Source of the DNA: Diprion similis
Lineage: Eukaryota > Arthropoda > Insecta > Hymenoptera > Diprionidae
DNA length: 64,000 nt
Direction of reading: 5' to 3'
Assembly: GCF_021155765.1 (NCBI RefSeq)
Contig: NC_060106.1
Span: 18,254,031-18,318,030 of the forward strand
Part shown: piece after piece, positions 1 to 64,000 of the stretch
How positions within the stretch are numbered: the first letter of the stretch is position 1
Layout of the letters: each line of letters starts with the position of its first letter
Made by a program: the position numbers and the translations under genes
The notes under the pieces: generated by a model
Seen by the model: only the letters and a program-made list of their open reading frames with translations
Told to the model about the DNA's origin: nothing
Database searches by the model: none

Positions 1-666
1 AAAATTGAACTTCGCCGAAAACAAAAATAAATGAAAGCAATATGGCGCAATCAATATTTATTCCAAATATCACTGAATAGAACGTATTTGAATATATTGT
101 ATATCCTTCGAGAATATACGATCTTCACCGTGAAAATATAATTTCGTTTAATTCTAGAGAACTGACATAGTGAGAAATAGTACGGCAATTCAGTTACACA
201 TAATTTATCTATAAAACTGTGTAGACCCGAAAAAAAAAACTTGAAATTTTTTTTATTACTTGCGGTTAAAATAACGTTGACGAATAGCTAGAAAAAAAAT
301 ACAATTCTTTATTCTATACTAAATAATAATATAACAATATGTGTATGTATGTATAACAATATAGGTATTTGTGTATATGTAATATGTGTACCTAGGTATA
401 TCATACATTACGTTGCGATTAAGAAAAAAAAACCTAATATATAACTATTTTCGTATCACTTATATGGTGCGCTTATGGTAGTACTAGTTATTACATTTTT
501 TATTTCTTATTATTTTTTTCATAATCTGCTTGCGAGTATTTGGTTCTTGAATTATTTCTAAAATGTACAGAATTATTATGCAAAAATGGAAGGGTGATGA
601 TAGCATAGAGATGCATAATATAAGGGCGCAACATGGCGCCAGGAACGACGATGCCTTATCATATAA
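1..666. other. 3' flank of the FNIP gene
   Basis: AT-rich DNA downstream of the minus-strand FNIP stop codon. On the plus strand TTTATT occurs at 308-313 and 499-504, which is AATAAA on the minus strand. Either could be the FNIP polyadenylation signal, giving a 3' UTR of about 160-360 nt. No coding potential seen. Confidence 0.5.
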
Positions 667-3600
667 CTAGGCTAAGCTAAGCCCAAATCTTCGTGCAATT
701 ATTGGCGAATGAGTCGCGGCTACAGCTAAAAGTACAGGTATATCAGCTGCGTCGAGATCAAGAGCATCCGTTAGGGAGTCGACGCTGACGTCTTCCAACT
801 CTGCGCCGATCAGCATCTGTGCCAGAGCTTCACTCCGCAACCACATCTCCCGCAGCTTCCCCTCCAGAACTCGGACACACTGAGAATAAAAACATTCCGC
901 TTGATCAATCGAGCAGTCTCCACGTCTTATGAAATTGTGGTTTTTTGAATGAGACAGTATGGAAAACCGCCGATTTTTAGCGTTTGAGGTTTAATAATAA
1001 AAAAAGAAAAAGCTCACGTGAATGGGCGAGTGATATTTCCGCCAAACGTAGGCAAACGCCTCAAGCATGTTAGCAACAAGTCGAGACATTCCAACGGGAA
1101 GCGGAGCTTTCAGGGGAGACGTGTTGTTCGACAGGACGCCCACTTGCCAGCTGTCGACATCGGCAATGATGCAGAGCGCCTCGGAAATAGGCTGATCGAC
1201 TACAGGTGAATGGAAAGCGGCCTCGACTTCGTCCCTAACGCAGCCCAGCCACTCGTCTTCACTCTCTCCATCGAGTTCGTCATCGACGATTTTCTTCTTT
1301 CGTTTCTTTCTTTTTCTTTTCGACAGTCCCTGAACTACGAGACCCCAGGTATACCCACCGGTGTTGCAGGGGTCGGTGTCCTTGACAACGCTTATACTAC
1401 GAACTTCCCCGAACTTTAAAGAACTAGCCAGTCCTGCTTGTTGATCAGGGTCCTCGTCACTTTTAAGTAGAAATCTTTTTGATCTGTCGTTTAATAGAGA
1501 ACGTGATGAGAAAACTAGATAGTATATGCCAAGCAAAGGTCAAAGATTTTCACCGCATACTCACCTCGGCATAGGAAGTTCGACAACTCCGTTTTCCTCC
1601 ATTAAATACTCCAAACTGTTGCGCCGATTGATTTTAGCTCCACGATTATCAATGGAACTTGCAGTGTTACACGTGCGAAGTACCTCGGTAGCGTTGGTGG
1701 GTGTTTCGAGCAGTAAACTGTTGCCTTCGTAGGTATGCGAGGGTGCGAAGCTTGCACCAAAACAATTCAGGCAATGCCCCATAGTCCTTTCTTTGGTAGA
1801 AGTGCTGCCGGTGTTTTTTATACTTTTTGACGACTCAGGGAAGTTTCTTTGAATAATTTTTCTCAGGACATCTTCAGGGAGCTGCGCAGAGGTACTCGGC
1901 ACTCTGGAGAATGCGCATTGGCAGTAGCATTTTTGTTGTGAACCAAGCTTAGACTCAAGAGCTTTTTCCTCGCCGCCAAGTACGAAACGAACGTTTTCTT
2001 CCTTCCCAAAATTTCCCTGATTAATACTCGTCAGAGAGGAGTCAACATCATCGGTATCATCTGAAGACAATTTACTTGCGTCAAAGTCGTTCCCTCCATA
2101 TCTTTTCAATGACTCCAGCTTGGTATCAACATATGCAGCCTCTAAATCTCTGTCACTCATTTTACTCTCTAACTCTAAAAGCTGTGTACTGCGCTGCAAA
2201 TATTCTCGTCGCTTATCTCGTTCCAGAGGTGGAGTTTCACTTACAACTATTTTCACAGAATTTGAATTTTGATCCTTCTCCATAGAGTGGGGAAACGCAC
2301 TCAATTTTTGACATTCATCGTCGTCAAATGACTTGTACTTGACGTAAGAGTTATTATCTGTTTTTACCGAGTCCGTGGTGAGGGCATCGAGATTTTGTAG
2401 CATTGTTTCACTTCTCTTTAACTGTAATGCTTTTCCCTCTAAGTTTTGATTCAGGCACAAAGTGCGGGAGACAATCGGGCTAGCACAATTATCAGCTGGG
2501 AAATCGATTCGCCGTTTAGAAGTTTTCCACTGAAGAGAAGAAGCCGCGTTCATTTGACAAGATGAAAGCACTGGCTCTGTACTGGCACTTGTATTCTTGG
2601 TCGTAGAGCCAGGCTTAACTTTGTATGAAAGAGTACCCTTAGCTTCTAGTTTTTTTAACAAATCAACCGCCTCTTGTAACTCTCGCTGAGGTGAACATCT
2701 CCGCTCTCGTCTCCGCTCAATATTCCCACTGCGTATGAAGTAGGACAAAAATGACAACACTGTATTTATTAAGTCTGTCTTATCTGTCTCACCAACGATC
2801 ACCGTATGGGCAACTCTTAGGGGTGTACCCAGAGCCCCATACAAATCGCAGAGTTGGGCCCAGAGTGGATTGCACGGATAACGCTTGGCCAACGTTTCTA
2901 CCTGTAACCCATAATAATATTTACAACAACAATAATGTGGATAGATGGTGAGATAGATAGCAATGAGCTCAAATCTATGTGGCATAACAAGCGCTAAATT
3001 CAGGACTCTCACTTAGCCAGTTAGTGGAAGAGGTGAAAGATATAAATTGTTTAGTACGAAACCTGAACTGTGCAAGTATGAGGCTTGAAAGGCACATGTA
3101 TTCGTCAAATATAATTATAATTTACCAGTTTACGATCGCCAGAGGATAACACGGTATGTACCCAACCTAAGTGGTGCGTCAGCACAGCAGTGACTAGGGT
3201 GCTGAGGAAACTGAAAAACATAAATTGCTGGTAGTTCGTATACGTGAAAAATATCTGAAACCAACACTGACAAAACTCACAATAATATGGATTCCAATAC
3301 TCACAAATTTGTCGACTTAGTATCGACATCATCGAATAATCGGCACATTAATTGAAGACTGCGCTGCAAAGTATGAACTTTCAATTCTCCAGCTGTGTTT
3401 GGAGTCAGCAGAACCTTATGCCACAGTAACGGAGTAGGCAAAGTTGTCGTATTCATAAACAGTCGCAGCAGCCATAATGTGCAGTGTGTCGATGCTCGAT
3501 GCATCCGCGCCACTAGCCCTTTGCCCTTATTTTGACCACCTCTACGGCATGACCGTCGTAACCGGTCTAACATCCCCTCGAGCAGAGCACCATGTTCTAA

Positions 3601-6058
3601 CAGACGAGCCTCCATGCTCCTGTTAACAATTAGTCAATACAGCTTTATTGCAACTAAAATCAGAATAAAGTCTTAGAATAAACTAGCGATGAAAGAAAAA
3701 ATCGCGTATTCGTTACCTTTTCTCTCCCTCGCAATAGGAGTAATTAATAGCAAAGAAATATCCCATAAAAAATACTAACCGTTCATGACCTTGCGTCAGT
3801 TCAACTAAAACTGCTAAGCCGATTCTAGTTCTGTGCCGGCGATTCCGACTATCAGAATTATCATGTGAGCTATCAAATGGACAGTATTGTAGCCCAAACA
3901 AGTCTTCAGATTCTGATCGGCTCAGTGATGTTGAAATAGCTCGAAGCCACCTTCGTCGAAGACTAGATAAACTGCCAACACCTGATGAGCCGCTACTTTC
4001 CAACGACTGCGAGCCTGAATAATTTAGGTAAACATTAAACAAGAAGAATCTCTAGACAGTCTTGGCTTTCTTAAAAGTTAAGTAACGCCACAGTTTATGT
4101 TTCGATTATGAGATAGAAAAAGAATTGTAATAAAAAGTCAACAATTAACAGATGGTAGAATATGATTTAGATGAATTTAAGTGTTCAAACTTACTACCAC
4201 CAGCTGGTGGTGCAGCTGAAATATCGATATCCCAACTACTGCCAGTGCTGGAACTGGTGGAATTTTTTCTCAACTCTGGACTAAGCTGATTTCCATATGA
4301 ATTCAATAGGTTCGACTGAGATACTGAAACACGATTTTTAGATAGATGACAGCCATTCAGGTCAGTGCACAGTTTGGCCCTATTTCAAGGCATATTCAAG
4401 GGAGGGTTTCTATTTGAATACCAGAATTCAATAACTCACCAACACTTAACATACTTGAACTACCATTGCTACAATTAGCATCAATACTCATGGAATTGCC
4501 CAAAGTCTCACCAGAGTGCCTTTCACTGGAAGAGAATTACTGGTTTAGGCTTAAATTCGTTGAGAAAATTGGAAAGGTTTAGACCTTGAATACATACACC
4601 CTTATGGAGTTTGTTAACTTACTTCTGTTTGCAGGAGGTGTGCTCCGGTGCAGGAAAAATCTTGGCACACATGATTCGTCGAGGGGAATTCATAGCATGA
4701 ATCTGTAATAAATGATACGAATATGGTAGACCAGAAAACAAAGCCCACTTTTTCGGTTAAGTAAACAATTCAAGTACGATGCCATATGTGTACATAAATA
4801 AGAAGCTAATATTCCAAACAGTCTGTACAATTCTATTGAAAATGCTGTGCACATATAGGCTCAGCTGTGCTTATTGAAAACTGTGTAACTGAAAACTTGC
4901 GAATACTTTTTTGACTACTATTGACATTTTAGAACTATTGAATGATATGACTCATATCATATGAGTAAAGAATTTTCATTCTACAGTTCTGTTTATGTTC
5001 CAATTCATGAACTTCGTTTCTTGGTTCATTTATGCTAGCACGAACGTTAACCGCTTAAGATGAATTGACAAAGCCAATTTCTAGCTTGTCAGAAAAAAAA
5101 AGTTTCAAATCTTCACCTTGAAAGAAGGTCCTCTGTAAGTCATGGCAACAGAACCAAATACCATTTCTTTCAGGGATCCCACATCGTCACACTCCACCTT
5201 CTTGTACTAAAAAAACACATTACGAAATATGTTATTCTCTGAGGAAATTTATTTTAACGATCGAATGTCCAGTAAAACAGAGATCTAAACGATATTCATC
5301 AATCGTGGACTATATTTATAACTATCGATATCATAAACAAGGATTCGTTTAACTTGGTTGAATCTTGCAACTATTTTGTAATTAGTTATCACAGGTTCAA
5401 CAATAAATGAAACTTTATTACCAGGAAATATATTTACCTCGTAAACGAACTCATCGTCAATCTCTACGTAGATATCGTCTTTTTCTGTAACGAAATTCTT
5501 TGAAACTCCACATCGAAACTTAGCAGGAATTTTCTCGACGGATATCGAATCGAATAAAAGTTTCTGCTCGCCCCTGCGCTCACAGTCTCGAAATAATAAT
5601 ACTCTAATTTGGTCCTTTTGAAAGTATACAGATTTCCTGCAACAACGTAAACAATAAATATTATCAGTGTGAATAAAGTCAATCTCAAATACCTCAGACT
5701 TAATGTTAAGCAGCAGATGAATTAACGAAACATTCCAAGACAATATCGTCCGTTGTTTGATGAAGGTTAGGAGCGCGAGAAAAGTTCGTGCATGACAATT
5801 GGCGAAAACGCGATTCAGTGTAATATCCACTGTTCATAAATAAATAAATTGACATAGCGATAATTGAGCGCAGCAAACGTGAGGTGACATGCGATGGTCG
5901 ATATTCAAGTATGAAAGCATTGACAGGCAGGAATGAATGAATGAATGACGTGATTCTCACCTATCGCTGGCCCCGTTACTTTTATTCGCTGGTACAAAAT
6001 TATCAGCGTATTTATTAGACTCGTTTCTAGCTGAGAACAAATTCTTGAACAAAGGCAT
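667..6058 (-). CDS. FNIP: Folliculin-interacting protein (FNIP1/2 homologue), 12 exons
   Basis: The spliced reading frame is 1110 codons: 6058-5961, 5636-5438, 5206-5117, 4702-4623, 4525-4440, 4323-4195, 4014-3780, 3619-3305, 3210-3126, 2901-1565, 1483-1018, 879-667. All introns are GT-AG with matching phases. Vertebrate FNIP1 is about 1170 residues. Recognisable FNIP blocks, in order, are the N-terminal QIR..LFRDCERRG, then FGSVAMTYRGP followed by IHAMNSPRR (FNIP_N), then LVTAVLTHHLGWV and ETLAKRYPCNPLWAQLCDLY (FNIP_M). The C-terminal FNIP_C blocks are VVDQPISEALCIIADVDSW and a last exon ending in ATHSPIIARRFGLSLA. Family knowledge: FNIP is a longin/DENN-fold partner of folliculin. The complex is a GAP for RagC/D at lysosomes and binds AMPK. 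The long exon 10 carries the poorly conserved, Ser-rich middle region. The acceptor of exon 11 (1483) is the only one I find that keeps phase. The start is the first Met of the N-terminal exon, MPLFKNLFSARNE, which resembles vertebrate FNIP starts. Confidence 0.93.
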
Positions 6059-6947
6059 TATAGACTAAACTACGACTAGAGTTCCCACATTGTTCGAAAA
6101 ATTCTAATTCACGTCTTATCGTCGTCGTCACATGAAAAACTGCACCATACATATTCGCGAGATCTTGAGCCAACTGTAAATAAAGTCACGTGCTGAACAG
6201 TCATGTGATTGTGTGTTAGATAATTTGCTGCGTGAGTAACCATCTTCAGATAACTTGTGACGTTATCTTGTTGTGACGTTGGACTCGTAACGACATCTGG
6301 CGGCATATTTGAAAACTAACCCTCATCGATTTGGTTAATCAATGCCAGATGGCGGCAGTTTTGCATATCGAATCTTTCAACTCATGAGTTTCATTCGAAT
6401 TCGGTTAATTATACCTTCGAAATATCGGATCGATTGGTAGAATTGATGTTAAAAACATGAGTATTACTTAAAATATCGTTATGTAATTGTTCAAGGCCAG
6501 AATAGACATTTTATTACGGTTAGGCTAAAGTTTTATAATCCATAAATTAAACGACGTTCCGGGAACTGAGTTGAAGTCTTGCGAAGATCTCAAACTTCAA
6601 AACGACGCATTTTTATCGATCCAAAAGTTTTGAAACAAGAATAAATTCGAACAGTCAAAATTAATTTAGGAACGAAGGACAATTGAAATAAAACTTCAAA
6701 TACGAAGCTCGTCTACCATTCGAAAATATGAAACCTACAATCTCCGGTATTTGCCTATGACATAAAAATAAATATTATACTCGCAAAAATGCTGATTTAT
6801 TTGAATTTTTCTCCAATCGTAAACATGTTACAAAATACAAATTATCGAGATTTACAACACGAGCACCTGACTCTGCAATTTCGAGCGCAACGCGCAAACT
6901 GAGCGGCAATATGCGAGTGATTCGGATATTTTAAATAGCATCGGTGA
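6059..6947. other. Intergenic DNA between FNIP (5') and DNAJB13 (3')
   Basis: AT-rich. It should hold the FNIP promoter and 5' UTR (near 6059-6350, where there is a short run of CpG) and the DNAJB13 3' UTR. TTTATT at 6796-6801 is AATAAA on the minus strand, about 150 nt past the DNAJB13 stop, and is a credible poly(A) signal. No further gene seen. Confidence 0.5.
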
Positions 6948-9598
6948 TCACGGGTTGCAGATAGCTCTGAGTTGTCGTTTCTCATCGTCATCCGACTCTC
7001 TGCGTAAGGGAATGTCCGAATCGACGTTTCTCCGGAGTTTATCGGCCAAAATAAGTCGCTGAATGTACTCCGTATCACCCTTCTCACCGCCAGCTGACGA
7101 CACTCTAAATGCCTTCTTGACGTAATTCTTACTAGAATTCGGCATGTAGGCGGGAAACTCGATGTTGAATCGTATTATCAGGTCGCCCCTTTCCTTCGGG
7201 TTTTCCACCAACGGCAATCCCTCACCGATCACAACTTTTTCGTAATCTGGCCTTGTATGAATTAAAACGTCTTAACAGTCAAAGATTATTCGGCTTTCCA
7301 CATCCACTGAGACACCCTTTTTCCTCGTAGTGTAATTTCATTTCAACGAAAAATATTTCAGAGATAAGATGTGGGCTTGATTTTTACCCTCATATATTAT
7401 TTATTATTAGAACTGTTCACGTGTTGGGAAAAAATAGAGAAACGTGCTCCGTGAGACCTTCGGCGCGATCGAATCGATGTACATACTATTTCATGATAGA
7501 TTTTTCTATAAGCAAAACAATCTCGGAGTTTTATACAAAAGGAAATGCCTCAGTTCACCTGGAAAGCTGTGAGAACCTTGAGGACGAGCGTAATTAGTTC
7601 TTGCCGATGAGATAATTAATTAGAGCCCACCGCCCCGCCCCCCGAAGCACTCTAAAAGCAGTAATTTGACGAACCATTAGACGCAGGGCTGAGGGTGCAG
7701 GAAAGAATTCTACGCAAGGAATATTGCACTCGCCAGAGGAGGAATATATGTTTATGCACCAATACCGAGGTGCTTCGTGTCGAAGAAATAAAGGTGTGGC
7801 CCGCTTACGAGACGACGGAAGTGATGGGCACCCGCAGAATCCTCTCGTCGATTGTGTTGACCGTGACGAGGAAGCCAGTTAGGGCTTCGCGGAGAAAGAC
7901 ATCAACGACCATGACGAGATTGGAACCATCTCTGACGAAGGTGTCGTGCGGTCGGTCCTCGGTTATGAAGATGATGTCGGCTGGGAAAGAAGTAAAAAAA
8001 AGTCGGGCAATTTCACCCGCGTTTAGGCTTCATCGAACGATGGAAATTCGGGGTGAACGAAGGGAGGGGAAGGCAGAATCGAACTGCATTGTTCTGCGGT
8101 TTAAACGGGAAACGAACCGACTGCGAAACGTTGCTGAATCGCTGATTAACCCCCTTCAACCGACCCTCGGCCACCCGGTGAGATACGTAACGAATCGATA
8201 TCGCCAATCTACCGGGTATTTTCGTAGGACCTTGGTCACCCTCTTCAGGAAACAGGATCTCCGTCCCCGAGGGAAGCCCCGGTTTTATCGGGATGGTCAG
8301 AATTTTCTCCCTCGGGACCGTCGTCGACTTACTGTCCCCCGATAGGACTAATCTCTGGATCTTCATTTTCTTCACTCCTCCGAAGAATATCTGAAATACG
8401 TACATACAGTCGAACTACCGATCCGTTCGATTCGTAGGCTCTTACAGATGTTCGCTTCTTGCATTTGAATCAGGGTTCTCAAAAAAGACGGTGCACTTGG
8501 TCGAAAATCTGCTACCGCTTTGTACTTTTTTATTTTTTTTTTTGCTAGAGTCTAACGAAGACTTAGTACCTAAGTTCAAATAATTTTTCTTAGACTCTTG
8601 AAGAGTCGTCGAAGTGTAACGAAGAACGTGAAAGACATTCTACGTGCATCCTTCTTCAGCTTTGTCGTTGTATATACAAATGAAGCTACCAATCAACTAC
8701 CGGCAAATGAAATAGATAATTAATAGGGGGGGAAAAACCTCATTCAAAGTAAGTAAAAGGGGTTTAATGAGCGGCTCCTCCTTGCGCTTGATTCCTCTTC
8801 CTTCGGGCAACTCGTAGAGCGGTAAAGGATTGGCGAGAACGTCAAGGAGGTCGGCGTACGGACTGGAAGTGCCGAAAAAATCCCTGGGCGCGAAAAAAAA
8901 ATCAATACGGTGTACCCACGCGAAAGGGGAAGGGGGGAGGGGGAGGTTTGTATCGGCATGATGTAGAATGCGGGAAATTTTAACCTGTAGGTCCTGAGGG
9001 GATCTCCGTGGAAAACGTAAGGCTGGATGTAGTCTTGGGGGCCGGGAACCCCCCTCTTCAATCCCTCCTCGCCGTACTGATCGTAGATTGCTCTTTTGAA
9101 CGGATCTGAAAGTACATCGTAAGCCTCGGCGATCAGGCTGAAGACCGCTTGAACGCCCTCGTCTCTTTGTCTTTCGGGATTATAATGAATTGCCAATCTC
9201 CGAAACCTTGATCAATAATTTTGAGGTGGTATCAAGGTGCTATAAGCGATTTCTTTGAACATCCGGATGAACGAGATATTTTTTTTCTCATGCATTTTTG
9301 TACGGGTATGTATGTAGTACGTGTGAAAAGAGAAAAAATTTACTATATACTATTCTCATAGCTTAAAATATCTTCGGCAGCTTGGAAGGTATTTTATAAT
9401 TTCCGAGAAGAGGTTTAGCAGCGTTCTTGGACGAGCTTCTTTTAATTTTCAAAAACACTACTATCTTGGTTGAATGGAAAAATTTTTATTTCAATTTCAA
9501 TCCCGTAAATTAATCGAAAAGCTATCTTACGCCTTTTTTATCTCTAAATCGGTGGAATTTTTCTTCAACGACAAAACGCCGTAGTAGTCTATTCCCAT
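6948..9598 (-). CDS. DNAJB13: DNAJB13-type J-domain protein (axonemal/radial-spoke class), 6 exons
   Basis: Exons 9598-9531, 9206-8985, 8883-8739, 8390-8213, 7980-7809 and 7251-6948 give 362 residues; human DNAJB13 is 316. The J-domain is residues 1-75, starting MGIDYYGVLS, with AEAYDVLSDPFKRAIYDQYG typical of the family. Class-B C-terminal beta domains follow: FFGGVKKMKIQRLVL, EKILTIPIKPGLPSGTEI, then FPEEGDQGPTKIPADIIF and GEGLPLVENPKERGDLIIRF. The pattern matches DNAJB13 closely, which in vertebrates is a radial-spoke component of motile cilia and sperm flagella. The HPD signature that stimulates Hsp70 reads NPE here (residues 32-34); the human orthologue has HPL. The C-terminus runs about 50 residues past the usual end and is charged (K/R/D/E). 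The gene lies head-to-head with the HMG-box gene, start codons 564 bp apart. Function in sperm or cilia is inferred from the family. Confidence 0.92.
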
Positions 9599-10162
9599 TT
9601 GATCACATTCGCATTTGCCGCGACAAGCCATTGCGAATAATTTAAAAACGTATATTTTTATTAATGTATATTTCCGCGATTTTTATCCCTTGTGTCACGT
9701 GGCGAAACGAAAAAGCTCAGGTCACTGAACTTGGACCTGGACCTCAGGACTTGAACAAGGACGAACGTCATTGGTCCTTGTTGCGATCTTGGATTGTTTT
9801 TCTCGGAGGCGTTAGAAGAAAACGGTGAAATTGCGAAGCTGTATCGACAGGGGGAAAAAGATTGTTTATCACAGCCATCTTTGACGGTAGCTTGAGCCGC
9901 TTGACGACGAAAATCTGACAGGGTATAAAAAAACGTTCAGATTTTTTCAACAACTGCACGCTCTCCAACAACGAAATAGTGTAATCGTATATTATAGCTG
10001 CAATATACATATACACAACGTATTCCCATTATATAATTAATAATGTCCATCACGTTGCTTTAAAACACAATTGTTAAACGCTTAGTAACAATACGCCAGA
10101 ACCAAAACCGACGCTTATTCTCGCCCCGCGCATTTCTGACGGTCAAATTTCACCCCGGCGTC
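9599..10162. promoter_or_regulatory. Divergent intergenic region, DNAJB13 / HMG-box gene
   Basis: These 564 bp separate two opposite start codons, so both promoters and 5' UTRs must fit here unless non-coding first exons lie farther away. The stretch is AT-rich on the DNAJB13 side. An open minus-strand frame of 82 codons (9768-10016) resembles nothing I know and is probably chance. A bidirectional promoter is inferred from spacing alone; I cannot place a TATA box or initiator with confidence. Confidence 0.5.
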
Positions 10163-13100
10163 ATGGAAAGATACGGTCTTATCACCAGCATCATGGGAAG
10201 AGGTAAGAAGAAGGCTTTCCGTTAACCCCGATTTTATCGCTCTGCCATTTTTCACCCGAGGAAAAGTGGTTGCGTGATCTGTAAAAATTGGCGAAAAAAA
10301 AAGATTGAAAATTTAATCAAATCCGCAAGGCACGTCGAGCGCGATAAAACCTCTTCGATTCACACTCTCCTTCGTCAACCAATATAATTATCCGACTTCG
10401 CAGCTGCGGGGAAAGAAAATTCACCCCCGGAAAATGGCCTGCAACAGCGGGGAAAATCCTCCTCGTCGCTGTTACACCCGCTGCAAGAATGCAGTCCGAC
10501 GAGACCGACGACGACGGATCAGCTCGTGAGTATCCTCGAGGAAGATGGCGGACCCGATGGTCCTTCGAGCAGGAAACCGATTTGCCTAGAATCGAAGCCG
10601 CCCCGACGACGAGAGTCAACCGCCATCGGAAACATCCTCCAGGTCCACCTGCAACGCGGAGGAGGAATCGGCGCGAAATACGGAGGCGTCGGAAGTTCCG
10701 CTGGAAAACAGAAGATACCGAGACCCGCCAACGCCTTCATGCTCTTCGCTAACGAGTGGCGGAAAAAATTGGCCATACAAAACCCCAGGGAGTCCAACAA
10801 GGACATCAGTGTCAGGTTAGTACGAAGTATGTACAGTATACCGCATTGTTGGCGAGGCTGACTGTTGTTGCCGCTTCAGCGCATTCGTGCGATACAATGT
10901 TGCGCGGTATTCAGTCCGAGTTATTTTATTCGCCCTTGTTTTGCAAAGATTGCGCGAATTGACGGGTGGACATTTTGTTTGAACATTTTTTTTTTTTTAG
11001 ATCTCCATCATCCAGGAACGTGTTTTCAAAACTATTATTAAAAAAGTTTTACATTTTTCAATGAGACGCAATTTTCTTTTTCAAATCTCTTATAATTGTT
11101 CAGAACTCAAGAAAATCATTTAGATTTCGATTCGAAATCTCTTTGAATCGCTTGAAATCGCAAGTCACTATTTATGTGAAGCGATTTCTAGGAAATCGGT
11201 AAAAATCACTTAAAATCGTTTAGAATTCGATTCGAGGTGTCTTTGAATCGCCTGAAATCGTTCCTTCGCTTCTTGAAATCGCAAGTTACTATTTATGTGA
11301 AGGGATTCCTAAGAAATCGGTAAAAATCACTTGAAATCGTTTAGAATTCGATTCGAGGTCTCTTTAAATCGCCTGAAATCATTCCTTCGCTTCTTGAAAT
11401 CGCAAGTTACTATTTATGTGAAGCGATTCCTAGAAAATCGGTTAAAAATCACTTAAAATCGTTAAAAACCAAAGGAAAATCGTTTAGAATTCAATTGGAA
11501 ATCTGTTTAAATCGCCTGAAATCGCTTAAAATCACGGTGAAGGTTGCTCAAAATCAGTGAATACCTTCGAAACTGAAATTATTTGAAATCGGCTGAAATC
11601 GCATAAAACTGAGTGAAATCATTAAAAATTTGCAAATATCGCTTGTCACCCAATGATCTGCGAGTGAATAGATCCTCGACTTTCAATAAGACAAAGAATT
11701 CTTCAAACGAAAGATTATATCTTTTTTTCTAAAGACGTCGCGACGTCGATACTGGAACAAATTGCACATTGTAATAACCGCAGCTGCAATCTTGAGGTGT
11801 CCGTGGCTCTACTTTGTACGAGTGTAACAATGGCCGTGGAGTCTGTAGATATCTATGTAGCTCTATTGTTGGGTGACTTGAAGAGATGAGCAATTAATCC
11901 CCTCGAGCGGGAATATAATTGCTCCCGATGTCTTCGCCGAGTCCTTTCAGACTTCTCATTTCAGATTTACCTCCGATGCGAATATTCCGGACGGGCTCTG
12001 ACTCGCGGAATCTTAGGAGTCGTATTCGATGGTACCTATTATTGTACGGTTGGCATTTACACGCTGGTTAATGACGCACGAAGCATACCTTCGGGTAGCT
12101 TTGATCGCTCGTGTGACAACGATTCAACTAGTTTACTCGACATTCAATTGATCGGACTGTATCAATGGAGTGAATCGATCTAATCAGTAGAGTTAAATTA
12201 ATTCACCGGAACTAGATTTACCATTAACTCAAGCATTAATTTGGTATACCATCAGGATTAGCGAGGACACTGATTTTCAACGTTGCACGATAGAGTCGAA
12301 AGGTAAAAGCTGAAGATGATTTGCAATAACTGTGATCGTTCGATATTGTAATCACAGATTTCTGAATAAATTTCGTAGGCATGCTGGACAATTTTATCCC
12401 TCTTCCGCCTCTATGCAACGAGAATTTCTTATCGCGTTCCGGCCGCGTCCGCAAAGATCAATCCACACTGAAGATAACGCGGCGATACGTGCGATCAACC
12501 ACCCTAAAACTTGTTAAAAATAGAAGCTAAACGATCGCGTTCAGAGTGCCGAAGTGCAGAGTTGAACTCAGCTGTCATGCAAGGGGAAAAATGCATTTTT
12601 TATCACCTTTCCTCGAAGTGCATGAAAATTGTGCCAAAAAATTCTCTGCATTTTTCGCCCCTTGAAAAATAATCGCGTGTAATTTTGGTCAACGAATGGT
12701 CTTTTGAAATCCGCTCGATCGCGAGCTGAAAGAAAGGGAATCGAAGTACCCACTGAGTCTTACCATCCGGGTGAAAAATCGGCATTGAATGCTCGCTGCT
12801 GAAATCAGTTTCTCGGCTAATCACGCCGATGATTATGCTTAGGAATAAAGCCTGAAAAAATGTGTTCAAAGCAGAGATTGATTTTTCGTAAGCCCCTCTG
12901 CAGCAGAGGTGCGCTATACGCATCTCCTTAGGCTTCCGCTTCCGGTTTCCTTGAGTAACCGGAAAAAATGCCGTACAAGTCACTCGATTTCATAGCCCAC
13001 TTGACAATTTTTTAATTATCGGAATTTTTTCTTTTTTTTTAGGGCGGGGGGGGGGGGTGTTAAACTTTATTCCGAGTCAATGTGCTCAATATTTTTCACC

Positions 13101-15173
13101 CATTTTTAAAAAGAGAAAATTTCAAGTATACCGAAAGTCAGATGCAGGGTATGGAGGTAGTGAAGTATATATATTGGTACGAGTGACAAGGAAATGAAAA
13201 AAGTTTTTTCCACGGACCCGAGCGTGAAGGCAATAATAACAACGATGGCAATCAACGGATGTTTGAATTTATAGGTTGGGCGTCTTGTGGAAGAACATGG
13301 CCAAGGGAATCAAGGAGAAGTATTTCGCCCTGGCGCGGGAAGTCGATGCGGAGCACAAGCGGAAGTATCCCGGTGAGAAATTGCGCGCTTACCAAACTAT
13401 AACAAAAAATGTATATAATCATACCTACAATATTATACAATATCTTACAAGTTCGAGTAACGATTGTCGAGCTTTCACAGTGCCATTTATGTTCGTAAAT
13501 TATAATTCGCAGTATATACAGAGTGAATGCGAAGTAAAAAATTTTTCAAAATCGACATTTGAACAGTTTTCACCCGATCAAACATTTGTTCGTACAAATT
13601 TCAAGCGATTAAGTCGCGTGCCTAAGCCTGAAATTGACTTCTTTGACGAAAGGAATAATCAAAAATGGACGTAAGCCCCCGAGGTGATAATATTTTCCAC
13701 TTCGTATTGGAATATGACAAATACACTGAGCAGGAAATTAGGATTTCACCCAGCTGTGCACAGTTTGAAAGGAAATAAAAAAATTCATGGGTTAGGTACA
13801 TACACTATAGGGTTACCATTAAAAAAAGAAGTGAAAAAAAAAAAAAAAAAATTTGAAACCGGAAGAAAATCGATCAAAGCTATGATACACGCAATGCTTG
13901 TTGAAAATTGAATATCTCAAATATTTTTAGTGAATAGTGGAAGAGTCAACGTAATACAAACGTATATACTGTACACGTCGAGTGTGTATAATACAGATAC
14001 AAGGTACACATAGGATACAGGCATTATATACTGTAGAGATCAGAAACAACGGTTGTGAGAAAGGGTGTTGCGCAAGGGTGTGAGAACGAGGTAAAAAAAA
14101 GTCTTTACACAGCTACAACACCGACTCCGTAAGCGAAAAAACAAAAGTTGAAAAAAAGAGAAAAACCAAAATGTAGAAAAGGAAAAAAACGGATCAAAAC
14201 CATAAATAAAAGAAAAAAAAAAGAAAACAGAAAGAAAAACGTAAAACACAGAACAACGACCGTCCAGCAACGGTGAAAAAAAAACCACACCGTAAAATCA
14301 ATGAGATAAAACCGAAACTAAAAACGAAAAAAGGGTTATCGATTTTTTTAGTCGACACATGGACGAGTCGACGCGAGGCGTTAGACGCGATCGCGACCAT
14401 CACCCCCCGTACTGCAGACGCGTTCCTCATATACCTATGTATGATGTACGTGCACATGTCCATCCGCATCCACACATCCACACACACACACACATATATG
14501 CAAAGAGTCCTCCGTCGATCTGGTGGTGATCCGTCTCGCCTAACGTAACGATGATCTGGTGGTGAGGGAACGGTGGGGATGCGAAACGAGTGGAAAAGGT
14601 GAGGACGGAAGAAGAAAAAGGGTAGGGTGAGGGTGAGGGTGATGGTGAGGGGGTAGTGCGGAGGGTGTCGGATCGAAGTGCATGGCATAAGGCAACAGAG
14701 ACGTCAGACCCTCCTAGGCACTAGGTAGAAACACACACACACACAAACACACACACAGTCAGAACGTCAGAGAGGCGGTAGGACAGGGGCGAGTTCGACG
14801 AGGTGAGGACTTCCCCGGAGGGTAGGTGAGGTCGCGGCGCAGCGTTGTAGGGAGGGAGGAAGAGCGAGAGAGAGAGAGAGCGAGAGAGTGAGAGAGAGGG
14901 AAAGAGGGAGAGGGAGAGAAGGGCAGGTGCACATCGACGTGGATAAACCGAGCGTGTAGGTGTGCGCGAACGTGGGCCGAGTGGTGCGGAGGTGGAAGAG
15001 GGAAGAGGGAAGAGGGAAGAGGGAAGAGGGCGACGGTCGAAGGTATTGATTGCGTCGCGGCGTCCCGGCGTCGCGGTTTTAAGGCCGCAACACGACGAAA
15101 CGTGCGCCGACATCGTCGTCACCTAGATTATATACGGGGTGTTCCCTGCAGTACAGTATAGTATACATACCTA

Positions 15174-15220
<47 letters not shown>

Positions 15221-18200
15221 GCGTAATGTATATAAACGTAGGTAAAAATTGATTTTAATTAGTATCACTTGAATATTTCTACTTATACACAAATTAGTAT
15301 ATATTGTATTTATCACGCGTTAACGAGTATAATAATAATAATAATGATAATAACACAGTGATGTTGGATATAATTTTCCTTTCTATCACCTACATGTATA
15401 CTGTATTATACATATGTATAATAGAAAATCAACGACAACAACGGTAGCAGCTGGTTGTTATATTATCTTCTCGAACACTTGCGGCGCGTGCTTCGACGAC
15501 GACGACGACGACGACAAATATATATATATACGCGTTTGTGTTTGTATACATACATATGCATACATATATCTATATTGTATATTGTATATTGTATGCATAT
15601 ATACATACACACACACACATATATATGTATATATATATATACCGTTAGAATAATCTCTCTCGCGTGGCCCGCATGCCGTGTGCTTCGAATTCCCCGTCTA
15701 TCCGACGGAGTGCAGCGGCAGGTAATTAGGTATAAGATACATGCATGCATGCATACTTTGTATACCGTGTACGCAGCGTGTCGTTGCGTGGAGCTCGCAG
15801 GTTCAACGCACATCTGTTATTACGGACGGCTTCGGCCCGTCTAATCGGGTCCGTTCCGAGGAGTCGACGAGGCAACGTACGCAACGGGGAGTATAGCTGG
15901 GTAATAACGGGGAAGAGCCGAAAGCTCGACGGTGTCGCGGCAAGGCCGCCGGCGCAGTAGCCGTAGAATTCGTCGTCAGGGACGCCGCGGTCTCGACGTC
16001 GACCCGACGACTCGCGGGGAACACGCAGTCCGATCCCGCCAGCCCGCGCCCCCGAGTCGAAGGGGACGAAGGGACGCTCCTCGGTTCCTCGGCGCGAAAA
16101 CGCGATGACACCGCATCCGCGTGGCGGTCAGGGGATGACGACTACTTCTGTTGCTGCTGCTGCTGCTGCTGCTGCTTCTTCTTCTTCTTCTTCTTCTTCT
16201 TCTTCTTCTTCTTCTTCCGCCTCTTCTTATTATTATTCTTCATCTTCTTATTCTGAATTGCTCCTATTCTTCTACTTCTACTTCTACTTCGGAGGATCGT
16301 GCGGAATGACGGATTGATAAATAGACGGACAGACGGAGAGAGAGAAAGAGAGAAGGAGAGAGGAAGGGGTGGAGAGGTGGCGCTTTGCGGAAACGGGGAA
16401 GGGCGGAGTTAACCTGCTGCACTTTTTGTCGAGGTGCGATCGCGAAGAAATCCGCGCGCGCGTTTATTGACGGGCTGCTTTATCACCTGCACGCGGGGCA
16501 TCGACGAGCGGAAAACCAGTCGGGATAATTCAAGTTCTTCGACCCTGTTTATTGTTGTTGGTCTTTTTTCGTCGCTGTTGCTCTGTTTTATAATAATTAA
16601 CCTGGTGCAGCGGGAACGGTGATAGTTTTTTTTTTATAGAGGAACTGATATTCGGATTTGCCCTGTTACTTGGATCATGGATGGATGAGGCCTCGATTCG
16701 AAAGTGGTTTTCCGTCAAGAGGAAACGGAAGAAGAGGATGAAAAAAACTGCCTCGATTATCGCCGTACGCACGGGCGTTAACACAGATCGTATAACCTGA
16801 CCGAGGAATTATTGTTATAAAAGAAAAACGCGTTACGCAGATATATACACGTGTAAAAAAAACTGTACAAACGTGTAACAGAGCACCGAGCAATTTTATC
16901 CGAAAATTGAATTATACCATCCCTATATTTATATATAATATATACATATATGGGATATATGTCTTTAAGAAGAAGTAATAATAACAACAACAACAACAAT
17001 AATAATAAAGTTCGTGCGAAAATCGTGTCCAAGTTTTGAAAACACGATGCAGAGGATATTTGTTCGGATTGAGGAGTATGATCGTTTAAATAACGATGAA
17101 TTCTGCAGTGACGAACATTTGACCGACCAACACCCAGAAGAACAATCAACTCCACTCAGACGAATAACAATCGAGTTAAATTTTAACCATTATCGTTACA
17201 CCGGGTGTCGACGCTTAAATACACCTGATTCATATTCCATGTGACTCGTGAGCAGCTAATTGCGCCACAGCGATGCATTACACCTGTTAATTTCGCAGTC
17301 GTCGTTTGAAGGATCGTTTTAAACGGACATTATAGACGGCGGCGAGCTTAAAAAGGCAAAGCTTCCCGCCAAGTAGTTGACCGGTTTTTTGGTCTTCCTT
17401 GTAAAATATGTATGTATACACGTATACGTATACAGTTTTTAGTTTTTTTTTATTTTGGCTAGACTGCTCCGTTTTAAGTAAGAGCGAGTGATAAGAGGCA
17501 AAGAAATCTCTGCGAAGAGGAAAAGTGCGAGAATTAAGGATGAAAACAGAGTGAAGTTAATTTAAAATTTCAAATACGAGAATACATCCGCGCGCTGTTT
17601 TTTGTTTCGGTGAAATTTTAGAAATCGAAGGAGAAATATTGAGTTTGTGATACAGCCGCGTATCTCGTATACACGTGTAATACGGTTTTTTAAAATTGGA
17701 TAAACAAAATATATATAATTAAGCGGTAGTATACACAAAAACAAAAAGAAAAAAAGAAAAAAAAAAAGAAAAGGATATACACTTTGGTCTTCCCTTAAAG
17801 AGTTACGAATACATTATATAAATACATACGTGCATGACCGAGAATATATATGAGCAAGTGTTTGAAAGAAGAGAAGAGAAGAGAAGAGAGGAAGTGAAAA
17901 AAACAAAGTAAATAATTGAGAAAAGATATTTAAGTACATTGCAACGTGTTGAAAAGTGGCCAACGTTATAACTCTTCCATGATAAATTATAGAGAAAAAG
18001 AAACAAATTAACCCTAATGAATGTCTAAAAGTATATATATGATATAATAATCCAAAGTAAATCAAAGTGAAGAAGAAGAAGAAAGAAGAACAAAAAAAGA
18101 AAAACGAAAAGAAACAAATTTTAATAAATGTTTTTAAAACGCGTAGAGAATAAAACTTTTTCGTCGTTTTCTTCGAATATATAAAAGTTTGAAGATAAAA

Positions 18201-21200
18201 GAAAATTGTTACACACATATAATTGGTCTAAATTATTGAATATAAAATCAGAATACAATATATGTATACATAATATATATATATATATATATCTATGCCC
18301 TGTGCTAATAAAATAAGGGAAAGGAAATAGTGACGTTAAGAAGCGATAAGCTAAAGAAAGGAAAGAAAAAAAGAAAAAATGAAAGAAAAAAGAATCGCCT
18401 CGACCGCAGTAAATCAAAATCATTTTACACGCCAAGCTTTTTGCTCTGTGCACGTATAATATATATTGCAATATACATATTACAATTATATACGTATAGA
18501 TGCGTGTAGTGCAGAGAAGGTGGTAAAAAATGGATTGCTGCAACTACGTGCAGCCGTACAACAGTGGCACCGGACACTTTTACCATCAACAAAATCATTT
18601 TTATTATGAAAATATGAACGCGTACGCGTCCTACAGCGGCAGCATGACTCCGGGATCGAATGCGATCGAAACAAACGTCCGATACAATCGACTACCACCT
18701 GCATATCCGACAGGTAGATGAGACCCGTTCCGTTCGTTTCACCTATGATCGTACATAACTTCCAGCACACACACACACACATACGCAAACACTGACACAC
18801 ACACTGACTATTGGTAGTGTAGCCTGCACTCGCTTTACACCCGCACGACGAAAATATTCCGCAGTGCACATTCCGCACTGCACTTATACACTATCATCAT
18901 CCGTAGGTATAACGTCAGACGCACGTGCGACTGCGGTAGTCCGACAGGGTCGTCAGACGCCTGGAAAACTTGGAAAACCTGGAAATGTTATGGGGTTTTT
19001 AATTTGTTAATGGAAAAAGTTGAGAACATCAGTTTTCTATCCTTGGAATTAGAAATTATATTTTTTTTACATAAGAAGTTTACTCTTTTTCGTAGCTTAA
19101 ACTGACTCTTTTTTTATAGATTGTATTTTTCTTTAATTTAAATTGAATTTCAACCGAATATAGACTTCGCAAAATGAACGATTGTGCCAAGAAAAACCTG
19201 TAAATGTCAGGGAATTATAAATGATTTGTGTTTATTTTTCTTTTCTTCTTTTTCTTACGTCACAAGTTAACTTTTTTTCGTTGCAAAAACTCTAGATTAT
19301 ACTCATACTAAATTTCAACCGAATATAGAGTTCAAAAGCTGAACGATTCAGGTTTCAGTCACTTACTATAGATCTGGGAAAGTGGCAGGGAAAATCTGGA
19401 AATCTTGTGAAATTTTTTTACCCTCGAACATTCGTTGCCACCCTGGTCCCCTAGTGCGGTTCATATTCGCCTTACGGTATGTCTTCGTACACCTGTTCGT
19501 CCGTGCCATTTTCTGCGTGGGTGTTGGTGGGTCTGCAGGCTGACAAACACTCGCTCAGCTGGCTGCAGCGTAACAACGCTGCCGCACGATCCATACACCT
19601 TCGATCCATACCGCCCCATCTCGACGCCGCAAACCCTTATCTTCGCCGTTGACCCAGACGTCGGAAATTTATTCTTTCTCCTTCCATTTGCCCCGGCAGA
19701 AGTTATCGCGAACTCAGCTGCTTGCGCGGATGCGGAAGTTTCAAATTCCTTCACATGACACTCTTCTTCTCTCATTTTTTGTTCGATGCGTATTACAGGG
19801 TGTCCAGTATTCATAGAAATTATATAGGAAATCATGCAATTCTCAGGGAATTTCTTGTCGTATCTCTGGAATATATTCATTTTCATCCTAAGTTAAAAAA
19901 AAATTAACCATTTGGTGAGAAAGAAAATTTTTTTTCATTAATTGTTTATAAGTAACGATTCTTGTTTGGAAAAGCTGGAAATTCTCAGGGAATTACGTTT
20001 TCACAGATAACTGGACACTCTGTATTAACAGATTACGTTCATTGATATCTCTTGTATACCCGCAGTCTGAATTCCTCCTCGTCGTAAATTTGCTATTGTT
20101 GAAATTTAGCGCTTTGGGAATTGTTGAACTTTGAAACTTTTCACCACTCTGCAGGCTGGAAACTCTTTTTCAACTTTGTACCAAACTTACGATTAAATTT
20201 TACGTTTATTATACACACTTGTTGGATTTGCCACTTATTCTGCAATGCTATGCGCACTTTTTTCTACTTTCAAAAGACTCGGATAACCACCGGGCTCTAC
20301 GATTTCATACCAAATTTATCAGACTTTCGACAAACAGAGTCAGAGCCGTATTAAATAATGCGAGAAAGCTTCATCACCCGTGACATCGCGGCTATCCAAT
20401 TATCGTTATATCCATTATTGACCCACTGCAACGCGTCTCTGGGTTTCTACCCGATATGTTGAACGTGCTAGCAGCAACGATACTCTGGTAAAATTATTTG
20501 CCGTAGAAGATTCGCAGCTGAACATCGTCTTCATGTTCTGCTGCACGAAATAAGTTTTATTTAATCATCGATAAAAAAACCTTCCAAATAGGTATATAAG
20601 ATATGCAATTGATCCATCTCGATCCTTGGACAAATCAGCTTATCGACGACCGCAGATTTCATGTGAAAAAGGGTAGAATGGTATAATGGTGGCAAAACAC
20701 CGTTGAACGAAGGAGAAATACTACCGAGCAAATTCAGTCGTGAATCGTAAGCGGAAGTATTATACGAGACACGTGACACTCACTTTGCCAATAATACCCT
20801 GACGCCTGTCCAGCTCGGTATAGTCGAAGAACGAATATCCCCGAAGCATGTCGATAAGTTCCAATGGTCAAAGGACACGGCAAGGTCGTGGCGGGCTATT
20901 TTAGCTCGAAGCCCTAACGACTTCCGGTTTGTGGACCCCTAGCGTCGAATGCCTTGTTGCGAAAATGCATGCATAGGTTGCATGAAAATGAGTTATTGAA
21001 ACTAAAATTGAGTATAAATAATATTCTCCGGTTTTCAGATTACGTTTACAACCCAAAAGAGGCGAGGCTGCGAAAGGCGATGAGGGAGCAAAGCAGGGAG
21101 CTTTCGCGGCAGTCGATTCTTCAGACGGCGATAGCCTCGGCAGCTTCCTCGAGTGGAAACGGATCGGGGAGCGGAGCCGTGACGTCTTCGAGTTTCCCGA

Positions 21201-24200
21201 ACCACCCCCTGAGCTGTTCTTCGTCCTCTACGGGAGGGACGGTCTCGCCCCTGCAGAACGGCAGCCCGTCGGTGAATTCCGGGCGTATTATCAACCCCTG
21301 GTTCCCCGTCGGCCCTGCCTCCTCCTCGGCGCATTTAAAACCCATTATCTCGCCGAGGGTGGGTACTCGATAGAATTACCAACCCCGGCATAAATTTCCT
21401 CGGCAAAACGTTGCGTCACGGAGCTTTAATTCTAAAACCGCTGAAACGACGACGACGACGACGTGTTGACTTTCACTTGAATCCGATCCCCGGAACGCGT
21501 TTTGTATCACCGCCACTCCAGAAGCGGAAGCAGAATATATATATTATATATTTACTTTTTTGTTTTTTGTTAATAATCACACTTTTAATAGTTGTAAGAA
21601 GAGGCAATAAGACATCTGTTAGAATTTGAGCCCTTAATGTTAAATTTTGTTTGGTTCCTGAACGCAGTTTTCCATTTTGCATTTAATTATACACATTTCT
21701 AAATCTTGTAGCTCAGTAACGAGGCAATGTATGAAAATTGCGTTCAGGAACCACTAAATACTAATATTAAGGGCTGAAATTTATAACATTACCGTCTTAT
21801 TTCCTATTCCTCCAAAAATCAGACACGTGACTTTGAAAAAGTAGCCGATTTTTTTGGACCACCGTAATATATATGTATATACTTCTTCTCTCTCCCGGTC
21901 CATTTCTCAGCTCTGATTACAGATTCAAAAGTAAGAAGGGTCAATATTTCGAAATTTGAATTTTTCAAAAATCTAGACTTGAGTTTAAAATCCCGATATA
22001 TCGACCCTTCGGAACATCAACCTTTCAAAAAATCCCCCCCCCCCCCCCCCCCTCCCTCCCACGCGTCTATCTTTTACGCGTCGCCGTTCTCTCCGTATCC
22101 ATACATAAACGATCCCAAGGACCCAGCTCATCGTCACTTCTCGACGTTTCCAGATGATGGCAGCCCACCAACGGACCCTGGAGAAGACCAAGGAGGCCAT
22201 GAGAAAGCAGGTGGAATGCTCGGCGTCCGGCGTCTTCTCCTCCGGAGGAGCGGCCAACCCCTCGTCGGGGTCGGGGTACCCCGGAGAATTCGGGGGTCAC
22301 AATTCCCCCACTACTAGTGCCAACGATTACTGCATCATCGCCGAGTTCGGAGAGGGCCAGAAGTGGCATCCTTATCAGGTGAGTCCGGAGGCTCGGGACT
22401 CGGTGCGATAACCGCGAGTCACTTCGAGTTACTTCGAGTCAACGGCGTAGTGATTTCGAAGGAAAACACGACCGAGTCATATCAGGTACAATAATGGCGG
22501 AATACTAGTTCAGAAATTTTGAGAATACTCGCAAGGATCGTGCCATTTTTCTGGACCGATTCCTCCCGGTGTCCGGAAAACCGGCAATCGAAAATTCTGG
22601 GGAACTTGAGTTCCGAGACAACGATCCAACGCGATTCCCTCGAATCGAGTCGCCATTTTTAACTCCACCACCGCGCATGGGACGAATTTCGCGTCGATCC
22701 AATGACTCCTATTATTTTAGCCGGCTTTCTCTCACTCTCCATGGCAGTCTCCAGTGGGAGGAAGACACGCTCGACCATCCTTAAAATTCAATATCGTGGT
22801 CACGGAACGAGAACTGTATATCGATTTAATTTTCAAACGCGCTGGACTAGATTTGTCCGCCATAGAGAAAGGCGATAACGTGTACTTTTCGACATTTTTT
22901 CTCCTCCTCTCTTTTTCTCTATCTTTTTTCTCTTTTTCTTTCCAAGGATTCGCATGCGGCTAAAAATCGGTTCGTCGATCACTTATTTCGGCGTAGCGCG
23001 TTTCGTTCTTCCTTATTGTTTTCGTCGTAATTACTCTTCAAATCCTCATCTAATCCGCAGTCTTCTGAGAATCGACTCAAATCGTCCTCATGGAATTCTC
23101 ATTTGTCTCTCGGTTTGCGCCACTCGTTATAATTGCTGGGTCATAAATGCAACGGTACTGCCTCTTAGTCTTCTTACAAGTCGACATAACATCGGATAAG
23201 ATCATGATATTTCGGAAGCTCCACGTGTCAAAAGTTACGAGACGACGACGTCGAGCACACAAGTACAGTCTATGTACCAATTATACCTACCCATATGAAC
23301 TGACCGAAAAGCGTTATGTACTACGTATTACGTATCACCACAAGGTATGTATTTGAGGCTGTAAATTCCCTAACGGTTTTAAAATATATGCCCGACTATG
23401 ACGCCGCCGTCCATTTCTTCTCGAAATATACACACGGCAGCCATTTAGACACTCCACTCGTGTGTACACTCACTATTTACTGTTCGTCATGTGGAGATGG
23501 ATCACGTGCCAGATGTATGCCTTTATGCACAGGACACAGTTATTGCTCCCATCATCGATACACATTAAAACCGTACTTCTCAAACCATGAAATACGAATA
23601 TGTAATACGAATTCACTCTGAGGTTCTCCGAGGAAGTAAATCCTTCCAACTCGAAGCACAATCAGTGGTTTGAGTCGAGGTTCAGGATTTTGTCGATAAA
23701 TATCGGGTAGAGGTAAAAAAAAAAACAGGATCGCTGATCAACGGAAGGACCAAAATATCGAATTTTTATAGACGCAAAAATCTTATTCAAAGGATATAAA
23801 AATGTGGGTAGTTCAAGTAGAGAAAATATGAAACATGGAAAGTCGAAATATATAAAGATCAAGACATGGAACAGCCAAATCGAGAATCTGTATACGATTC
23901 TATATTATCGAGAAGAATTCTGACGATTCTATAACGTCTTGGTATTCTATGATCTGCTCTTTTCAATCTTGGACTTCTCTTCTACACGTAAATTTTTAAA
24001 GTCAAGTTAAAAAAAAAAAATCTACTCGCGTAAAGCACCGATTTTCTAAACGACGACGTATACACACACACGGCGTATAATCTATAGTCCTGCGATGAGA
24101 AATGGTGGCTGAACTGTGGTTTGTCTGTTCCAAGAACGGAGGGAATCCTTATCACGGTCGAGGAGCCGCGATGCCAAAGGTGGGCCTACATCCGAACGCA

Positions 24201-26476
24201 AACGTTCACGGACCTTGGGCACAATTCTGTGGACTCCCTCTGCGTAAGTATGCAGTATGGAATGCACTGTACATGTGACTGACACACATGAATAAGTATT
24301 TTATTAGAGTTCTGCAGCTGGATAGAAGTCAACATCCGTCCCGTGTTGTACCTACACGATACACGCGTGACGTATGAACTGGTAACAATAAAAAATAAAA
24401 ATTAAAAAAAAATCTCAAAAAGCTCCTCAATAGTATTATATGCAATAAAATAAAGTCGAAATTACGAGGGATATATTAACGCCTATTATTGCAGAGACAT
24501 CGGCCGTTCAGAACCCGGTTATACGGCCATCGAGACAGATGGTTTTCCTCCAAGACCAACAGAGTCAGCACTGCAACGCCTTTTCCGACGAAATGCAGAT
24601 GTCCTACGTCCAGGCCAAAATGGAACCCAATCACAGGCTGCACCTAGCGTATTCAGGCCAAAGGGATCCTCAGGTAGACCTAGAATCGAGTGCCACGTAG
24701 AGCATTCGCGTTTACCATTATAGTAGGTAAGGGTGGGGGTTAGAAACTGGAATTTTCGATTGACGGAAGGACCAGAATATCGAATTTTTAGAATGTGGAA
24801 AGTTCGAGTACAGAAAATTGAAAAAATAGTAAGTCGCGAAGCACAGAAAGAGACAGACAACAAAATCGAAAATCTGTGTACGATTCTATATTATCGAGAA
24901 GAATTCCAACGATTCTACACTTTGGTATTCCATGTTTGGAATTCGTCTGATCTTTTACTTCTCCATACTTCGATTCAGACTATTTTTAAATTCTTCGCAC
25001 CAACAAGAAACATCGGTTTGATGTCTCGCTTTGATTTCGTTGAGACTCTTGCATGTTGTAGAACATTGAAAACTAAGAGACACGTATTTTTTTTTTTTTT
25101 TTTGCCTGCGAAGAAACGATTCAGAGGAATAAAAATGGCCCCCAAAGATGGACACCCAACGAGGTGATTTTTTGATCTGCTTGATGGATTTGAATGAAAC
25201 TAACGCTGAAGTTTTCCTATTCATTAAAAAAAAATTTCAGTGTTTGTTTCATTCAAACACGTGAAGCGCGTCAAGAAATCACCCCGTTGAGTGCCCATCC
25301 TTGGGGGTCGTTTTCACCCCTTCAAACCATTTTCCCGCAGATAAAAAAAAATACGTATCTCTTAGTTTTTAATATTCTATTCAACATACATGAGTCTCAA
25401 CGAAACCAGAAAGGGACATCAAACTGACGTTCCTTCTAAGTTTCTCTTTTTCAAAAATCCAACATTCCGGCCCTTCGTTTTTTCCATTTTTCTACCCTCC
25501 CACCTCCACGCCATTAAACGTTCCACCTCGATTGAGGCTTGATAAAATTGTCCACGCATAAGCCTGAAACAAGACACAATATACTAAAAATTAGAAAAAA
25601 TAGTTAATTCTCAAATCATTGACACAAAAATCGTTAATAATTCGCATCAGGTAAAAGCTTCCGTATCACCGCCGCAAATACAGCAGCAACAGCATCAACA
25701 GCATCATCATCATCAGCAGCAGCTCCAGCACGAGGAGTCGAAATGCGGCGAAGCATCCCAGGGTTGGGATTCCGAGTCGACGGCGGGATCCTCTGGGGTA
25801 ACCGGTGTGCCGAATATGATCCAGGATCAGGGTGCTCAGGATCAGGAAGAGGAGGGTGGTCAGCAGGTCAGCGAGATCCAGGAGGAGCCGACGAGACAAA
25901 AGCCGAGCAGCAACAAGCAGCCGCTTCCAGGTTTCCACCAGGCGTTCGGCTCGACGGAAATCGGCCGTTTCTCGAGGTCCGAATTCTTCGCGAACATGGT
26001 CGGCGACAGCAGCAACGTAAGTAGCACCAGAGGTAATCATCCTCGGCAGGTTTCCCTTGACTGCGATTTGAAAAGCACCGCGACCGGCCGACCGTCGCCC
26101 GCTTTTTTCAACTCGCAACAATCGAATCAGCAAACCGTCGGCGTCGTCACGTGCAACGGCCCGGGGGTCAGCAGCTTCGGTAATATCAATAACTTCGGTA
26201 ACGTCGCGCTTGCCGCCTATTACAACGACATACGAAGCCCCGCGACTCCCGTCGTCGCGAACCCTCGCTGGCACAGCCCTTACGTTGGCGTTATAGGTAG
26301 CGAAATTTAACCGCCATTATGTACATTATGAATAGGTACGCCATAATTATATATCCGTATATTATATACATGTATATATACATATATACACATCTATATA
26401 TATAGTATATAATTATTCCAAATGTTATATGAAATTCGCAAATTATTCCAATTGTTATATGAAATTCGTATATTAC

Positions 26477-26515
<39 letters not shown>

Positions 26516-29362
26516 TATTATTGTTGTTATTATTACTATTATCATTATTTTCATCATTTTACATATTATGTACATATATATATATATATGTATATATTAT
26601 GATATGTATAGGTGAATATCGATTGATTATAGGATATACATATGTAGGTGTGTACCTATGTATAAACAATCATACGATGTATAGATGTGACGCAGAGAGA
26701 AATAATAACAACAATAATAATATTCGATCGATCTTCAACCCATTATCAGAATAAATATACATATAATATATACATAATATATATACATATATATTAGGGT
26801 GGTCCTTGAAGAGATCAGTTTTGAGTTTCGAATGATTCGAAAATAATTGCTTAATTTTTTCACACTTTTTTTTCAACTCAAAAATCGTACGCTTTGCGAT
26901 GGTTATAGTTTCTCAGGGAAATAACACAGGAAAAACTATTTTTCTCACAGTACATATTTCATTGTAAATGTACCTAATAACGTTCCAAAAGATCTGTAAC
27001 TACGAGGTCTTTGATGGGCATTAGTGCTACTATCTGAAAAAAAAAAATACTCACATCATTGTATCAGCCAATCTAGACGAATTGCACACCCTCGAAATCT
27101 GACTTTTTTTTTATCTAATGGAAGTGCAATTCGTCTAGATTGGCTGATACAATGATTTTAGTATTTTTTTCTTCAGATAGTAGCACTGATGTCCATCAAA
27201 GACCTCGTAGCTACAGATCTTTTGAAACGTTATTAGGCACATTTACAATTAAATATGTACCGTGAGAAAAATAGTTTTTCATGTGTTATTTCCATAAGAA
27301 ACTTGATTAACAAGGCAGATTATCTTAGCGTTGAGGTAAAGATCTGTAAAAATTGGGGATGAGGTGGAAAAAATTCGTCAACACCCTGCATAAGGACCAC
27401 CCTAATATATGTATATATATTATACACATAATATATTAAAAGAGAGAGAAATGAAAAAAGCAAAGAAAGAAAGAAAGAGCAAAAACAAAAACAAAAAAAC
27501 AAAAAATACGTATGAGAATATATAGATATAATAATCGACAAATTTCAATTAGTTATCAAAATTGTGCCTTTGGATGGACTGGATATCTTAAGTATTATTA
27601 TTATTGCTGTTATTACTGATTTCATTCTTCATCTTGTGCTGTATATGTATATACATATATGTAGCATGTATCTATGCCACTATGCCATGGTCTTTACTAT
27701 AATAGAATTCCTACATCCTATATTAGGTCCATTATTACATTAATTACCTATTAGGTAATATTATTCTTATTCTTATTGCCATCTTCATTATATCACTGTA
27801 TGATTATTAACATTATTATTATTGGCATCATCATCATCATCATTGATCATTGATCATTGATCATTGATCATTGATCATTGATCATACCACTACTATTACA
27901 ACTATTAATATCGATACCACTACATACTATTATTCTTACATATAGGTGATTAATTAGGATAATGGGGGTTAACCGATAAACATCTACTTGTTATATCTTG
28001 TCGTTTTCATTGTAGGTATAAAAACTCACGTATGTATGTATGTACATACGCATACGTATCATACGTTCCAACGCTATCTACCTATCTAAAAACTTAATAT
28101 AATTATTCATTATAAAGTGAATTCCTAACGAATGCACGTTCCGTTGTCTGATGAAAATTTAATGCGCATGCGCCAAGATCCGAAAGTAACCGTTTACCAG
28201 GGTGACCAACTGTCCCTAACCTCAAAAATTTTGACAGTTGTGAATTGCGCGTAACTGCCACCGGCAACGGTCAAATGTTTTGAGGTTAGGGACAGTTGGT
28301 CACCCTGGGAAACGGTTACTCTAGAATCTTAGCGCGTGCGGATTAAATTTTAGCAGACTACGGACTATACGGTCGTTAAGAATTCAAAAGAAGAAAAGGA
28401 AATTCATCAAAACTGTCTTCAATGTTATAAATTCTTCCACATACGTAGATTGACGTAACATGTATTGTATACATACCTATAAGAAGTACGTGGTGTGTAT
28501 AGGTGATCCTTTTACAATTATAATCGTTGAATAGAAACGTATCGATTTTTTACTGTTTTATGAAAAGGTAAAGGGTGGCAAAAACAAACGTTTATACGGA
28601 GAAGAAACGAAATACTGTTTAAAAGTCGATACTACATCGAAACTTTGATAAACGATCACATATTTATCAACGTAATCCATGTATCTATTTGTTTACGTCA
28701 CAATCGGGATTACAGCTGCAGCGCGATTTATCCCTATAGGTGTTGCAAGTATAATATGAGTTAGGGATGTAGATAGGTAGATAGATGGTTGAGTAGATAG
28801 ATAGACAATTACCCATGCCCGTACGATATAAGGAAAATAATAGCGATAATAACAACAATGATAACTTATTCAAAACGAGAAAAAAAAAAAACAAATATAT
28901 AAAAATATATATAACGATGATAACTATTCTATGCCCTTATATAATAGCAGAAAATTATTATTATACATGCATATATATATATATATATATATGTATATTA
29001 AAACTTTTAAAACATAATTGAAAAAAATCAAACTTTAACAATGCATGCATGTGTATTGTCTCGTTCGTTACGTATTATTATAAAGTATACACGTAAAGAT
29101 AATCAAAAACGAAAAAAAAGAACTTTACCGAAAAAAAAAAAAGTTGATAAAAAAAAATAAGAATTCTGTATATGTTAACAACTTGTCATTGTTAATGTAT
29201 TGATATATAAATTAATATTATTCATAATTGAAATGATTAAATATGTGATATTGAGTAGATCCATTATACATATATTATAATACGATATATAGATTCATAT
29301 TACGTGAATGTTATTATAATAATAATTCTAGTAATAATAATAACAACAACAATAATATAGGC

Positions 29363-29427
<65 letters not shown>

Positions 29428-32400
29428 AATATATATATAGCATACCACACAAGATGATATAGAGGGATTATATATCTTGTGAAAAGGAAATTAAAAATTA
29501 TCTACATGTAAACATGTATAAACGAAAGTCCTATATCTATAACAAACGTATGGTAAACATGAAAGAAAGAAAAAAACAAAGGGAGGAAAGAAAGAAAAAA
29601 AAAATTGAAAAAAAATGGAAGTTGTGGAGAGAATTTTGTGAAGAAAATTATAAAAAAAAAGGAAACGTTAATTTATCATTATTCGTAACGATTCATGCTA
29701 GATTGATCACCCCATCACGTACCTATAATGGGACCAAAATTTTAATTTACCTTCGCATTTCCAATTCCCATCATCATCGCATGTTTGTCGTATAAATAAC
29801 GTGACTCGTATAATTATAATCACATTACGCTTTCATTTTTATTCGTTAATAATTGTTTTATTTCTTGTCTTATTATTTTTATCCATCTTTTTCTACGACT
29901 ATTATATCTAGTTATTAGCCGCAATGATTTCATACGAATTTTTTTTTGTGTGTTTTTTTTCTCGGAATTTCTTCAAAAGCCGATGTAGCATTTAATTATT
30001 TACGTCAGGATTTCACGAAAAGAAATACCATATTAATTAGATCAAAGTATCGTCAATTTTCCCGTAATCTCATCCTTTTCTCGTTCTTTTTCTTTTCTGT
30101 GTAAATTCTACTTATCACGAATTTATCCTATTCTGCTTCCGTTGTTTCCTTATAAATACATTTTATAATTCAACTTCGTGATTCGTATATCATTCTCGCT
30201 TCTGAAAAACTCGTTATAATTTAATACCATTTGTTAAATTGTATTATCATACATATATAGATAAAAATTGATCGCACGTTGAAGTCGAATAAAAATTCTA
30301 ACTACAATTTTTCATCGCATTATAAATATATATTATATTATACATATACGTCCATGTAGAATTTTCTTGAGAACCAACCATAAACAAAAAATGAAAGAAA
30401 AAAATAAATAAATAAATAAACAAAAAAATAATCGGTCAACAATTTTTTTTTCTACTGCACGTGCGCAGACACGAGAAAACAAGTATAAACGAGCATATAA
30501 AAACTTCGAGTATCGATTTCATTACGATTTTAATTTGCCTGATCTTAACGTTGAATCTGCTATTAGCTTTACGAATAAAAGATTCAACTCCGTTTATCAC
30601 AAGTGTCGATTTGTCTAGCTTAAAAAAAACTGCAGAACGTATCATCGAAGCGTTTTAATAGATTCTACTCACAATCATTTGCACGTCACGATGTTCGAGA
30701 TTGATGTTCCAATACATACATGTTCATATCTCTGTAATGTTACTTGCGATACTCCAGGAGTGGTATAAAAGAAATGAAACTTAAAAGTTGACAGCAAAGA
30801 AAAAAAAGAAAAGAAAAAAAAGTAAAGAGATAATATATAGGTATATTATACACTTATATCGAAAGATAGAGTTAAATGAAAATGTAAGCAAAGTGCAGCA
30901 CTTCCAGTTACTTAATTATTCATAATTCAACCGATTCAATTGACGCTCGATCTTTCCGTACGAAATACATACTATAATATACATATAATACGATAAACCG
31001 CAGAATATAGAAGTAACAATGAATGAATGTTTGTGTAATCGGTAAGCCGCATTTACAATTCCATAAAAAATTAGATGGAATTAATTTTCTCAATTTATTA
31101 AACGTCACCCTGTTTTTTCCTTTCTTCTCTTCTTATTTCTGTAATCCTAGAACCTTTGTTTCACTGCAAGGGAGAAAAACGCTCGATCGTTATAATATGT
31201 TCATATTCGAATGCGACAGGGTAAGGAATAAGATATAGACAAGAGAAGAGCATTGATCGAACGATTTTCTCTACGAGTAAAGCGATTCCGTTATCACAAT
31301 AAACGGAATAATATCCGAACTATAAATTACGAATTATTAGTCCACTCACAAAAGTTAATAAATAAGGCAAGGCAAACTCGAACTTTTCAGTCAGATATAA
31401 CAGAATCCAATCCAAAAATCCATGCAAAATCGTGAGCTATTTTCTACACAGCGACTCACGATTCAAAAATATAAACTTATTCTTCTAATACTCGCGCTTT
31501 CTCTAAATTGTTTGAAATATTATTATTATTAGACGAATTCCTTCGCCGTAATTTAAAACTTCAAGTCAAAATTTTTTTTTATAGCGTTGTATGATTAGCC
31601 TCTTGTTAAATTACTAATAGATTAGGTACTTTGTGCTAGGATAAAGCCATCAGTTTCTTTTCTCATTCTTTCCTCTACGTATGGTAGGTACTAATTTATT
31701 ATTCTTCCATCTTTATTTCGTATTGTACCTTAATATTGTTGGTAATTCTTTTCACAATTCCTTAAGCGTAGAATAAACCATATTTTTATTTTCGTTTCAT
31801 TGAAATAGGGGAATTGATCAACATTCGAGACGAAATCCAAAAGTCTGAAAGACTCGGATTATACTCAATCGCTCAGCATTGCTAATACAGCCTTACCATA
31901 CTAGTGATTTCAAAGGATTTGAATGTACAGACACAAACACATTCAAACACCGTCTATCGCTTTATTCAATTTTGAATTCTCCCGTAAAACGGAACAAACA
32001 AAACCAATTAATCAAATACGACATCGTCCAGAAGTTTTTGACTGTAATTATCATAATCATATCAAAAGAAATAAGTAATTTCCATCAACAGTAGTGAAAA
32101 AAAAAATTTTTTTTATTACATACAAATACGGTCTCTCGTTCTTTCTCTCATCAAAATTTATCATCGATATAGAATTTATGCTTTCATCTGAATATTCGCA
32201 AATTTAATTTTTACAAATTACAGTTTGTGTGTATAAGTTTCTTTTTTTCTTCTTCTTCTCTTTCATGCAGTAAAATTATATACCTATACATGTATAAATC
32301 ACTAGAAGTTACACTCAACGATTAATCGATTGTACGAGAAGACCACGTGCCATTTAAAAGAAATTTATTTTTTTCTCAAATCGATTAAACCTCGCTTTAG

Positions 32401-34728
32401 AGACAGAAATAACGGAGTTTGAAATCAGCTTAAAGTTATTTTTTTTTTTCTTTTTTCAAATTCTTGTTTTTATCGTAAGGATTTTCTGTCCATTGAAATT
32501 AAAGACGAAAAACTTTCCAACCAGTTATAATCCGGACAACAAGCGGCGAGGAAAATTTGACCAAATTCCGCAAGTTCATTCAAGAATTTACCAAGTTCTC
32601 CGAAATCGGTAGTAAAATTAAAATACGTGGGTATTATATATATATATATATATATATATTTGCTGATAATTACAGCTGTAACAGTTATTCCGTCGGCAAG
32701 GTTCAATAAATCATTTTCACTGACAAATTCACACTGTAACTGTTACACGCAGGTCATGATAATACATATATACATATATATGTATATAGATATATGTATG
32801 GAGAATTCCACGTCAATTAGACAAATGATATTTCCTGCCCATTTTTGATTTGCTTAAGGATTTTTCATACGGTTCTCCGGTCACAAAAAAGCAGCTTTAA
32901 TAATTTTTTCAGATTTTTTTCTGCAACCGTTGATTTTTTAGGATTATTCAAAATCATCTAAAAATTGGCATTTTTTTTTAAATCACAAATAAATTCTCAA
33001 GAATCTTATTTTTCATACGGATCATTCTGACACCCGTCCCATGACGTAGTGATCCGTTCTACTATTTTTTTCTAACACTAAACATTTTCTACAAACAAAA
33101 CACGATCTTTCAACGTTTCAAAATTCTCCAATAATTATCAACAAATCAATATTCAATTTTGACTATCTTGCCGCAAAGTTACAGAATTTTTTTCATGAGT
33201 TAAAAATCATTGATTAAATTGACATGGAATTTCCCATATATATATTATTCTTCTGAAAGTAGCTGTATACATAAATATATAGTGCGATAGATTAGATCAG
33301 TACCAGGCGTTGAAGTTGAGTAGGATTTTCGCGCATATAAAATTTCTCAGGCACTTATTATATTTTATATTACACCATTGCAAGTACGGTCTTTTCGTAC
33401 AATTGAACAATGCGATATATAATAAACACATCGTATTTTCGAACCCGCAATCATTCGAGCCAATTTAACGAGTGTGTATATAAACTGCAAAAAAGATTTC
33501 AGACTAATTATACACATTATAAACATTCATATTTATTATACAATTATATGATGATATAAATCCTGTATTACGCATTCTGTGTCGTGAAATACAAACAAAC
33601 AAGCAAAAAAAAAAATATAAAAACAAACGGCAACGCAAATCTTCCTGCGATTATTATTGTATAAGAAATATTATTATTATTATTATTATTGTCATCAAAT
33701 TAAGAAATAAACGTTTATATATATAGAATTTGATACATTTTTGTCATATATCTAAACGCTTTTCCATTTTGCTTCTGTTTCCCTGTCAGAATATTCCCGA
33801 AGCCTATCTTCCCGCTCCTGTCTTCCCATTTTCTCCGACTGGTCAAAGCGTCCTTGGAACGCCGACTATGTCTTCGGTTCACGACGAAGATCTGCTTCAA
33901 ATTCTACCCGAAGATTGTTTCTGGCTGGGAGCTGCACCAGGTCAATTCGCAGGCCACTGCCAGAGCATCGAAAACGCCACGGTATTATTTATTATTAACC
34001 GATTATTCACACGCCTGATTAATAGATGTAAAAATTTTGGCAACGAAATTTTCTTGCGTTATTAAAAAAATTTCTGGATCATTCGAAATAATTGTAAATT
34101 TTTTTTTTTTCAACTCGTCGAAAAAAGAATTCTATTCTTTCGCTGAAAGAGACGTTGTTCGATATGTTTTTTTTTTTTTTTTTTTTTTTTTTTTGTTTTG
34201 TTTTCAAACAACGAAACATTTCTTATTTTTTATTTATTAAATTCGAAACAAAACTTTTCTCTTTCACGTGGAATCGCTCGACAAGTATTGCTCAAAGCGT
34301 TTCCAAGGAAAAGAATTTTACAATTTCTATAAAATTTTCACAATTCGATGAAATTTCCTCAGAATTACGCTGCGTTTTTGGACTATTCTCACCGGCTGAC
34401 GATGAGCCAGGAATGGCTGCATCCAGGATCAACGGCTCAGGATTTGCAAGCGGCGTTCATCGAGCAGCCGAGTCTTTTTCACGAAAGTAACACCCTGCTT
34501 GGTCACGAGCATTTATCCTACGGTGGTTACTTGTGCCCGAATTACGATCAGCAGAATCGTCAAACGCCGATCAGCAACGGTGGTATTAGCGACGATAATT
34601 TCAACGAATTTATGGAAGCGAACGAAGGAATTGCAAATTCGAAACAACCGGTGGTTATAAAGCAGAACGACAGAATCTGCGTGATGCTCGAGGCTAATCA
34701 GATACAATTGGAAAAAGATATTATGTGA
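10163..34728 (+). CDS. SOX-like HMG-box transcription factor, divergent, 10 main-chain exons
   Basis: Main-chain exons: 10163-10202, 10404-10815, 13275-13372, 21039-21358, 22154-22378, 24135-24243, 24495-24673, 25651-26016, 33790-33981, 34363-34728. They total 769 codons (768 residues), with GT-AG ends and consistent phases. The HMG box is residues about 120-192, from RPANAFMLFANEWRKKLA through ISVRLGVLWKNMAKGIKEKY to KRKYPDYVYNPKEARLRK. The NAFM wedge, the core Trp and the YPDYVYNP tail are SOX-like, but RPMNAFMVW is altered to RPANAFMLF. It does not look like a standard SoxB-F member. The rest is low-complexity: Ser/Gly-rich in exon 4, Gln/His-rich at the start of exon 8 (about residues 462-480), acidic in exon 9 (DEDLLQILPEDCFWL). 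I expect a sequence-specific DNA-binding nuclear protein; targets are unknown. The first exon is tiny (MERYGLITSIMGR) and is the least certain part. Introns are 0.2-7.8 kb. There is an internal alternative start and an alternative 3' end (listed separately). Confidence 0.85.
10816..13274 (+). other. Intron 2 of the HMG-box gene
   Basis: This 2.46 kb intron lies inside the HMG-box coding sequence; introns at this kind of position occur in some SOX subfamilies. It contains the 121-bp tandem repeat described separately and a poly-G run near 13043-13059. No other coding exon was recognised. Confidence 0.7.
11120..11640 (+). repeat. 121-bp tandem repeat rich in AAATCG
   Basis: The anchor GAAATCGCAAG recurs at 11154, 11275 and 11396, exactly 121 bp apart. 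It is each time followed by ACTATTTATGTGAAG and a diverged remainder containing TCGTTTAGAATTCGATTC. Shorter AAATCG / GAAATC words continue to about 11640, so the array decays on both sides. It is a small intronic minisatellite with three clear copies. Confidence 0.85.
14600..15030 (+). repeat. Purine-rich simple-sequence tract
   Basis: The region holds GGTGAGGGTGAGGG runs, a CA-rich stretch at 14731-14757, GAGA runs at 14860-14910 and GGAAGAG repeats at 14996-15030. This strand asymmetry (purines on the plus strand) is typical of GAGA-rich promoter or enhancer DNA in insects, but no function can be shown from sequence alone. Confidence 0.7.
15178..15218. repeat. (TA)n microsatellite
   Basis: About 20 perfect TA units. 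Similar (TA)n tracts occur at 29367-29425 and 35033-35072. They are microsatellites without recognisable function. Confidence 0.95.
15660..16110 (+). promoter_or_regulatory. CpG-rich block, candidate alternative promoter or 5' exon
   Basis: Inside an AT-rich intron this 450-bp stretch is GC-rich and dense in CpG (for example GACGCCGCGGTCTCGACG near 15980). It is flanked by GAGA-like tracts upstream and CTG/CTT repeats downstream. It lies 2.4 kb upstream of the alternative coding exon at 18530, so it may be the promoter or non-coding first exon for that isoform. This is inference; no TATA or Inr was identified. Confidence 0.35.
16138..16220 (+). repeat. (CTG)n followed by (CTT)n microsatellite
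   Basis: About nine TGC units run directly into a longer series of TTC units, then TTA/TTC variants to about 16290. The open frame it creates (poly-Ala then poly-Ser) is a by-product of the repeat and not a gene. Confidence 0.9.
18530..18713 (+). CDS. Alternative first coding exon of the HMG-box gene (HMG-less isoform)
   Basis: The open frame starts at an ATG in a strong context (AAAAAATGG) with an in-frame TAA directly upstream, so translation must start here. It encodes 61 residues rich in Tyr, Asn, His and Gln (begins MDCCNYVQPYNSGTG), then reaches a GT donor (ACAG|GTAGAT) at 18714. One base is left over, the same phase as the third HMG exon, so it can splice to 21039 and give PPAYPT-DYVYNPKEARLRK. 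The product would be about 646 residues and lack the three HMG helices, keeping only the basic tail. Composition looks coding and matches the low-complexity style of the gene. It could instead be a chance open frame; transcript data would decide. Confidence 0.55.
18945..19447. mobile_element. Possible MITE, CAGGGT-ended
   Basis: The stretch starts GACAGGGTCGTC and ends TTGCCACCCTGGTC. Inside are repeated TGGAAAACTTGGAAAACCTGG and CAGGGAAAATCTGGAAATC words that resemble the elements at 19795 and 62296. The terminal inverted repeat is short and imperfect, so boundaries are approximate. Confidence 0.4.
19795..20034. mobile_element. MITE with ACAGGGTGTCCAGT terminal inverted repeat
   Basis: The left end ACAGGGTGTCCAGT is mirrored on the right by AACTGGACACTCTGT. 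The inside includes CTCAGGGAATTTC and its counterpart GAAATTCTCAGGGAATTACG. It is about 240 bp and has no coding sequence. The same internal words (AGGGAAT, TCAGGG) recur near 62340. It is a non-autonomous DNA-transposon relic; I cannot assign the superfamily. Confidence 0.7.
21602..21805. mobile_element. Fold-back element
   Basis: The left arm (AGCCCTTAATGTTA then GGTTCCTGAACGCA) is the reverse complement of the right arm (TGCGTTCAGGAACC then TAATATTAAGGGCT). Outward the match continues through GCAATAAGACA / CGTCTTATTTCC. About 200 bp with a short loop, lying in the intron just after the HMG-box tail exon. Non-coding. Confidence 0.75.
23735..23995 (+). repeat. Diverged interspersed repeat, copy 1
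   Basis: It shares ACGGAAGGACCA, AATATCGAATTTTTA and GATTCTATATTATCGAGAAG, in the same order and orientation, with a second copy at 24755-24990, about 1 kb downstream. Probably a truncated transposon or a local duplication; no terminal repeats could be fixed. Confidence 0.65.
24755..24990 (+). repeat. Diverged interspersed repeat, copy 2
   Basis: Counterpart of the repeat at 23735-23995 with the shared words in the same order. It lies in the intron between the HMG-gene exons 24495-24673 and 25651-26016, directly before a fold-back element at 25015. Confidence 0.65.
25015..25428. mobile_element. Fold-back element, about 410 bp
   Basis: Nested complementary segments include GGTTTGATGTC with GACATCAAACTG, TTTCGTTGAGACTC with GAGTCTCAACGAAA, and GGACACCCAACGAGGTGATT with AATCACCCCGTTGAGTGCCC. 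The centre is TGAATGAAAC with GTTTCATTCA. The whole unit is an imperfect palindrome, non-coding, within an intron of the HMG gene. Confidence 0.75.
26017..26310 (+). CDS. Alternative 3'-terminal extension of HMG-gene exon 25651-26016
   Basis: The donor at 26017 (AAC|GTAAGT) splices in phase to 33790, but the frame stays open for 97 more codons to TAA at 26308-26310. That sequence is GC-rich and looks coding (low-complexity Asn/Ser/Gly, e.g. FGNINNFGNVALAAYYND), unlike the AT-rich intron that follows. Skipping the splice would give a 680-residue protein without the acidic C-terminus. An alternative last exon is the simplest reading; chance open frame remains possible. Confidence 0.5.
   Translation, partial: VSSTRGNHPRQVSLDCDLKSTATGRPSPAFFNSQQSNQQTVGVVTCNGPGVSSFGNINNFGNVALAAYYNDIRSPATPVVANPRWHSPYVGVIGSEI
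26794..27405. mobile_element. 608-bp fold-back MITE with AGGGTGGTCCTT termini
   Basis: The left end TTAGGGTGGTCCTT is mirrored by AAGGACCACCCTAA at the right. The complementarity runs through most of the element: TAACGTTCCAAAAGATCTG with CAGATCTTTTGAAACGTTA, and GAGGTCTTTGATGGGCAT with ATGTCCATCAAAGACCTC. At the centre, CAATCTAGACGAATTGCAC pairs with GTGCAATTCGTCTAGATTG. Both ends abut TA-rich DNA, consistent with a TA target site. No open frame; non-autonomous. Confidence 0.88.
27836..27887 (+). repeat. Heptamer tandem repeat (TTGATCA)n
   Basis: About six to seven perfect copies of ATTGATC follow a short CAT trinucleotide run. Each unit contains the palindrome TGATCA, so the array can form strings of small hairpins and has regularly spaced GATC sites. 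Confidence 0.9.
28119..28385. mobile_element. 267-bp palindromic fold-back element
   Basis: GAATTC ends on both sides. The inner pairing includes AGGGTGACCAACTGTCCCTA with TAGGGACAGTTGGTCACCCT, AATGCGCATGCGCCAAGAT with the mirrored ATCTTAGCGCGTGCGGATT, and GTCTGATGAAAATTT with AAATTTTAGCAGAC. It is near-symmetric about 28252 with a small loop. Non-coding; no match to the other fold-backs here. Confidence 0.85.
32797..33238. mobile_element. Fold-back/MITE with GGAGAATTCCACGTCAAT ends
   Basis: The left end GGAGAATTCCACGTCAATTA is matched at the right by AATTGACATGGAATTTCCC, and the next segments (GACAAATGAT / ATCATTGATTA) also pair. The inside is AT-rich without coding sequence. About 440 bp, flanked by TA-rich DNA. 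Confidence 0.65.
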
Positions 34729-35027
34729 CGATTTTTATCGATTACGATTATTATTATTGTTGTTGTTTTTATTTTTGTTATTATTAATATTCATTATTTC
34801 TATCACATTCATTGAATTATTTTCTACGTTTACTTTATTCGATAGGTATCTATGAAGAATATCGCAATGCTGCGAAAAATACTATTTCGTTTATTTAATT
34901 ATTATTATTATACGGATTTCTGCGAACTTATTAATTTTTCACGCATTATTATTATTATTATTTTATTATACATGACACTTCTTATAATATGATAAGCTAT
35001 TTTATTATTTAAATCAATTGCAAGGGG

Positions 35028-35073
<46 letters not shown>

Positions 35074-38000
35074 CTTTATAGACAAAAAAAAAATAAGTTT
35101 CCGAAAATTTCAATTCAAAATTTGAATTTTGAAAGATCGCTCATAATTTTTTTTCAATTTTTTGGTTCATTTCTTTAGATCTTTTCGAGTGACCTTTTCA
35201 TATTAAAATTTCATACATTTTTTTTCTTTAATTTAGTAAGAAAGAATCGATAACAATACACCACGTCATGAATTAAAAATCAAACAAAATACTTAAAATA
35301 TAATTTTTTTAATTTAATTTTTTGACGATTTTTGACATTTAAAAAAATTTGGAGCGACCTCTTAAAATTTTTTTTTTTAGCTGTCCTTTGGAGTGGGCTC
35401 TTAAAACATCAAAAACTAACATTTTGTCACATATATATAATTTTGTTGGTAAGAAATTTTAATAAGAAAAGCAAAGTGTAAGATATTTTCAATTCGCAGC
35501 CGCGATACGTACATACCTACGGGAGGTCAAGTTTTTCGAAAAATTTGTAAAATTGTTAACCGGAAGCAGGTAAGCGGGGTGCATGGATGGCTATGACGCT
35601 ATCGGACCACCGGAGGGCGATTTAAAAATCCGTCGAAGACCGCAGAGCTAGCGCGGTTATGATTATTACAGCTTCCATTACAGCGCGTCTCATACTTTGA
35701 CGGCAAACACAAACAAGTGGCGGTGAGCCTCAAATATAATAAAATGCAAGATGAAGAAATGAAAGGAGGAACGGAAGGACGAAAGGAAAAAAGATCAGGT
35801 AAAATCCTGGTCCGCCACCGCCCACGCGTTATCCAAGGGTTGCCCTGGAGGGCCGCCGCTCTTTGCTGCTGCAGGTGTGTTGTAAAATGTTAAAGCGCCA
35901 CTAAACAATAAAGACTGATTGACCCAAGAATTTTTACAACACTCGCTTTGACGATATCGTGTCCTCCGCTTTCGGCTACCACGCACGGATTTTTCACGGA
36001 GATTCGTTTCCTGATACGGAATTCATCGCTTTTGATTATTCACACGTACTGCGCACGAAATATTTTGGATATCGTTGTGTTGTAATGTCTTGAAAAAATA
36101 TATAGACAATGAATCAAGCGAATCGAGCAATAAGTACGTAACACGAGGTGTTAAAAACTGTTTTCGCCTGATAAAAACAGTCTGACACAAGAGCGCTGCG
36201 CAGTTATAGGTATGCATAAATAGGTACATACATATGTTTAAGCCAAGGTCTTACTTTCCACACGTGTACCTAAATATCGTGGTGAGGTGTGTTTTATCTT
36301 TTCGATTTATTTATTTATTTATTTTTTTTTAAATTATTATTATTATTCTTCTTCTTCTTCTTCACGATCTTCAGTACACAAAATTCGGCAAAAGGTAAGG
36401 CTATAAGCCTATAATATCGAGTCGTATAGACAGTTTGGAAATTCTTGTGAATTAGTTGAGCAAACTTTGCAGGAGCAAAGCATATAAGAAGAAACGAACT
36501 TGAGGCAGATCGCAAACAAACGATCAAACGAACTCCTCAAATATCGGAGCCTGCGGTTCTATACCTGCGACTTAAATGCGCCAAGGTGGGTATAAAATTA
36601 CCGTGCTATATATATATACACATACATACATACATATATATGTATATTATACGTGTAATAATTCGTGGGCCTCCGCCGTGCAGCAACACTCGCGCAAACA
36701 GACCCCCGTGCCATGCACTTTGTTGATTTTTGTAATTTGTCTGCAGAAGAAGACCGGATCCTTTCGTTGGGACCGTTACGTGCCCGTCGATCCGCCTAAT
36801 TCGGACTCTTCGTTAATGTACGATACATATATATATATATACATATATATCAGAGCCGCGAGGCCGCAAAGTCTCAATAAGAATTCGCTTCGAACATACG
36901 AGCGAAAATAATTTCACACATAGTATAGTATATAGACGTGTGGGTATATAGAGATAAATATACTCTTGCAGGCAGGGTATTATTGGATATATTTTATTGT
37001 TAGTTTGGCTCGTTTTTTAAGTTTTTCAAGTTTTATTTTTCTCTCGAGATGCCATTGGAAAAATTTCTGACCAATATTGAAAGAAAAAGAAAGAAAAAAA
37101 TTTGTCGTCAAACCTGGAGGAGGCAGGGAAATATTCAGACGTTCCTACCAATTATTTAAATATTTTTTATTTATAAATGTACGTATAAAAATAAATAAAA
37201 CATATTTCAATAATTATGCTAGCAAAATCTGAATATTTTTTTTACCTTCTTCAGGTTTTACGACAGTTATTTTGTTTCTTTCTTTTTTTTTTGTCCACAT
37301 TTTTACACAAATTTTTCAAGTATAGCAACTATTGAAAAAAAAGGAAGAGTAGATTTCTTTTTTTAATTATCTAACCTAATATATTTATTTACTCGTTTGT
37401 TTTTTTTAATTAACCACGTTTTACCAACGAATTATCGTTTCTAGAAAATAATCCAATCTTTTCTACTTTAAAAAACGGAACATCATGACGATTTTGTAAG
37501 TCCCACGTCTTCTGTTTCTATAACCGTCGGCAAAATTGAATCCTTATCAAATCGAACGATGTCACTTATTTTTTCTGTACCTACCATTTTGAGTGAATTT
37601 TGAAGGAAAGACAACCGTATGAAGATCAGCTGAACACATTATGCTGTAAATGGAAATGAATAATGAACTGTTTCAGAATAATAAAAATTCGCAAAGTATC
37701 TCGCGATGTGTAATCAATAAACCGGAATCGCGTTTATATACTTGTAAAAAAAAATCATCTTCATCGTATGCCTTCATAGCTATAATGCATATAATATATG
37801 CGTTTCTTCGACGGTATGATTTTGGGAATAAAATGGCCATTCTATAAATGTTGTGCATCAAGTGCGTAACTGCTTTTTCAGTTTTTGGAAAAATTTAAAC
37901 ACCATCTGCAAATATACTCGACCTTACAAACCTGCGCAACCTTTTCAAATCGAAGTTTTGGTAGTTGAAAATAGCTGGACCTTTTTGAGGCTTAGACTAT

Positions 38001-39460
38001 ATACGCATAAATTGCACAATGCAAAAGGAACCGAATCTATTGCGAACCCAAGGATTTATACAGCGTTACAAAATTATTACTCAAGAATGAATTTTTTGGA
38101 TAACCGAACAGGAAATAAAAGTATAAAAATTTCAAATCAATTTAAATAACCGATAGAAAAAAGTAACAACATTTGTATAATACGTCAGAAGTTGAGATTA
38201 TTCTATTATTGGTGCAGGTATTGCTTAACTGTACAAAAAAGTCCTTTGCAATTCATGCATCCATAGCAATGTCATCCAGCAAATATTAAATTAAAGCAAA
38301 TACGAAAATGAGCAAGCAAGCAAATAGCGAATAAAATGAAAAAAAGTACCGAATTCAGTTACCGTCGATCCTGCAACGATTCCCCGATCCACGGGTGGGG
38401 CAGTCGCCTTAAATTCTCACTTCAGCATCCCAACACAAGATTACGAGGTTCTTAGACGAGTTTCGAACGGTAGTCGGAATTGCACGAGTTCATAATCCGG
38501 CTTAGGGTTGAAAAATGTCCCTTCCGAATAACAGAAGCCCTTGGTATAATAATTAACAAGCGGAATGAACATGATCGTTAGCCGTCACCGATACATCGCA
38601 AACCTAAGCGTCATAGGTATATATTCGTGTATAAAAGTTCGCGGGCCCGAATCTTGTCCAAAGAACAACAACAAGTTATCCCTAAGCTCCGCCTTCTCGG
38701 GGATGAGCCGGCTGTAAGTTCGGTAGCTCGAATCCCAGGGGCGAAAGCGAACGGCAATAACGTTTGGCATGATACCGTGTGGTAACTGAGCTCGGTCGCA
38801 GGTGCGGCTCAGGTAAGAGGCAAACACATAACCGAGGGCGTCGACTTGGGCCAAGGCGAAGGAGTCGGGAGCCGGTTACAAGGCGAATTGACTCCGGGCT
38901 GACCAATCGGCCAGCGAAGGAGCGGGGACGAGGTGTGACCAGGACGCGGTGAGCCGTCACCTTGGCCAATGGGAGCCGTGAATGGTGAGAAAAAAGCCCG
39001 GAGTAGGTATTGAAAAAATTGTCGATGGGTATAAGGGGGGCGGAAAGAGGGGGTGGTCAGCCATCGCGCCCTTCTAATTGCCGCTAATTAGCCCGTCGGA
39101 GGCGTGGGGGTAGAACGAGGGACGAACGGAAGGACCGGAGGTGAGTCGCGGCAGGAGGGAACCGCATCGCCGAGTCTTGCGGCCGCAGCCTGCAGGTTCG
39201 CCGAGTAGTGTGAAATATCGCAGTAAAGTGTGACAACGAGGTGTTCACCCACTCGAGGTGTAACCGCGCTGCTCAGCCTGCTACAGGCCACCGTAATAAT
39301 TACTTTGTTTAGTCAAGTGTTAGTGAGCTCGAGCCGGTGATTAAATCGCCTCTAATTGATAAATTCATCAGAAACCTGGAACCAGCTCTCGCCCCCAAAG
39401 GCGTACACACACATTTTTATATATATATACATATATACATATATATATATAACGAAATTA
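34729..39460. other. Intergenic DNA between the HMG gene and brachyenteron
   Basis: The first part is the 3' flank of the HMG gene, including a (TA)n tract at 35033-35072. The middle is AT-rich with no recognisable gene. The segment 38600-39330 is GC-richer and has CCAAT-type words (TGACCAATCGGCC near 38899), so it probably includes the promoter and 5' UTR of brachyenteron. Several frames of 60-130 codons here do not resemble known proteins. Confidence 0.6.
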
Positions 39461-44782
<5,322 letters not shown>

Positions 44783-46895
44783 CCGGGGCGAGGTAATCCA
44801 CCTGCATTACGGTGAATTGAGAAGTAGAAGGGTGAAAAGCATGGGCAACGTACGTAGCGAGTGAATTTGGTAGGCTGGATTATCGATTTTCATTACCTTT
44901 GCCGATGTTGAAGATATGATCATATGATTCTTGCTGTATTTCACTTGACGTCGGGTAGCGGTAATAAAATTTTTGTTCGCCGGAAGAGATCGTGCAGTCG
45001 AAATAAAATCGCAGGTGATTCAACGACGGCCATTTTGATTTTATGCCACCGTTCGATTTACCTGTGAAATATGCAGGTATCGTGGACACGTTATTTTCAC
45101 CGAATTGAGAAGTAGATTTTTCACGATCAGTCAAAGATATTTTCTCCGAGTAATTTGTTCGTATTTGTATCGAATGATTTACTATTAACTACGATTTTTT
45201 TTTCCTTAGTTCCATAATTTTCCGAAAAGTAACTAATTTAAACGATAAGCTGTAAACGATGATGATGGGAATCCGTACTTTATCCTTAAACTCATTATGT
45301 TATTCATTGTTTACCGTTTATGGAGGCTCGCGCGACAAATATAGAGAGCTCGAAGGTAAAAGCTTGTTTCAAAAAACACTGCGGCTGCAGCAGAAGATAG
45401 TTTCCACTTTTAACATAAAATATTCGAACTGTGTAGAAGACGGGCGAATTTACAATATGATTCTGGTAAAAGATAACTAAAACTAAAGACTTCTAAATCT
45501 GTCACTCCCACTCTGACAAACAAACCTCAACTTCAATCTTTGACTACTCGTAAACGTCTCATTTCACCCTTGTTCCTGTAATATTATACCTCAAATCTTT
45601 CAAATACGCACATTATATATGTTAACACAATTGTTCTCGATAAAACCGAGATGACAGTATACGATAGTATATGTATAGATGATAGTTATTGTTGTAATGC
45701 AACTGAGAAGGCACATACACGTAAATTACAATATTTTTATGGTACTGAAGTCTCTCTGAAGATCTTAGATAGTACATACGCATTCAATAGAGCAATTGAC
45801 TCAACTTTCCGATCGTGACTGAGAGAAAATCAGGCTTTCCGCTGATAAATATCGCGATAGTAAGCAGCGTCGTGAGAAATTAATTATAATCGTTGCTTAA
45901 ATTTTCAATACACAGTCTCTGATTGTCTAAAAACGACTTTCTCACTTGCGGGACATCTTAGTTGGGAAAAAAGTGATGTCTTATAAAAGTGTGTACCCCG
46001 TTAATCGGTCTATTTAGCTTTATAGTAATACCCTACGTAAGTCGGCACAAAATCCGCCGAATTAAAATAATGTCGGGCGGATTCTTGTTACCTGTAAATA
46101 AGATATGGCGACGAGTAGGATAATTATAGGTAATTAGAATAAAACTAAAGAAGATTATTGCCTCGTGAGACAGCATTAAGGTAGTTCCTCCCATTTTCGT
46201 ACACAGGCATATGCGCGGAACACGAACACAAGCTTTCTTGGCGCTCTCTCTCGCTCTCGCTGGCTCGCATGGTTCGCACTGTAAAAATTCTCAACTTTGG
46301 ATATTTTGGGATTGGCACGGTCAAGCTCACTAAAATTTTCACAGCTCATGTAACATGTTGTTAAGAAGGTATGTATTTTTTTCTTAAAACGATTGTAAGA
46401 AAACGCATTTTTGGCGGAACTACCGTAATAATATACGCTATTATCGCGGTAAATTCCTTATACTGTATAATTAAATACTCAGATACATACAGTGTATGTT
46501 TGCCTAAAGCTTAAGTAGTAACGGTAATATCTATATCCTCTAGAGACGCGAATAGTTAATTTGCCGCCTATAACTTTCCGATATACCTTGAAAATTTTTC
46601 AACATCGACTTACACAACTTTACTATAATGATAATAAAACCGTGAGTGTTCAGTGCTCTTATTTTTTATTACCATGTAAATACTGTACAGCCCGTAGGCG
46701 ATTGTGAGGTTCCAGGTATAGAGGTATAAAGGGTGTATTCTGATGATAAAAATAAAAAATTGAAAAGAAAAACAATTTATTTAACTACGTAGGTAAATAC
46801 CTATCACAATTAATATTACCTGGCTTTCGAAGTTGCATTAACCTGAATCCATCATAGTATATACAATTGCTGATGATATACATTGTTTTAGAACA
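44783..46895. other. Intergenic DNA between byn and parkin (tail-to-tail)
   Basis: It holds the byn 3' UTR (AATAAA at 44963) and the parkin 3' UTR. TTTATT at 46665-46670 is AATAAA on the minus strand, about 230 nt past the parkin stop. A MITE at 46177-46428 lies between them. No other gene recognised; the 73-codon frame at 45259-45480 resembles nothing I know. Confidence 0.6.
46177..46428. mobile_element. MITE with AGGTAGTTCC ends
   Basis: Left end TTAAGGTAGTTCCTCCCATT, right end TTTTTGGCGGAACTACCGTAA; these are inverted repeats with a few mismatches. About 250 bp, with a short GCTCTC-type repeat inside, non-coding. Confidence 0.65.
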
Positions 46896-49303
46896 TCATC
46901 CGAACCAATGACTTCCCATACAGTCTCTCGTCCATTCAGTCTGACAAACCCAGCACCACTGGAAACTGCAGCCAGCTCTTGTACAAACCATGTGCATACA
47001 GCCACCTACCAATCATTATCGTTCCTCAATCTCAATACTTTATTATCATTTCCGTATTCAAATTATAGCAAATATGTTGGGCAAGCGACTTGAAAACTCT
47101 TAATGGAGAAAGACTGAAAGATGTACGTGAGTACGCTTACCGTCTCGTTCGGTCGGCGTTCTACATTTCGGGCATGGTTTCGTCGATATTTGAATGGTCT
47201 TCTTACTCGCTTCGTCCCACTTGGCCTGGAAATTTTTTCAATCTCAGATTATCTGTTGTTTATCGATTCAAACAAGTGAATAAAAATAGTGTTACTTACC
47301 TCGCTAGCTCGGAGAGGATCAATTGCATAGCCTGAAGGACAAGAGACGGCGGAGGTAGAAGAATACGATGTGGGCTGTTGTGAGTCGCATTCACCTACAT
47401 GGAAACCTTGCAGGCATCGGCGACAGAAAACATACTAGGGGAAAAAACTGAATTATAGTGGTTGTCCGGTAGTGAGTAAAAGCCAGATGTACTCGAGTGC
47501 TGGTAACAGTTTTCTGACATACTCCGCAACCACCGATACATTGAATTCTCCGACAGTCGTCCTCATCCGGTGATCGACTACGCTCCTCATCAGTCTGATC
47601 AGGTGGAATAATTCCCATTCCACAATCTGGCCGTGGGCACAGAAGCCCTCCTGCCCTTAAAACGTATTCCTCAGTTCCGAATCGTTGGTATTGCTCATAC
47701 TGTAATTTAAATTGCATTCATTCATTAGTAATCCAATGATGTTGATCGGATGAGTGTGGCAGTGAAGGTAGAAGCAGCCGATGATTTTAGATACCACTGT
47801 ACCTGCTGGGGTGAGAGAAGACGGAAGTGATGAACTTCGGATATGTGCGAATTTTGGCAACCAGCAGGACATGGCAAGGTATAGTATCCGTGGTTATCTT
47901 CAAACTCAAACTGACGATCCCGCAGACGAGCGACGCAATAGTCTCGAAAGCAGTCGAGGCAGGTCACATGTCCAGCCTCGCAAGGGAAAACCAGTACCGT
48001 GTCCCTGAAAGGCATTAACAAAGCTTGTGTTAATTCTTCCTAGGTTTATTTCTAGACTATTGATTCATGTATGAAATCAAAGCTTTACCTCGTATCAGTG
48101 CAAGCCAGACAAGGTACATTTCTCAGATTTGGTTTGATCAAATAAAGCGGTACCGCCTCATCTTTTTCTCCAAGACTCGCGTGATTGGCGCACTTGAAAT
48201 AAAACTGCGCATATCTCACTTGAGGAGTACCTTCATCCTTCTGTGCTAAGGAAGACAGCAACGTCTGACAATCGTCATTCTCACAATGTACAGTTATTCT
48301 ATGAGGCTGCTGTACATCAGGCCAACATTGAGGATCTCGATCCACCGTCACAGCCCCGCTGCCACATGTCGCGCATCTAACTCTCAGCTTTCCTGCCTCC
48401 ACTGATTTACATGGCAGCGAACAGTAAACGTAAAAATGGGCACGGGCTTGTTGCTGCTCTGTAAAATCATTACAATTAATCGAGTTGACAGGAATTTTCA
48501 CCAAATTCAAAACAGTATTGTGAAAATAATTCCAACTTAAAAACACTGCAGTGTAGTTAAGTAAACATATACTGACTCCATTTGCTTATTTTTCTGTTCT
48601 GTTCAACAAGAAATCTACTACTCAAAAATTCTATTCTCAAGACTTTGATATTACAACAGTGACTGAAACAGGGAAAACAAAAAGTATGAATACCCTGCTC
48701 GATGTGATTTTCCTGACGATCAGAGTCGTCCAATGGTAAGTCGATCAAAGTTTCGTTCAGAGGTTTGCTTCCACTTTCATTTGCTTCCGATCCTTCATCT
48801 AAAGATTCTTCGATAAGATTTTGGGTATCCTTTTTTCTATTAAGGCGGTTTTTTCCAGGGGGAAGTTTTATGGCATGCAAAATACTTTGTTGACCAAGAT
48901 CGCATTCCTAGACAACAGATAAAAATATTCATGTTTCAAGTTAGAATTGAGGTTAGGTTAAGTAGATGAACACGATTGTTGATGACTAAGGTTTGTACAG
49001 TAATAAAACGATAGTTTACAGCTGACTGATCGATTCTTCACATACCTCTATTATAGTGGAATTGTGCAACTCTTTACCAGCGAATATGATCTTGATATCT
49101 TCGGGAGATATGCCAAGCTGAGGCCCGACGATCTCTTTTAGGTTTCTGATGTCCCATTTCGGATCCAAATCAATGGAGAGTGTATTTCCCGTGTTAGTTT
49201 TCACGTAGATACTCAACGAGTTCGATATCTTTCGTTTTCCAAACCAAATCAACTGCAACATTCTCAAAAAGGCACCCTTTAGAAGGTTGAACAAAAAACT
49301 CAT
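46896..49303 (-). CDS. park: E3 ubiquitin ligase parkin, 8 exons, complete
   Basis: Exons 49303-49046, 48907-48694, 48458-48089, 48004-47803, 47699-47523, 47434-47300, 47225-47141 and 47005-46896 encode 516 residues. The UBL domain is residues about 29-105 ([37 protein letters not shown]). RING0 follows ([10 protein letters not shown] to [10 protein letters not shown]), then RING1 ([18 protein letters not shown]), the in-between-RING ([31 protein letters not shown]) and RING2 ([19 protein letters not shown] to CMGSHWFG). The catalytic RING2 cysteine is Cys483, in GGCMHM. Ser94 in the UBL corresponds to the PINK1 phosphosite (human Ser65, fly Ser94). The roughly 28-residue extension before the UBL is fly-like. 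Role: RBR-type ligase activated by PINK1 on damaged mitochondria, marking them for mitophagy. Nothing is broken or missing. The boundary of exon 3 (48458) may be off by one base. Confidence 0.97.
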
Positions 49304-49569
49304 CACACAGAGTGTAAATATCGAAGCAGTTCTGTGTATAATTTTCCTTTACGATAACACCAACTGTTATCGCGATAAATGTAGAGAAGAAAATGTATGC
49401 GTGTAAAAGCGTATTTTCTGCGTGAAATACGTATATTTTACCGTCGTTTGAAATTTTTCAACTTTCAAAAAATCATTTCGAACAATTCGAACCCAGATTA
49501 GGTGCGCGATATAGGTATTTTAGTCAGACACAGAGTGCAGCACTTAACTGTCGAAGCTGATAAAGAGTG

Positions 49570-49692
49570 TATTCTATTCGCCACCTTTTGAAAACGAAAA
49601 GTCTGAAAAAGTCACCCGATTGGTGGACATTCGAATACCAGTCAATCGGCAGCCTCTTCCAAAGCGTTCATTTTCAAAAGGTGACAAATAAA
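49570..49692. repeat. Short inverted repeat
   Basis: ATTCGCCACCTTTTGAAAAC pairs with GTTCATTTTCAAAAGGTGAC around an inner pair, CGATTGGTGG / CCAGTCAATCGG. About 120 bp; a small MITE or a chance-grown hairpin in the parkin 5' flank. Confidence 0.55.
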
Positions 49693-50141
49693 ATGTACCG
49701 AATATTGAAACCAGTTAACTCAAACTTGTACAAATTAATATTTAAATACGGATCTGTTACTCGACAAAGTATATATACTATGTACTTTACCTTAATAATT
49801 CGATTGAATTTGCAATCAATTGTGGTAGTTTTGACAATATTTGAGTTTTGTGTCGATTCGTGAGCAAATAAAACGATAGTGTGACGTTAGAAACACACTG
49901 AACTTCAGTTGTTTCAGTCGAAGAAGATGGTTTCACTTATGTTTCAATTTTTGGATAACTCGCGATTTCGGCTCCACGTTTGTTTAACCATAATAATTAA
50001 TGTATCCCATAAAATTGTTTCAGTAAAACATAAGTTTAAAATGTCAATATGTGAATTAATTTCCAACTAATGATACAAGTTTAAACACATAAATGTTCAT
50101 TAGTTGGCTGTAGAAACCGGTAAACAAACGAAGATCTGGGG

Positions 50142-50262
50142 ATCAATTCTGTAATTTCATTTTTCACATTTCCCAAGCATTCTGATTGGTTTGCTAAGTT
50201 TAGTCAACAAATCAAAATGCTTGGATTGTAGGAGATGTGAAAGTGAAATTACAGAATCGATA
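50142..50262. mobile_element. Small fold-back element
   Basis: ATCAATTCTGTAATTTCA and TTTCACATTTCCCAAGCATT are mirrored by AATGCTTGGATTGTAGGAGA and GTGAAATTACAGAATCGAT. The loop is short. About 120 bp in total, upstream of the MADF gene. Confidence 0.65.
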
Positions 50263-50654
50263 CCCTGTTCCAATGACGGTTCTAACAGAAAAAAGTCAGT
50301 AATTACGTTGCACCATGTACCGTAAATACGAAGATCAGAACTATCGGCGAATGATTCCGATCTTCAATGATTATTTTTTGGCAGCAATGCTGTTAAATTG
50401 TATTGACAATTGACCGAGAAGCTGCCATCTCAACCATTAGCAACCAATTATAGTTCGAACCGAACCTTTTTCGGTTTCATTGTTTTGGCGCGCAAAATGG
50501 TCAGCAAGGACTCTGACAGAAAATTAATTTATATTGGGAAACGAAAATTGTAACAAAATTTAATATCGTAACTTTATCAACGGTCTTAATCGTTGGATTA
50601 TTTTCAATAGCTAAATTTATAAGTAATACTTTATACTCGTTAAAGAGATAAAAC

Positions 50655-52696
50655 ATGGCAGATGAAACCAGTGAAGATGTGAAAATTGCGAAACATCAAT
50701 CAGAAGAGGTTGAAGAGAACCAAAAGTGGTGGCTGCGCTTTGTCCCTGTCGCTAAAAAATGGTCCGACGTGAACATTTTAAGATTTTTAAGTATCTACAA
50801 AGTTCATCCTATATTATGGGACCCTACACATTCATTTTACAATGATCAATCGAGAAGAACGAAAGCGTACGGTATAATAGCTAGGAGATTGAACTTGTTT
50901 GGCGTAAATGAAAGAGAATGTATCAAATTAATGGAATCTCTGAAAGTCATGTATGCGGAAGAGAAGAGAAAACAGATAATCGACAAAAGATGCAGTCGAA
51001 AGTATGTGTTTCCGTCAACCTGGTATTGCATCCTCGAAGAGATGATAGAATCTGTTCAAACAAAATTAGCACGAGCATCGGACAAAGGTGAGTAAAAATT
51101 ACATTGTCAGCTTTTAAAGTGGTGTGAAAATAACAAATAAAAAAAAAAACTTCTTTCAAGTCTCCTCAGTAAAAGTAGAACCTGCAAAACCATGGCAAGC
51201 GTGCTGTCCAAAATTATACACCGAAGATATTTGGACACCGGAGCATTTCAAAACAAACGTCATGAATTGGTTTCTCACACCGCAAGACCAGCAGTTATTT
51301 TGCACTTGTCAAAATTTTTCCGAAACAACTTTCGACAATAAATCAGACACAGAAAAGAGCTTGGAATATTCGGATTCTGTGTGCAATTCTAGTAGTCAAA
51401 TAATAAATACATCAGATTCTTCTGATACGTGCTGTCCCAATATTTGTAGAGGTAAGAAAATCAAATAACTTAGGCGAGCGAACGAAGAAGGGTTGAGAAA
51501 TGGCGTTCAATGTTCATTAAATAATCCAAGCAATCGTCACAGTAAAGTCCTATGTTGCATAGATTCACCGTACAGCAAAGCAGAGGATAGCGATGTCAGT
51601 GAGGATCAACCATCATGTTGCGGGCAAAATGATAGTAGTAATGATCGGTATAAATATGGTAAAGAATTCATAAAGTGCAAATCAAAGAAGCAGCATCGAC
51701 GTATCAAGGAAGATGGAAGCTTGTGTGAAGACGATACATCCTATGCGACAGTTTGTGGAGAAAAATTGAACGAATCTGTTGAGGAACCGTCTGCTGGGAT
51801 TTGGATATGCCCACAGGAGGAAATTAGTAAAGATTTACCAATGCGATGTGACTTGCAAAGTAGCTCAGATAAATTCTCTCCCCATGATCAATCGCTAATG
51901 TCATTCGAAACCCCAATGTTCCGCCCTTGTGGGTTCGAATATGTTCCGGATTTTTGCTCCATTCAAAGTCTCAGTAATGACAGTGAAGGAAGTGAGTTGT
52001 CTAGAAAAAGCGAGATCTCATCCGCAACGCAATCAAACGATACTTGTCACTCGGATAACAGTAACTTATCACCCTCGGTATCAAACAGCTCCGAACAAAC
52101 CTCCTCGGTAGTTTCAAACTGTAAGCCAATATGTGTAAAAGAAGAATCAGATCACAGATTGGATTATCATGTAAGTAGAATTGACTTGTGCATCAAAAGT
52201 GCAATGGTTTTATAATCTTAATTCAAATACATTTTGCTTCATTGCCCGAATTTTTTCACAGCCTGACCCAACTCTGTGTGAGAAATGCGCAGCGGACAGA
52301 GTTCCTGTACCAGCAGCGCATAAGAACGTTCTCTTTTTCCAAGACCCTCGAATGCCCGAGCTGGACAAATACTGTCGCTATAAAGATTGGGACCAGATAT
52401 ACAATATCAAAACTCAAGTTCCTGACGAAGAGCCAACTATTCAGATAGACAAGGACTGGTTACTCATGATGCAGTCTAAAGACGAACTGCCAAAACCAAA
52501 GAGAGAAAATCATTTGCACACCGAAGCAGATGTACACCTATTTATAGATCCAGAATCATCTGAAGGTAGACAAGTGAGTTTGCATAATGAATATAAACAT
52601 GAATATGGGTTAAATATTCGAATTAAGCAGCCTGAGCATTACGCCTGTGAAGTCCCTGATGCACCGGGTGATAAACCTGCACAGCTTATGTTGTGA
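50655..52696 (+). CDS. MADF-domain protein of unknown function, 4 exons
   Basis: Exons 50655-51087, 51161-51451, 51563-52170 and 52262-52696 give 588 residues. The MADF (Myb/SANT-like) domain is residues about 41-130: ILRFLSIYKVHPILWDP, then RRTKAYGIIARRLNL and STWYCILEEMIE. Such domains bind DNA in Adf-1-type insect regulators. The middle is Ser/Asp/Asn-rich with many Cys. The last exon has a CEKC motif and a charged C-terminus. I do not recognise a named orthologue. Reading straight through exon 2 meets an in-frame TAA at 51466; splicing out 51452-51562 (GTAAGA...GCATAG) removes it and keeps phase, so I read it as a short intron and not a broken gene. If that intron is retained the product would stop after about 246 codons. 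No BESS motif was found. Confidence 0.82.
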
Positions 52697-54155
52697 ATGT
52701 ACAAAATTTGGGAAGTACAGGGAAATTTCGTTACTGTTTTCATGACGCCTCGGTAACTTTTAGTCTGCATTCACCAGCTTTTAATGACTAAGAATGGAAT
52801 GAATATTTAGTAAAGAAGTTGGTACAGTAGACTAACGGGTTTAAAATAACTTCAATTTTTCAGCTGTACTAGCTCTTAGCCTTTATAAGGTTTTACCAAG
52901 GGCCTCTTTTTATTTTTATTTCTTGATGCATAAATTTTCATTCTCAACACACTGTGCACTGACATACAATTTCACACTGTATTTGAAAATATGTTGGATG
53001 CGTTATGATCATTAATATAGATTCATTATAACGCAGTTATTACATTTACCCAAGATAGTTAGTAATGGGCAGTAAAAAATCGATAATTTATCAATCACAC
53101 GTCATATTTATGAACCTGAACTTAGATATGCAAAAAAAAAATAAAAAATTCACCGTAAAAACGCTGAAGTCACAATTTTATAGATTTTAAAATCGATAGA
53201 TTTTGTATAGAACATTCATTTTATGCGCTCCCTACGAAACAGCACCCACTGCGTTATTGGTAGATCAAAATTGAAGCGCACAAAATAAAATAATAATTAA
53301 AGTGTGAATAAATATACATAGATATGCACATGCATACTTATAACGTATATCGAAGTGTGCACTTCAGTTATAATTTTAAAATATACACAAATTCATTGCA
53401 TGAAATTGATAAAATTAATAAAATTTAAATCACCGGATATGATAAACTTCAATATTTACAATAGTTAATACATTGTAGTTAATACATGTTTCTTTTCAAT
53501 TCTAAACTGTCATCGCGTGATTTAATAAATAATGGGCACCGCCACTCGCACTTAGCAGTTATTGAGACCAATAATAAATGTTATTTGGCGCAGTGAATAG
53601 GAAACGTGGTTTGAACGATATTTGTACAATTTCATGATGTGGTAAATGATGAATAACAGTATGATTTTAGTTCATAAAAATTCGGTCATGATATTTAACC
53701 ATAATTGAAAAATGTTACTTTGCTACATACGAGTGGTGGACTTTTGCTTCTTGATCAATTGGCGTTGCGTTTACGTCTTACGTAATACTGCACACACTTA
53801 GGTATCGACGCTTGAACTTCCGTTGACGCTATGGTGTTAGTGTAATAAACAATTGATTGTACTTTTGGTTTGACAATTTGACAAATGTCATGTTTTAGGA
53901 ATCGAGTTATTTGACTAGCTTGCGTTTCTGTTACTTCCTCGGTCAGTTTCATCTTCTTCATATCAATAAATAACGAGTCAGTTGCATTTTTTTGTTACAA
54001 TCCTGAAAAATAGAAACATAAAGTTTCAGTTACTTGTCGTAAACGATACCCGTATTCATCTTCAGTCACAAACATCTCAACGAAAGGAGAAAAAAATCGC
54101 TTTTTACCACATGTCACATGCGCTAAAAAAATGATTTACGGAACTTACATCAACT
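52697..54155. other. Tail-to-tail intergenic DNA, MADF gene / TRIC gene
   Basis: AT-rich. Candidate poly(A) signal AATAAA at about 53140 for the MADF gene. It contains one small minus-strand open frame (53755-53961), listed separately. Otherwise nothing recognised. Confidence 0.5.
53755..53961 (-). CDS. Small open frame, 68 codons, hypothetical
   Basis: Starts MKKMKLTEEVTETQASQITR and ends in a basic QYYVRRKRNAN tail. Composition is balanced and free of low-complexity sequence, which sets it apart from the many chance frames in the window. It has a mixed charged/hydrophobic N-terminal part (RFLKHDICQIVKPKV) that could be helical. It lies 195 bp downstream of the TRIC stop on the same strand, so it could be a separate small gene, a second cistron, or chance. 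No family recognised. Confidence 0.3.
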   Translation of the reverse strand: MKKMKLTEEVTETQASQITRFLKHDICQIVKPKVQSIVYYTNTIASTEVQASIPKCVQYYVRRKRNAN

Positions 54156-57100
54156 TCAGTTGGTCTTCTTGGAGTCTGTCTTTTCATCTTTTGTTTGGCC
54201 CCGTCCAAGTAATTTTGCCAACGAGTCCCAGATTCCTCCCATGAAAAGAGCGCAAAATAGGTTTTCAAAGGGAACAAAGGGATCGTGGATACCGAGTAGG
54301 ATAGAAGACAGCTGTTAACAGAGACAGAAGAATAAAAATAATGCAGATGAACAACACAGTACTGGCTTAACTTAAAATTACAAACGATTGAATTCAAAAA
54401 TCGTGTAAATATAGTACGACAAATATAAAGTAAGTGTTTGCTGCGTACCTTGAAGTAAACGAAGAAGATTACAATGCCGAAGTAAACAAGAGCATGGGGT
54501 GCAGAAATGATGTCAGTTTTCTTATCAAGCACAAATATGATCGAGGCAACCATAGATGCTTTTGTCGGGCTAATGGAGTAACAGAAAAGTATTGGCATTA
54601 GAGTGTAAACTATTTACATTCCAAATTTTATAGTAGCATACATCGGAAGATTGTAAGATAAATTAAGAGGTCATAAACTCACAAACTAGGCTGCATGAAT
54701 TCCATAGCCGTTGGAGTCCAAACACCACGAATAAGTCGCTCAAACAATTTAGTGAATCCGGCACCGTTACCTAGTTTTGAATTCATACATATATTAGCAC
54801 GTTGCAATTAAGTTTTTTGATATTAATGAATTTAATGTTCTAACCAAGTGCACCAAAAATCTTTTAAGGTGTACCTTTTAGTGTTCCAATGAGAATCATT
54901 ATAAGATAAGCATTTGGATATAGTTTCCCTGCGTGTGTAACACCGTCATAGACTTTTTTACACCTGTGGAGTAATATAAATTGTCAACGTTATGTATAAA
55001 TGTTGTAATGCATCGGTAAAAATAGAATTCCTATTTTTATTTACCTGTATATCTCCTTCATAGCTGAACATATTATTTTTACTGGCAGGAATTTCGCTAC
55101 TTTATACCCGACATCAAATGGTGTGTAAAATATTACATACCTAAAAAAGAATTAATTACTTTTAATAACGATGAATTGATTAGAATTCAAATTTTTAGAG
55201 ATTGCTATGTGAAAAATTTAGGAAAGTGTGACATTATGTAACGATAAATGAAATTATGGAATTTGAGTGAGTTACCAGACGACGGTGGCGACTACTAATT
55301 GTGGGGTGTTTTTGAGGGGAGCAAGAACTGGCTCTCCAAGTAAACCATTGCACAGCATGCCACCAGCAAAAACAACCAGCATCGTTGACAGCCAGCATGA
55401 TAGCGGATGTTTCCTTGAAAATGCTTGCGCTCCTGTAAAAATGAGGATCAAATGATGATTGTGTACAATATTTTTTATTTTTGTTACCATTATTCGATAA
55501 TGTAGAGCAAAGTTAATTTTCTTCATAATATTTTCGTAGCATTTATGATCTTATCACAAAGGCATGGAATATAATTAAGTATCATTATGCTAGTAGAGAA
55601 ATTCCAGGGTGTAGATAATCTTCAAGTATAACATATACGTATATTTTCGTATTTCTACCGAGTGCAACATATCAAGTGGGTCAAACAGAATCCTTACAAA
55701 CGTGGTTGTCCCTGGTTCTTTAAACGTATCAATGCATTTAGTTACAAATACATACTGCACGTCTAACTGATCTAGTGAAGAATTTCTGTGGGGAATAGCA
55801 AGCTGCCGGCCAGACTTCTTATCTACCTAAATTTGTAATTATGCTATCTGTGTGCTATCGAATGATGAATTGTCACGAAATCCTGATCCATCCATTAAAT
55901 ATATTTTCACGTAAGCGGAACCAAAGTTTTGCAATCTTATTTTCTGGACTAGCCATCTAGTTCACCCTTCAAATATTTAGGTACGACTGGTAGATAACTG
56001 GTATATCTACCAGTCTTTATTCAATCATTACCGTCTGAATCAATATCACCAATATTAATGCCGTTCAGGCCGGATTCAGATACAGGTATTGATCGGATAC
56101 TCATGCAGTTAGGTGACTAGCTTTGTGTGATAGCTAAATTTATGTGTTCGAGTGAAACTTCATGATGTAAAAATGTGCGGGCTTGAAATTAATATTCCCG
56201 TAGCATGAAATACTGGAGTGAAAATTTACTTATTAATTCGTCCAATTACAACTTGTTTTTTATCATCTAACGAATGAATGTTGGCCATGTCAATTTCCTT
56301 TAACCTTCGAAGAATCATTGTTATTTATCTGGTTGAATAGGTTCTGAGGTATCTCAACTAATCAATGCCATTCACGCTTCACCGCACAATACTTTCCAAC
56401 TTGCGGTGGGAATATTTGTTCTTTTAAGAAAACTTTGGATGCAATAAAACGTGAAGGGTATATTTATACAGACATTCCGATCGAACTGTAAGATTTTACT
56501 GACTGTAAACTATTTTGGTACAAGGAAAATCGATAGAAGTAGAAAATTTTGTAATTTTCTTGAAGACTCTGTAGGATTGACGAAATGAAATTTGAAAGGA
56601 CACTGAAATTTTATTGTTTGTTATTAGCTTTCGGGTGACTCTAATCATTCAGTGCCACATTTCGGGTGGCTCAGAGTCGTCTCCTACATTCCACACGAAA
56701 ATAGAACAGCTAGGTTCTCTCGGTTAACATTGGGATACGTTAATATTAATTGTGATTTTAGCTGCCAAGAGTTGCTCTAACTGAACACGTGTGAACACGT
56801 GCCAGACGCATGTGAATCTTTCCTCTCACCAGTTTCCGAGTTTCGAAAAAAGCCTCTAACATACATTACAGATGGTCATTTCACCATTTCACCAACGCAA
56901 CGCGAATTAGGTGGATAAGGGAACGTGACAAGAGACAAATTTAATCGTGAAAGTAAAAATGATTACTTGCATAATAATTCAAATACTGACAATTTCATTC
57001 CCTATACTTTGATTCATGGTTTCAATTATTTCTTTTGCTTCCAGACTTACACAGAATCGACCCCTTGCTAAACCCAGAAATTGTAGTAACTCTTTCAAGG

Positions 57101-58039
57101 TCTCCGATATCTTTCTTTTAATAGAATTCAGCTAATCTAAAATTACAAAGTTAAGCTCTAACTGTCGTGCTACATTATTTATATATTTTCACATCCAAAT
57201 AAACCATTCTGACGCATTGAGTAAGTGCAAGAGAACGTATGAATCTCAACTGATATCTGCACAATTTAATCTATGATGAAATAATTAAACATCGACTAAG
57301 GAATGTAATAATTTATATAGCATGATCGATAATCAAACTCGTGTCCAGTAACAATGATATCAAATGTCGAAAGAATGAAAAAAAAATAATAAAAATCGAT
57401 GAAGGGTATATAATCTGTAATCCAAAAAGAAAAAGAGGAAAGGAACAATACAATTTGTTTTGCTGAAACGAAAGCAACAATTCACAATCGTAAAATAGGT
57501 ATGTCGAATTTTATCTAGAGCAAGAATATCCGTGTTAATGTATGCATTTATTTAGATTATAAAGTAGATAGCAATCGAGTGCCAACCGCATCGTATGTAT
57601 TTAGAAAATAAAAATAAAATCAAACGGGAATATAGCAAGAGAGAAAAAGAGAGCCCACACAATGACGATAACAAGCGTCAAGGTTGGAGAAAATCGGCGA
57701 TTTCGCAAGAATGATATTTTTCGCATAGAATTCAGAAATTTTTTTCGGATAAGAATAAGATCCTGGTGATTATAATGTACAGGTCAACGACCACGCAGGG
57801 TCCAAATGAATACAAGTACCGCAGGCGTACGTATTTAAATACGTACCGCACATACATACATCGGGTGAGATCTCTAGATAGGAGCTGAGGGCTTTAAATA
57901 TAGAATAGGTGGGCTTACCGGGTCCTAGGTCTTCCCTGACATGCAACGCGCACAGTACACAGTGTGCAATGTCAAAGTACGGGAACATTTTTAATTTAAT
58001 GACCTGATTGGCCATGTCTAGGAAAGCTTCGGGATCCAT
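54156..58039 (-). CDS. TMEM38: Trimeric intracellular cation channel TRIC (TMEM38 family), 7 exons
   Basis: Exons 58039-57919, 55432-55276, 55140-55045, 54963-54875, 54770-54683, 54569-54449 and 54311-54156 encode 275 residues, the usual TRIC length. Several hydrophobic segments are visible, including STMLVVFAGGMLCNGLLG, AYLIMILIGTLKGNGAGF and ALVYFGIVIFFVYF. KEIYRCKKVYDGV after the third segment is the basic phospholipid-binding loop region of the family, and the C-terminus is lysine-rich (TKDEKTDSKKTN). Known role: homotrimeric potassium channel of the ER/SR giving counter-current for calcium release. Intron 1 is about 2.5 kb and the others short. The start is the first Met, MDPEAFLDMANQVIKLKMFP, which matches TRIC N-termini. 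Confidence 0.93.
55433..57918 (-). other. Intron 1 of the TRIC gene
   Basis: 2.5 kb of AT-rich DNA. No exon, repeat family or RNA gene was recognised in it. Confidence 0.6.
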
Positions 58040-59649
58040 GATTTCGTGTTTTATCTCTATTCCCGGTGGATGAATAGTTTTTTTACTAAATCTTGGAAAT
58101 TAGCCGAAAAAACTTGATGAGAAAAAAAAATAAGTCTCTTATCAAAAAAACACACCCGAGCGCCCGCGCGCTGTCTGCTACGCTGCCACTACGCCGTCTG
58201 CTAGTTGTCTGCTCGTCGTCTGCTAGAGGATATGAAAGTATAGTTCGTTTCCACCGTTTCCACCGCCATTTCACAGACAGCGCCACCATCGGTCAAATTT
58301 TCAACTACCGACCGCGCTCTTTTCTTGCTTTATTCAATCTCTGCGCCATTCTGCGCGCTTCACTTTCCAAATCTATGTTACGTCATATTTACACAATGTA
58401 TATAGTATGTACAACAAATCTGCGCGCGAGGTTGAATGGAAGAATTCAACGTAGAAGATTGCTCTAGTGGCCATATCGTTTCGAACACAGCGCCGAGTGG
58501 AGCGATAAAATTTTTTAACCTCTATACCTATAAGTGAGACCCCCGGTCTCGTGATGTAGCCCAACCTGCTTGGTACTAGGTATGTAGTACATACATACGT
58601 ATCATATGATTCATATGCGCAGTTAGCACACCATGCGTACTGCAGGCAAATCCTGCATAGAGATAGAATGACTGCATGAGCACCGCAGTCGCCGCGCCGC
58701 TGCCTCCGCGCCGAGTCGTTGATTCTGTTATGTCATTTATCGAGCAGGGTGCACAGACCTGCAGTTCGTTACTTCGGTGTTGATCGAGCGAGCCGTTTGT
58801 TCGCATCTATAAATGTAATATATAAAGTAAAGAAGGTTACGTACCTATTAATAGTTTATCTGTAGATCAATTTTTTTTTTATAAATTACGGTATGCGCAC
58901 TGTGGTATAATCTGTAATACGTCGCTCGCGAAATAATCACTCACAATCGGAATTGTTAATAAGCGATCCGCGTGGTTGGTATTACGTACTGTATAATTGT
59001 TTGCACATACACAACTGCGTAATCAACGTGAATCGTGATCACGAAGGGAAAATTGAAATGTTTAATGTTGATCGATTCGTCGTTCTTAATAACAAACATG
59101 TTTTTTCGAATAGCGTTATACGCGCGCATTTTGCACGCGGCTCTCACCCCTTATCTCATTTTACGTGCAGTATTACAAATCGAACGATTAACTTACCTTT
59201 TGTCCCACATAAATACCTGTGCGATAAAGCCTGATGAGCTGTTTATTTGATTTTTCATTTTCATACAAACGATTTCTTATTTATCGTTTAGACGCTGTGT
59301 GGATGGAACGTTATGAGCGAGAGAAAAGTTTGACAGTTCATTCGAATTTTGTCGAAATCCCAGACACTGCACACCGAAAAGGCGACGTCCGATAATCTTT
59401 GTCAGCATTTCACGTCGGTGTTAAGCTCTTACATTATTGCTTCTCACATAGAGTGACCATGGCAAGTATAATGTTTATTCATAAGTCGTTTAACGTCAGC
59501 AAAAAGTAATCGCGAGTCATTCATAACCTCGGGCGATGCGAAAATGCTTAAATGCATACAGAGTAGTTTAAAAATATTAAAGTGAAATTATTCAAGTTTC
59601 TACCGACTCTCTAATTTTTAACTAATTTTTTTTCTCTCATTGACAAAGA
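58040..59649. promoter_or_regulatory. Divergent intergenic region, TRIC / ERMP1
   Basis: 1.6 kb between opposite start codons. The first 250 bp next to TRIC are richer in CpG (CCGAGCGCCCGCGCGCTG near 58148) and a second GC-rich patch lies at 58680-58750; both are candidate core-promoter or 5' UTR regions. Nothing coding recognised. Confidence 0.5.
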
Positions 59650-62600
59650 ATGCCTGGAGTAACGATTCCTTTTCAGAACGATGGAGTCAGGCTTCGCGTT
59701 CACCCGTCAAAGGAAATATCAGATGCAGTATTTTACTCGAAGAAAAGGCAATCGAGAACGCTTGAGACGCTGATTGAAACGCAGCATTTGTTGTACCTGC
59801 TGTTATGCCTTTTGGCAGTTTCCCTGACGGTGATTATCTTGGAAAAGAAATTGCCAGAACCTTTGTTGACTGACACCGAAGGCCTTTATCCTGAAAAATT
59901 TGTCGCTGAGAGAGCGAGAAACAATCTAGTCAAGTTGACTAAAATTGGCCCTCGGATAACTGGCAGCTATGAGAACGAGGTCACGGCTGTTGATTTTTTG
60001 AAGACTGAAATTCAAAACGTTGTCAAAGACGCTCATATCAGTCATGAAATTCAAGTTGACATCACTAAACATAGCGGTGCATTTTCGTTAACTTTCCTAG
60101 ATGGGATGACCAATGTTTATAGAAATGTTCAAAATGTTATTGTTAAAGTTGGCTCGAGAATCAATTCGAAACACAGCTTGTTGGTTAACTGTCATTTTGA
60201 TACTTTTCCCGAGAGCCCTGGTGAGTTCTTATTCGTATAAGATATTTGATGGATTTCCAATTTAACTATTGAGAACGTTATGCGTTAGTTTGGGTTGAAC
60301 TGAAACGTATTATTGCTTCAAATGTACAATTATTTGATTTTGTTTTCTTGCCAAGAATCGCTAAACATGATTTTTTTATTTGCTTGCTTGATAAATCTTG
60401 TATCTTGTCATTTTTTCAGACTTCGATGATCAATAGATATTTTGTTAACATCTTGTGTACAGACAAAGTCAAGAATACATCATTTTCTATGATCATTCTA
60501 AATCAGTAATTTAATTCAAATCTGAATTTAAATTTGAATCTGAGAGTTGAAAAATTTTTAAAACCATCTATGCAGATACTTTTTCAACTTTGGTTTTACT
60601 TGTCCCGTTTTCTTAATGGAAAAATATGTAGAAGACTTCATGAAGGATATTTAGTATTTATTAGGATATGTTATGACCGTGTCATAAAAACCTCATTCTT
60701 GGGTTGAGAGTTAAATAGTAATAAAAAATGAATTCAATCATTGTTCAAGGCCTGATTTTATGACCATTAATATTTCCTTCTCCGCAGTCGACCTTGGTTA
60801 AATACGTTTAGCTGAATTACTCTTCTTTTAAACGATCACTTGATCAATTTGACCTCTTAAATTTAAACTTTGATTTTACAAAAAAATTGGCTCATCTAAA
60901 ATATTAAATTATTCATTCAACTCAGCTAATAGCCCTGCGTAAATTGAATAAATTGCACCAAAAAATGGCAACCTAAACCAAAATATAAATATTTTATATC
61001 ATACTTTTGATAATTCTTTGAAAAATTAATTCATAGCTGTATAAACTGTATAGGTGGTTCAGATGACGGTGCTGGATGTGCTGTAATGTTGGAGATGTTG
61101 AGAATAATAGCTCAAAGTCCAAAGATATTAAAGCACAATATTATATTTCTATTTAACGGTGCTGAAGAAAATTTGATGCAGGTTTGGACAAATTATTCAA
61201 TTCCATTTCGCCACATACAGGAAACATATTGGTCGTATAAATATGTGACAGAAATATTTTCAACTCATATCATAATTTCAGGCATCTCATGGTTTTATAA
61301 CGCAGCACAAATGGGCAAACGAAGTAAAGTCTTTCATAAATTTAGAAGCCTGTGGAGCAGGCGGACGTGAATTATTGTTTCAAGCTGGTCCTGACAATCC
61401 TTGGATTTTGGAAGTAAGAATTGAAAATATAATTGAACAACCGAAAACCCATTATCACGCATTTTTTTACACAGTTCACATATTTTTCAGGTTTACGCTG
61501 AGTCTGTCCCATATCCATACGCTTCATCATTAGCACAAGAAATATTTCAGAGCGGAGTCATCCCTGGAGATACTGATTTCCGGATATTTCGAGACTTTGG
61601 AAAAGTTTCTGGTATGAAATCTAATATTGCATAATATCTCTTGTAACATTTTTTACCTATCTTGAAAAATAGCTCTGAAATTTTCATAAATATAAATTAT
61701 TTCCTATTTGCTGAAAATCAAAAACTACTTATTGCCAAGAATTAACTTCTTGAAAATAAGAATTAAACTTTTTTTTAAGATTTGCTATGTTTTGTGTTCT
61801 CGAAAAAAAAATCAAGCCGATATATTTGATTTGTATCAGTATTTCAGCTCTACATGTAATTCTGATGCTTCTCTTCAACAGGTCTTGATTTTGCGTGGTC
61901 AACTAATGGGTATGTCTATCATACAAGGTTTGATAACGTAGATCAAGTGCCACTAGGTTCCCTGCAAAGAACTGGAGACAACATCTTGGCATTAGTGCGT
62001 GGAATAACGGCTGGTCACTATCTTTCTGACATAGTAATGAATCATCAAAAAGGAAGTCTAGTATTCTTCGATTTCTTGGGTGCATTTGTAGTTAGATGGC
62101 CAGAGTATCTAGCAAGTACTATTAATATCGCTGGTATTTTGACTGGACTTTACTCCATTTACGTCAACATGGAAACTGCTCGTAAATTGGGTGAGACAAA
62201 AAAAAAATAAGAAATTATTACAGTAAATTTTTTACCTAATTACTTGATGTGGAATTTTGATGGAATGTTAATAGTTCCGTGTACTCAACAATTACAGGGT
62301 GGCCATAAATTCTGGAAATGTGGAAAACATCGAAAAGTCAGGGAAATGTCAGGGCATTTTACACAAGTCAGGGAATTTCTTTTATGGACAAATAAACCTC
62401 ACAAATAAGGGGGTAATTAAGGATAAGCCTGAAAAATTAATCTCGAACGATTTTCAATCCACTGTATTTCCTTAATCTCGCTACTTTTGATTACTCTTAC
62501 ACTTTTCAACTGGAACATGAAATAGTTGAAATCCAAAGATTGTCTATTGATTTGAAAATTTGAAATTTTATTCAATTTTCTTCAACTTCGTAAATTTAAT

Positions 62601-64000
62601 CTAATTTCCGTAAAATAGTCAGGAAGACAGTCGATTCTTGGTACTAGAGAAGCTGGAGAGTAAAAAAATATTGAATTACAAATTTTTATGGCCACCTCGG
62701 TAATCTACTCAATTTTGTAAGAAACCGTCTCTATTTCAGATCTGAGGCATTCAGTCTACATTAAACAATTGGCACTGTCTGTGTTGGCTGTGATTGGTTC
62801 CTATATATTCTCAATGATCTCTGTAACAATGGTGGCGGTCTTTCTGACTCACCTTGGAAAAGTCATGAGCTGGTATGCCAGACCGGCATGGTTATTTTTT
62901 CTGTACATTTGTCCGACCATATTCTCATCCCTGGCGTTCTTTTTAGCTGTTGGTAATCATCAAAAAAAGGTATGTGCCACAAATTGGGCTAATTGAAAAT
63001 GCCATTGAAAACATCCACTTAGATTTTTATCAGGTCTTTTCAAGGAATCAACAAATTGAAACCAATGTGCGTGTAGAGCTGTGCACTATCTAGATTATCA
63101 ACTAATTGCATGCGTTTAGTCATTAAATGAAGATTAAATCGTTGAAGAAGAATTCAAAATTCATAATTGATATTTTCAGGAAAATATCACTCCATGGATG
63201 CTTTATTACTTGTATTTCGATGCGTATAACTTACTATGGATTACAGTTTTGTCTACCTGTGTTATACTGCGACTCAGATCTGGATTTATACCTTTACATT
63301 GGGTGATATTTCCTTCTATAGGCAATATAGTAAGAGAGAAATTTTTCAAGAGATGGAGAGGTGAGCTGTATACATTAAAATAGGAAGTTTCTTGTAGCGT
63401 AGAATTTACCTAGTAGAAATAGAAGGTATTTTATGCCATTAGTTACAAAATGTGAATGCAATAAGAGCACCTAGAATCCTATAAGTATTTGACTTCACTG
63501 CAACACTTCAACTAATTCACCGTACTTTTTTCTTATTGTAGATGGAAAATGGTTGCTGTACCACATGGGTGTGATTAGTTTGCCTTACATACAGTCGTTT
63601 TACTTGACACTAGGCGCGCTCTACCTTTTTATTCCAATTATGGGTCGATCTGGTGCTGGTATTAACTCCGAAATCGCTATTGCGAATATGATATCGTTTA
63701 TATTCTGTCTCCTCCTGAGTTTTACTGTACGTTCAAAAGTTATTTATGTCCCATACAAATTGCACCCTTCATTATGCGTTTCAGTCGAAAATGGCAAATA
63801 GAAATTTGATAAACTGTATTTCTGCACGTATTTACTTTTTGTTTATACCTGTATTAAATCATCTGCTCTCATGCTCCTTGTGATGTTTAGGTATACACTT
63901 TGTACTGAATAGCAAACGTTTACACAGAACTTGTATTGTATTTTCAGCTACCCATAGTATTCGTGGTGAAAAATGCAGGCAGAGTAATCAGCATTATGAT
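59650..64000 (+). CDS. ERMP1: Endoplasmic reticulum metallopeptidase 1 (M28 family), 3' end cut by window
   Basis: Exons 59650-60220, 61054-61181, 61282-61413, 61491-61611, 61882-62190, 62740-62969, 63180-63360, 63542-63726 and 63948-64000 give 636 residues of an expected roughly 900. One transmembrane helix (residues about 47-66) precedes a lumenal M28 peptidase domain. Zinc/catalytic motifs are His182 and Asp184 ([10 protein letters not shown]), the Asp pair 194-195 (GSDDGAG), the catalytic Glu pair 228-229 (NGAEEN) and His331 (VYHTRFDN). All expected residues look present. From residue about 370 on there is a series of membrane helices, as in ERMP1. Known role: ER membrane zinc aminopeptidase-like protein, linked to ER stress and, in rats, ovarian follicle development. 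Phases are consistent at all eight introns. Confidence 0.93.
62296..62698. mobile_element. MITE in an ERMP1 intron, CAGGGTGGCCATAAATT ends
   Basis: The left end CAGGGTGGCCATAAATTCTG is mirrored on the right by AAATTTTTATGGCCACCT. Inside, GTCAGGGAAATGTCAGGG and AAGTCAGGGAATTTC echo the element at 19795-20034, suggesting one family. About 400 bp, non-coding. Confidence 0.72.

Follow-up and report, generated by a model that had tools for sequence, protein, structure and literature searches.

The balance of the sequence evidence tips towards a real alternative first exon at 18530–18713 on the plus strand, in the third intron of an HMG-box gene, which would give rise to an isoform without the HMG box. 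The window, i.e. the whole 64-kb stretch of DNA that was analysed, comes from contig C2, one of the 60 contigs that make up a 269-Mb genome. The candidate exon, delineated by frame, donor, codon, and residue scans, begins with an ATG at 18530 in an A-rich start context (AAAAAATGG), is preceded two codons upstream by an in-frame TAA (18524–18526), and comprises 61 codons, rich in Tyr and Asn, plus 1 nt. It ends in the donor CAG/GTAGAT (ACAG/gtagatgag), which departs from the consensus A at +4 and the consensus G at +5. A sequence-only reading of this DNA had described a 61-residue exon with its own ATG and a stop just upstream, a donor in the phase needed to join the exon at 21039, a product that retains the basic tail and the C-terminal part but not the HMG box, and a CpG-rich block at 15660–16110. 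These observations were confirmed, and its interpretation, an HMG-less version of the protein made from an internal start exon, is partly supported.

The host gene was rebuilt on the plus strand as an eight-exon coding model of 2043 nt (including the stop) that encodes 680 aa without internal stops; all seven introns are GT-AG, and their phases are consistent. The putative first coding exon of the full-length form (10163–10202; MERYGLITSIMGR), a 40-nt exon placed by frame and donor only, is the least certain exon of the model. The next two exons, supported by the gene model, Pfam, and genome comparison, encode the N-terminal region with the first half of the HMG box (10404–10815) and the second half of the box (13275–13372), the latter ending in a phase-1 donor, CCG/GTGAGA. 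The first exon shared by both forms (21039–21358; acceptor cggttttcag, donor GAGG/gtgggt) starts with the residues after HMG helix 3 (DYVYNPKEARLRKAMR...), the end of which we take to lie just before DYVYNPKEARLRKAMR; this exon is placed by the model and is colinear with a paralogue in the same genome (L021; see below). The remaining shared exons of the gene model are located at 22154–22378, 24135–24243, 24495–24673, and 25651–26310, the last of which contains the stop. If read on beyond its donor, the frame of exon 13275–13372 meets a stop only after another 100 codons (13275–13674), and retention of the intron after 13372 would thus yield a protein that ends beyond the HMG box.

The HMG box was identified by Pfam (PF00505) at residues 118–185, with an E value of 1.7e-18 and a score of 67.2 bits vs a cut-off of 25.4. 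One criterion for the Sox family, as given in the available text of its source, is the motif RPMNAFMVW (PMC2386450), in place of which the host protein carries RPANAFMLF. Another, likewise taken from the available text, is an HMG box at least 50% similar to that of SRY (PMC3004900); the host box is identical to SRY at 29 of 76 positions, a hand count on the 1j47 alignment that gives identity, not similarity. The first 289 residues after the HMG box match only the host gene in its own genome (4 matches). A text search of the literature for three peptides of the host gene found none of them, and a search for work on HMG-less isoforms and Hymenoptera yielded nothing on this gene, going by titles and abstract openings.

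Two neighbouring loci were also noted. A DnaJ gene (8744–9598, minus strand; ATG at 9598), for which the top three PDB sequence hits are all DNAJB13 (lowest E value, 6.9e-27), lies head to head with the HMG gene, and their ATGs are separated by 565 bases. DNAJB13 is a sperm-flagellum protein; because of this and the head-to-head layout, the full-length HMG form and the DNAJB13-type gene may have a common testis-active start region. Farther downstream, exons at 47391–49348 on the minus strand, with ubiquitin-like and RING parts, are by eye presumably those of a parkin-like gene.

The acceptor and phase at 21039 are well supported, because the SRY alignment runs straight across the 13372–21039 junction (KYPNYKY in SRY vs KYPDYVY) and the KYP/DY junction of the paralogue, located on contig C11, is uninterrupted (KYPGYYYSPKEARLRK). 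An alternative start that joins this acceptor would therefore need a phase-1 first exon. The candidate exon has this phase: it is 184 nt long, the exons from 10163 to 13372 sum to 550 nt, and each of the two sets leaves 1 nt and ends in G, and the joined codon is Asp at both the 13372–21039 and the 18713–21039 junctions. The resulting internal-start model is 1677 nt long and encodes 558 aa with no internal stop. In this gene model, residues 1–183 of the full form are replaced, which removes the HMG box except for the last two positions matched by Pfam, and DYVYNPKEARLRKAMR, the basic tail, and everything after them are retained; the predicted product thus corresponds to an HMG-less isoform in the sense that the box is wholly or mostly absent and the rest of the protein is kept.

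The paralogue L021 is the closest HMG match outside the window, sharing 57% identity over query residues 28–88. At about 5560–7882 of locus L021, on its minus strand, a BTB domain (PF00651, E 1.1e-28) is followed by an HMG box (PF00505, E 5.9e-18), and the two probably belong to one gene because their order and strand fit. The tail of L021 is similar to that of the host (KYPGYYYSPKEARLRK in L021 vs KYPDYVYNPKEARLRK in the host), whereas the BTB domain and the uninterrupted KYP/DY junction distinguish it from the host. The own-genome search gave no match of the internal-exon peptide in L021, and neither the host gene nor the BTB-HMG gene was found in the literature searched.

The main alternative, that 18530–18713 is a chance open frame in a long intron, is possible and keeps appreciable weight. 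The frame is short, and a phase match would occur in one case in three. A scan of intron 3 (7,666 nt) speaks against chance: the candidate exon was the only phase-1 case of at least 90 nt with a donor score of at least 2. In the control (125,243 nt from 18 loci, both strands, with ORFs of at least 100 aa masked), three ATG frames of any phase, one of them in phase 1, combined a length of 184 nt or more with a donor no weaker than that of the candidate. These 3 and 1 events correspond to 0.09 and 0.03 cases expected by chance in the sense strand of the intron, in a post hoc test whose threshold was taken from the observed exon itself. The donor, off consensus at +4 and +5, is a point in favour of chance; on a scale of approximate donor frequencies not derived from this genome, it scores 3.25, above two and below five of the gene's seven other donors, which range from 0.85 to 8.57.

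Coding statistics leave room for the chance origin as well. The codon score of the candidate exon is modest (0.104 vs 0.197 to 0.336 in seven exons of the host gene); it is the highest among the six frames of the exon, and 4 of 95 noncoding ATG frames attain it, as do 32 of 557 stop-free windows. For synonymous codons the score is 0.073, a value reached by 2 of the 95 ATG frames and 16 of the 557 windows, and one reverse frame of the exon, which contains seven stops, scores higher (0.078). The codon score is a weak method here: of 12 stretches in neighbouring genes presumed to be exons, 6 fall below zero. It was trained on 4070 codons (at most 600 per stretch), with the L003 ORF and a MADF stretch lacking a single open frame excluded, and the gene labels of the training stretches are our assumption. 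The period-3 signal of the exon is no better than that of noncoding DNA (reached by 296 of 1220 windows), and six of the seven other host exons show more.

The residue make-up of the peptide is extreme and speaks against chance. Y and N together account for 0.279 of the residues, a share that no non-overlapping ATG window attains (93 masked and 241 unmasked; highest value, 0.246), and K, I, L, F, V, and W together for 0.098, which is as low in 0 of the 93 masked and 1 of the 241 unmasked windows; both residue sets were picked after the peptide was known. These non-overlapping counts supersede those from overlapping unmasked windows (n = 312), of which none reached the Y+N value and two were as low in K, I, L, F, V, and W. 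Throughout, L001, L002, and L021 were excluded from the controls for codon, chance-scan, residue, purine, and splice-site-grade counts; ORFs of at least 100 aa were masked in the codon and chance-scan controls and in one residue arm and left unmasked in the purine and splice-site-grade controls. Taken together, these tests provide some support, mostly post hoc, for the candidate exon beyond chance.

In accord with the chance origin, the candidate peptide had no relative among PDB sequences, Pfam, NCBIfam, and the viral and prokaryote genome contigs searched; PDB and Pfam include some insect proteins, but the contig collections are viral or prokaryotic and NCBIfam is prokaryotic, so that this result has little bearing on conservation. 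The exon occurs at one place only in its own 269-Mb genome in a DNA search that skips simple repeats, and a repeat origin was ruled out by this single occurrence, with the same proviso for simple repeats. Own-genome searches for an mRNA retrocopy showing the 18713–21039 junction revealed none.

The purine bias upstream of the exon also argues against an open frame arising by chance. The proposed leader adjoining the exon (17463–18529, plus strand), identified by purine and splice-site scans, has a purine content of 0.634 overall and 0.531 in its last 130 nt. The most purine-biased segment near the exon (17476–18394; purine, 0.66) scores 176 vs a maximum of 73 in 100 permutations, a lenient control because permutation breaks up simple repeats. 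The sense-strand bias before the exon was matched by none of 828 windows of 800 nt from 18 C1 loci on either strand, and at 100-nt steps across the 64-kb window only two places were as purine-biased, both in intron 3; the part of the intron after the exon is not purine-rich (0.470). The segment starts 13 nt after an acceptor-like ggctag at 17462, of a grade that occurs 0.49 times per kb-strand. A second purine segment, at 13767–15043, is the strongest in the intron (0.67 over 1277 nt; score, 288), consists partly of simple repeats, and is not explained by the candidate exon.

The CpG-rich block, which the sequence-only reading had proposed as a possible promoter, is real: with 65 CpG and a GC content of 0.62, 15660–16110 (plus strand) is richer in CpG than any other 450-nt stretch of the window and is a promoter candidate. 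When 450-nt windows were moved in 50-nt steps over the 64 kb, the best one started at 15701 and contained 64 CpG, and the next separate place contained 58. From 15.0 to 18.7 kb, CAG/GTAATT at 15721, within the block, is the only donor-like site scoring at least 3.5. An unspliced leader from 15660 would contain 32 ATGs before 18530; 12 lie downstream of 17463 and one downstream of the Inr-like site at 18422. With the block as promoter, a leader spliced from 15721 to the acceptor at 17462 would seem more likely than an unspliced one. One consistent model thus has a start near the CpG block, splicing from 15721 to 17463, and a 1067-nt second leader exon before the ATG, and the 12 upstream ATGs of such a leader would lower translation. 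It is also possible that transcription starts nearer the exon at 18422, the one Inr-like site in 13400–18530, which is accompanied by neither TATA nor DPE. A search of 18001–18540 for an acceptor immediately in front of the ATG turned up only a weak one, at 18499. The many upstream ATGs, the Inr-like site lacking TATA and DPE, and the want of a strong acceptor at the ATG count against the candidate exon, as do the paralogue, in which this intron is missing, and the second purine segment. ATGs are slightly depleted in 16300–18529 (26 vs 42.0 expected; sd, 5.9); because other noncoding stretches are likewise below expectation, this depletion was set aside and carries no weight in our case.

A further alternative is a real internal transcript in which 18530–18713 is leader or is joined otherwise, e.g. 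with an exon from the CpG block spliced straight to 21039 and an ATG of the shared exons serving as start codon. The HMG box would then be missing as well, and so would the MDCC head. The donor-like CAG/GTAATT within the CpG block, the purine blocks, which suggest a transcribed leader, and the many upstream ATGs are all in line with this alternative, but it leaves the open frame, its residues, and its phase-matched donor unaccounted for, and we regard it as improbable. That the exon is part of an unrelated small gene or noncoding RNA, for which the 7.7-kb intron with its own CpG block would offer room, is very unlikely, given that the exon has no Rfam match at gathering score and no family match and that its phase fits the host gene.

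In the reading that we favour, i.e. an alternative first exon at 18530–18713, the upstream start would make the 680-aa HMG-box protein, and a second RNA would come from a promoter within the third intron (7.7 kb), which may be the CpG-rich block near 15.7 kb. The purine-rich leader of this RNA would run into the candidate exon, which would then be spliced to 21039. In the 558-aa product, the HMG box would be swapped for a 61-residue Tyr/Asn-rich head, with the basic tail and C-terminal part kept, and the protein should be unable to bind or bend DNA via an HMG box. Because the tail and C-terminal part are kept, the 558-aa form could hold the same partners as the full-length factor and might compete for them, either damping that factor or acting as a separate cofactor. 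Transcription, splicing, and translation of the internal form, like its competing role, are predictions from the gene model. A wider proposal, which we put forward tentatively and consider doubtful as a whole, is that this gene encodes a non-Sox, BTB-HMG-related insect factor in which an internal CpG-rich promoter yields a second protein with a Tyr/Asn-rich head in place of the DNA-binding box, so that one locus would supply both a factor and its antagonist or cofactor, and the full-length form may be linked to the start region common with the DNAJB13-type sperm gene.

If the isoform is real, the removal of one exon would allow a form that binds DNA to be compared with one that does not, since the exon boundary coincides with the end of the HMG box. 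Truncated forms of this kind are known from vertebrate Sox genes, including that for Sox17, a SoxF protein. In the available text of one report, mouse truncated Sox17 (t-Sox17) consists of residues 129–419 and is used as an inert control (PMC2682659). The candidate isoform, as a gene model, resembles t-Sox17 in that the HMG box is absent or mostly so and the rest of the protein is kept. In contrast, that text describes no new coding head for t-Sox17, whereas the candidate would gain one of 61 residues, and the host of t-Sox17 is Sox17, whereas the present host lacks the Sox motif. By analogy, the use of t-Sox17 as an inert control speaks for a non-binding form and not for competition. The entire HMG box is also missing from isoform IV of Nile tilapia Sox30, for which, in the available text, a dominant negative role was left open as a possibility (PMC3004900). 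This isoform is likewise HMG-less, but it is described as a product of splicing in a gonadal Sox gene and has lost the nuclear localization signal too, and the same text describes no internal coding first exon. Among insects, alternative starts are described in the available text as having given regulators new roles, with alternative-promoter isoforms of pangolin/Tcf and odd-paired in flies, and panish of Chironomus, as examples (PMC6783274). According to that text, Panish is similar to Pangolin in the cysteine clamp only and is encoded by a separate duplicate gene, unlike the candidate isoform, and the maternal forms differ by only 20 and 7 residues (PMC6783274), whereas the candidate would swap the whole HMG box. 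Given comparable isoforms such as t-Sox17 and tilapia Sox30 isoform IV, the form proposed here, if real, would not be a new kind of mechanism; it would be a naturally occurring isoform without the HMG box, furnished with a promoter and head of its own, from an insect HMG gene that does not belong to the Sox motif class.
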